Of a stretch of 34,568 bases of DNA, positions 1 to 34,568 are shown one piece after another; the stretch's first letter is position 1, and every line of letters begins with the position of its first letter. The position numbers were made by a program, and so were the translations under genes. This DNA is from Synechococcus sp. M44_DOE_062 (GTDB taxonomy: Bacteria; Cyanobacteriota; Cyanobacteriia; Thermostichales; Thermostichaceae), in contig DVDX01000082.1 in assembly GCA_015295985.1 (NCBI GenBank), positions 1 to 34,568 on the forward strand, written 5' to 3'. The notes under the pieces are model-generated. The model had not been told where the DNA came from, did no database searches, and was given only the letters and a program-made list of their open reading frames with translations.

Positions 1-140
1 AGGTTATCTACCTGCTCGGTCAAGCTATCCACCCGGTGAGATAAGCCATCGACGCGCCCCAGCACTTCCCTCTGCTGGTTCACCAAAACTTCTACAACAC
101 GCTCAATCCGGTCTAGCCAATCCTCTGTGGAGGTTGTCAT
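1..140 (-). CDS. Small coiled-coil hypothetical protein, C-terminus cut by window edge
   Basis: An open frame reads leftwards from an ATG at 138-140 to the window edge without a stop, giving the first 46 residues. The N-terminus is acidic (MTTSTEDWLDRIERVVEVL). It is followed by a heptad-like pattern of V and L with repeated VDGLSHRVDSLTEQVDNL-type spacing, which predicts an amphipathic helix or coiled coil. Short proteins of this look, with a WLDR-IER start and a V/L zipper, are common in cyanobacteria and have no assigned function. The downstream gene on the same strand is beyond the edge, so no operon can be judged. I cannot say how long it is or what it does. Start choice is the only ATG in the frame. 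Confidence 0.55.
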   Translation of the reverse strand, partial: MTTSTEDWLDRIERVVEVLVNQQREVLGRVDGLSHRVDSLTEQVDN

Positions 141-224
141 CCAATTGATCTCGTAGGTTCCTAATTTTAAAGTAAACAAACGAACAAGGGATCTTTGTTA
201 GTAAAGACTCTCCAGCCCATCAGG

Positions 225-1406
225 CTAACTTTTATGAGTCTCAGCCGCTTGATCCTGGATAATCCAGGTACGCAGGATTTGAATTTCGTCAGCGCTCAAG
301 TGACCTAGGCGATCGATGCCGGTGCCGTTGCGACGAATATAGGCCAATTCTGGGGATCCACTGCGTCCGATAAAAGATCCGAGGGACTCTCCTTGGGGGT
401 CACTCACAGGAACCCTTGGCGTAGGCTCAGCTCTTTCGCCGCCCTGCGACAACAAACTCAGGGCATCCACTCCCCCTCCATTCGAAGGGATCCCTGTAGC
501 TCGCTGGATGACAGCATGACGAGCTAACCAACGCGGTTTGAGCAACTCGCTATTTTCCGATCCCGGCGTTACGTAACGCATCACTGCAGCATAACTATCC
601 AAAGGGCTGCGCCGCATCCGACCAGCCTGCTGGTGACAACCTACACAACTGGCTTCTAGCAGGGGCTTAATATCCCGCTGGTAGCTGTACTGAGGTTCGG
701 TGCGGAAAGTCAATTCTATAGGCTTTTGTAAATCCAGCTCTTTGGCTGCAGGCAAGAGCATTCTGTAATCGGTGCTGTAGCTGAGTAGCTGTAAAGGATG
801 AAAGATCAGCTCGTTTCCCTGAATGTCAAAGGCCATCTCTACAGGGGGCTGGATCCCAAAGGCCAGGCCTGTTATTCCTGTCGGAAGCTGTCGATCAAAA
901 CGCAGATGGATATTTTGGTCAATTGGGATCCCTCTTTGGCCATTGGAAGGATTGCTGGAGACCAATGTAATTCCATTTGCAAAGGGAGTAGTAAACTCTG
1001 CCTGACTCTGCTGCACCGGTGTTCGCGGCTGCAAAAGAGCTAACGCATCAGGATAGAAAACGGTATGCTGCTCGAATTGAGCGGGGGAGGGGTTTTGCTG
1101 CCAAACGCTGCGAGGCATTCGCACGGTAAATAGAGGGGCTTGCCGATCCCCGGCTTGTCCCAGTACCTCCAAGGTAATCTGCTCCGGCTGCGGTTGCGCT
1201 TGGAATTGTTGCGCCAAAGCTTGCCAAACCAGAGGACGTGATTGCTCGACTAGCTGTGGATAGCTCTGACCCTGTACCGACAGAGAAAGATAATGGGTTC
1301 GCGACCACCCTGTGTCAATCAAAGCCAGCACCCAAGCCAGAACCAAGCTGAGCAGTAGGGATCCCAGTCTCACCCAAAATCGGCAAGAAAAGCTTGACCT
1401 TAGCAT
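225..1406 (-). CDS. Membrane-anchored Ig-like / monoheme cytochrome c protein
   Basis: The 393-residue product has a hydrophobic segment at about residues 13-30 with basic residues before it, so it is exported or anchored with its bulk in the periplasm or lumen. Residues about 145-237 look like a bacterial Ig-like (Big_5-type) domain: an S-x-P-x-x-G start, then a beta-rich stretch ending in LTFRT. It is followed by a small cytochrome c module with one heme site, C254-V-G-C257-H258, in the context DIKPLLEASCVGCH and a later LDSYAAVMRYV segment. That context resembles the PSCyt1-like c-type domains that follow DI-x-PIL-x-x-C-x-x-C-H. Redox role and partner are unknown. It lies 76 bases downstream of pilQ on the same strand and could be the last gene of that operon, but a functional link to pili is only inference. 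The heme site is clear; the Ig-like call is by pattern. Confidence 0.7.
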   Translation of the reverse strand: MLRSSFSCRFWVRLGSLLLSLVLAWVLALIDTGWSRTHYLSLSVQGQSYPQLVEQSRPLVWQALAQQFQAQPQPEQITLEVLGQAGDRQAPLFTVRMPRSVWQQNPSPAQFEQHTVFYPDALALLQPRTPVQQSQAEFTTPFANGITLVSSNPSNGQRGIPIDQNIHLRFDRQLPTGITGLAFGIQPPVEMAFDIQGNELIFHPLQLLSYSTDYRMLLPAAKELDLQKPIELTFRTEPQYSYQRDIKPLLEASCVGCHQQAGRMRRSPLDSYAAVMRYVTPGSENSELLKPRWLARHAVIQRATGIPSNGGGVDALSLLSQGGERAEPTPRVPVSDPQGESLGSFIGRSGSPELAYIRRNGTGIDRLGHLSADEIQILRTWIIQDQAAETHKS

Positions 1407-1482
1407 TTAAATCAAGATGTCTTTATAGGAAGGTAACTAGCTCAACAGGAAGAAAGCAGCTTGCAGCGATAAAGATTTTCCT

Positions 1483-3609
1483 TCAGTCCTCCAAAATTGT
1501 CGGCGTAATTAGGACTACAATTTCAGTTCTCTCATTTATCGTATTTTGCCTACGAAAAAGAGAACCCAGCAGAGGAATCTCAGAAAGCAGCGGAACCCTG
1601 TCAACGGATACTCGATCCTCCTCTCGTATCAAACCTCCCAAAAATAAGGTTTCTCTGTCTTTTAGTCTGGTTTGCAAAGTTCCAACAGAACGCTGGTTCA
1701 GCAAGGTAATTACCGTGCCGTCTGCCAAAGTGATTTGGCTTCCGATAGATGAAATCTGAGGAATGAGATTCAACGTAATGTAGCCGTTGTCATCAATCCT
1801 AACATTTTGAATAAGCAAGTTGACTCCCGCGTTTCCCTTCTCGAAAATAACTACTGACTGGCCTGTTGCAGGATCCGTTTGTATTCTCCTATTGGTAATG
1901 ACTTCCTGACCAACCACAACAGCCGCACCACTGTTATTGGCAACGACTACTTTTGGATCGGCCAATATCTTAGCTGTCCCCGAAGCAATAGATGCATCTA
2001 TACGAGCTGCAAGAGACTGCTGGAGCCGGTTTAAAGTATTAAATACAAGCGAGCCTCCAGTTGCTGGAGCCGGAACCGAACCAACATTAGGAACTGAGGA
2101 TCCCTCGGGTTGGCTAAGAGGAGTTCCACCAAAGGCGGTGTTGTCTCCGGATCCCAGCGCAAAGTTTCCGGATGCACCACCTAATGCAACTCCTAAGTCA
2201 GAGTTGTCGTTAAGGTTAATCTCGATAAACCTGGCGCTAATCAAGACCTGTCGACTTCTGAGATCAATTTGGGCAAGATATGCTGCTATTACATCATGCT
2301 GGGTAGGTGTGGCAACAATAGTCAGTGAATTTGTCCTTGGATCTGCTTGAATGGCCGATTCTTGAGCCAAAGGAATATTTGATGCTTCCAAAATGGCTAG
2401 AATTCTGCTTCTAATTTCACTTGGAGTGACAGCTAGCTGCCTAGCCGTGATTTCAGTTGTTCCAGCTCCACCTGCAGCACCGGCAGCAGTTAAATCAAAA
2501 TTTTGGACATCCTCTTCGATTCTCAGTTGATTGAGTCTGTACGTCTTGACAATCTGCTGACCAACTCCAGGGAGTGTAGTGCCAATGAAAACTGTTTGCC
2601 CCACGCGAGATGCTTGAAGCTCCTTCAAGCGCAAAATAAAGTTAAATGTTTCTTGTAGAGGTGAGTCAGCTACATCTAGGGAAATCGTCAGGTCTGGAGG
2701 CACATCATTGAGAACTACATTAAGCCCAGCTCGACGCACCAGTAGGCTTAAGACATCACCTACAGGAGCATCTCTTAAGGTTAAGGTGATCTTGGCGTTC
2801 GAACCCAAATCAACTGGGGGAGGAGCTGGAATAATACTGCCAACGGCAAGATCTCCAGCCGGGGGAGCCACTGCTCGACCTTGAAACGGAGAAACATCAG
2901 GATCGACAGCCCCTGGCGGCAGTTGGGGTTGGTTAAGCTGGCCCACGGAAGGCACTTGAGAAATCACGGGTGCAGTGGGAACAGCAGGTGTAGGAGGAGC
3001 CGCTTGAGCGGTCTGCGGAGGGGCAGGGTTTTGAGCGACCGGTTGGGGGGCAGGGGCAGAAGCTGTAGACTGAGGAGCAGGAGCCGCGGGCTGAGGTCGG
3101 GTTGGGGATATCGGTTGACTGGGCACTGCAGCCACTGGAGCCGGTGGGGCAGGGGGTAGGCCCTCAAAATCGAAGACCAACTGCGTCGGGCTGCGCCGAG
3201 CCAGCAAGCCTTGGGGAGCTGCTGCAATGCCGGCTATTTCTATCCGCACGCTGTCGTTGCTCAACTGCCGGGCCTCGATAAAGCGCACCCCCGGCAAGGG
3301 AGACTCTTGGCGATAGCGGCCTTGGCTCCCACTCAGTTGAGCATTGGTGATGTCCCCAATCCAAGATTGTCCCTGCTGGGTAAAGAACACCTGTGGACGG
3401 GTGCCCCCTTCCGTGTTGATCTCCAACTGCATGCGGTTGCCGTTGGGCACCAAGCGGATATCTGTGATGCGGCTGAGGCGTTGCGGGTTTGCGGAGGTCA
3501 ACTGTTGAGCGGCTGCCTCCTTGACCCAGCTTTCCAAGGCCAATGGAGGCAAAGACAGGATCAAGCTCAATGCACACCCCCATGCAACTCGACGGTTCAT
3601 CATCCTCAC
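1483..3609 (-). CDS. pilQ: Type IV pilus outer-membrane secretin PilQ
   Basis: PilQ forms the outer-membrane ring through which the type IV pilus passes. The 708-residue product shows the expected order: N-terminal hydrophobic signal (about 8-25), an AMIN peptidoglycan-binding domain (about 44-148), a long Pro/Ala-rich linker (about 150-262), an STN/secretin short domain (about 270-345), an N1-type domain (about 350-450) and the secretin beta-barrel domain (about 450-706), including VPLLSEIPLLGSLFR near the end, a secretin hallmark. The frame opens with GTG at 3609, AGG, then two ATGs at 3603 and 3600; an AAGGAG lies six bases before the GTG, so GTG is favoured. It follows pilO after 257 bases, the only wide gap in the cluster. 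Base composition drops clearly downstream of about 2880, inside the gene. Function is near certain. Confidence 0.95.
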   Translation of the reverse strand: MRMMNRRVAWGCALSLILSLPPLALESWVKEAAAQQLTSANPQRLSRITDIRLVPNGNRMQLEINTEGGTRPQVFFTQQGQSWIGDITNAQLSGSQGRYRQESPLPGVRFIEARQLSNDSVRIEIAGIAAAPQGLLARRSPTQLVFDFEGLPPAPPAPVAAVPSQPISPTRPQPAAPAPQSTASAPAPQPVAQNPAPPQTAQAAPPTPAVPTAPVISQVPSVGQLNQPQLPPGAVDPDVSPFQGRAVAPPAGDLAVGSIIPAPPPVDLGSNAKITLTLRDAPVGDVLSLLVRRAGLNVVLNDVPPDLTISLDVADSPLQETFNFILRLKELQASRVGQTVFIGTTLPGVGQQIVKTYRLNQLRIEEDVQNFDLTAAGAAGGAGTTEITARQLAVTPSEIRSRILAILEASNIPLAQESAIQADPRTNSLTIVATPTQHDVIAAYLAQIDLRSRQVLISARFIEINLNDNSDLGVALGGASGNFALGSGDNTAFGGTPLSQPEGSSVPNVGSVPAPATGGSLVFNTLNRLQQSLAARIDASIASGTAKILADPKVVVANNSGAAVVVGQEVITNRRIQTDPATGQSVVIFEKGNAGVNLLIQNVRIDDNGYITLNLIPQISSIGSQITLADGTVITLLNQRSVGTLQTRLKDRETLFLGGLIREEDRVSVDRVPLLSEIPLLGSLFRRQNTINERTEIVVLITPTILED

Positions 3610-3866
3610 ACCTCACTCCTTCACCCAACCGTGTTCCTGCTTAACCTCACCACGGGTACCTTTGGCCTCGTTCACCCCGTGCTTCCCTAATCAAAGCCGA
3701 AATCTCGGACTTTGCCACTATCTATAGCCGTTTCGGGAGAAATTTTTCCCAGATCTTCGATTCGGCAACACTACCTGTGCTGCATCGGTGGTTATCCCCG
3801 TCTGCTGAAAACCAGAAGGGGATCCCGCACTGGCAGGATCTCCCCCTGAGTCGAAGCATAGCTAGG

Positions 3867-4589
3867 CTATTGGGTAGGTGCTGCCTGTCCTCCTTCAGGA
3901 GCTGCTTGTCCTTCGGGTGCGGAGGGAGCGCCCAACGGAACGTCCTTGTTGTAGATGTAGGCAATCAAATCAAAAGCAGCGTCCAGCTCCCCTGTGTCTT
4001 GAACAGGATTTAAGCTGATGTTGCTCACCCGGAACAGCGTGCGCAGACGCTCTATATCTCCCATCACATTGATCAGCTCTGTGTAGGGACCACGCAGAGC
4101 AACACGGGTGGTTTGCACTTGGATGGCGGGAGCGATGATCCCAGGCACTTCGGGATTGGCCGAAGAGGCTGGAGTCAAAGGAGAAGGGCTAAAGCTGCGC
4201 AACTCGCTGTTGGGCTGTCCTCGCACCAGCCGGCTGAGATCCAGCAGTTGCGTGTCGGCATTCTCGGGGGTAGAGAGCAGGGCACTGATCTGTTCCCGCT
4301 CCACGCGAGCTCTCTCAATCTGGTTGGGCACATCCTGCAAACTGGCAATCTGACCCTGCACCTGCTGCAACTGGTCCTTTCTCTGGGTTACGTCTTGTTC
4401 CAAAGCCTGCACTTCTTCGATCAGAGGGCGGAGTTGGGTGAAGGCCAAAAACCCTGCTGTGCCTAGCCCTATGATCCCGATTAAAAGACCAATCCGAACG
4501 GGGGTCAGCTCCACGCCCAGGAATACCGGCGGCCCTGCCGGGGGAGCCACCAGTTGTTCGTCAGGAAAACCCTCAAGCGACCCAGTCAT
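3867..4589 (-). CDS. pilO: Type IV pilus inner-membrane platform protein PilO
   Basis: PilO pairs with PilN to link the cytoplasmic PilM ring to the PilQ secretin. The 240-residue product has a short cytoplasmic N-terminus, one transmembrane helix at about 33-53, a coiled coil at about 55-105 rich in E, Q and L, and a periplasmic ferredoxin-like domain. The C-terminus is a low-complexity Ala/Gly/Pro/Gln tail (about 218-240), which is unusual but not disabling. Its ATG shares one base with the pilN stop (TGATG), so translation is coupled. Length and order match cyanobacterial PilO. Identification rests on the topology and on position between pilN and pilQ more than on sequence motifs, since PilO is poorly conserved. 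Confidence 0.88.
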   Translation of the reverse strand: MTGSLEGFPDEQLVAPPAGPPVFLGVELTPVRIGLLIGIIGLGTAGFLAFTQLRPLIEEVQALEQDVTQRKDQLQQVQGQIASLQDVPNQIERARVEREQISALLSTPENADTQLLDLSRLVRGQPNSELRSFSPSPLTPASSANPEVPGIIAPAIQVQTTRVALRGPYTELINVMGDIERLRTLFRVSNISLNPVQDTGELDAAFDLIAYIYNKDVPLGAPSAPEGQAAPEGGQAAPTQ

Positions 4590-5296
4590 CAGTTCGCCTC
4601 CACTCGACGCAAAATGCGGATCTTCTCAACCAAGCCTATCGCTCCCCGCTGCTCCAGCTCGCGGGTAAATTCCGGGTCGGGATCTCCCAGGGTACGAATG
4701 GTTACGGTTATGCCGTAGGTAACGCTGGGCTCGGTTACATCTGTGCCGTCCACCCGGGAGCTGCTGTTCAGGACGGCGCTGGTCACAAAGTTGGAATCCA
4801 ACAGGGTGAGCAAAAAGTCGTTCACCAGAGGAAAGTCCAGCGCTCCTCCTTGGATGTTGACAGTATCTCCGGAAGCGCTGATGTTGGTTATCCACACCCC
4901 CTGGCCGGGGATCTTGCGCCGCAGCTCTTCCAAGATGGCCGACCAAGGCTGGACGGATCCCAGAAAAGAGCGGAACCCTTCCGTTTGGGCGCGGATGGTT
5001 TGTAGCTCTTGACTAGCATTCTGCAGTCGGGACAACTCGGCATTGGCTGTGCCAAGCTCGGTGTCGAGGCGATCCCGCTCCGCCCTTAGGGTTTCTCTTT
5101 GGCGGGAAAAGTCACCTTGGAAATACCAAAAAGCTCCCATCGCCACCACAGTAACGGCAATTCCCAGGCCAATGGCCAGGATCCAATCCTGGGATCCCCC
5201 TGCGGCCCCAGCCGCGGCTACCGCCCCTCCTCCTGTTCGAGCTGTGGTGAGGACATCTGGCCTTTCTTTGAGGAAATTGATCTCCGGTGTGTACAT
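4589..5296 (-). CDS. pilN: Type IV pilus inner-membrane platform protein PilN
   Basis: The 235-residue product carries the PilN signature at the start: a conserved INFL(K)ERP element at residues 5-12 (TPEINFLKERPDV), which in the family docks into the groove of PilM. A glycine/alanine-rich spacer follows, then one transmembrane helix (about 38-59), a coiled coil (about 65-105) and a periplasmic domain with the GVWITNISASG strand typical of PilN (Fimbrial_PilN-type). It partners PilO, whose start codon overlaps the pilN stop by one base. It is 60 bases downstream of pilM on the same strand, consistent with a pilM-pilN-pilO unit. Confidence 0.92.
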   Translation of the reverse strand: MYTPEINFLKERPDVLTTARTGGGAVAAAGAAGGSQDWILAIGLGIAVTVVAMGAFWYFQGDFSRQRETLRAERDRLDTELGTANAELSRLQNASQELQTIRAQTEGFRSFLGSVQPWSAILEELRRKIPGQGVWITNISASGDTVNIQGGALDFPLVNDFLLTLLDSNFVTSAVLNSSSRVDGTDVTEPSVTYGITVTIRTLGDPDPEFTRELEQRGAIGLVEKIRILRRVEAN

Positions 5297-5356
5297 CTCT
5301 TTAACCGCCTTGTGCGCTATTCCATCGGTTGGGTTATCTTGCGCTGCCCGCTGCTC

Positions 5357-6475
5357 CTACCTGGTGTCTTCCCGCAACGCCAACCCCAGGGCCACTCCCA
5401 TCGCCGGGCGCTCCTCCAGGGGTAGCTCCATTGAATCTGGCACGATAATGTTGCCAAAGGGATCCGCCAACTCCACTGCCACGCTTAATGACTGAGATAA
5501 GAAGCCATCGATTTGGCCGATGCTCGCCCCAGATCCGGCCAGCAGTACTTTCACCACAGGTGAGCTGCTTTCTGTGCTCGTAAAGAAGTCGATGGAGCGC
5601 TTCAGTTCATCCGCCAAATCGGAGACAACGCGCGTCACTGCTGCTACGCCGGGATTGCTGGGCATCGGCTGTTCTCCTATGGCCAAAACATCGGTGGGGT
5701 TGAGCAAGGGTAGCCTCAGAGTTCGCAACAGGTCGCCGGTGCGGCTAACCGGCAAATTCAGGGATTGGGCCAGCACCTGCCGCATGTGGATGGTGCCGAT
5801 GTTGACGGTGCGGGTAAAGTGTGGGATCCCGTTCACCAAAATGCTGATCTCGCTGCTGTCGTAGCCGATGGAGCTGAGCAACACGGCCTCTTGGGGGCCG
5901 TACTGGGTTAGTTGATCGCGGATGGTGCGAATGAGGGAGAAGCTGGCCAGCTCCACACAGCGCACCTGCAAGTTGGCCGCCTGCAGCACCTCTAGGTAGT
6001 TGTCCACCACCTCCTTGGGGATGGCCGCCAGCAAGACTTCGATGCGCTCAATGCCATCTTGGGAAAGATCGAGACCCAAGGGCTGGTAATCGACATCCGC
6101 CCGATCCCGCGGGTAGGGAATGTAGAGTTCGGCCTCCTGCTCTAAAACCACCCGGCGCAACTCATCGGCAGGCAAATCGGCAGGCAGGCGAATGAGACGA
6201 ACGATGGCCTCCCTTACGGGCACTGCTGTGGCTGCCGGCAGGTTGGTGGGCACTTTGTTTTCATTGAGCAAATTCATCAAGACCAAACCAACCGTGCTTG
6301 GATCAAGGATGCGCCCTTCAATCATCGCCCCTTCCGGCATTTCTACACTGTGGTAGTGGGCCAGACGATAGGAACCATTGCCCTGCTTTTTTAGCTGGGC
6401 GACGGCAATGTATTCGGGGTTGATGTCCACCCCAAGCATGGTCCGGGTTTTGGAACCACCAAGAAAGCTAAACAT
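5357..6475 (-). CDS. pilM: Type IV pilus actin-like ATPase PilM
   Basis: PilM is a cytoplasmic actin/FtsA-fold ATPase that binds the PilN N-terminus and connects pilus motors to the envelope complex. The frame has a phosphate-1-like GVDINPEYIAVAQL strand-turn near the start, LPADLPADELRRVVLEQEAELYIP typical of PilM about 80 residues later, and a phosphate-binding LLAGSGA turn near the C-terminus before GLALR. The open frame runs up to a TTG at 6523 and an ATG at 6514, but the conserved part begins MFSFLGG-x3-TMLGVDI, so I place the start at the ATG at 6475 (372 residues), matching usual PilM length. It is the first gene of the pilMNOQ run. The region 6476-6657 before it must hold the promoter; I see no clear box there. 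Confidence 0.92.
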   Translation of the reverse strand: MFSFLGGSKTRTMLGVDINPEYIAVAQLKKQGNGSYRLAHYHSVEMPEGAMIEGRILDPSTVGLVLMNLLNENKVPTNLPAATAVPVREAIVRLIRLPADLPADELRRVVLEQEAELYIPYPRDRADVDYQPLGLDLSQDGIERIEVLLAAIPKEVVDNYLEVLQAANLQVRCVELASFSLIRTIRDQLTQYGPQEAVLLSSIGYDSSEISILVNGIPHFTRTVNIGTIHMRQVLAQSLNLPVSRTGDLLRTLRLPLLNPTDVLAIGEQPMPSNPGVAAVTRVVSDLADELKRSIDFFTSTESSSPVVKVLLAGSGASIGQIDGFLSQSLSVAVELADPFGNIIVPDSMELPLEERPAMGVALGLALREDTR

Positions 6476-6657
6476 GCCGGGAAACCCCGCCCTTTGCGCT
6501 ACTGCTAGAGGCATACTACCCAATCTACGGGTGGGTTACCACCGATTTGCCCCATTGGCTGCGGGGAAATTCTTGTCTGCCAGGGATCCCGTTCAAGTCC
6601 TGCATGAATCAGGGTTTGCGCGTTTCAAAATCCATGCTGCAAGTGGTGGCCTCCCGA

Positions 6658-7350
6658 TTAACGGATCTGTTGCCGAGCCCACTCACGGAACTGTCGCAGG
6701 GCCGGTATCTCCCCCAGGATCAAGCGTTTCTCCAGAAATTCCTGCAGGATTGAGGCAGGCAAGCCGGGAAAACTGAGGCTTTCTACAACAGGGCAGTAGG
6801 TGTCTCCTTGCCGTTGAAAGTATTGCAGAGTGCGGCCATTGTACTGCCAGATTTCCGGAACCCCCAGTTGGGCATAGATGGGGAAGCGCCGCTGGGAGGG
6901 GTTTGTGATGTCAATTTCGACCACCAAGTCCGGTGGGGGATCGGACGCCAAGTCGATTTCTTCTTTGTGGCGAACAAGAGGCTCGTTTTGGATGTAGTAG
7001 CAGGAGTCTGGCTCTGCGCCCACTTGCAGATCTGGGCGTCGCATTGTCCAGGATCCCAGTTGCCGCAAATTCAGGTTCCACTCTTCTGCAACGGCCACGA
7101 TTAAACTCTCCAAGAATCGGTTGCTGCCCTCATGGGGAGCCAGGGGGGACATGATTTCTAAACGTTCTCTCCAGTAGTGGAAACGGGTGCTGCGGCTCTC
7201 CCCCACCTCTGCCAGCAACTGTTCGAAGGTTTTCCAGCCAATGGGATGGAGAATGACCCGTTCTTCGCCGAGCAGCAGCTTTGGGGATCCTTCCGAATCC
7301 GGTACGGCTTCGGTTGCAGGCGCTATTTCGGAAGTGGAATGGGTAACCAT
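6658..7350 (-). CDS. Uma2-family (DUF820) putative endonuclease
   Basis: The 230-residue product matches the Uma2/DUF820 pattern, a PD-(D/E)XK-fold family present in many copies in cyanobacteria: a W-x-x-FEQLLAEVGESRSTR start, LEIMSPLAPHEGSNRFLESLI, then RRPDLQVGAEPDSCYYIQNE and PPPDLVVEIDITNPS. The last contains the expected E-x-D/K core, here EID. These are followed by Y-A-x-x-GVPEIWQYNGRTLQYF. Biological role of the family is unsettled. The start at 7350 is 25 bases after the kaiC stop on the same strand, so it may be read with the kai operon. That is worth noting but probably accidental, since Uma2 genes are scattered. The N-terminal 25 residues are low-complexity and may not all be translated. 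Confidence 0.85.
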   Translation of the reverse strand: MVTHSTSEIAPATEAVPDSEGSPKLLLGEERVILHPIGWKTFEQLLAEVGESRSTRFHYWRERLEIMSPLAPHEGSNRFLESLIVAVAEEWNLNLRQLGSWTMRRPDLQVGAEPDSCYYIQNEPLVRHKEEIDLASDPPPDLVVEIDITNPSQRRFPIYAQLGVPEIWQYNGRTLQYFQRQGDTYCPVVESLSFPGLPASILQEFLEKRLILGEIPALRQFREWARQQIR

Positions 7351-7375
7351 AACAGCCTTCTATGCAGCTAACTGC

Positions 7376-9001
7376 TCAAAACCCTTCTTCCTCGAGGGCC
7401 TGAACGTTTTGCACAATCCGGGAGAGCTCGTTTTTCTCATCCACATTGATGCGAGTCGGGGATCCGCTGATGATGCGCTCGTAGCCCCGGAAGGAATCGC
7501 GGATTTGGATGCCTGCGTTGGAGATGAGGTACTCGCGGATCCCTTTGTCGTGCCAGGATCCCCGCATCTTGAAGACATTGAGGGCGCGGGCCATCTCTCC
7601 GCGGATCTCCACGTATTGCAGCAGGATGATCGTGTCGGTGATGGTAGAAATATGGGATTCGGTGATGGAATGGGCTCCCATGAATTGGTCGGTGGTGTTG
7701 GTGAAAAAGCCGGTGATCTCCTCTTGCTTGGCCAGGCCGGTTACCCCAATTACAAACTGGCGGAAGGCATTTTGGCTCACCCCCCGTGCCAGCGCCGACA
7801 GGGAGTCAATGGCCATGCGGGAGGGCTTGAAGGCCATCATCTCGGTTTTGATCTTTTGCAGGTGGTCTTCCAGGCCAGCAGATTCTGGGTAGGCGCAGAT
7901 GATCTTGAGGAGGCCCTGCCGCTCAAACTCTTCCAGATCAATGCCCCAGGAGGAGGCGTTGCGGGAAAGCTGCGCCCGCGACTCTTCGTAGGCAAAGAGA
8001 ATGCAGCGTTCCCCATCCAGGCAGCCCCGCTCCAGGAATTTGCTCACCAGCGAGGTTTTGCCCGTGCCGGTGGCGCCGGTGGCCAAAATAATCGAGTCTT
8101 TGAAGAAGCCGCCGCCGCACATTTCGTCCAGCTTCTCGATGCCGGAGGAGACCCGCACGTTGGAGGAGCGCTGCGTCAGTTGCATGGCTCCCAGGGGGAA
8201 GATGTTGATCCCGTCGTTGGTGATGGTGAAGGGATATTCCCCCTTCATGTGGGTGGTGCCCCGCAGCTTCAAGATCTCGATGGTGCGCCGCCGTTTCTCT
8301 CCTTCCAGGATGTTGCGCAGGATCACCACATTGTCGGAGACGAATTCTTCCACGCCGTAGCGGGCGATGGGGCCGTACTCGTCGGTGCGCTCTGTGGTCA
8401 TGACGGTGGTGACATTGGCCTGCTTGAGGCGGGCCGTCAGGCGGAACAGCTCCCGCCGCACCACACCGGCAGGGTCGTACTGCTGAAAGATGGCCGTCAC
8501 CGAGTCGATGGAGACCCGCTTGGCTTTGTATTTACGAATGGCGTACTGGATGCGCTCGATGAGGGCAGACAAATCGAAGTTGCCGCTCACCTCATAGCCT
8601 TCCGGATCGGGGGAGGCGTCTAGGATAAACAGTTGGCCCCTGTCGATGAGAGCTTGCAGATCCCAGCCAAAGCTAGAGGCATTGCGAATGATATCGGCGG
8701 GGGTTTCCTCAAAGGTGACGAAGATCCCCGGCTCTTGATACTTCACAATGCCGTTGTAAAGGAACTGCGTGGCAAACAGGGTTTTGCCGGTACCGGAGGT
8801 GCCACTGACCAAGGTGGTGCGTCCCAGGGGTAGCCCGCCGTGGCTGATGTCCTCAAAGCCCTCGATGCCCGTCTGTTTTTTGGGGATCCCTCGCAGCTCT
8901 GAGAGACCCGCCTGGTGGTTGTCTGGGGTTGGTTCGGTGGAGTCCTCTGCGGCATTGTCCTGTGGCTTTTCTGGCTCAGAAGGCCCCAATGACTGGTTCA
9001 T
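7376..9001 (-). CDS. kaiC: Circadian clock ATPase/kinase KaiC
   Basis: KaiC is the hexameric autokinase/autophosphatase at the core of the cyanobacterial clock. Two RecA-like domains are plain: CI with Walker A GTSGTGKT (67-74) and catalytic E98-E99 (FEETP), and CII with GATGTGKT (309-316) and E339-E340 (YEESRAQ). The phosphorylation loop SHISTITDT gives S452 and T453, the counterparts of S431 and T432 of S. elongatus, with T447 matching T426; the next residue is Glu where S. elongatus has Asp427. The frame extends upstream to 9106, but that would overlap kaiB. The ATG at 9001 has a strong AGGAG/AAGGAGA region and lies 28 bases after the kaiB stop, giving 541 residues. The N-terminus before the conserved IEGFEDISHGG is about 45 residues, somewhat longer than usual and charged. 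The C-terminus ends in an acidic EEEGF tail. Confidence 0.98.
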   Translation of the reverse strand: MNQSLGPSEPEKPQDNAAEDSTEPTPDNHQAGLSELRGIPKKQTGIEGFEDISHGGLPLGRTTLVSGTSGTGKTLFATQFLYNGIVKYQEPGIFVTFEETPADIIRNASSFGWDLQALIDRGQLFILDASPDPEGYEVSGNFDLSALIERIQYAIRKYKAKRVSIDSVTAIFQQYDPAGVVRRELFRLTARLKQANVTTVMTTERTDEYGPIARYGVEEFVSDNVVILRNILEGEKRRRTIEILKLRGTTHMKGEYPFTITNDGINIFPLGAMQLTQRSSNVRVSSGIEKLDEMCGGGFFKDSIILATGATGTGKTSLVSKFLERGCLDGERCILFAYEESRAQLSRNASSWGIDLEEFERQGLLKIICAYPESAGLEDHLQKIKTEMMAFKPSRMAIDSLSALARGVSQNAFRQFVIGVTGLAKQEEITGFFTNTTDQFMGAHSITESHISTITDTIILLQYVEIRGEMARALNVFKMRGSWHDKGIREYLISNAGIQIRDSFRGYERIISGSPTRINVDEKNELSRIVQNVQALEEEGF

Positions 9002-9029
9002 CCCACTCTCCTTGCTCCTACAGCCTGTC

Positions 9030-9332
9030 TCAAGCCTCTTCGTCCAATTCTTCGTAGAGCAGATCCAGGCCGATGAGCACTTTCTCGCGGTTGGATAGAT
9101 CGCCAATAATCTTCCGCACCGGTGGCGGCAGGATTTTGGCCAAGGTCGGCGTTGCCAAGATCTTATCTTCCTCTGCCAGTTGCGGATTTTTCAAGACATC
9201 GATCACCTTCAGGCTGTACACGCCGCGGAACTCCTTTTCTAGGATGTCTTGCAAGGTGCTGAGGGCACGCAGAGAATTGGGGGTGTTGCCCGCCACGTAG
9301 AGCTTGAGAACATAGGCTTTGCGAGTGGACAT
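9030..9332 (-). CDS. kaiB: Circadian clock protein KaiB
   Basis: KaiB is the fold-switching thioredoxin-like protein that binds the CI ring of phosphorylated KaiC and sequesters KaiA. The 100-residue product has the full family pattern: [40 protein letters not shown], then [21 protein letters not shown], ending in an acidic tail. Length matches classical KaiB (about 100-108). The ATG at 9330-9332 lies only two bases after the kaiA TGA (9335-9337 on the plus strand), leaving no room for a separate kaiBC promoter between the genes. kaiC follows after 28 bases. Confidence 0.98.
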
Positions 9333-9334
9333 AA

Positions 9335-10366
9335 TCAGGGATCCCTTGGAGCAGGTTTGGGAATGGAGCGGCGGTACATTTCGCTCAGGTGGGCCATCAC
9401 ATCGATCAGGGTAAGGCGGTAATCCAGTAGGATCTCTTCACTGCGGCCTTCCAGTTTCAATTGTTTGGCAAAGTCTTCCATCAAGTTCATGTGCAGCTCC
9501 AGCAGTTGGGCAGCGCCGATATCGGCAAAAAAGGCCAAGGCCACCAGTTCATCGATGCGGGCATTGGCGGTTTCGGGAGACTGAAAGTATTCCAAGACAA
9601 TGGTTTGGTACAGGCCGCGCAGCCGTTGCATCAAGGCTCGCTGCTCGTGGGGCGGGAGGCGACGGTAAAACAGCTCCGGGTCACGATGATAGTACACTCC
9701 GGCGTAGCCCAGCCGTTCTCGCAATTTCTCCGCCAGCCGTCGCTGTTGTTGGTTGCTGTAAGCCAGGTAGGGCTGATCGCTGGGGTGCACTGGGCCCTGC
9801 GGGAGGCCGCAGGTGGGAGACATCTGCAGAAACAAGGCGATGGCCCGATCCACCAGCAGCTCCAAGACGGAAGGGGATCCCGAAGCGGTACAGTCGGCCC
9901 GCACCTGCCCCTTCAGCTCCTGCGGTGAAATGGGACGAACGAGGGTGGCGTTGTGATAGAAAAACTGCTCCCGCTTGAGCAATGCCTTCACCAAAGATGA
10001 AGTAGCAGGGATCTGTCCTTCGGTCTCCGGTGTTTCCTCTGGCAGGTGGGATCCTTCCAGCACAATCGCCAGCACCGTCGGCAGCAGCAGCCCCCACGTG
10101 CAGAGCTGATTGCCCAGATCCCGCAACTCTTGCAGCCGACTGGGATCCACCAAGAGCACCAAGCAATCGACATGGCCATCTTGTTTTCTGAGGGCTTCTA
10201 GAAAGGCAGCTTGATCCCGAAAACACTCGACAACAAAGCGCCCAGGAGGTAGCAAGTCCTCGCAAGCTAGGGCTTCCCCTGCTGGCGGCTCCCAATCCAG
10301 CAACAGGCTGATGCGCAGTGGGTGGGTGTCAGGCAACAAGACAAAGGATGAAGATGTATTTCCCAT
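9335..10366 (-). CDS. kaiA: Circadian clock protein KaiA
   Basis: KaiA stimulates KaiC phosphorylation by binding its C-terminal peptide. The 343-residue product shows an N-terminal pseudo-receiver region (about 15-150: LRISLLLDW, then [13 protein letters not shown] and [12 protein letters not shown]) and the conserved C-terminal four-helix KaiA domain (about 205-335), including [44 protein letters not shown] and [26 protein letters not shown]. It is longer than the 284-residue S. elongatus protein; the extra length lies in the N-terminal half and linker. The ATG at 10366 is used; I see no strong ribosome site. It is the first gene of the operon and is divergent from the nucleoside hydrolase gene with 89 bases between starts, which must hold both promoters. 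Confidence 0.96.
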
Positions 10367-10455
10367 CTTAAATCTGGCTGGGATCCGCGCTCACGGGCCA
10401 GAGGAGCGGGAGAAAAGCCTAAACTAGGGGTGAGTGAGTTGCTGCCGGGATCCCT

Positions 10456-11391
10456 ATGGTGCCCCTGATCATCGATTGCGACCCTGGCCAAGACGATGCG
10501 GTGGCCCTGTTGTTGGCCATGGCGTCGCCAGAAAAGCTGCAGTTGCTGGGCATTACCACAGTGGCTGGCAATGTCTCTCTGGACAAAACCAGCCGCAACG
10601 CTCGACAGATCTGCGAATTGGCCGGTCAGCCACAGATGGAGGTGTATGCCGGCTGTCCCCGCCCTCTCTTGCGCCCTCTGGAAACTGCCGAGCAGGTGCA
10701 TGGCAAAACCGGGATCGATGGAGCGGATCTGCCGGAGCCTCAGATGCCTTTGGGATCCCGGCATGCGGTAACCTATCTCATCGAGACACTGATGGCTGCC
10801 CCTGAGCCGATTACTTTGGCTTTGCTGGGCCCGATGACCAACTTAGCGGTGGCTCTGGTGCAGCAGCCCCGGATTGTGGAGCGCATCCGGCGGCTGGTGT
10901 TTATGGGGGGATCCGCCTTTGAGGGGAATGTGACCCCAGCAGCCGAGTTCAACATCCTCACCGATCCCCATGCTGCCCAGATTGTGCTCAGCGCCGGGAT
11001 CTCAGAGGTGGTGATGCTGGGCTTGCACGTCACCCAACGCGTCATCAGCACACCGGAGCGGATTGAGCGGATTCGCGCCCTCAACACCCGGGTGGGGCAG
11101 ACGGTGGCCAATATGCTCACCTTTTACGGTAAGGTCGACGTAGAACGCTACGGGCTACCGGGGGGGCCATTGCACGACCCTTGTGTGATTGCCTATCTGT
11201 TACAGCCGCAGTTGTTTGAACTCAAGCCCTGCTACGTCGAGGTGGAAACGGCCAGCTCCTTGAATCTGGGCCGGACGGTGGTGGATCGCTGGGGATCCAG
11301 TGGTCGCCCTGCCAATGTCCAGGTGGCTTTTGGGGTGGATGTCCAGGGGTTTTACCACCTGCTCACCGAGCGCTTGGGCCGTTACCGATAA
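10456..11391 (+). CDS. Inosine/uridine-preferring nucleoside hydrolase family protein
   Basis: The 311-residue product has the calcium-binding DxDxxxDD signature of nucleoside hydrolases at its start (D7-C-D9-P-G-Q-D13-D14). It continues with the expected GITTVAGN strand, HGKTGIDGADLP loop, LALLGPMTNLA segment, FMGG-x8-NVTPAAEFNI motif, and a late LHDP site (GGPLHDPCVIAYLL). The family hydrolyses the N-glycosidic bond of ribonucleosides to base plus ribose; the exact base preference cannot be read from the sequence. It is divergent from kaiA. Its ATG sits directly after a GGGATCCC motif. pgsA starts five bases after its stop, so the two may be co-transcribed. Confidence 0.93.
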   Translation: MVPLIIDCDPGQDDAVALLLAMASPEKLQLLGITTVAGNVSLDKTSRNARQICELAGQPQMEVYAGCPRPLLRPLETAEQVHGKTGIDGADLPEPQMPLGSRHAVTYLIETLMAAPEPITLALLGPMTNLAVALVQQPRIVERIRRLVFMGGSAFEGNVTPAAEFNILTDPHAAQIVLSAGISEVVMLGLHVTQRVISTPERIERIRALNTRVGQTVANMLTFYGKVDVERYGLPGGPLHDPCVIAYLLQPQLFELKPCYVEVETASSLNLGRTVVDRWGSSGRPANVQVAFGVDVQGFYHLLTERLGRYR

Positions 11392-11396
11392 TTCTG

Positions 11397-12041
11397 ATGC
11401 TCCCTACCCAGCAAGATGTTGATCTAGTTGACCTAGTTGATCTGCATGATCTGTTTCTGATCCCTGAGGCTAGATCTGAGGTGGAGAATCCCAGCGCCGT
11501 CCAAAGTGCCAGGCTGGAGTGGGTGAACCTGCCCACCGCCATCACCCTGCTGCGGTTGGGAGGGATCCCCTTTATTTTGCTAGGGCTGAGCCTACGCTCC
11601 CCCTGGGGAGAGAGATTGGCCCTCTGGGCTTTTTTGCTGGCGGCAGCAACCGATTGGCTGGATGGCCATTTGGCCCGCCGTTATGGGCTGGTAACCAATG
11701 TGGGCAAGGTTTTGGATCCCTTGGTGGATAAGCTGCTGGTGTTGGCCCCGTTGCTGGGTCTGTTGGAGCTGGGGCGGATCCCTGCTTGGGGAGTGTTTTT
11801 GCTGGTGGGGCGGGAGCTGGCCATCGCCGGCTGGCGGGTCAATCAAAGCCAAATCCGCGGCGCCAATCTCTGGGGCAAAGCCAAGACGGTAACCCAAATC
11901 CTGGCCATTGCTTTGCTGATTCTGGGGTGGCCGGGAGGGATCCCTTGTTTTTGGGTGGCGGTGGCTCTCACCCTAATCTCGGGCCTGACCTACTTGCACA
12001 CCGATCATCCCAATCATGCAAAGTCACGCGGCAGGCCATAA
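11397..12041 (+). CDS. pgsA: CDP-diacylglycerol--glycerol-3-phosphate 3-phosphatidyltransferase
   Basis: PgsA makes phosphatidylglycerol phosphate, the precursor of phosphatidylglycerol, an essential thylakoid lipid. The CDP-alcohol phosphatidyltransferase motif is complete: D86-x2-D89-G90-x2-A93-R94-x8-G103-x3-D107-x3-D111. Several membrane helices flank it ([37 protein letters not shown]). The first 42 residues are unusual: hydrophilic, with a [12 protein letters not shown] run from a 9-base tandem repeat. Most PgsA proteins start near the [11 protein letters not shown] segment, so a GTG at 11523 is an alternative start (172 residues). The end overlaps ruvC by 26 bases. Confidence 0.92.
11418..11453 (+). 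repeat. 9-base tandem repeat, four units
   Basis: Four adjacent 9-base units are visible: GTTGATCTA, GTTGACCTA, GTTGATCTG and CATGATCTG. They lie in the extreme 5' part of the pgsA frame, where they would encode VDL three times and HDL once, or in its leader if translation begins at 11523. The unit keeps the frame. It looks like slippage-prone DNA; no function is implied. Confidence 0.7.
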
Positions 12042-12564
12042 CCCTTGTCAGATCCCCCCGCCGCTCTCCGACAGAGGGGACACCCCACCTGAGCAGCGCA
12101 TTCTCGGCTTGGATCCGGGCTTGGGAACCATGGGTTTTGGTTGCATTCTGGCGGGATCTGCGGGGTTGAAACCTGTGGATTATGGAGTAATCAGCACCCC
12201 TAGCCAACACTCAATGCCGGAGCGGCTGCAAACGCTGCACGAGGATTTGAGCCAGTTGCTGCGCCAACTGCGCCCGCACCAAGTGGGGCTGGAAAAACTC
12301 TTTTTCTACAAAATGGGCAACACCATTGCCATCGCCCAAGCCCGTGGCGTGATTCTGCTCACCTTGGCCCAGCATCATCTGTTGCCGGTGGAGTTTACAC
12401 CCGCCCAAGTCAAGCAAAGTTTGACAGGCTACGGACGCGCCGACAAGCAGGCCGTACAAGCTGCCGTGGCCCGGGAACTCAACCTGCCCAGCTTGCCCCG
12501 CCCGGATGATGCCGCCGATGCCTTGGCCATTGCCATCACAGTCTGGCACCACCGCTTCTCTTGA
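12016..12564 (+). CDS. ruvC: Holliday junction resolvase RuvC
   Basis: RuvC cuts Holliday junctions symmetrically with the RuvAB motor during recombination repair. The acidic catalytic set is present: D33 in GLDPG, E93 in VGLEKLFF, and D165 and D168 in [14 protein letters not shown]. The DNA-contacting [18 protein letters not shown] and [12 protein letters not shown] segments match the family. The ATG at 12016 gives 182 residues with an N-terminal extension of about 27 residues ahead of the usual RILGLDPG start, and overlaps the end of pgsA by 26 bases. A start nearer residue 20 is possible but there is no nearby ATG. Unlinked to ruvA or ruvB here, which is usual in cyanobacteria. Confidence 0.95.
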
Positions 12565-12658
12565 GGGATCCCGTCCCTGTTAATCCCCCACATCAGCAGA
12601 GATAAAGATTGGCCAATAAAGATAGGCTAGACTCAATACAGCGAGAAGCACAAGCCCT

Positions 12659-13309
12659 ATGCCTTCTTCCGTGGATGTTCGCGAGCTCCCCCTGTTTCCC
12701 TTGCCGGAGGTGGTGTTGTTTCCGGGCCGCCCTCTGCCGCTGCACATTTTCGAGTACCGCTACCGCATGATGATCAACACCATCCTGGAGACGGATCGCC
12801 GCTTTGGGGTGCTGATGTTCAATCCCCAGACGGGATCCCTGGTGCGGGTGGGCTGTTGTGCTGAGGTGTTGCAGGTGCAGCGATTGCCGGATGACCGCAT
12901 GGACATTTTGACCTTGGGGCAGCAGCGCTTCCGCGTCTTGGACTACGTGCGGGAAAAGCCCTTCCGGGTGGGGCTGGTGGAATGGATTGAGGATGAGCCG
13001 GCCACCTCTTCCGATGACCTGCAGAGCTGGGTGCGCCAGGTTACCACTCTCCTTCAGGATGTGGTGCGTCTCTCGGGCAAGCTGATGGAGCGGGATGCAG
13101 AGTTGCCAGAGCAGCTCCCCACCACTCCCGTAGAACTGTCCTACTGGGTGGCCAGTCACTTTCATGGAGCACCCCAAGAGCAGCAAGCTCTGCTGGAAAT
13201 GGTCAGCACCGAAAGGCGGTTGTGCCGGGAAGCCGAAATTCTTGAGTCCACCCGCAAGCACTTGGCTGCCCGCACAGCCCTTAAGGATCTGTTCACGGAA
13301 ATTTCCTGA
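12659..13309 (+). CDS. LON-substrate-binding-domain protein
   Basis: The 216-residue product is a stand-alone LON N-terminal (LAN/LON substrate-binding) domain: ELPLFPLPEVVLFPGRPLPLHIFEYRYRMMI at the start, FGVLMFNP, then VGCCAEVLQVQRLPDDRMDILTLGQQRFRV and an alpha-helical C-terminal half. It has no AAA+ or protease domain, so it is not the Lon protease; cyanobacteria and plants have such free domains, and the plant ones are chloroplast proteins of unknown role. A long helical region (about 118-215) with RRLCREAEILE closes the protein. It is isolated, with 94 and 174 bases on either side. Confidence 0.9.
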   Translation: MPSSVDVRELPLFPLPEVVLFPGRPLPLHIFEYRYRMMINTILETDRRFGVLMFNPQTGSLVRVGCCAEVLQVQRLPDDRMDILTLGQQRFRVLDYVREKPFRVGLVEWIEDEPATSSDDLQSWVRQVTTLLQDVVRLSGKLMERDAELPEQLPTTPVELSYWVASHFHGAPQEQQALLEMVSTERRLCREAEILESTRKHLAARTALKDLFTEIS

Positions 13310-13483
13310 CGTTTTGGTTAACTGGCCAGGTCCGCTCCCGCTGTTCGGGTAACTCTTGTGGATTGGAGGGAGCTGTCTGGGCTTGATTTCTAGGCTGCCT
13401 CTGTTGAGAGAGGGAGGTCTGGGGATAGGCTTGGCGGGGGGCTAACCCGACCGATATCATTTCGTGTAGATACGTTAAGGTCT

Positions 13484-13969
13484 ATGCTGGATCCCTCCCG
13501 CCCCATTCCCGCTGAACAGCAGCCGCTTCGGCAATATGCGGAGCTGAAGGAAGCCTTTCCTTTTTCCTGGCCTGCTTTGGAGTGGATTCCTTACTGCAAG
13601 CGAATCTTTGGGGTTTGGGGAGCTGTTGTGCTGGCGGTTTCCCCGCTGGCCTGGAGCAGCTTTGCCGGAGACTGGGGCCACTTTGTCTCTGGGTCGGTGC
13701 TGGCGGCCAATGCCCTGCTTGGCCTGGTTTTGCTCCATCTCTACCTGGGATGGGCCTATGTGCGGCGGCGCCTGGTGCAGGCTCAGATTCCCTATGAAGA
13801 AAGTGGCTGGTACGATGGGGCGACGTATGTCAAGTCAGAAGAAGAGCTGGCTCAGCATCGGCTGATTGTCAGGTATCAGATTGACCCTGTGTTGCGACGC
13901 CTGCGACGGAGCTTGTGGGGCGTGGTGGGTTTGAGTGGGTTGGTAGCCCTGCTGTGGCCTCTGGGGTAA
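13484..13969 (+). CDS. CGLD27/Ycf36 (DUF1230) membrane protein
   Basis: The 161-residue product fits the DUF1230 (CGLD27-like, Ycf36) family of oxygenic phototrophs: PAEQQPLRQYAELKEAFPFSWP at the start, two hydrophobic segments (about 44-60 and 67-90), a conserved YEESGWYDG motif at about 104-112, then a helical stretch with RYQIDPVLRRLRRSL and a last hydrophobic helix. The plant and algal relatives are plastid proteins linked to photosynthesis or iron stress, without a settled mechanism. The start ATG at 13484 has AAGG six bases upstream and is directly followed by a GGATCC site coding for the early residues. It is monocistronic or read together with ribF, 39 bases downstream. Confidence 0.85.
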   Translation: MLDPSRPIPAEQQPLRQYAELKEAFPFSWPALEWIPYCKRIFGVWGAVVLAVSPLAWSSFAGDWGHFVSGSVLAANALLGLVLLHLYLGWAYVRRRLVQAQIPYEESGWYDGATYVKSEEELAQHRLIVRYQIDPVLRRLRRSLWGVVGLSGLVALLWPLG

Positions 13970-14008
13970 AGGGCGGCGGTTGGTTGGCTGTTTTGAGGAT
14001 CCCGGACA

Positions 14009-14941
14009 GTGCACATCACTTCTGATCTGGCTCAAACTCTGCAACCCACCGCTGTTGCCATTGGGAATTTCGATGGCTTGCATTTGGGCCACCAGAAGGT
14101 GCTGCAGCCAATTCGAGATTCTCTCCAAGGGGTGCGTACTGTCCTCACCTTCCATCCCCATCCTCAGGAAGTCTTGACGGGGCGCTCTCAACTGTTGCTC
14201 ACTCCCCCTGCCGAAAAGCTGGCTCTGTTGGCCCAAATGGGCTTTGAGCAGGTGGTACTGCTCCCCTTCACCCCCGCATTTGCCTGCCAGCCCCCCCAAG
14301 AGTTTATCCAAACGGTACTTGAACAGGGCCTGCGCGTTCGCCATGTCAGTGTCGGTTGGGATTTTTGCTTTGGTCACCGTCGCTCCGGTAATGCCCAAAC
14401 CCTCCAGGCTTGGGGATCCGAGCGCTGCATTCCGGTGGAGGTAATTCCAGAGGCGAAACTGAACGGGGAACGGGTGAGCAGCTCTCGCATTCGAGCTGCC
14501 TTGGCGACTGGGGAGGTGTCCACTGCCGAAGCTCTCTTGGGTCGCCCTTACCGACTGACGGGAGAGGTGGTGCGAGGGGATCAGCGGGGCCGCCAACTGG
14601 GCTTTCCCACTGCCAACCTTCGCTTGCCCCCGGAGAAGTTTTTGCCCCGCGATGGGGTGTACAGCGTTTGGGTGGACTGGCCTGCTGCCCCGGCAGCTCT
14701 ACCGGGGGTGATGAACATCGGCCATCGGCCCACCTTTGCCGGGTTACAACACACCGTTGAGGTACATTTATTGGACTGGAGGGGAGATCTCTACGGGCAA
14801 GAGGTGCGGGTGGCGCTACGGGGCTTTATCCGCGCAGAGCGGAAGTTTCCCACGGTGGCGGACTTGGTTCAGCAAATTCAGCAAGATTGCCAAACAGCTC
14901 GCCAGCAGTTGGGCTTGGCCGAGCAAGTAGGCATGGTCTAA
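14009..14941 (+). CDS. ribF: Bifunctional riboflavin kinase / FAD synthetase
   Basis: RibF converts riboflavin to FMN and then FAD. The N-terminal adenylyltransferase domain has GNFDGLHLGHQ (19-29, with the H25-x2-H28 nucleotide site), FGHRRSGN (121-128) and the SSSRIR motif (157-162). The C-terminal kinase domain has RPYRLTGEVVRGDQRGRQLG followed by FPTANL (199-204) and later NIGHRPTF and VEVHLLDW. The start is a GTG at 14009; no in-frame ATG precedes the conserved part. The gene ends six bases from the end of the convergent moaE gene, and I see no terminator in that gap. Confidence 0.96.
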   Translation: MHITSDLAQTLQPTAVAIGNFDGLHLGHQKVLQPIRDSLQGVRTVLTFHPHPQEVLTGRSQLLLTPPAEKLALLAQMGFEQVVLLPFTPAFACQPPQEFIQTVLEQGLRVRHVSVGWDFCFGHRRSGNAQTLQAWGSERCIPVEVIPEAKLNGERVSSSRIRAALATGEVSTAEALLGRPYRLTGEVVRGDQRGRQLGFPTANLRLPPEKFLPRDGVYSVWVDWPAAPAALPGVMNIGHRPTFAGLQHTVEVHLLDWRGDLYGQEVRVALRGFIRAERKFPTVADLVQQIQQDCQTARQQLGLAEQVGMV

Positions 14942-14947
14942 AGAGAT

Positions 14948-15415
14948 CTACCTCCTTTCTGAAGAGAGCTCGCAGGCGCCAATGCTCACCCAGGCGCTGC
15001 TGCCATCTTGCCAGTATTCTTTTTTCCAAATGGGGGCGTTGTGCTTGAGGGTGTCAATGGCAAATTGGCAGGCGGCAAACCCTTCGGCCCGATGGGGGGT
15101 GCCCACCGCCACCAAAACGCTGATCTCGCCAATGCGCAACTTGCCGATGCGGTGGTGGATGACCACGCTGTTGGCGTCTGGCCAGCGCTGCTGAATTTGT
15201 CGGGCAATATCGGCGAAGACCTTCAGAGCCATGGGCTCATAGGCTTGGTATTCCAGGTAATCGACAGGGCGACCATTGGTGTTGTCTCGAACGGTGCCGC
15301 TCATCACCACCACGGCTCCATTGCCCGGATGGCAGGCCTCTTGGTGGACACGGTCGATGGACAGGGGAGCCAGGGTAATCTGGAAGGAAGTCTTCAGGAC
15401 GGTCAGGAGATTCAT
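14948..15415 (-). CDS. moaE: Molybdopterin synthase catalytic subunit MoaE
   Basis: MoaE, with MoaD, puts the dithiolene sulfurs into precursor Z to make molybdopterin. The 155-residue product has GAVVVMSGTVRDNTNGRPV (33-51), YLEYQAYEPMAL (53-64), HHRIGKLRIGE (87-97) and the active-site pair K124 and K131 in DTLKHNAPIWKKE. The same frame stays open leftwards as far as 15775, but the upstream part is antisense-free shadow inside cobS; the ATG at 15413-15415 overlaps the cobS stop region by four bases and gives the normal family length. It is therefore translationally coupled to cobS, an odd pairing because the two serve different cofactors. Confidence 0.95.
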   Translation of the reverse strand: MNLLTVLKTSFQITLAPLSIDRVHQEACHPGNGAVVVMSGTVRDNTNGRPVDYLEYQAYEPMALKVFADIARQIQQRWPDANSVVIHHRIGKLRIGEISVLVAVGTPHRAEGFAACQFAIDTLKHNAPIWKKEYWQDGSSAWVSIGACELSSERR

Positions 15416-16206
15416 GATGGCCCAATCAGGGATCCCCACAGCAATGCTATCGCTTCTGACCATTCCACCGTAGCCCCATAGGTGTCTCCCGTATGCCCTC
15501 CCAACTGGCAGTAGATCCAATAGCCCACAGCCCAAGCTCCCAGGGCGGATCCCACCGTCCAGAGCAGCAAAGGGGGCCAGGCCAAGATCCCGGCCCAGCC
15601 CAACCCCCCGGTGATGGTCAGCAAAAGCAGAGTGCCCGGCCACAGGGATCCCGGCAGGGAAGTGGAGTCCTTGAGGAAGCGGGCGGATCCCTGCTCGCGC
15701 AGGTAGGGGTACAGGGCAATGGCAAGCAACTGGCCCCAACGCCCCCAAGCGGGTACCAGCAGCAAGAGGGGCCAAGGCTGAAGGCTGCTCAGGGCAGCAA
15801 ATTTCAGCAGCAGCACCAACACCAAGGCCAGCACCCCATAAGCCCCAGTATGGCTATCGCTCATCACTTGCAGGCGGCGGGATCCCTCCAGGTTTGCCTC
15901 TTGCCCACCGCGGGTTGATGGTTGCGGATCCCCTTCATTGTGGACATTGATCGCCAAACCATCGGCAGTATCGGCCACCCCGTCCAGGTGCAGCCCACCG
16001 GTCAAGAGAACCCACAGAACCAAGAGGAAAGCAGCCCGCACCGGATTGGGGAAAATCTGCAACAGGAGCCCGGCTAGGGAGAGGATCCCGCCCAGCAATA
16101 CACCTACTCCTGGCAGCCAGGCAGCAATGCCCTCAAACTGCAGCTCCCCTACCCACCCCAGAGGTAGGGCCGTGTAGAAGGTTAAGGCTGCCCAGAAGCG
16201 CCGCAA
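15412..16206 (-). CDS. cobS: Adenosylcobinamide-GDP ribazoletransferase (cobalamin synthase)
   Basis: CobS joins adenosylcobinamide-GDP to alpha-ribazole in the last steps of vitamin B12 synthesis and is an integral membrane enzyme. The 264-residue product shows RRFWAALTFYTALPLG at the start, GGLHLDGVADTADGL (about 90-104, the acidic metal site), and repeated hydrophobic helices, ending in a GGHTGDTYGATVEWSEAIALL segment that is diagnostic. The start is a TTG at 16206, placed because a TGA is directly upstream in frame and the conserved sequence begins there. The right end of an insertion-element remnant lies 33 bases upstream, so its own promoter was probably replaced by that insertion. Confidence 0.95.
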   Translation of the reverse strand: MRRFWAALTFYTALPLGWVGELQFEGIAAWLPGVGVLLGGILSLAGLLLQIFPNPVRAAFLLVLWVLLTGGLHLDGVADTADGLAINVHNEGDPQPSTRGGQEANLEGSRRLQVMSDSHTGAYGVLALVLVLLLKFAALSSLQPWPLLLLVPAWGRWGQLLAIALYPYLREQGSARFLKDSTSLPGSLWPGTLLLLTITGGLGWAGILAWPPLLLWTVGSALGAWAVGYWIYCQLGGHTGDTYGATVEWSEAIALLWGSLIGPS

Positions 16207-16238
16207 TCACCCAACCGCCCTGAATGCTGGCAGAATAG

Positions 16239-16310
16239 CTTGACATACTCCCTGCCCTGAAGGGCAAGGATTCTTGACGCTTCATTGACCGATGCTGCGT
16301 AGCCTTGCGA
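16239..16310 (-). pseudogene. 3' tail of an IS1341/TnpB-type transposase gene
   Basis: On the minus strand these bases read SQGYAA then SVNEASRILALQGREYVK, preceded by an in-frame TAG. A tail of the form SVNEAS-x-I-x-ALQG-x-EYV is what I recall from the C-termini of TnpB proteins of cyanobacterial IS200/IS605 elements. That match is from memory, not a search. The coding part overlaps the terminal hairpin at about 16251-16269 (GCCC, loop, GGGC). The rest of the transposase gene is missing. In intact relatives this stretch also carries the 3' part of the omega RNA. Confidence 0.55.
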
Positions 16311-16570
16311 CTATGCAGTCTTACTCGATCTCCACGTCCATTTTAGAGTCGGGCGCTCGCCTCGGCGGCGCGGAGCGCTTTGCCCCATCCCGACTGCGGA
16401 AGTTTGACTTTAACTTCCTTAGCTAAGCTTAGCACTCCGTGCTGCTTACGCGAAAGCACAAAGCCGCCCTGTCGCGATAGCGTTGCGTAGCAACAAAGGG
16501 CGGGGTTTTAAACCCAGTTTTCTGATAAAGCCGCCCTGGAAGGGCGGGGCTTGTAACCCAGTTTTCTTGG
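16240..16570 (-). mobile_element. Decayed IS200/IS605-family remnant (MITE-like)
   Basis: The 364-base gap between cobS and the next gene is filled by palindrome-rich DNA with no gene. One end (16240-16270, minus strand) reads as the right end of an IS605-type element, ending GGGAGTATGTCAA. The other end (16461-16568) carries two tandem hairpins built from GCCGCCCT and AGGGCGGGG arms. Between them are short AT-rich and GC-rich hairpins and no long open frame. No target duplication is expected for this family. There is no GGATCC site in it. I read it as an internally deleted copy; exact outer limits, especially at the 16570 side, are uncertain. Confidence 0.55.
16461..16568. repeat. Two tandem hairpin units, one with an extra loop palindrome
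   Basis: Two units share the plan AAAGCCGCCCT, loop, AGGGCGGGG, then a TT-rich step and AACCCAGTTTTCT. The second unit (about 16528-16568) has a minimal loop. The first (about 16461-16522) has a loop enlarged by about 20 bases that itself contains GTTGC / GCAAC arms. The shared 3' flank shows the whole unit was duplicated. They lie inside the insertion-element remnant. Confidence 0.65.
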
Positions 16571-18175
16571 TCAGGGCAAATGCAACTCTCGGCTAATCCG
16601 CACCATTGGCCCCAGTCCCAGTCCCGTTGGGTTTAAAGCCTGCATCTCAAACAGGGCGAGAATGTGGCGCACTTGTAGCTCTGGGCGCGCAGAATTCACC
16701 CCCATCGCCACCACCAAGCCGCAATAGCCACCCGTATCGCGGCAACGCCGTTCCCAGCGTTTGCGAGCCATGGAGTGAACAGGATCATCTTCGGGAAACT
16801 CTCCAAACAGGTGCAGGTCGCGATTGCCCGTTTGCACAATTTCCAAGTCGTAGCGATCGCCATCCAAGGGATCCACCCCTGTGTTGAAGCAAACGCCCTG
16901 GGGCCCGCCTTCCCCACGCAAATTCTCGATGAGCTGCTTTGCTTTGGATCGAGAGGTGCGTACAATCACCACCGGCAGCCCTTCTCCATTTTTCACCAGC
17001 TTGCTTTGGGGGAGGGGATGCCATTGCCCCGTGCGACGCAGCATTTCCACTGTTGTCCACGGCAAGACTCCTAGACCTATCTGTGCTCCTTCCGGCAGCA
17101 AATCATCCCGCAGCAGGGTTTGGGCAGGTTCTTCCTCCTCCCCTTCCAGCTCCAGCAGTTCTTCGGCCACGTCCGGCAGGGTGCGCACCTGCACCGCAAG
17201 GGTTGTCCCCTTCTCTTGGGGGTTGGGAATGCGATACCGACCTTGATAGGAGCGAAAGTCATCTTCCAGCTTGCGGTGGTACTGCTTGAAGAAGCGATGC
17301 AAGGCTTCCAGGGCCACCAATAAGACCGCTGCCTCATCCTCCTGCAAAGTCACGCGCAAGCCTTCCAGGGGGTGAATGGTGCCGAAGTTCGGCTCAATTT
17401 CCTCAGGATCCAGCTCTGCCAAGTCCAGATCTGGCAGTTCGTTGAGTTCAGGGTTGCGAGCTTGGAAGGTGAGATAGAGACAATCTTGCCTGAGGAAGGC
17501 TTCCTCCATTTCTTCGGGGGTATCCGGCTGACCCGCATCCCGGCGAAACTGTTTGAGAGAGGGTAGCGAGCGATAAAAAAGCACCCCATACTCCATGCCC
17601 AACCGCCCCATAACCGAGACGTAAAGGGTTTGGATATCCCAGTGCTCTAGGTCGATTGCCAGGATTTGGTGATCTGCTAGGTAATCCCAGGGGGCATCTC
17701 GCCAGAGGGTAAGGGCTTTGCTGGCCAACAGCTCAGCATAGGGTTCTGGCAGAGGGGGAGGGATCCGCTCGTTGGCCTCTTCAAAGCTCTGCAGGATCTC
17801 ATCGATTAGAGGCAATTCCGGCTGACATTCCACCTTAATGTCCAGATCGTGCAGAATGCCGCGCAAGAAAAATTGCACCTCTCGATCCCGCACGATGATC
17901 TTCTGAGGACGAGCAGGTGGGGCAGCATGGGGCCGCTCCATGGCCATGATCAAGGTTCGCACCATCGGCTCAAAGCCAGAATCGGCGGGCACCACTTCCA
18001 TGGCCCGTACCACGCCCTGAACGCCATCCACCCAAAGAATGCACTCCCCCTCTGTCTGGGATCCCATGGGCAGCGATCCGGAGAGCTTGTGGCGATCCCC
18101 TTCCCACACCGAAGGTACCTGGGGCAACTTTTGCAATCGACGAACCGTAGCGGCTGGGAGACCGGACATAGACAT
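16571..18175 (-). CDS. Cyanobacterial conserved-type protein of unknown function (possibly DUF6930-like)
   Basis: The 534-residue product is soluble and acidic, with no signal peptide or membrane helix. Recognisable stretches are an N-terminal LPQVPSVWEGDRHKL, ILWVDGVQGVVRAMEVV, IIVRDREVQFFLRGIL and LPLIDEILQSFEEAN (about 50-135). These recall the cyanobacterial DUF6930 type, although I am not certain of that name. A middle acidic region (about 240-270) is rich in Asp, Glu and Leu; a second region ends VVIVRTSRSKAKQLIENL, and a C-terminal tail contains CFNTGVDPLDGDRYDLEIVQ. I see no catalytic motif. Start is ATG at 18175; a second ATG two codons on is equally possible. Its stop abuts the insertion remnant, so the 3' untranslated part was probably altered by it. 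Confidence 0.8.
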   Translation of the reverse strand: MSMSGLPAATVRRLQKLPQVPSVWEGDRHKLSGSLPMGSQTEGECILWVDGVQGVVRAMEVVPADSGFEPMVRTLIMAMERPHAAPPARPQKIIVRDREVQFFLRGILHDLDIKVECQPELPLIDEILQSFEEANERIPPPLPEPYAELLASKALTLWRDAPWDYLADHQILAIDLEHWDIQTLYVSVMGRLGMEYGVLFYRSLPSLKQFRRDAGQPDTPEEMEEAFLRQDCLYLTFQARNPELNELPDLDLAELDPEEIEPNFGTIHPLEGLRVTLQEDEAAVLLVALEALHRFFKQYHRKLEDDFRSYQGRYRIPNPQEKGTTLAVQVRTLPDVAEELLELEGEEEEPAQTLLRDDLLPEGAQIGLGVLPWTTVEMLRRTGQWHPLPQSKLVKNGEGLPVVIVRTSRSKAKQLIENLRGEGGPQGVCFNTGVDPLDGDRYDLEIVQTGNRDLHLFGEFPEDDPVHSMARKRWERRCRDTGGYCGLVVAMGVNSARPELQVRHILALFEMQALNPTGLGLGPMVRISRELHLP

Positions 18176-18374
18176 CCAGATAAATCCAGGTAAAGAATTC
18201 AGGAGAACAACCCAATCGGCTGAGTGGGTGTGCCAAACTGAGCAGGGATCGGCCTTGGCCTCCTGTCAGCAAGACCCAGGGATCCCGCTAAGGCTGGTCT
18301 AACCACCAGTGTAGAAGCTGAGTTCGGCTTCAGCGAGAGGAGACAGCAGAGCCAAGTTCCACGGCACCCAAAAA

Positions 18375-18447
18375 AGCTGATGGTCAGATTCGAACTGACG
18401 ACCGCTCGATTACAAGTCGAGTGCTCTACCAACTGAGCTACACCAGC
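18375..18447 (-). tRNA. trnT: tRNA-Thr (anticodon UGU)
   Basis: The minus strand folds as a full cloverleaf: acceptor arm GCTGGTG / CATCAGC with one G-U pair, D arm GCTC-AGTTGGTA-GAGC, anticodon arm CTCGA-CTTGTAA-TCGAG with anticodon TGT, a 5-base variable loop, and T arm GTCAG-TTCGAAT-CTGAC. It is 73 bases with a T discriminator, and no CCA is encoded. A short T run follows directly, which may help terminate transcription. Confidence 0.97.
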
Positions 18448-18533
18448 AATTTCTGCTCACCGATTCTAGCATTTGTCCCCTGCGAACCGGGGCTCGCAGG
18501 TAAGGACGCCCAGCCGACTTCACGAGTCAGCTA

Positions 18534-19343
18534 CTACTGATCCACTGCCGGGCGAGCAATGGGAGCTAGGTAGATCACCAAAGCTCCTGCCAGAAACCCC
18601 AAGACGTTGCGCAACACTGGGATCCAATCCTGCGTGCGTGTAACCACCGGCCCGATACCGAAGGCCCCGAACAGGATAAACCACAGGGGAGAAATGAGCA
18701 AGGCCCAACGCCAGTTAAACAGCTCCTCCGCATGGCGAGGCTTGCCGGCAAACCCGAAGACAATCCCGCCCAAAATCGAGGTCACCAGCGTCAGGATCCA
18801 CTGCTCCTGAGGCAGGCCGGGTACCACACGGCAGCCCCCCTGATGAAAGCAGTGATCCAAGACCTCAACAGTCTCCAAGATGGCGCGGTGGGTGCCGTGC
18901 TCCCGCACGTAGAATTGGTTGCCAAAGCGAGATTGCAGCTCAATCCAAAAGGTACGTGGCAAGATCTCGCGCACCGCATCCCCCACATTAAACGCCAGTA
19001 AGTTGCCCCCCCTGGGATCCGCCACCATCAGAACACTGCGCTCATTCAAGCCCCAATACTCTTTCACCTGACGGCCTGGTGTTTGGTCGAACTGAGTTAG
19101 CACCCGCAGCTTCCAGCCCGTGTCTTGCTCTAACTTGTTCAGATGCTGGGCCAGTTGAGCTTCCTGATTGCTGGTCAACTGATCCGCCAAGTCCAAGACC
19201 GGCACAGGCGGCTGAGGCAACTCCATTGGCACCACCGGCAGGGCGGGTTGTGCCCAGGTCAGGGATCCCCCGCCCACCGCAATCAACAGCCCAAGGCAAA
19301 AGCCCACCCCAGCACGGAGTATTCGTTGCCACTCGATGCTCAT
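18534..19343 (-). CDS. psb32: Psb32-like TPM-domain membrane protein
   Basis: The 269-residue product has a signal peptide (about 1-31, ending in a TWAQP region). A TPM domain follows (about 47-165), with VLDLADQLTSNQEAQLAQHLNKLEQDTGWKLRV at its start, then VLMVADPRGGNLLAFNVGDAVREIL and FWIELQSRFGNQFYVREHG. Three hydrophobic segments close it (about 181-200, 213-235 and 244-262). This matches the cyanobacterial and plant Psb32/TLP18.3 type, lumenal TPM proteins tied to photosystem II repair. The extra membrane helices are consistent with that group. The gene symbol is by family resemblance. An 8-6-8 perfect palindrome lies 48-69 bases upstream of the ATG. Confidence 0.82.
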   Translation of the reverse strand: MSIEWQRILRAGVGFCLGLLIAVGGGSLTWAQPALPVVPMELPQPPVPVLDLADQLTSNQEAQLAQHLNKLEQDTGWKLRVLTQFDQTPGRQVKEYWGLNERSVLMVADPRGGNLLAFNVGDAVREILPRTFWIELQSRFGNQFYVREHGTHRAILETVEVLDHCFHQGGCRVVPGLPQEQWILTLVTSILGGIVFGFAGKPRHAEELFNWRWALLISPLWFILFGAFGIGPVVTRTQDWIPVLRNVLGFLAGALVIYLAPIARPAVDQ

Positions 19344-19390
19344 GCTGATCCCTCTCTTAGCTTTGACGCTGAGATACTGAGAAATGATGT

Positions 19391-19412
19391 TAAGAAATGT
19401 TTCAATTTCTTA
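19391..19412. promoter_or_regulatory. Perfect AT-rich inverted repeat upstream of psb32-like gene
   Basis: TAAGAAAT and ATTTCTTA face each other across six bases, giving 8-base perfect arms. The site is 48-69 bases upstream of the ATG at 19343. It has no run of T after it on either strand, so it does not look like a terminator. Its size and symmetry suit a dimeric repressor or activator. The factor is unknown. Confidence 0.45.
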
Positions 19413-19486
19413 TAGATCTATCATGCACCGGAACAAACCATTTGGCCAGAGGGATCCTGGGGGGGGAGCAGTGACAAGGGCAGTGC

Positions 19487-20641
19487 CTATATCAAGCTGG
19501 GGCTGAAGGTGCCGGCGGGGTCGAATTGCTGCTTCAGCTTGCGCATCAGAACAGCAGCCGGGCCAAAGTCATGGGCAAGAGCCTTCTTCAGAGCTGGCGG
19601 GGCCTCCAGAAGCAGGAGAAATCCGCCTGCGGACTTGAGGTAGCGCTGCAGTTGCATCAGGGATCCCACTTCTGGCTGAACCAGCCAAGCCCGCCCTAGC
19701 CCGCAGCCTCGGTGCAGTTGCACCTGAGCCCCAGGAAACAGGGTTTGAAACTGCTCCAGTGTTGCCAAGCTCTGATTGGGCAGGCACCCGAACTTGGCCA
19801 GCACTGCCCCTGAGCCGGGTTGAGGCAGGGACAGAGAGCCGGGATTCACTTCCTGCAAAGTCAGCTCTGCAGGGGCCAGCCGTCGCGTTTGGGCCATCTG
19901 TTGGGCAATCGCTCGCTCCGAGCCGTGAAAGCTGAGCCAAACCTGGGATCCCTCTGCCCTTAGCCAGAGATCCACCCCCACAGGGTCAACGGGGCCGGTC
20001 AGCACCTGCCGACACAAAACCTCCAGCTCCGGCAGGGATCCCGTGGCCAGCACAGTAGACTGAGCTGCCGGCAAGGGGTAAAGCCGCAGGCTCACCTGGG
20101 TCAAAATTCCCAAGCTGCCCAGGGATCCGGTGAACAACTTCATCAGGTCATAGCCAGCAACGTTCTTAACAACCCGCCCGCCCGCTTTGGCCACCTCCCC
20201 ATCCGCCCGCACCCAGGTCATGCCCAGCAGCAAGTCGCGGATCCCACCGTAACGCCAGCGCAGAGAACCTGTATCGGCAGTGGCAATAATGCCCCCTAGG
20301 GTAGCCCGATCCGGATAGAGGGGATCCACCGGCCACCATTGCCCCCGCTCCGCCAAAATGGATTGCAGTTCCGCCAAAGTCATGCCAGCTTCCACCGTGA
20401 CGGTGAGATCGGCAGCCGCATGGTCGATGAGCCGGCGTAAGCCACATGTGCTGAGAACCAGATCCACCGGCTCCACAGAGTGGGCCCAGCCCCATTTGCT
20501 CCCGTGCCCCAGCGGCAGCACTTTCCGCCCTTGGCACTCCTTCAGGATCCCGGCCAATTCCGAGACCGTTGACGGAGTTTGGATCGGCAAAGGATCCCCT
20601 AGATCAGATAGAAAGGTTGTCAATGAATGGGGAAAAGACAT
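19487..20641 (-). CDS. glcE: Glycolate oxidase FAD-binding subunit GlcE
   Basis: GlcE is a subunit of glycolate dehydrogenase, which handles photorespiratory glycolate. The product (384 residues from the ATG at 20641) shows an FAD-linked oxidase N-terminal domain: VLPLGHGSKWGW (about 45-55), LTVTVEAGMTLAELQSIL, YPDRATLGGIIATADTGSLRWRYGGIRD and the GGRVVKNVAGYDLMKLFTGSLGSLGILTQV core that is typical of GlcE. The C-terminal end contains MRKLKQQFDPAGTFSP, as expected for the family. The frame reaches a TTG four codons upstream (20653); ATG is preferred. The partner subunits GlcD and GlcF are not in this window. Lactate dehydrogenase-like relatives exist, but GlcE fits best. Confidence 0.92.
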   Translation of the reverse strand: MSFPHSLTTFLSDLGDPLPIQTPSTVSELAGILKECQGRKVLPLGHGSKWGWAHSVEPVDLVLSTCGLRRLIDHAAADLTVTVEAGMTLAELQSILAERGQWWPVDPLYPDRATLGGIIATADTGSLRWRYGGIRDLLLGMTWVRADGEVAKAGGRVVKNVAGYDLMKLFTGSLGSLGILTQVSLRLYPLPAAQSTVLATGSLPELEVLCRQVLTGPVDPVGVDLWLRAEGSQVWLSFHGSERAIAQQMAQTRRLAPAELTLQEVNPGSLSLPQPGSGAVLAKFGCLPNQSLATLEQFQTLFPGAQVQLHRGCGLGRAWLVQPEVGSLMQLQRYLKSAGGFLLLLEAPPALKKALAHDFGPAAVLMRKLKQQFDPAGTFSPSLI

Positions 20642-20653
20642 TGGGGGAAGCAA

Positions 20654-21130
20654 AGCAGAGATTAAAGAAGATCTTCACTTAATTTAAAGAAAAGACCTGT
20701 CCAAACCACCCCAATTCCAGGGTTATCCCACCCTACCTCAGTCTGCAGGCAACAAGAATCTCTGTCTGGAGAGATGGCCCTCAACCAGAGCTGGCCTTCA
20801 GTGTAGTACCGCCCTTGCGCAGGTCTGCCGAAAATCCCGGAACCAAAGCTCTGTTTCGCCGCTGCTCACCCAGGAAGATCCTGAAGAGATCCATAAGCCT
20901 GCACAATTTCTCTCTCCCGCGGACTATCATCTGATATCAGTGGAGAAGCCGTGCGCAGCGAAGCAGACTCCATAATTGGAAAACTTTGTAAATTCTGTAA
21001 GCAATGTAGACAGAAATAAAAAAACGGCAACAACAGAAAACGACGAACTAAGTCGAGCAAAGCAGTCTGCAAGCGCTGTGAGCGGATTGTCTGCTAGAAC
21101 AGAAGCTCTCTGTATTGGGGAAAAGCAGTC
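20654..21130. other. 477-base divergent intergenic region, glcE/ctaC promoters
   Basis: No convincing gene lies here. It separates the starts of glcE (minus) and ctaC (plus), so it should carry both promoters. A 10-base perfect palindrome CTGATATCAG sits at 20931-20940. The stretch 20970-21060 is AT-rich and reads as a likely leader of ctaC. Short open frames on the minus strand here lack coding character. Confidence 0.5.
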
Positions 21131-22099
21131 GTGAGTGCGCTGAGCAACATCATCTTGGTGGCTCTGGGGATTCTCCTGACCCTGGCTAGCCTCTGGTACG
21201 GGCAAAACCACCACCTGCTTCCCGAATCTGCCGCTGAATCTGCCCCCTTGTTCGACAGCCTCTTCAACAGCACCATGACCATTGCCACGGGGATCTTTTT
21301 GGTGGTACAGGGAGTGCTTCTCTACTGTATTGTCCGCTACCGCAAGCGACGGAATGACCAAGGCGACGGGGATCCCAATCACGGCAACGTGCTGCTGGAG
21401 ATTGTGTGGACGGCAGTACCGGCGGTGATCATTCTTTGGTTGGGCTTGGCTAGCCTAGATGTCTACCAGGCTGTTTACGGGGGTGCCGATGTGGGAGGGC
21501 ACATCCACGCGGCCATGGCGATGGAGTCTTCCCACGAAGCCGAGGCAGGGGATCCAAGCTACGCTTACACTCCTGCGGTGCTGCCTGGGAAGGACATGGG
21601 CCAGCCGGATCTGGTCGTTCAAGTTCAGGGCATGCAATATGCTTGGATGTTCACCTACCCGGATTCCGGCCTGGTGGCCAGCGAGCTGCACCTTCCTCTG
21701 AACAAGCGGGTGCGCTTGGATATGACGGCGCTGGATGTGAACCATGCCTTCTGGGTGCCGCAATTTCGCCTGAAGCAGGATGTCATTCCTGGGCGAGAAA
21801 CCCACCTGGAGTTTGTGCCCACCCAACTGGGGCAGTACCCCATCATCTGCGCAGAGCTGTGCGGCCCCTATCATGGGGTGATGGCAGGGCAATTGTTTGT
21901 GGATACGCCGGAAGCCTTCGAGCAGTGGCAGGAAGAGCAAATTTTGGCTGCTCACCCTGAGGGCAAAGCTGTGGCCTTGGCTTCCGAATCTCAGCCGTCC
22001 TCGGCATTTGCCACAGCCTACCAACAGCGCCTGGGCATTTCCCCCTCTGAGCTATCTTCCCTCCGGCTCCATTCCGGATCCCTTCCTTCTGCAGGCTAG
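21131..22099 (+). CDS. ctaC: Cytochrome c oxidase subunit II
   Basis: Subunit II carries the binuclear CuA site that takes electrons from cytochrome c or plastocyanin. The 322-residue product has an N-terminal hydrophobic segment (about 6-23), the two COX2 helices (about 50-70 and 89-110), and a beta-barrel domain with WMFTYPDSG (171-180), DVNHAFWVPQ (202-211) and the CuA ligands H205, C240, E242, C244, H248 and M251 in CAELCGPYHGVM. All CuA residues are intact. The start is a GTG at 21131. A C-terminal extension of about 60 residues beyond the barrel is Ala/Ser-rich. ctaD follows after 77 bases. Confidence 0.96.
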   Translation: MSALSNIILVALGILLTLASLWYGQNHHLLPESAAESAPLFDSLFNSTMTIATGIFLVVQGVLLYCIVRYRKRRNDQGDGDPNHGNVLLEIVWTAVPAVIILWLGLASLDVYQAVYGGADVGGHIHAAMAMESSHEAEAGDPSYAYTPAVLPGKDMGQPDLVVQVQGMQYAWMFTYPDSGLVASELHLPLNKRVRLDMTALDVNHAFWVPQFRLKQDVIPGRETHLEFVPTQLGQYPIICAELCGPYHGVMAGQLFVDTPEAFEQWQEEQILAAHPEGKAVALASESQPSSAFATAYQQRLGISPSELSSLRLHSGSLPSAG

Positions 22100-22176
22100 C
22101 TGGGAGCCCTAACATCTCTTTGGCCTGCGCTTGTGAGAATACCATTCCGCTGACGCGACACAGGAGCTTTTTGGCA

Positions 22177-23883
22177 ATGACTCAGCTACAAGACCATCCC
22201 AGACTTGCTGTCGCACCGAAGGTCGAGCTTGAACTCCCTGCTGAGCCTTGGTGGCGCTTCTTCACCTTTTCCACCGATCACAAGGTCATTGGGATCCAGT
22301 ACTTGGTGACCACCTTTTTCTTCTACTTGGTGGGGGGGGCGCTGGCGACGGCAGTGCGGGCAGAGCTGGCTACCCCAGAGGCCGACTTCCTCGGCTTTGA
22401 ACGGTACAACGGCGCCTTTACTTTGCACGCCACGATCATGATCTTCTTGTGGATTGTGCCGGCGCTGACGGGGGGCTTTGGCAACTACCTGGTGCCGCTG
22501 ATGATTGGAGCGCGGGACATGGCCTTTCCCAAGCTGAATGCAGTGGCCTTTTGGCTGGTTCCGCCCTCAGGGATCTTGCTTTTGGCCAGCTTGTTCATAG
22601 AAGCTCCGGCTGCCGGGTGGACTTCCTATCCTCCCCTCAGCTTGATCAGCGGCAAGGTGGGGGAAGAACTCTGGATCCTGAGCATTTTGCTGGCAGGAAC
22701 TTCTTCCATCTTGGCGGCAGTTAACTTCATCACCACCATCCTGAAGATGCGCATGCCTGGCATGAAGATGGAAGACATGCCGCTGTTTTGCTGGGCCATG
22801 CTGGCAGCCTCTGTTCTCACCCTCATTGCAACGCCGGTTTTGGCCGGTGCATTGATTTTGCTTAGCTTTGACCTCTTGGCAGGCACGGCCTTTTTTAACC
22901 CCAGCGGCGGCGGAGATCCGGTGGTGTATCAGCACATGTTCTGGTTCTACTCCCACCCGGCGGTTTACATCATGATCTTGCCTGTCTTCGGCATGATCTC
23001 CGAGATTTTGCCGGTGCATGCCCGCAAGCCCATCTTTGCCTACAAAGCCATCGCCTACTCCAGCTTGGCCATCTGCTTTTTGGGGTTGATCGTCTGGGCT
23101 CACCACATGTTCACCAGCGGCACCCCTGACTGGATGCGGGTGTTCTTCATGATTGCCACTATGGCCATTGCCGTCCCGACGGGGATTAAGGTGTTTAGCT
23201 GGCTGGCCACTTTGTGGGGGGGCAAAATCCACTTCCGCTCGGCCATGCTGTTTGGCCTTGGCTTTGTCTCGATGTTTGTGATCGGGGGGTTGAGCGGCAT
23301 TATTCTCGCCTCGGTGCCCTTGGATATCCACGTCCACGACACCTACTTTGTGGTGGCCCACCTGCACTATGTGTTGTTCGGGGGCAGCGTGTTCGGGATC
23401 TATGCCGGTATCTACCATTGGTTCCCCAAGATGACGGGGCGGATGTTGAACGAGTTTTGGGGACGGGTGCATTTTGTGCTGACCTTTGTCGGCTTCAACA
23501 TCTGCTTTCTGCCGATGCACAAGCTGGGCCTGATGGGGATGCCCCGCCGTGTTGCCCAATACGACCCGCAATTTGCCGATTTGAACTGGATCAGCTCGGT
23601 GGGTGCCTTTATGCTCGCCCTTTCCACCCTGCCCTTCCTGGTCAACGCCATCTACTCTTGGGTGGCCGGGCCAAAAGCTGGGGATAATCCTTGGCAGGCC
23701 CTGACGCTGGAGTGGACAACTTCTTCTCCCCCACCCCATCACAACTTCTACGGGGATCCCATTTTGCTGACTGGCCCCTATGACTACGGCTTGCACAGCA
23801 AGGAGACGCTGGACTACTTTGCGGCTCAGTTGCAAACCTTGCGGGAGCTGGCGCTGGCAGAAGCGGAGCCTACCTCTTCCTAG
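22177..23883 (+). CDS. ctaD: Cytochrome c oxidase subunit I
   Basis: CtaD is the catalytic heme-copper subunit of the aa3-type terminal oxidase. With the ATG at 22177 (AGGAG 11 bases upstream) the product is 568 residues with about twelve helices. Ligands are present: H84 and H397 for heme a, H395 for heme a3, and H260, H309 and H310 for CuB with Y264 for the His-Tyr link. They lie in the family contexts FYSHPAVYIMILP, WAHHMFTSG and HDTYFVVAHLHYVLFGG. The frame is open to a TTG at 22120, but the extra 19 residues do not resemble the family. ctaE follows after 152 bases that hold two large inverted repeats. Confidence 0.97.
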   Translation: MTQLQDHPRLAVAPKVELELPAEPWWRFFTFSTDHKVIGIQYLVTTFFFYLVGGALATAVRAELATPEADFLGFERYNGAFTLHATIMIFLWIVPALTGGFGNYLVPLMIGARDMAFPKLNAVAFWLVPPSGILLLASLFIEAPAAGWTSYPPLSLISGKVGEELWILSILLAGTSSILAAVNFITTILKMRMPGMKMEDMPLFCWAMLAASVLTLIATPVLAGALILLSFDLLAGTAFFNPSGGGDPVVYQHMFWFYSHPAVYIMILPVFGMISEILPVHARKPIFAYKAIAYSSLAICFLGLIVWAHHMFTSGTPDWMRVFFMIATMAIAVPTGIKVFSWLATLWGGKIHFRSAMLFGLGFVSMFVIGGLSGIILASVPLDIHVHDTYFVVAHLHYVLFGGSVFGIYAGIYHWFPKMTGRMLNEFWGRVHFVLTFVGFNICFLPMHKLGLMGMPRRVAQYDPQFADLNWISSVGAFMLALSTLPFLVNAIYSWVAGPKAGDNPWQALTLEWTTSSPPPHHNFYGDPILLTGPYDYGLHSKETLDYFAAQLQTLRELALAEAEPTSS

Positions 23884-23892
23884 CAGGTCGGT

Positions 23893-23988
23893 TGCCCGGT
23901 GGGTAGTCAATCCTCTGCTCACCGGGTACTCCCGTCTTAATCTTGGGATCTGGGTCAGGCTAACCCCAGCTCTTGGACGATCCCAAGA
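23893..23988 (+). other. Two strong inverted repeats between ctaD and ctaE
   Basis: The first repeat pairs CCCGGTG (23895-23901) with CACCGGG (23920-23926); a G-T and a T-A pair extend it to nine. The second pairs TCTTGGGATC (23941-23950) with GATCCCAAGA (23979-23988), a perfect 10-base stem, and encloses a smaller CTGGG/CCCAG stem. Neither is followed by a T run, so they are not plain intrinsic terminators. They would form stable RNA hairpins in the oxidase mRNA, of a kind that can stop exonucleases and set unequal subunit amounts. Confidence 0.6.
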
Positions 23989-24035
23989 AGTTTCAGGAAT
24001 TCGAGAGTTGATTTGATTTTGATTTGGACAGGAAT

Positions 24036-24638
24036 ATGCAAGGATCCCTCGCCTCTGAAATGCTGATGGTTGGCCACTCACAGGCCCACGCTGAGCACCC
24101 GGATCATCGCGTCTTCGGCATCTTGATGTTTTTGGTGGCAGAAGGCTGCTTATTTTTGGGGCTTTTCATGGCCTACCTGGCCTACAGCCTCACCGCTCCC
24201 ATCTGGCCCCCGGAGGGAACCCCAGAGCGGGAATTGCTCTTGCCTGGGATCAATACGGTGATTTTGCTCTCCAGCAGCTTTGTCATTCACAAAGCTGGGT
24301 CGGCCATCAAGGCCGATGATGTCAAGGGTCTGCGACTGTGGTTTGCCCTCACAGCCCTAATGGGGGCGATTTTCCTGGCGGGGCAACTCTATGAGTACAG
24401 CAACCTGGAGTTTGGCCTCACCACCAACCTGTTTGCCAGCACCTTCTATGTTTTAACGGGATTTCACGGTCTCCATGTGCTGGCGGGGTTGCTGTTCATT
24501 TTGGCGGTGCTCTGGCGCTCCTTTAAGCCCGGCCACTACAGCGCCCAACACCATTTTGGCGTCGAAGCTGCTGAGATCTACTGGCACTTTGTAGATGGGG
24601 TTTGGGTTGTGCTGTTTATTCTGCTCTACTTGCTCTGA
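24036..24638 (+). CDS. ctaE: Cytochrome c oxidase subunit III
   Basis: Subunit III is the third core subunit of the heme-copper oxidase. The product (200 residues from the ATG at 24036) has the conserved FLVAEGCLFLGLFMAYL helix with its buried Glu, a GQLYEY element, LTGFHGLHVLAGLLF and the final EAAEIYWHFVDGVWVVLF, all diagnostic for COX3. Five helices are seen, the short bacterial form. A TTG at 24024 would add four residues; ATG at 24036 with AGGA just upstream is preferred though the spacing is short. It closes the ctaCDE group; 383 bases follow before the convergent holA gene. Confidence 0.95.
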   Translation: MQGSLASEMLMVGHSQAHAEHPDHRVFGILMFLVAEGCLFLGLFMAYLAYSLTAPIWPPEGTPERELLLPGINTVILLSSSFVIHKAGSAIKADDVKGLRLWFALTALMGAIFLAGQLYEYSNLEFGLTTNLFASTFYVLTGFHGLHVLAGLLFILAVLWRSFKPGHYSAQHHFGVEAAEIYWHFVDGVWVVLFILLYLL

Positions 24639-25021
24639 GATCGGCCTTTACCCAATTCTGAATGGCGACGAAAAGCTATAGTCATTTCAGGTTAGGGCGG
24701 GACGCCTGGGCTGTTGAGGGAAGCCTTTGGCTCAGTACATTCAAGGTTTTAGGTGCGGATGCAGTGTCTTAGTTTGAATCAAAATAACCATTAAGTCAAA
24801 ATAGGCTCATCTATAAACCTGGGAAAATAGCTTCTTGGTTCTGGATTCCAGCTACCCTCTTCCTTTGGGAGAGGTTTCTGATGTGAGGGCTTTCTTCGTC
24901 TGGAAAAAGCAAGGGGTGAGGGCCAGGGATCCCCATCCAGAACGAGGACAGGCGGCTTGGGATGGTTTTTGGCTCATTGCCAGAGCTGTTTTCAGAACCT
25001 GAGCCATGGGGCCGAGGAAAG
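24639..25021. other. 383-base convergent intergenic region
   Basis: ctaE ends at 24638 and holA (minus strand) ends at 25022, so both run towards this gap. It contains no gene I can support. Its middle, 24740-24840, is AT-rich; the part from 24851 to 24934 is an interspersed-repeat-like element, listed separately. I see no clear intrinsic terminator for either gene. Confidence 0.5.
24851..24934 (-). repeat. Interspersed palindromic repeat of the CCCTCACCCC/CTCTCCC type
   Basis: On the minus strand the segment has the layout CCCTCACCCC ... CCTCTCCCAAAGGAAGAGG, with a hairpin of GAGAGG/CCTCTTCC arms across AAA. Repeats of this general form, CCTCACCCC followed by a CTCTCCC/GGGAGAG hairpin, are scattered in many cyanobacterial intergenic regions. 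The match is from memory; it needs a genome-wide check. One GGGATCCC lies at its edge. Confidence 0.45.
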
Positions 25022-25999
25022 TTAGGATTTCTGCAGGATAGCCGCGATTTGGATTAGCGCTTCTTGAAATGCATCTCGTTCCGGCTGTCCTTGCTTGAGG
25101 TTGTATTCCAATTGCAGAAGCTGCTGCATTGCTTTCAATAGAGCCGTGGTCTTCAGGGATCCCACCTCTTTTTGCAGAAAGTAAACCCGATTGGGATTTC
25201 CAATTTCTGCTTTCTGGGCGATGACCTTGGGATCCCGTTCTCCCTGATCCAGCAGCAGCCGTACCCATAGCCAGGTGCGAAATTGGCCGACCAACACCGC
25301 CAGAATCTTCAGGGCTGGCTCGTTTTGATCCAGAAGGTGGGTCAAGATGCGCAGGGCTTGCTCTAGGTTCCCTTTACGCAGGGATCCCGCCAACTGAAAG
25401 CTGTTGTAGGCGCTGGCCGGAACCAAGACTGCGATTTGCTCAGAGGAAATCGGATCCCGTTGACCTGCCGTAAACAGATCCAGCTTCTCCAATTCCATCG
25501 CCAACCGGCGAGTATCGTTGCCCACGGCCTCGGCCAAGGTCTGGGCGGCTTCAGCACTGAGGTCGAGATTCCGTTGTTGGGCTTCCCGCTGCACCTGCTG
25601 GAGAATGCCCTCTTCATCCCAAGGAGCCAGTTGGGAAAACTCGCGGACAATGGCCGTTTTCTTGAGGATTTTGGTGGATTTCAGGCGCCCATCGGGTTTA
25701 TTGCTGGTGGTCAAGAGCAAATGGGTGGTGGGGGGCAACTGGGCCAAGGTTCGCTCCACTTCTTCCCACAGATCTTCCGGGCAATGTTGGGTGAGCGTTG
25801 TCTCTTCCAGCCAAACCAAGCGAGCGGTGGATCCCAGCGGTGGGGTCATGGCTTGGTTAAGCCCGGCAATCGTGGATTCCGGTGGCAGGCGATCGTAGTT
25901 AAAAGCTGCCCAGTGGGGATCCAGCACCTGATCGCGCAACTGCTGCACCGCTTGCATCAGGCGATAGGTATCATCCCCCCAGTACAGGTAAACGGGCAC
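25022..25999 (-). CDS. holA: DNA polymerase III delta subunit (clamp loader)
   Basis: HolA is the clamp-opening subunit of the replicase clamp loader. The conserved N-terminus is PVYLYWGDDTYRLMQAVQQLRDQVL, followed by the AAA+-like pattern with THLLLTTSNKPDGRLKSTKIL, WDEEGILQQVQREAQQRNLDLSAEAAQTLAEAVGNDTRRLAMELEKL (the domain II region) and a C-terminal collar with LRILTHLLDQNEPALKILAVLVGQFRTWL. There is no need for an intact Walker A in this subunit. The frame is open to a TTG at 26137, but the extra 46 residues are not family-like. The best start is GTG at 25999 immediately before PVYLYWG, giving 325 residues, near the usual length. No strong ribosome site is visible. Confidence 0.93.
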   Translation of the reverse strand: MPVYLYWGDDTYRLMQAVQQLRDQVLDPHWAAFNYDRLPPESTIAGLNQAMTPPLGSTARLVWLEETTLTQHCPEDLWEEVERTLAQLPPTTHLLLTTSNKPDGRLKSTKILKKTAIVREFSQLAPWDEEGILQQVQREAQQRNLDLSAEAAQTLAEAVGNDTRRLAMELEKLDLFTAGQRDPISSEQIAVLVPASAYNSFQLAGSLRKGNLEQALRILTHLLDQNEPALKILAVLVGQFRTWLWVRLLLDQGERDPKVIAQKAEIGNPNRVYFLQKEVGSLKTTALLKAMQQLLQLEYNLKQGQPERDAFQEALIQIAAILQKS

Positions 26000-26924
26000 G
26001 CTTCGACCGAGTGATCTGTTAAGATGTTTTTCCCCCACTTCGTCTATTTTGCGTAGATCAGCTCCTCTTGTCCAAGCGGTTTCGCTGGGATCCCTGCTCA
26101 ACTTGGTGGAAGGAGCCAGTCCAAGTGGAGATCTCAACCCTAGCTTGACCCAAGTTGTTTTAAAGTACTCCCCCTCATCTTACGGAAATAAAGGCATCTT
26201 TACACAACTTTTATAATCCAGAAGTCTCCGCAGCCCAAAAAGTTCTGTATTCCCACTGAAGAGATTTTGCGGATCTTCTCCTACAGTTAAGTCAGGGGTA
26301 GAGACTGCAGAGCCGAAGATTATGGATGGCATTGGTGAATTTGAGTTTAGGGTGCAAATCTTAGGCCGTTGCATGGGATCCGCCCTGGGGCTGGGCCGTC
26401 CTACTCGTATTCAAATTCACTATTCCAGCTCCAATTCCCAGAACGCAACTGAAGACAAAGAAGGTCGGTCTGGATCCCGCTTAGGCGATCAAATCCCTTC
26501 TCTTAATGCCGAAGGCGAAAGAGGATCCCAAGGTCAAGCGTTAGCCTGTGTTGCCTGAAGAATCTTTTGAGAATCAGTCTGTGGTAGGTCAGGAGATCTT
26601 CGATTGCGGCAATCCAACATTCGATTGAAGATTGAGATAGAGCTTTTTGTAGTTTTTCTTGCTGTTCTTCTTTGCTTTTTACAGAGACTTGTTCTTAAGA
26701 TTGAAAACCCAACTTTGACAATTCTGCGATGCCTTTTGTCTTGTAGGTCAGCCGGTTCTTTACTTTGGTTGACGGGAACTTTGTCCGGCTGGTGCGATAA
26801 GAAGTTGCGCTCTTCTTCGTTGTCTCCTTGCCTCTGGAGATATAAGCTAGAGCTTCGTCCCGCCGACGCAATCGGAAGGTGACTTGGGGCGTATGAATTT
26901 GTACCCAACAGGCTCCGGAGGGTT
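26000..26924. other. 925-base gap, holA/ictB divergent region
   Basis: No convincing gene lies here. Two weak frames (plus 26322-26558 and plus 26604-26882) lack ribosome sites and family resemblance. The part up to about 26560 has three GGATCC sites within about 165 bases (26375-26530), although it is non-coding. From about 26560 to 26880 the DNA is AT-rich and has no GGATCC; it contains a GATTG-CGG-CAATC inverted repeat near 26602. This second part could be the long leader or promoter zone of ictB, or a decayed gene. Confidence 0.45.
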
Positions 26925-28340
26925 ATGGAACGAGCAACGCAACGGTGGCACGGTTTTCTGCTGCGGGATTTTTCCATCAAGGCTTGGTGTCAGGGAAGCC
27001 TTTTGGGTCGTCTATTGGGATCCCTGCAGAGTTGGGGAAAAAGCAGCGTATTGGTGCAAACTTCCGACCGCATCGGCCTGGGGCTGGCACTGCTCTACTG
27101 GGTTTTCTCTGCGCAAAGCTCCACCGGCATCCTGGGCCTGATTTTGCTGGCTATGGCCGTCCTGGTGGGCCTGTGGGCTTTGGTGGAAACGCCGATTGGG
27201 CTGCCGCTACATCTGCCCCTGGGCCTTTTCTGGGGAATTGCCACCTTGGCGACAATCCTCTCTCCAGTTCCCTACGCGGCACGGGATGGCTGGCTGAAGC
27301 TGACTCTTTATCTAGCCGGCTATCTGTTGTTGCATCGTCTGCTGCGCAAACCCCAATTCCGAGATGGGATCGTGGGATCCCTGCTTTTGGTCAGCTTGGT
27401 GATGGGGGTCTACGGCCTACGGCAATACTTTTATGGGGCAGCAGAACTGGCCACCTGGGTGGATCCGGAATCGGGCTTGGCGGGTCTGACGCGGGTGTAC
27501 AGCTATCTGCGCAACCCAAATCTCTATGGGGGCTACTTGATCCCGGTCATTCCTCTGGGGCTGGCCGCCACTTGGATTTGGCCCAGTTGGGGGGCGAAAC
27601 TCCTAGCCGGGTTTACGACGGCGGTGAACCTGATTTGCCTATTGCTCACCTACAGTCGCGGCGCCTGGATTGGGGGACTGGCCATGCTGACCCTGATGGC
27701 CGTGTTGTTGGCGCAGTGGCACTCTATCGATTTGCCGGCTCGTTGGCGGCGTTGGGCCTTGCCGGTTCTGTTGAGTGGAGGGGGGGCCGCTCTGTTGCTC
27801 GGGATCCTGACAGTACGCCCTCTGCGGCTGCGGGTGCAAAGCCTTTTTTGGGGGCGGTTAGACACCAGCAACAACTTTCGGATCAACGTCTGGGCGGCGG
27901 TACTGGACATGATCCGCGACTTTCCCATCTTGGGGATCGGCCCCGGCAATGTCGCCTTTAACCGTGTCTATCCCCTTTACCAACGAGGTAACTTCAGCGC
28001 CCTCGGAGCCTACTCGGTGCCTCTACAGCTCACCGTGGATACTGGATTCATCGGATCTTTAACCTTCACCTGGTTCCTGCTGGTGCTCTGGGATCACGGC
28101 TGGAGATTCTGGAAAACTTTGCTCAACTTGCGGGATCCCCAGGGTCTGTGGGTGGCAGCGGGCTTGGCCGCTTGCACCGGCATGATGGCCCACGGCTTGG
28201 TGGATACCATCTGGTATCGTCCCCAGGTACAAATGCTGTGGTGGCTTGCGGTAGCGCTTATTACAGCCAGCTTGGCCTCTCTCAGCCCTCAGCCGCTTAC
28301 AGATGCTGGTGAGACGCCGACAGAGACTTCTTCCTGTTAA
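26925..28340 (+). CDS. ictB: IctB-type O-antigen-ligase-like membrane protein (inorganic carbon accumulation)
   Basis: The 471-residue product has about ten to eleven hydrophobic helices and a Wzy_C-type (O-antigen ligase) core: SYLRNPNLYGGYLIPVIPLGLA, LLTYSRGAWIG, then RINVWAAVLDMIRDFPILGIGPGNVAFNRVYPLYQ with its loop. This combination is that of cyanobacterial IctB, first linked to bicarbonate accumulation; whether it is itself a transporter is disputed, and the fold points to a glycan ligase. The N-terminus, with a WHG-x-LLRDF then SLLGRLLGSLQSWGKSS segment, also matches IctB. The start ATG at 26925 is preceded by GGAGGG. glnB lies 149 bases downstream. Confidence 0.88.
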   Translation: MERATQRWHGFLLRDFSIKAWCQGSLLGRLLGSLQSWGKSSVLVQTSDRIGLGLALLYWVFSAQSSTGILGLILLAMAVLVGLWALVETPIGLPLHLPLGLFWGIATLATILSPVPYAARDGWLKLTLYLAGYLLLHRLLRKPQFRDGIVGSLLLVSLVMGVYGLRQYFYGAAELATWVDPESGLAGLTRVYSYLRNPNLYGGYLIPVIPLGLAATWIWPSWGAKLLAGFTTAVNLICLLLTYSRGAWIGGLAMLTLMAVLLAQWHSIDLPARWRRWALPVLLSGGGAALLLGILTVRPLRLRVQSLFWGRLDTSNNFRINVWAAVLDMIRDFPILGIGPGNVAFNRVYPLYQRGNFSALGAYSVPLQLTVDTGFIGSLTFTWFLLVLWDHGWRFWKTLLNLRDPQGLWVAAGLAACTGMMAHGLVDTIWYRPQVQMLWWLAVALITASLASLSPQPLTDAGETPTETSSC

Positions 28341-28416
28341 GGTGGCTTAAGCTTGGCCTTCCGATCTTGACAGGAGCAAATCCAGAGTGGTAGGCATCTT
28401 CAGTAGGAGATAAAAT

Positions 28417-28430
28417 GTATCTGTTTTTAC
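28417..28430 (+). promoter_or_regulatory. NtcA box upstream of glnB
   Basis: The sequence is GTA, eight bases, TAC, inside TGTA-N8-TACA, the full palindromic NtcA consensus. A TAGAAA -10-like hexamer starts at 28453, 22 bases after the box, which is the spacing known for class II NtcA-activated promoters. glnB starts at 28490. NtcA activates nitrogen-starvation genes, so glnB is predicted to rise when ammonium is scarce. Confidence 0.75.
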
Positions 28431-28462
28431 AATTCGCAGGTGTTAGTAGTGTTAGAAATTAG

Positions 28463-28828
<366 letters not shown>

Positions 28829-28937
28829 GGAGAGATCATTGTTTGGGTTGCTCGGCCTGAGCCTCGTGTGAGTTTGCTGCATGTCTCTTTTGCTGTATAT
28901 CTGATGAGGTGTTCTTGCCCCACTTTTCGGGTAATGT

Positions 28938-28951
28938 GTTGCGAGAAGTAC
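28938..28951 (+). promoter_or_regulatory. Imperfect NtcA-like site before the first amt gene
   Basis: GTT, eight bases, TAC: one base from the GTA-N8-TAC core. It lies only 25 bases before the ATG at 28977, so a normal class II arrangement with a -10 box about 22 bases downstream would reach the start codon. It may be a chance match or act in another way. Weak evidence. Confidence 0.25.
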
Positions 28952-28976
28952 TGTCACTTTAGGTGAGTCGAAAAGC

Positions 28977-30389
28977 ATGAGTACGACAATGATCCAAAAG
29001 CTCAAGAGCCAGGTGCCCCAGTGGCTTTGGCGACCGGCCAAGTGGAGTCTGACTGCCGCTCTAATGGCTGCGCTGGTTTTTCTATTCAGCCAGGGAACTG
29101 CCTTTGCTCAAGAGGCCGAGGAAGTTCAGAAACACGCTGACGTTGTTTGGACGATCGTGTCGGCGGCCTTGGTGTTCTTCATGCAGGCGGGGTTCGCCAT
29201 GGTGGAGACGGGCCTTACCCGCGCCAAGAATGCCGCCAACATCATGATGAAGAACTTGATGGACTTCTGCATGGGCTGTTGCGCCTTCTGGTTCATCGGG
29301 TTTGGCCTCATGTTCGGCAAAAGTGCTGGCTTCTTCGGCACCGACTGGTTTGCTTTTGGCTGGCAGCAGGCTTACGAGGCAGATGGTTGGCCCTTTACTT
29401 TCTTTGTCTTCCAGATGGTGTTTGCCGCTACTGCCGCCACCATTGTTTCCGGAGCAATGGCAGAGCGCACCAAGTTCTTGGCCTACTTGATCTACTCCAT
29501 CGTCATTTCTGGGCTCATCTACCCCATCTCTGGGGGTTGGGCCTGGAATGGGCTGTTCGGCGACTACAACGGCGGAACGGCTGGCTGGCTGGAAAATCTG
29601 GGCTACATCGACTATGCCGGTTCCGGTGTGGTGCACTTGGTGGGGGGCGCTGCGGCCTTGGCAGGTGCGATTGCGCTTGGCCCTCGCATTGGCAAGTATG
29701 GCCCCAATGGGGAGCCGCGGGCTATTCCCGGCCACAACCTGCCGCTGGGGATGTTGGGGGTGTTTATCCTCGCCTTGGGCTGGATTGGGTTTAACGCCGG
29801 TTCCACTACTTCAGCCTCTGTCGATATTGGCTGGATTGCCATGAATACGTTGCTGGCAGCTTCGGCTGGAGCAATTGGGGCGATGTTCACCTCTTGGGTT
29901 CATTTTGGCAAGCCGGATATGACCTTTGCCGCCAACGGTGTCCTGGCTGGCTTGGTGGGGATCACTGCCTCTTGCGATAGCGTCCATCCTCTGGGTGCTC
30001 TGATCATTGGCTCGGTGGCCGGGATCCTGGTGGTGATTTCGGTGGTGATCCTGGATACGGTGTTGAAAATTGATGACCCGGTGGGCGCGATTTCGGTACA
30101 CGGCACCTGCGGTATCTGGGGGGTGTTGGCGGCAGGGATCCCCTTCTTTGCCAATGCCAACTATGCCGAAGAGGTCACCTGGGCCCAATTTGGGGTACAA
30201 GTGGTGGGCGCTCTGGCCTACTTCCTCTGGTCTTTCATCACCTGCTTGATCCTGTTCTTTATCCTCAAGGCTGTAACCGGCCTGCGCACCAGCGCCGAGG
30301 AAGAGATCGCTGGTTTGGATGTGGGCGAGCATGGCAACGTGGCCTACCCCGACTTCGTTACTGCTGCCACCGATTCGGAGCAATCTTGA
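28977..30389 (+). CDS. amt1: Ammonium transporter, first copy
   Basis: The 470-residue product is an Amt/MEP channel. It starts with a signal peptide (hydrophobic segment about 24-44, ending TAFAQ). The channel core follows, with FFMQAGFAMVETGLTRAKNAANIMMKNLMDF, TIVSGAMAERTKFLAYLIYS, a WAWNGLFGDYNGGTAGWL stretch and the signature DYAGSGVVHLVGGAAALAG with the first twin histidine. The second twin histidine is in ISVHGTCGIWGVLAAGI. About eleven helices and a cytoplasmic tail (about 430-470) ending in DVGEHGNVAYPDF follow. It lies directly after glnB, whose P-II protein probably gates it. Large parts are near-identical in DNA to the next gene. The numbered symbol is for reference only. Confidence 0.97.
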   Translation: MSTTMIQKLKSQVPQWLWRPAKWSLTAALMAALVFLFSQGTAFAQEAEEVQKHADVVWTIVSAALVFFMQAGFAMVETGLTRAKNAANIMMKNLMDFCMGCCAFWFIGFGLMFGKSAGFFGTDWFAFGWQQAYEADGWPFTFFVFQMVFAATAATIVSGAMAERTKFLAYLIYSIVISGLIYPISGGWAWNGLFGDYNGGTAGWLENLGYIDYAGSGVVHLVGGAAALAGAIALGPRIGKYGPNGEPRAIPGHNLPLGMLGVFILALGWIGFNAGSTTSASVDIGWIAMNTLLAASAGAIGAMFTSWVHFGKPDMTFAANGVLAGLVGITASCDSVHPLGALIIGSVAGILVVISVVILDTVLKIDDPVGAISVHGTCGIWGVLAAGIPFFANANYAEEVTWAQFGVQVVGALAYFLWSFITCLILFFILKAVTGLRTSAEEEIAGLDVGEHGNVAYPDFVTAATDSEQS

Positions 30390-30448
30390 GCCGTTGTGCT
30401 CGGTCTGACCTGGGGTTGTCGGATCGGAGCATTGCCGAACTGAGAATC

Positions 30449-30480
30449 AAAAGGGAGGGTCAGAGCTGGCCCTCTCTTTT
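30449..30480 (+). terminator. Intrinsic terminator after amt1
   Basis: AAAAGGGAGGG (30449-30459) faces CCCTCTCTTTT (30470-30480), an 11-base stem with one G-T pair and a 10-base loop, ending in a T run. It is 60 bases after the amt1 stop. It separates the two amt genes, so amt2 should have its own promoter. Confidence 0.8.
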
Positions 30481-30509
30481 ATGGCTTGCTGATTTATTTG
30501 GCGGTATTG

Positions 30510-30523
30510 GTGTAGGTGGTTAC
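30510..30523 (+). promoter_or_regulatory. Imperfect NtcA-like site before the second amt gene
   Basis: GTG, eight bases, TAC: one base from the GTA-N8-TAC core, 52 bases upstream of the ATG at 30576. The spacing would allow a -10 box near 30545, but I see only a poor TAGCTC there. Suggestive only. Confidence 0.3.
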
Positions 30524-30575
30524 TGATCAGGAGAGGGAAATAGCTCAAGATCGAGGTGTGGGACTTGGAATCGAG

Positions 30576-32063
30576 ATGAAAAGTCAGATAGGTGAGACTG
30601 TTTTCTCTCCTCTTCGGCAGGGGATCCTTTTGGGTTTGAGGGCAGGGGGGAAAGTCCTGCTGGGGGTTGGAGCTTTGCTGGGGTTGGGGAGTTTGGTTGC
30701 CCCGCCTGCTCTGGCCCAGACGGATCTCACGGCTCTGGAACAGGCTCTCCCCCCCGAGGCTTGGGCTGAGCTACAAGCCTTACTGGAAACTCAGCAATAC
30801 CATGCCGACATCGTCTGGACAACGGTGGCCGGGGCGCTGGTGTTTTTCATGCAGGCAGGCTTTGCCATGGTGGAGGCAGGCTTCACCCGCGCCAAGAATG
30901 CCGCCAACATCATGATGAAGAACTTGATGGACTTCTGCTTCGGGGCCTGCGCTTTTTGGTTTTTGGGGTTTGGGCTGATGTTCGGATCCCATGTAGCCGG
31001 TTTTTTAGGCACCAACTGGTTTTTTTTCAACTGGCAACAGGGAGCAGAAGCCGGCAGTCAAAACGATGCTTGGCCTTTCACATTCTTCTGTTTCCAGTTG
31101 GTGTTTGCCGCTACCGCTGCCACCATTGTTTCCGGAGCGATGGCAGAGCGCACCAAGTTCTTGGCCTACTTGATCTACTCCATCGTCATTTCTGGGCTCA
31201 TCTACCCCATCTCTGGGGGTTGGGCCTGGAATGGCCTGTTTGCCGACTACAACGGTGGCACAGCCGGCTGGCTGGAAAATCTGGGCTACATCGACTTTGC
31301 CGGGTCGGGGGTGGTGCACTTGGTGGGCGGGGCTGCAGCTTTCGCAGGAACTTTGGTGCTGGGGCCGCGCTTGGGCAAGTATGGTCCCAATGGGGAGCCG
31401 CGGGCTATTCCGGGGCATAGTTTACCCTTGGGCATGTTGGGGGCGTTGATCCTGTGGCTGGGCTGGATTGGCTTTAATGCCGGCTCTACAACGGCAGCGA
31501 TTCCTGATATTGGCTGGATTGCTTTCAATACCCATTTGGCCGGGGCGGCAGGAGCCATCGGTGCTCTCTGTACTTCCTGGGCCATTTTTACCAAGCCGGA
31601 CATGACGTTTGCAGCCAATGGGACACTGGCAGGGCTGGTGGGCATTACTGCTCCTTGCAACACTGTTCATCCTTTGGGGGCAATCCTTATCGGCTCGGTG
31701 GCCGGGGTGTTGGTGGTGTTGTCGGTGCTGTTTATCGAGGGCACCTTGAAAGTGGATGACCCGGTGGGGGCGGTATCGGTACATGGGGTGTGCGGCGCTT
31801 GGGGGGTCATTGCTGCAGGGATCCCATGGTTTGCCCATGCGGAAGCGGGGGTGACTTGGGCGGTGTTGCCGGTACAGATTTTGGGGGTTATCGCCCTGGG
31901 GGGATGGTCTTTTATCTGTTGTCTGGCTTTGTTTTTGATTTTGAAGGGCACCATCGGTCTGCGCGTCTCGGCAGAAGAAGAGTTGGCCGGCTTGGATATC
32001 GGCGAGCACGGCAACATTGCCTACCCTGACTTTGTCACTGCTTCGGGGGAGTTGGAAGGTTGA
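30576..32063 (+). CDS. Ammonium transporter, second copy
   Basis: This product (495 residues from the ATG at 30576) is a second Amt channel in tandem with the first. It has a signal peptide (hydrophobic region about 20-48, ending PPALAQT) and a mature N-terminal insert of about 30 residues that the first copy lacks. The same core motifs follow: ADIVWTTVAGALVFFMQAGFAMVE, AERTKFLAYLIYS, DFAGSGVVHLVGGAAAFAG with the first twin histidine, and VSVHGVCGAWGVIAAGI with the second. The tail also ends DIGEHGNIAYPDF. A GTG at 30516 would add 20 residues; I prefer the ATG with GGA and GAG nearby. Extra residues follow the third helix (EAGSQND). ispD starts 46 bases after its stop. Confidence 0.95.
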   Translation: MKSQIGETVFSPLRQGILLGLRAGGKVLLGVGALLGLGSLVAPPALAQTDLTALEQALPPEAWAELQALLETQQYHADIVWTTVAGALVFFMQAGFAMVEAGFTRAKNAANIMMKNLMDFCFGACAFWFLGFGLMFGSHVAGFLGTNWFFFNWQQGAEAGSQNDAWPFTFFCFQLVFAATAATIVSGAMAERTKFLAYLIYSIVISGLIYPISGGWAWNGLFADYNGGTAGWLENLGYIDFAGSGVVHLVGGAAAFAGTLVLGPRLGKYGPNGEPRAIPGHSLPLGMLGALILWLGWIGFNAGSTTAAIPDIGWIAFNTHLAGAAGAIGALCTSWAIFTKPDMTFAANGTLAGLVGITAPCNTVHPLGAILIGSVAGVLVVLSVLFIEGTLKVDDPVGAVSVHGVCGAWGVIAAGIPWFAHAEAGVTWAVLPVQILGVIALGGWSFICCLALFLILKGTIGLRVSAEEELAGLDIGEHGNIAYPDFVTASGELEG

Positions 32064-32109
32064 CCTTGGGCAGTACACTGGGATCCGGTTGGACACGCTT
32101 TTGGATCCC

Positions 32110-32817
32110 ATGCACCTTCTGATCCCAGCGGCTGGCAGTGGCAAGCGAATGGGGGCAGCGGTCAACAAGCTGTTGCTGCCGCTCTTGGGTCAGCCAATTT
32201 TGGCTTGGACGTTGCAGGCTGCGGATCGGGCCAGCTCCATCGAGTGGATTGGCATTCTCTCACAACCCGGCGATTGGCCGGCCATCAAGCAGATCCTAGC
32301 GGCAATGGATCTGTCCACGCCGGTGCAGCTTTTACAAGGGGGGGCAACACGGCAGGAGTCGGTTTGCAAGGGGGTTGAGTATCTCTATGGGTGGGGGACG
32401 GTGGAACGGGTGCTGATTCACGATGGGGCCCGCTGCCTAGCTACCCCTGAGTTGTTCGATCGCTGCAGTGCCGCTCTGCAGCAAGTGGATGGTCTTATCG
32501 CAGGGATCCCTGTCAAAGACACGATTAAAGTGACAGAGACCGGCCCCAACGGGATCCAAATCCAATCGACGCCGGAGCGCAGCAGGCTGTGGGCAGCGCA
32601 AACCCCGCAAGGATTTCGCCTGTCGTTGCTGTGGCAGGCCCATCAGGAGGCTCTGGCGCAGGGTTGGCAGGTGACCGATGACGCAGCTCTGTTTGAGAAG
32701 CTGGGTTGGCCGGTTTACATCGTGGAAGGGGAGGAGACTAATCTGAAGCTAACCACCCCCCTGGATGTGTTGCTGGCTGCCCAAATCCTGCAGCAGCGTT
32801 TCAATCCAGCCCGCTAG
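32110..32817 (+). CDS. ispD: 2-C-methyl-D-erythritol 4-phosphate cytidylyltransferase
   Basis: IspD makes CDP-methylerythritol in the MEP isoprenoid pathway that feeds carotenoids, chlorophyll phytol and quinones. The CTP-binding loop is LLIPAAGSGKRMGAAVNKLLLPLLGQPILAWTL. HDGARCLATPELF, GIPVKDTIKVTE and AAQTPQGFRLSLLWQAHQEA are the usual motifs, and TDDAALFEKLG and KLTTPLDVLLA follow. The frame is open upstream to 32017, overlapping amt2, but the ATG at 32110 directly before HLLIPAAG gives the family length of 235 residues. It is 46 bases after amt2 and may be co-transcribed. Confidence 0.95.
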   Translation: MHLLIPAAGSGKRMGAAVNKLLLPLLGQPILAWTLQAADRASSIEWIGILSQPGDWPAIKQILAAMDLSTPVQLLQGGATRQESVCKGVEYLYGWGTVERVLIHDGARCLATPELFDRCSAALQQVDGLIAGIPVKDTIKVTETGPNGIQIQSTPERSRLWAAQTPQGFRLSLLWQAHQEALAQGWQVTDDAALFEKLGWPVYIVEGEETNLKLTTPLDVLLAAQILQQRFNPAR

Positions 32818-32833
32818 TTCAACTCAACCCGGT

Positions 32834-32862
32834 AGGGCCAGTCTTGACCTCTAACTGGCTCT
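32834..32862 (+). terminator. Possible hairpin after ispD
   Basis: AGGGCCAGT (32834-32842) can pair with ACTGGCTCT (32854-32862), nine pairs with one G-T, across an 11-base loop. There is no T run after it, so it is only a weak candidate for a transcript end of the amt2-ispD unit. Confidence 0.35.
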
Positions 32863-32953
32863 GCTGGCATGTGCCCCTATAACACAAAGGCATCTAGAGA
32901 GGCGGATCCTCATTATGAAATGAATTGGAAGCTTCTAGGCTCAGCACTTGCGG

Positions 32954-34327
32954 TCAGCTCGGAAATTGGAAAGAAGAGTAAGGGAGAGGAAATCTAGGTT
33001 CGCTAGGAGCACTTTGAGAATCCCATCTCTTGTGATCCGTTGGAAATGAAAATGATAAGTTTAGCTGTTCAGGATCTGGTGCAAATGCGCTTAAGACCAA
33101 GTAAAAGACGAGATTAATGCACTCTTCACTTTCTGTAGCAACTTGCCGTTCCGAGAAGCGAATCACGACCCAGCCCCTATCCGCTAGATGAGTATCACGC
33201 CTGTTCTGTTTGCAATCGTTTATGGTATGTATTGGAGAACGCCAGTTGCCCTCAAGAAACCAGGGCTCATCAATCTCAATGTCAATAAGTAAGCTTTGTC
33301 TATTTCTAGATACCTGCATTGCAATATCAGGTGTGTAGCCTTTATGGTAGTAGCCACTCCATCCTTGTGCTTGTATGCTAATGGCTGCATTCTGCGGAAA
33401 CAGAGTAACTTCAAAGCCATACCTCTCTAGACTTTTCACTCGCTTCCTTAAAACATCTCGAAGGAAGTTATCGAATCTCCCGGATCGAGCATCAGAAGAT
33501 GCATTAGGACGCAAGCTTTGTTGCCTAAAACTCAGCCTTACGACCTCATCTTTGTGCTTTCTTTTAATGGCCTCACATTCTGCTTCCCACTGCCGTAAAG
33601 CTTCCTGATATTTCTCCCAATGCCTTCTTCCGATGAACGTACACTCTTCCTGCCAGCGGCGTAGGATTTCTTGACATCTCTCTTCATGCTTTCTTCTGAG
33701 ATCTTCGCACTCTGCCTCCCACTGCCGCAGGGCTTCTTGATGTTCTCTCAGTCTTTCTTGGTGGGCTTGGTTAAGGATTGCGCACTCTTCCTGCCACCGG
33801 CGCAGGTCGGTCTCTTGGTACCTCCTCAGGTCTTCTTCATGCCTTCTTCTGAGATCTTCGCACTCTGCTTCCCACTGCCGTAGGGCTTCTTGATGTTCTC
33901 TCAATCTTTCTTGGTGGGCTTGGTTAAGGACTGCACACTCTTCCTGCCACTGGCGTAGTGTAGTCCCTTGATATCTCCTCAAGTCTTCTTCGTGAATTCT
34001 TTTGAGATCTTCGCACTCTGCTTCCCACCGTCGCAGCGCTTCCTGATGTTCTCTCAGTCTTTCTTGGTGGGTTTGTCTAAGGGATTCACATTCTGACTCC
34101 CAATGGCGCAGATCTTCCTCATATTTTTGTTGGTGAACCCTTCTGATCCCCTCACATCTTACTTGCCACCAATGAACATCCTCCTGATATTTACTTAGTT
34201 TTGCTCGATGAGCCTGGATGAGAGCTTCGCATTCTGCTTCCCAGCAACGCAGAGCCTCTTCATGTTCCCTTATTCTTTCTGCTCTTTCTCTCTCGTATTT
34301 TTCTTTTCTCATATGTCCATGATTCAT
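32954..34327 (-). CDS. Ten-repeat W-x3-C-x6-H coiled-coil protein with C-terminal nuclease-like domain
   Basis: I do not recognise this as a named gene. Residues about 22-260 hold ten tandem helical repeats of 22, 25 or 26 residues, each with W-x3-C-x6-H (for example WEAECEDLRRRH, and WQEECAVLNQAH with one variation). All are strongly helical, charged and likely coiled coil. Residues about 284-415 form a globular domain: RFDNFLRDVLRKRVKSLERYGFEV, then GYTPDIAM (D334), LLIDIEIDEPW (D349, E351, D353, E354), SPIHTIND, an RRDTHLADRGW helix and VVIRFSERQV, ending with EECINLVFYL. This order, D ... (D/E)x(D/K) ... R-x5-7-GW-x-V-RF, is like PD-(D/E)XK nucleases, but the usual Lys of the E-x-K is Asp here. 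ATG is at 34327. It overlaps the gene before it by 68 bases in another frame. No GGATCC occurs in it. Confidence 0.75.
   Translation of the reverse strand: MNHGHMRKEKYERERAERIREHEEALRCWEAECEALIQAHRAKLSKYQEDVHWWQVRCEGIRRVHQQKYEEDLRHWESECESLRQTHQERLREHQEALRRWEAECEDLKRIHEEDLRRYQGTTLRQWQEECAVLNQAHQERLREHQEALRQWEAECEDLRRRHEEDLRRYQETDLRRWQEECAILNQAHQERLREHQEALRQWEAECEDLRRKHEERCQEILRRWQEECTFIGRRHWEKYQEALRQWEAECEAIKRKHKDEVVRLSFRQQSLRPNASSDARSGRFDNFLRDVLRKRVKSLERYGFEVTLFPQNAAISIQAQGWSGYYHKGYTPDIAMQVSRNRQSLLIDIEIDEPWFLEGNWRSPIHTINDCKQNRRDTHLADRGWVVIRFSERQVATESEECINLVFYLVLSAFAPDPEQLNLSFSFPTDHKRWDSQSAPSEPRFPLPYSSFQFPS
33698..34080 (-). repeat. 153-base direct repeats inside the coiled-coil gene
   Basis: The string GAGATCTTCGCACTCTGC begins at 33698, 33851 and 34004, exactly 153 bases apart each time (51 codons). 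The first two copies are near-identical over their full length on inspection; the third is partial and more diverged. Each 51-residue unit comprises two W-x3-C-x6-H modules. The similarity at silent sites suggests recent expansion. Confidence 0.85.
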
Positions 34328-34568
34328 AAAGAAAACGCGCTAGCGTTGTAACACTGCCAATGCCTACCGCAACAACGAACGCTGGAGCCCCTGCAACAAT
34401 CAAGCCAACGAGCACAGCAACCCCAGCACCAGCTGTTACTGCCGACCGCAGCTTGCTCATCAAAGGCTGAGGCAACTCAGGTAGATTTGGCCTAATTGGG
34501 CGCTTCGGCATTGAGGGTAGTTCAGGTTCCCTTGGGCGCTCCGGCATCCGTGGTGGCTCCGGCTCCGG
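34260..34568 (-). CDS. Proline-rich membrane protein, N-terminus beyond window edge
   Basis: The frame is open through the right edge (upstream residues visible are PEPEPPR), so the ATG at 34547 is probably not the start. The visible part is a Pro/Glu/Arg repeat region (PERPREPELPSMPKRPI and so on), then a hydrophobic region of about 45 residues with two likely membrane helices (AVTAGAGVAVLVGLIVAG and APAFVVAVGIGSVTTLA). A very basic tail, YEKRKIRERKSRKNKGT, follows. It ends at 34260, inside the start region of the coiled-coil protein, which lies in the +1 frame. The basic tail and the coiled-coil start read the same A-rich DNA in two frames. I infer a membrane anchor that may work with the next gene; function unknown. 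Confidence 0.65.
   Translation of the reverse strand, partial: PEPEPPRMPERPREPELPSMPKRPIRPNLPELPQPLMSKLRSAVTAGAGVAVLVGLIVAGAPAFVVAVGIGSVTTLARFLYESWTYEKRKIRERKSRKNKGT

What the first reader, a model, noticed from the sequence alone, without database searches (positions are those of the whole stretch)
32954..34327. Ten-repeat W-x3-C-x6-H helical protein fused to a nuclease-like domain
The sequence shows ten repeats with invariant Trp, Cys and His in fixed register. The Cys and His are seven residues apart, so they lie on the same face of a helix two turns apart. Every repeat could offer one Cys and one His, as a metal, heme or disulfide ladder or a pure packing motif. Behind it is a domain with D ... 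ExD ... RDTHLADRGWVVIRF order, similar to PD-(D/E)XK enzymes. A repeat scaffold plus a nuclease-like head is a layout seen in defence and DNA-repair proteins. I know no named family with this repeat, but I could not search.
Basis: partly seen in the sequence, partly recalled or inferred. Interest (0 to 1): 0.75.

Follow-up and report, generated by a model that had tools for sequence, protein, structure and literature searches.

The report
Membrane-anchored nuclease relative with lengthened stalk
The ten Trp-Cys-His repeats are real, but they are an enlarged version of a short helical stalk found across an uncharacterised cyanobacterial and Bacteroidota family that links a membrane hairpin to a DNA-nuclease-like domain, and this copy is split by a one-base frameshift and missing two conserved acidic residues.

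Summary
Observation confirmed: the 457-aa ORF at 32954-34327 (-) holds exactly ten W-x3-C-x6-H motifs, spaced 22/25/26 residues. The C-terminus is a DUF559/Vsr-like PD-(D/E)XK domain: Pfam score above cut-off and an AlphaFold model with pTM 0.81. It belongs to a large undescribed family, found in 105 of 390 cyanobacterial genomes searched and also in Bacteroidota.

The upstream ORF (34260-34568) and the start of contig C23 encode the 5' part of the same gene: a YPYVVLP motif, a proline-rich stretch and a membrane hairpin. A +1 frame change near an A4GA5 run splits it.

In 38 long-form relatives the linker between membrane and nuclease carries one Tyr/His per heptad (z=18). The W/C/H/Y residues form the equivalent stripe here, as coiled-coil core positions with stutters, lengthened about six-fold. 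A 'metal ladder' is not needed, but not excluded.

The enlarged repeat is unique to this genome. Repeats and domain evolved under purifying selection, yet two conserved acidic residues are substituted. The only other copy in the genus is broken by an IS element. Long-form relatives are often fused or near helicases, suggesting membrane-tethered DNA processing or defence. Activity is unshown.

The parts
32954..33520 (-). C-terminal DUF559/Vsr-like PD-(D/E)XK domain, residues 270-457 (core about 279-417)
   Evidence: Pfam DUF559 23.7 bits against a cut-off of 20.6; AlphaFold pLDDT 83.9, pTM 0.81, helix-strands-helix-strand order; profile found in 105 of 390 genomes; invariant E82, D84, E85, P86, H98, R108 kept, but E17->D and D105->Q (numbering from residue 270)
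33524..34327 (-). Helical stalk with ten W-x3-C-x6-H units, residues 1-268
   Evidence: core steps 4-3-4-4-3-4-3 in the 25-residue unit, mean 3.63 residues per turn; repeat-to-repeat dN/dS 0.27
34260..34568 (-). 5' part of the same gene in another frame: proline-rich stretch and membrane hairpin; cut off by the contig end
   Evidence: Homologous to, and colinear with, the N-terminal fragment of the G004 gene (L012:8051-8458)
34262..34341 (-). Overlap in which the +1 frame change must occur; A4 and A5 runs starting at 34307 and 34302
   Evidence: Stop positions in three frames; no Shine-Dalgarno-like sequence before the ORF2 ATG (sequence)
34550..34568 (-). 19-base overlap CCGGAGCCGGAGCCACCAC with the left end of contig G000:C23, which carries the start MEVQSRHLHPILKYVRDDYYPYVVLPHP...
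   Evidence: cobM follows on C23 as in G004

Best explanation
This is the 3' part of a split gene for a membrane-tethered, nuclease-like protein. The ancestral protein runs: short N-terminal [YF]P-x-I-L-x-P motif, proline-rich stretch, two-helix membrane hairpin, cytoplasmic coiled-coil stalk, DUF559/Vsr-like (PD-(D/E)XK) domain. In relatives the stalk is about 40 residues with one Tyr/His per heptad. Here it has been lengthened by tandem duplication to about 250 residues, a rod of roughly 38 nm if fully helical. W, C, H and Y are the core-facing residues of a stuttered coiled coil that oligomerises the stalk and holds the domain away from the membrane. The family probably cuts or binds DNA near the membrane, often together with an SF1/SF2 helicase, in DNA processing or defence. 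The window copy is probably recently inactivated or reduced: a +1 frameshift separates the anchor from the stalk, and two of the acidic residues conserved in the family are replaced. Shown by computation: fold class, family, architecture, split gene, stalk periodicity, purifying selection. Inferred: oligomerisation, membrane topology, DNA as substrate, defence role, loss of activity.
For: Family and fold. One gene: the G004 orthologue carries the N-terminal and C-terminal pieces on either side of a TnpB element at the same ispD-cobM site, and C23 carries the window gene's own start. Stalk: aromatic/His pairs at spacing 7, 127 observed against 34.8 expected (z 18.2), and at 14, 106 against 29.1 (z 16.6), in 38 relatives. 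Selection: dN/dS 0.34 between the two genomes and 0.27 among repeats. Frameshift: all G004 genes aligned to 16.5-33 kb of the window keep one frame. Helicases: 2 fused UvrD, neighbours HKD+SNF2, DEAD/MrfA-like, NERD+UvrD, RecD2; 10 of 27 long-form loci against 1 of 53 others (Fisher p 4e-5).
Against: No Foldseek hit reaches E 0.001. The DUF559 match covers only profile positions 64-104 of 109 and is not seen when the whole protein is scanned. The helicase comparison used queries taken from the long-form loci, and the other group is largely one syntenic Nostocales locus, so the p-value overstates. The window locus itself (ispD, cobM) has no helicase. A five-A run is also where a sequencing error would sit. 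No PADLOC system matches.
Confidence: 0.62

Rival explanations
1. The Cys/His stripe is a functional ladder: in a parallel oligomer each repeat offers Cys and His for metal, heme or disulfide, making the stalk a redox or metal sensor that controls the nuclease-like domain.
For: W, C and H are invariant in ten of ten units while other positions vary; repeats are under purifying selection; relatives use Tyr/His, hardly ever Cys, at these positions.
Against: Packing at core positions explains the spacing, and recent duplication (153-base units 88% alike) inflates apparent conservation. C and H are separated by two turns, not a known binding motif. No relative has the motif. The stalk is probably cytosolic, where disulfides are rare.
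Confidence: 0.12
2. The frame change is a sequencing or assembly error and the gene is intact, encoding one full-length membrane-anchored protein with a long stalk.
For: The shift lies within reach of an A4GA5 run; the contig ends about 260 bases away at a repeat; the downstream frame is open for 457 codons under purifying selection.
Against: No other frame disruption in the G004 orthologues aligned over 16.5-33 kb of the window; the genus's only other copy is also broken.
Confidence: 0.35
3. A programmed +1 frameshift or internal start makes two products, an anchored and a soluble form.
For: Both frames are open and overlap by about 80 bases.
Against: No Shine-Dalgarno-like sequence before the internal ATG; no known slippery or stop-codon +1 site; A5 is short for polymerase slippage; relatives are single ORFs.
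Confidence: 0.06
4. Decaying remnant with no function: the gene was acquired once in this genus and is being lost.
For: Absent from 4 of 6 genomes of the genus; in G001 a MATE-type transporter gene sits at the site. Both copies are interrupted, and two conserved acidic residues are lost.
Against: dN/dS 0.27-0.34 and no stop in the stalk or domain, so constraint lasted until recently.
Confidence: 0.4

Closest known systems
DUF559 (PF04480) / REase_MTES_1575 (PF18741), Vsr-like PD-(D/E)XK domains
   Same: Order of conserved motifs, IE[IV]D strand, His, D..R helix, GWxVIRF strand; Pfam match above the DUF559 cut-off
   Different: IDIEIDEP[YW] signature, extra C-terminal W...R..Y region, N-terminal membrane hairpin and stalk; in the window E->D and D->Q at conserved acidic positions
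EDxHD homing endonuclease I-Bth0305I (3r3p) and NGO0050 (3hrl)
   Same: Best target-normalised TM-scores among the 50 listed fold matches (0.73, 0.72)
   Different: Weak significance (E 0.8-0.9), 9-13% identity; the window gene is free-standing beside ispD, not shown to be intron-borne
Helicase-nuclease defence modules such as Gabija (GajB), NERD+UvrD and HKD+SNF2 candidates
   Same: Relatives are fused to or sit beside SF1/SF2 helicases of these kinds
   Different: No GajA, no PADLOC system call for the window protein, nuclease of another class and membrane-bound; the window locus has no helicase partner

Membership tests
DUF559 / Vsr-like PD-(D/E)XK | Profile match above the curated cut-off | tested here: met
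   23.7 bits against 20.6 for the isolated domain; 10 of 10 members match at E<=1. Not listed in the whole-protein scan.
DUF559 / Vsr-like PD-(D/E)XK | Alpha-beta-beta-beta-alpha-beta core | tested here: met
   AlphaFold H15-33, E37-40, E45-47, E66-72, E75-84, H103-114, E117-123; pTM 0.81
DUF559 / Vsr-like PD-(D/E)XK | Similarity to solved members of the superfamily | tested here: inconclusive
   Nuclease-rich top list, but no match at E<=0.001
DUF559 / Vsr-like PD-(D/E)XK | Full set of conserved acidic and His residues of the family | tested here: not met
   E17->D and D105->Q in the window; E82, D84, H98, R108 and D65 kept. The relatives keep the full set.
DUF559 / Vsr-like PD-(D/E)XK | Nuclease activity | not testable with these tools
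   Needs purified protein
EDxHD homing endonucleases | Residence in an intron or intergenic homing site with DNA-binding modules | not tested
   No intron or NUMOD search was made; a membrane hairpin and coiled coil occupy the non-catalytic part
Known anti-phage systems (PADLOC) | Profile match of the protein | tested here: not met
   Only weak ZorA and LmuB matches to the helical repeat region, E 0.002
Coiled coil | 3-4 hydrophobic periodicity over many turns | tested here: met
   Core steps 4-3-4-4-3-4-3 per 25 residues, dominant period 3.64, long helices predicted

The most novel reading that the evidence does not exclude
An undescribed, widespread family of membrane-tethered Vsr-like nucleases on a Tyr/His-heptad stalk works with helicases to destroy incoming DNA at the membrane, and in this lineage the stalk was enlarged into a Trp-Cys-His rod whose Cys/His ladder senses metal or redox state.
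Probability: 0.12. Interest if true: 0.7.

Novelty: new variant of a known kind. Interest (0 to 1): 0.42.

Why it matters
It brings to light a common cyanobacterial and Bacteroidota gene family, which we could not find described, that puts a nuclease-like domain on a membrane-anchored stalk and tends to travel with helicases. That is directly testable as a defence or DNA-uptake barrier. The window copy itself is a curiosity: a natural experiment in lengthening a coiled-coil stalk. If the Cys/His face does bind something, the repeat would be a new kind of protein ladder.

Tried and rejected
Close-relative search of genome contigs with the whole protein found nothing. PDB sequence searches with the repeat and with the domain profile (chance hits only) gave nothing. 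Phage records gave no match, and plasmids one distant relative on a Gloeothece plasmid. Whole-protein Pfam and NCBIfam scans gave only coiled-coil noise: SAM_1, TMP_4, antigen I/II. Heme binding: no C-x2-C-H motif in the repeats, and their spacing is explained by packing. A -1 frameshift was rejected because the third frame has stops at 34311 and 34272. ORF2 as an independent gene starting at MNHGHM was disfavoured: no Shine-Dalgarno-like sequence, and the homologous parts lie upstream in the other frame. Literature: two papers hold both DUF559 and cyanobacteria, neither describes this family. The original paper on I-Bth0305I is not held, so its catalytic residues were not mapped one by one.

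Full report
What is there. The ORF at 32954-34327 on the minus strand encodes 457 residues. W-x3-C-x6-H occurs ten times, starting at residues 29 to 247, and at most once in 2000 shuffles. The units are 22, 25 or 26 residues long. Aligned, only W, C and H are invariant. At DNA level the array contains 153-base units 88% alike, so it grew by tandem duplication. Between repeats dN/dS is about 0.27, so the protein pattern was kept by selection after duplication.

What the repeat is. Within a 25-residue unit the apolar and aromatic positions fall at W0, C4, L7, H11, L15, Y/H18, L22 and the next W25. These are steps of 4-3-4-4-3-4-3, meaning two heptads and one hendecad, the standard coiled-coil pattern with a stutter. 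The 22-residue units read as two hendecads. Overall there are about 3.63 residues per turn, so the stripe runs nearly straight along a helix. AlphaFold on the single sequence gives helices 3-118 and 123-262 with pLDDT mostly 70-89.

What the C-terminal domain is. The isolated domain matches Pfam DUF559 above its cut-off, and all ten sequences of the first alignment match it at E<=1. With 46 relatives AlphaFold gives pLDDT 83.9 and pTM 0.81, with the helix, strands, helix, strand order of PD-(D/E)XK enzymes. Foldseek finds no significant match, but many of the top hits are nucleases of this superfamily. The best target-normalised TM-scores (0.72-0.73) are NGO0050 (3hrl) and the EDxHD homing endonuclease I-Bth0305I (3r3p). 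EDxHD and PD-(D/E)xK enzymes are described as having similar active sites (PMC3943268).

The family. A profile of the domain finds 105 of 390 genomes of the class, in 56 of 160 genera (the weakest of these matches may be other DUF559 proteins). In named genomes there were 386 confirmed matches, with cyanobacteria and Bacteroidota among the 80 kept. Three forms occur: a long form with [YF]P-x-[IVL]-L-x-P, proline-rich stretch, membrane hairpin, stalk and domain; a short form without hairpin, some with a C-terminal zinc ribbon; and two long forms fused to a UvrD helicase. In 38 long-form linkers, aromatic or His residues recur at spacing 7 (127 observed, 34.8 expected, z 18) and 14 (z 17) and are depleted at most other spacings. 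So a Tyr/His-heptad stalk between membrane and nuclease-like domain is a family feature, and the window protein has an enlarged, Trp/Cys/His version of it. No fetched relative has even one W-x3-C-x6-H, and the stalk has no match at E<=1e-5 in 390 genomes other than its own.

The window ends at the end of contig C4. The overlapping ORF 34260-34568 encodes a proline-rich stretch and a hydrophobic hairpin. In G004 the same locus (amt, ispD, gene, cobM) holds a C-terminal piece and an N-terminal piece on either side of a TnpB element. The N-terminal piece contains YYPYVVLP and continues into the same proline-rich stretch and hairpin start as the window ORF. The matching start in the window genome lies at the left end of contig C23, which overlaps C4 by 19 bases and continues into cobM. 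So one gene spans C23 and C4. The two window ORFs are joined by a +1 frame change somewhere in 34341-34262, most simply one base in the A4GA5 run. The G004 genes aligned over 16.5-33 kb of the window all keep a single frame, which favours a real mutation, but a read-level check is needed.

State of the copy. Between G000 and G004 the domain has dN/dS 0.34. Yet the Glu conserved in 46 of 47 sequences is Asp here, and the Asp conserved in 46 of 47 is Gln, in G004 too (sequence). Four of six genomes of the genus show no match, and in G001 the ispD-cobM interval holds what reads as a MATE-type transporter gene, with no trace of this gene. The likely history is acquisition, use under selection, then recent inactivation in both carriers.

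Function. Long-form relatives have a helicase fused or within 5 kb in 10 of 27 loci, against 1 of 53 for other forms (Fisher p 4e-5). These include HKD+SNF2, DEAD/MrfA-like, NERD+UvrD and RecD2 types. The comparison is biased by query choice and by shared synteny in the short-form group. Together with the patchy distribution and plasmid-borne members, DNA processing or defence at the membrane is the best guess. It is an inference; PADLOC has no model for the protein.

Verdict. A real and unusual repeat, explained as an enlarged coiled-coil stalk of a membrane-tethered DUF559-like family that we could not find described. The window copy is probably a recent pseudogene or a mis-sequenced intact gene. 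The family is more interesting than the copy.

Noticed in passing
window 28977-30389 and 30516-32063: Two tandem ammonium transporter (amt) genes, about 77% alike; in G004 only one amt gene lies before ispD, so the second looks like a lineage-specific duplication or acquisition.
   Followed up: partly
L012:6763-8001 (G004): A TnpB-type transposase gene sits inside the orthologous gene, with the stalk and hairpin region missing, so insertion was accompanied by a deletion.
   Followed up: yes
L085:3077-4741 and about 34 other Nostocales loci: The short-form family member lies in a conserved neighbourhood with an AAA ATPase (IetA-like by PADLOC) and a DUF192 protein, partly on plasmids.
   Followed up: partly
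L111:3744-4514; also upstream genes in L062, L084, L113: A second DUF559-like gene lies directly upstream of the long-form gene with stop and start nearly touching, suggesting a two-nuclease operon.
   Followed up: partly
L158:1380-2878 (G001): A MATE-type transporter gene, apparently split over two ORFs, occupies the ispD-cobM interval where the window genome has the nuclease-like gene. Name from reading the sequence only.
   Followed up: no

Follow-up and report, generated by a model that had tools for sequence, protein, structure and literature searches.

A Synechococcus contig ends in two overlapping reading frames that are very probably one frame-broken gene for a membrane-anchored, DUF559 nuclease-like protein

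The window analysed here, 34,568 nucleotides long, is the whole of one contig (C4 of genome G000). It raises the question of whether two overlapping reading frames at its end are two genes, one gene read through a frameshift, or one gene whose frame is broken. The two frames encode a proline-rich membrane protein and a coiled-coil protein with a nuclease-like tail (Table 1). The contig ends at 34568, and the membrane frame therefore lacks its 5' end here. A sequence-only reading of this DNA had described the last 68 bases of the membrane frame as shared with the start of the coiled-coil frame, and the coordinates of the open reading frames (ORFs) agree with this description; the coiled-coil frame is shifted by +1 from the membrane frame. 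Homology identifies both frames as real coding sequence. Codon-usage log-odds, calculated for each frame, gave too weak a signal in so atypical a gene to locate the join, and a promoter and terminator scan found sites no more numerous than in shuffled sequences.

Table 1. Positions of the two reading frames and of the features within them
Feature	Position	Strand	Remarks
Membrane ORF	34260-34568	-	102 aa, open at the contig end; Pro-rich stretch, hydrophobic hairpin, basic stretch; 5' end on contig C23
Coiled-coil and nuclease-like ORF	32954-34327	-	457 aa, ATG start
Overlap of the two frames	34260-34327	-	68 nt including the stop
Hydrophobic stretch, probably two membrane helices	34329-34442	-	Read from the sequence; hydrophobic at the same place in relatives
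Single +1 frame step, range	34279-34300	-	Frame-aware alignment (34279 against L018, 34300 against L017)
A5 run (coding strand) adjoining the frame step	34298-34302	-	
Stretch in common with the end of contig C23, onto which the gene extends in the 5' direction	34550-34568	-	19 nt shared
Tandem 153-bp repeats inside the coiled coil	33681-34082	-	2.6 copies
DUF559 (Vsr/EDxHD-like) nuclease-like tail	32957-33517	-	Pfam, alignment, model

An earlier scan of genome contigs, in which the tail from the window was the only query, yielded no relative. A class-wide search of 388 genomes returned matches in 63 genomes with the tail as the query and in 87 with a single-chain relative, L007. L017 (genome G102) and L018 (G304), which match best outside the genus, are each one open frame, of 393 and 355 codons, respectively. 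Both contain the same N-terminal motif and Pro-rich region, as well as the hydrophobic stretch, the coiled coil and the nuclease-like tail. The upstream ORF of the window matches the N-terminal half of these relatives, and the downstream ORF matches the C-terminal half of the same proteins. When the window DNA is aligned to either relative in a frame-aware manner, the full chain is recovered with one +1 step, scoring 405 versus 359 without a step against L018 and 368 versus 349 against L017.

A motif was recognised in 24 of the 28 stored loci of the tail query (unrecognised in 4), comprising 15 anchored single chains, with L022 doubtful, and 9 short forms that lack the anchor. The L007 query yielded 30 stored loci; in 10 the motif was unrecognised, and all 20 with a recognised motif are anchored single chains. 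Here, anchored denotes a hydrophobic stretch in the same frame, and the counts cover the stored loci. The inspection also took in 11 extra loci fetched for a partial, interrupted or weak match. Eight of these extra loci align in one frame by tblastn, in which an internal stop is possible. L144 changes frame inside the nuclease-like domain, L149 extends no further than the coiled coil, and L151 gave no tblastn match. A break at the site seen in the window was found neither among the stored loci with a recognised motif nor among the 11 extra loci, and no locus examined has separate genes or the same overlap at this position. In the intact relatives, which are chains of ~300-390 aa, the Pro-rich N-terminus is followed by a hydrophobic hairpin and then by a coiled-coil stalk, and the DUF559 (Vsr/EDxHD-like) domain is C-terminal. 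The suggestion that a membrane anchor, a coiled coil and a nuclease-like head would make sense in one chain is thus borne out by relatives with a continuous frame, and the comparison it called for found such a frame in L017, L018 and the 15 and 20 recognised anchored chains of the two queries. The window has homologous parts, and its own anchor, coiled coil and tail do not share one open frame.

Because these parts form one uninterrupted gene in the relatives, we conclude that the two frames very probably belong to one membrane-anchored nuclease-like gene whose frame has been broken, by mutation or by sequence error. A real mutation is the somewhat favoured cause. Less probable, but serious, is an error in the sequence or in its assembly close to where the contig ends; the sequence-only reading had also named a sequence error. 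For annotation, a single frame-broken gene is preferable to a pair of genes or a recoding site. A chance overlap of two unrelated genes would be compatible with the unremarkable length of the overlap, but the two ORFs match two halves of the same relatives. It was rejected on this homology and on the one-chain relatives, and we give it a negligible probability.

Two working genes would require a fission in this lineage into one gene for a small membrane protein and another, with its own start, for a soluble coiled-coil DUF559 protein, the two being coupled through their overlap. ATG codons at 34327 and 34312 in the coiled-coil ORF make separate translation possible, its 457-codon frame is intact with past purifying selection, and the 9 of 24 recognised tail-query loci without an anchor suggest that the domain can work unanchored. 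However, those short relatives also lack the coiled coil, a clear ribosome-binding site is missing before both ATG codons, the ATGA at the membrane stop lies in the third frame, and the parts are never separate at this site in the relatives examined. We consider a pair of working genes improbable, and the proposed tight gene coupling found no support in the start signals, the position of the ATGA or the unsplit relatives.

The DNA at the join is indeed A-rich, as had been noticed: it reads AGAAAAGAAAAATA, with an A4 run at 34304-34307 beside the A5 run. Programmed +1 (or -2) frameshifting, or slippage at this A-rich stretch, could produce the full chain, and would be consistent with two frames that are jointly open for 77 nt and with a coiled-coil frame kept by selection. 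The needed direction is +1, however, and the overlap contains no -1 slippery heptamer. The longest A run is of five, a length of limited distinction in a window that holds 58 A or T runs of at least five, and no relative examined has the shift, so there is no conserved site. On these grounds the claim of a programmed frameshift is not supported, and we regard it as highly unlikely. A similarly slim chance is left for a frame change that the cell uses, in which an occasional +1 shift would give an anchored DUF559 nuclease and a start at 34327 or 34312 a free form, making the anchor switchable.

The overlap itself offers little that is peculiar. We simulated a break, with either shift, at every codon from 100 to 179 in 11 intact relatives (1760 cases); the median jointly open length was 69 nt, and it was at least 68 nt in 51% of the cases. 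Because simulated breaks leave joint-open lengths similar to that of the window, the length of the overlap is ordinary, as any frame break in these genes would give. Both readings across the overlap had also been described as charged and basic. They do look so, largely as a matter of composition, with a purine content of 87% over 34260-34312.

Under the broken-gene explanation, a single +1 frame change just past the second helix would split the anchor from the stalk and head. Ribosomes that begin at the gene's own start would terminate at 34260, leaving an anchor stub of ~144 aa, and the head would be made only with a fresh ribosome start at 34327 or 34312. In an unbroken chain, the hairpin would lie in the membrane, the basic stretch that follows helix 2 would probably face the cytoplasm, and the coiled-coil stalk would hold the DUF559 head, which may act on DNA near the membrane. 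In the intact relatives, the nuclease-like head is most likely held at the cytoplasmic face of the membrane. We infer both this topology and the loss of function.

The coiled coil of the window grew by tandem duplication of a 153-bp (51-codon) unit; that of the intact relatives is much shorter. The repeat copies provide a record of selection. The duplication is old enough for dS to have reached 0.42 between them, and dN/dS is 0.17 in the coiled-coil frame versus 0.93 and 1.32 in the other two frames. Compared with the remnants of the gene in genome G002 of the same genus, the tail (115 codons) has a dN/dS of 0.34 and the membrane part one of 0.33. No further disabling change is present over the 457 codons of the coiled-coil frame. 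Judging from these substitution patterns, the coiled-coil frame was translated under selection long after the duplication. Because the dN/dS of 0.17 is combined with 457 otherwise intact codons, the break is recent, tolerated or artefactual, and an old dead gene is unlikely. A comparison of PII, an amt gene and ispD with G002 revealed no frame-breaking indels in these conserved neighbours, and a generally error-rich assembly is therefore not favoured.

The missing 5' end was located by a search of the window's own genome with the G002 locus as the query. At its end, contig C23 encodes MEVQSRHLHPILKYVRDDYYPYVVLPHPIDLHLRGPDLPPRPPEPEPP, in frame with the membrane ORF. The assembly break falls inside the Pro-rich repeats, which are more numerous in G002, and the number of repeats between C4 and C23 is therefore uncertain.

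Within the genus, the coiled-coil and tail ORF has a match in 2 of the 6 genomes. G002 holds the only other copy found, and its 5' and 3' parts flank a TnpB-type gene; this copy is broken too, by the TnpB-type element. The TnpB-type gene itself (positions 3263-4501 of the G002 locus, L016) contains OrfB_IS605 and Cas12f1-like TNB domains and sits between the two remnants. All 6 genus genomes have ispD, and blastn with the window end and C23 against the stored stretches around ispD in G001, G003, G004 and G005 detected no trace of the gene. A weak match to the membrane part in G004 (E 0.009) sits in an unrelated 367-codon frame. Decay of a dispensable gene is plausible, because the G002 copy is broken and 4 of the 6 genus genomes have no match. 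Elsewhere in the window, two ammonium transporter genes lie in tandem (28977-30389 and 30516-32063); the matching stretch of G002 (L016) shows one.

Pfam (E up to 1) and NCBIfam scans of the full 457-aa ORF did not list DUF559. The tail scanned alone matched DUF559 (PF04480) with 22.3 bits, where the Pfam cut-off is 20.6, through the last part of the model only (64-104 of 109), and L018 (22.6) and L017 (21.3) also passed the cut-off. In an alignment of 40 sequences of the tail (A4), 37 members match DUF559 at E up to 0.1, and I78, D79, E81, D83, E84, P85 and H97 are among the invariant positions. These positions fit an active site, and we presume that they have catalytic roles. An AlphaFold2 model of the tail built with 40 sequences has a mean pLDDT of 82.3 and a pTM of 0.80. 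It superimposes on 3hrl with a Z score of 9.4 and an rmsd of 2.0 over 93 residues, on I-Bth0305I with a Z score of 8.5 and on Vsr with a Z score of 6.9; Foldseek E-values for the model were weak (best 0.026, none at or below 0.001). Together, the profile match and the predicted fold indicate that the tail is a DUF559 (Vsr/EDxHD-like) domain, and it may be regarded as a putative nuclease. One paper places a DUF559-containing gene in the EDxHD family of homing endonucleases (PMC9403480).

The frameshift itself is ordinary; of more interest is a by-product of this study, the family of anchored DUF559 proteins. Members with an anchor and a coiled coil occur across Cyanobacteria, and Bacteroidota have anchored relatives with a DUF559-like domain; in some cases a UvrD-like helicase or a second nuclease-like domain is fused to the chain. 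Such an architecture hints at DNA processing at the membrane. The accessible portions of the literature on DUF559 in connection with cyanobacteria, transmembrane proteins, defense or helicases, and membrane anchoring contain no description of the anchored family. In PADLOC searches, the window ORF and L018 matched only over their coiled-coil stretches (E 0.0006-0.005), unconvincingly for the window protein, and the helicase part of L107 matched GajB-type helicases. Among the short forms, eight loci (L028, L029, L030, L033, L036, L041, L042 and L044) have a DUF559-like domain without an anchor, followed by a C-terminal cysteine-rich stretch that resembles a zinc ribbon by eye. Several Bacteroidota loci (L095 3512-5368, L092 3413-5365 and similar ones among L089-L143) encode proteins of ~600-650 aa with an extra C-terminal domain, weakly PDDEXK_1-like in L095.

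The cyanobacterial relatives L017, L018, L107 and L126 have the same order of parts as the window, but in one open frame and with a shorter coiled coil. In L107 (3413-5953) and L126 (3347-5848), from the Synechococcaceae MAGs SM2_3_1 and SM2_3_2, the same frame runs on into a UvrD-like helicase. The Bacteroidota relatives L092 and L095 likewise combine a hydrophobic N-terminal stretch and a DUF559-like domain in one frame, whereas by eye they lack such a coiled coil and they carry the second C-terminal domain. The EDxHD endonucleases Vsr and I-Bth0305I resemble the tail in its predicted fold and in the invariant D, E and H positions, but neither a mismatch repair nor an intron or intein setting is seen here. 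The DUF559 protein NGO0050 (3hrl) shares with the tail both its sequence family and its predicted fold. In contrast to NGO0050 and other DUF559 proteins, the domain here is preceded by a membrane anchor and a long coiled coil.
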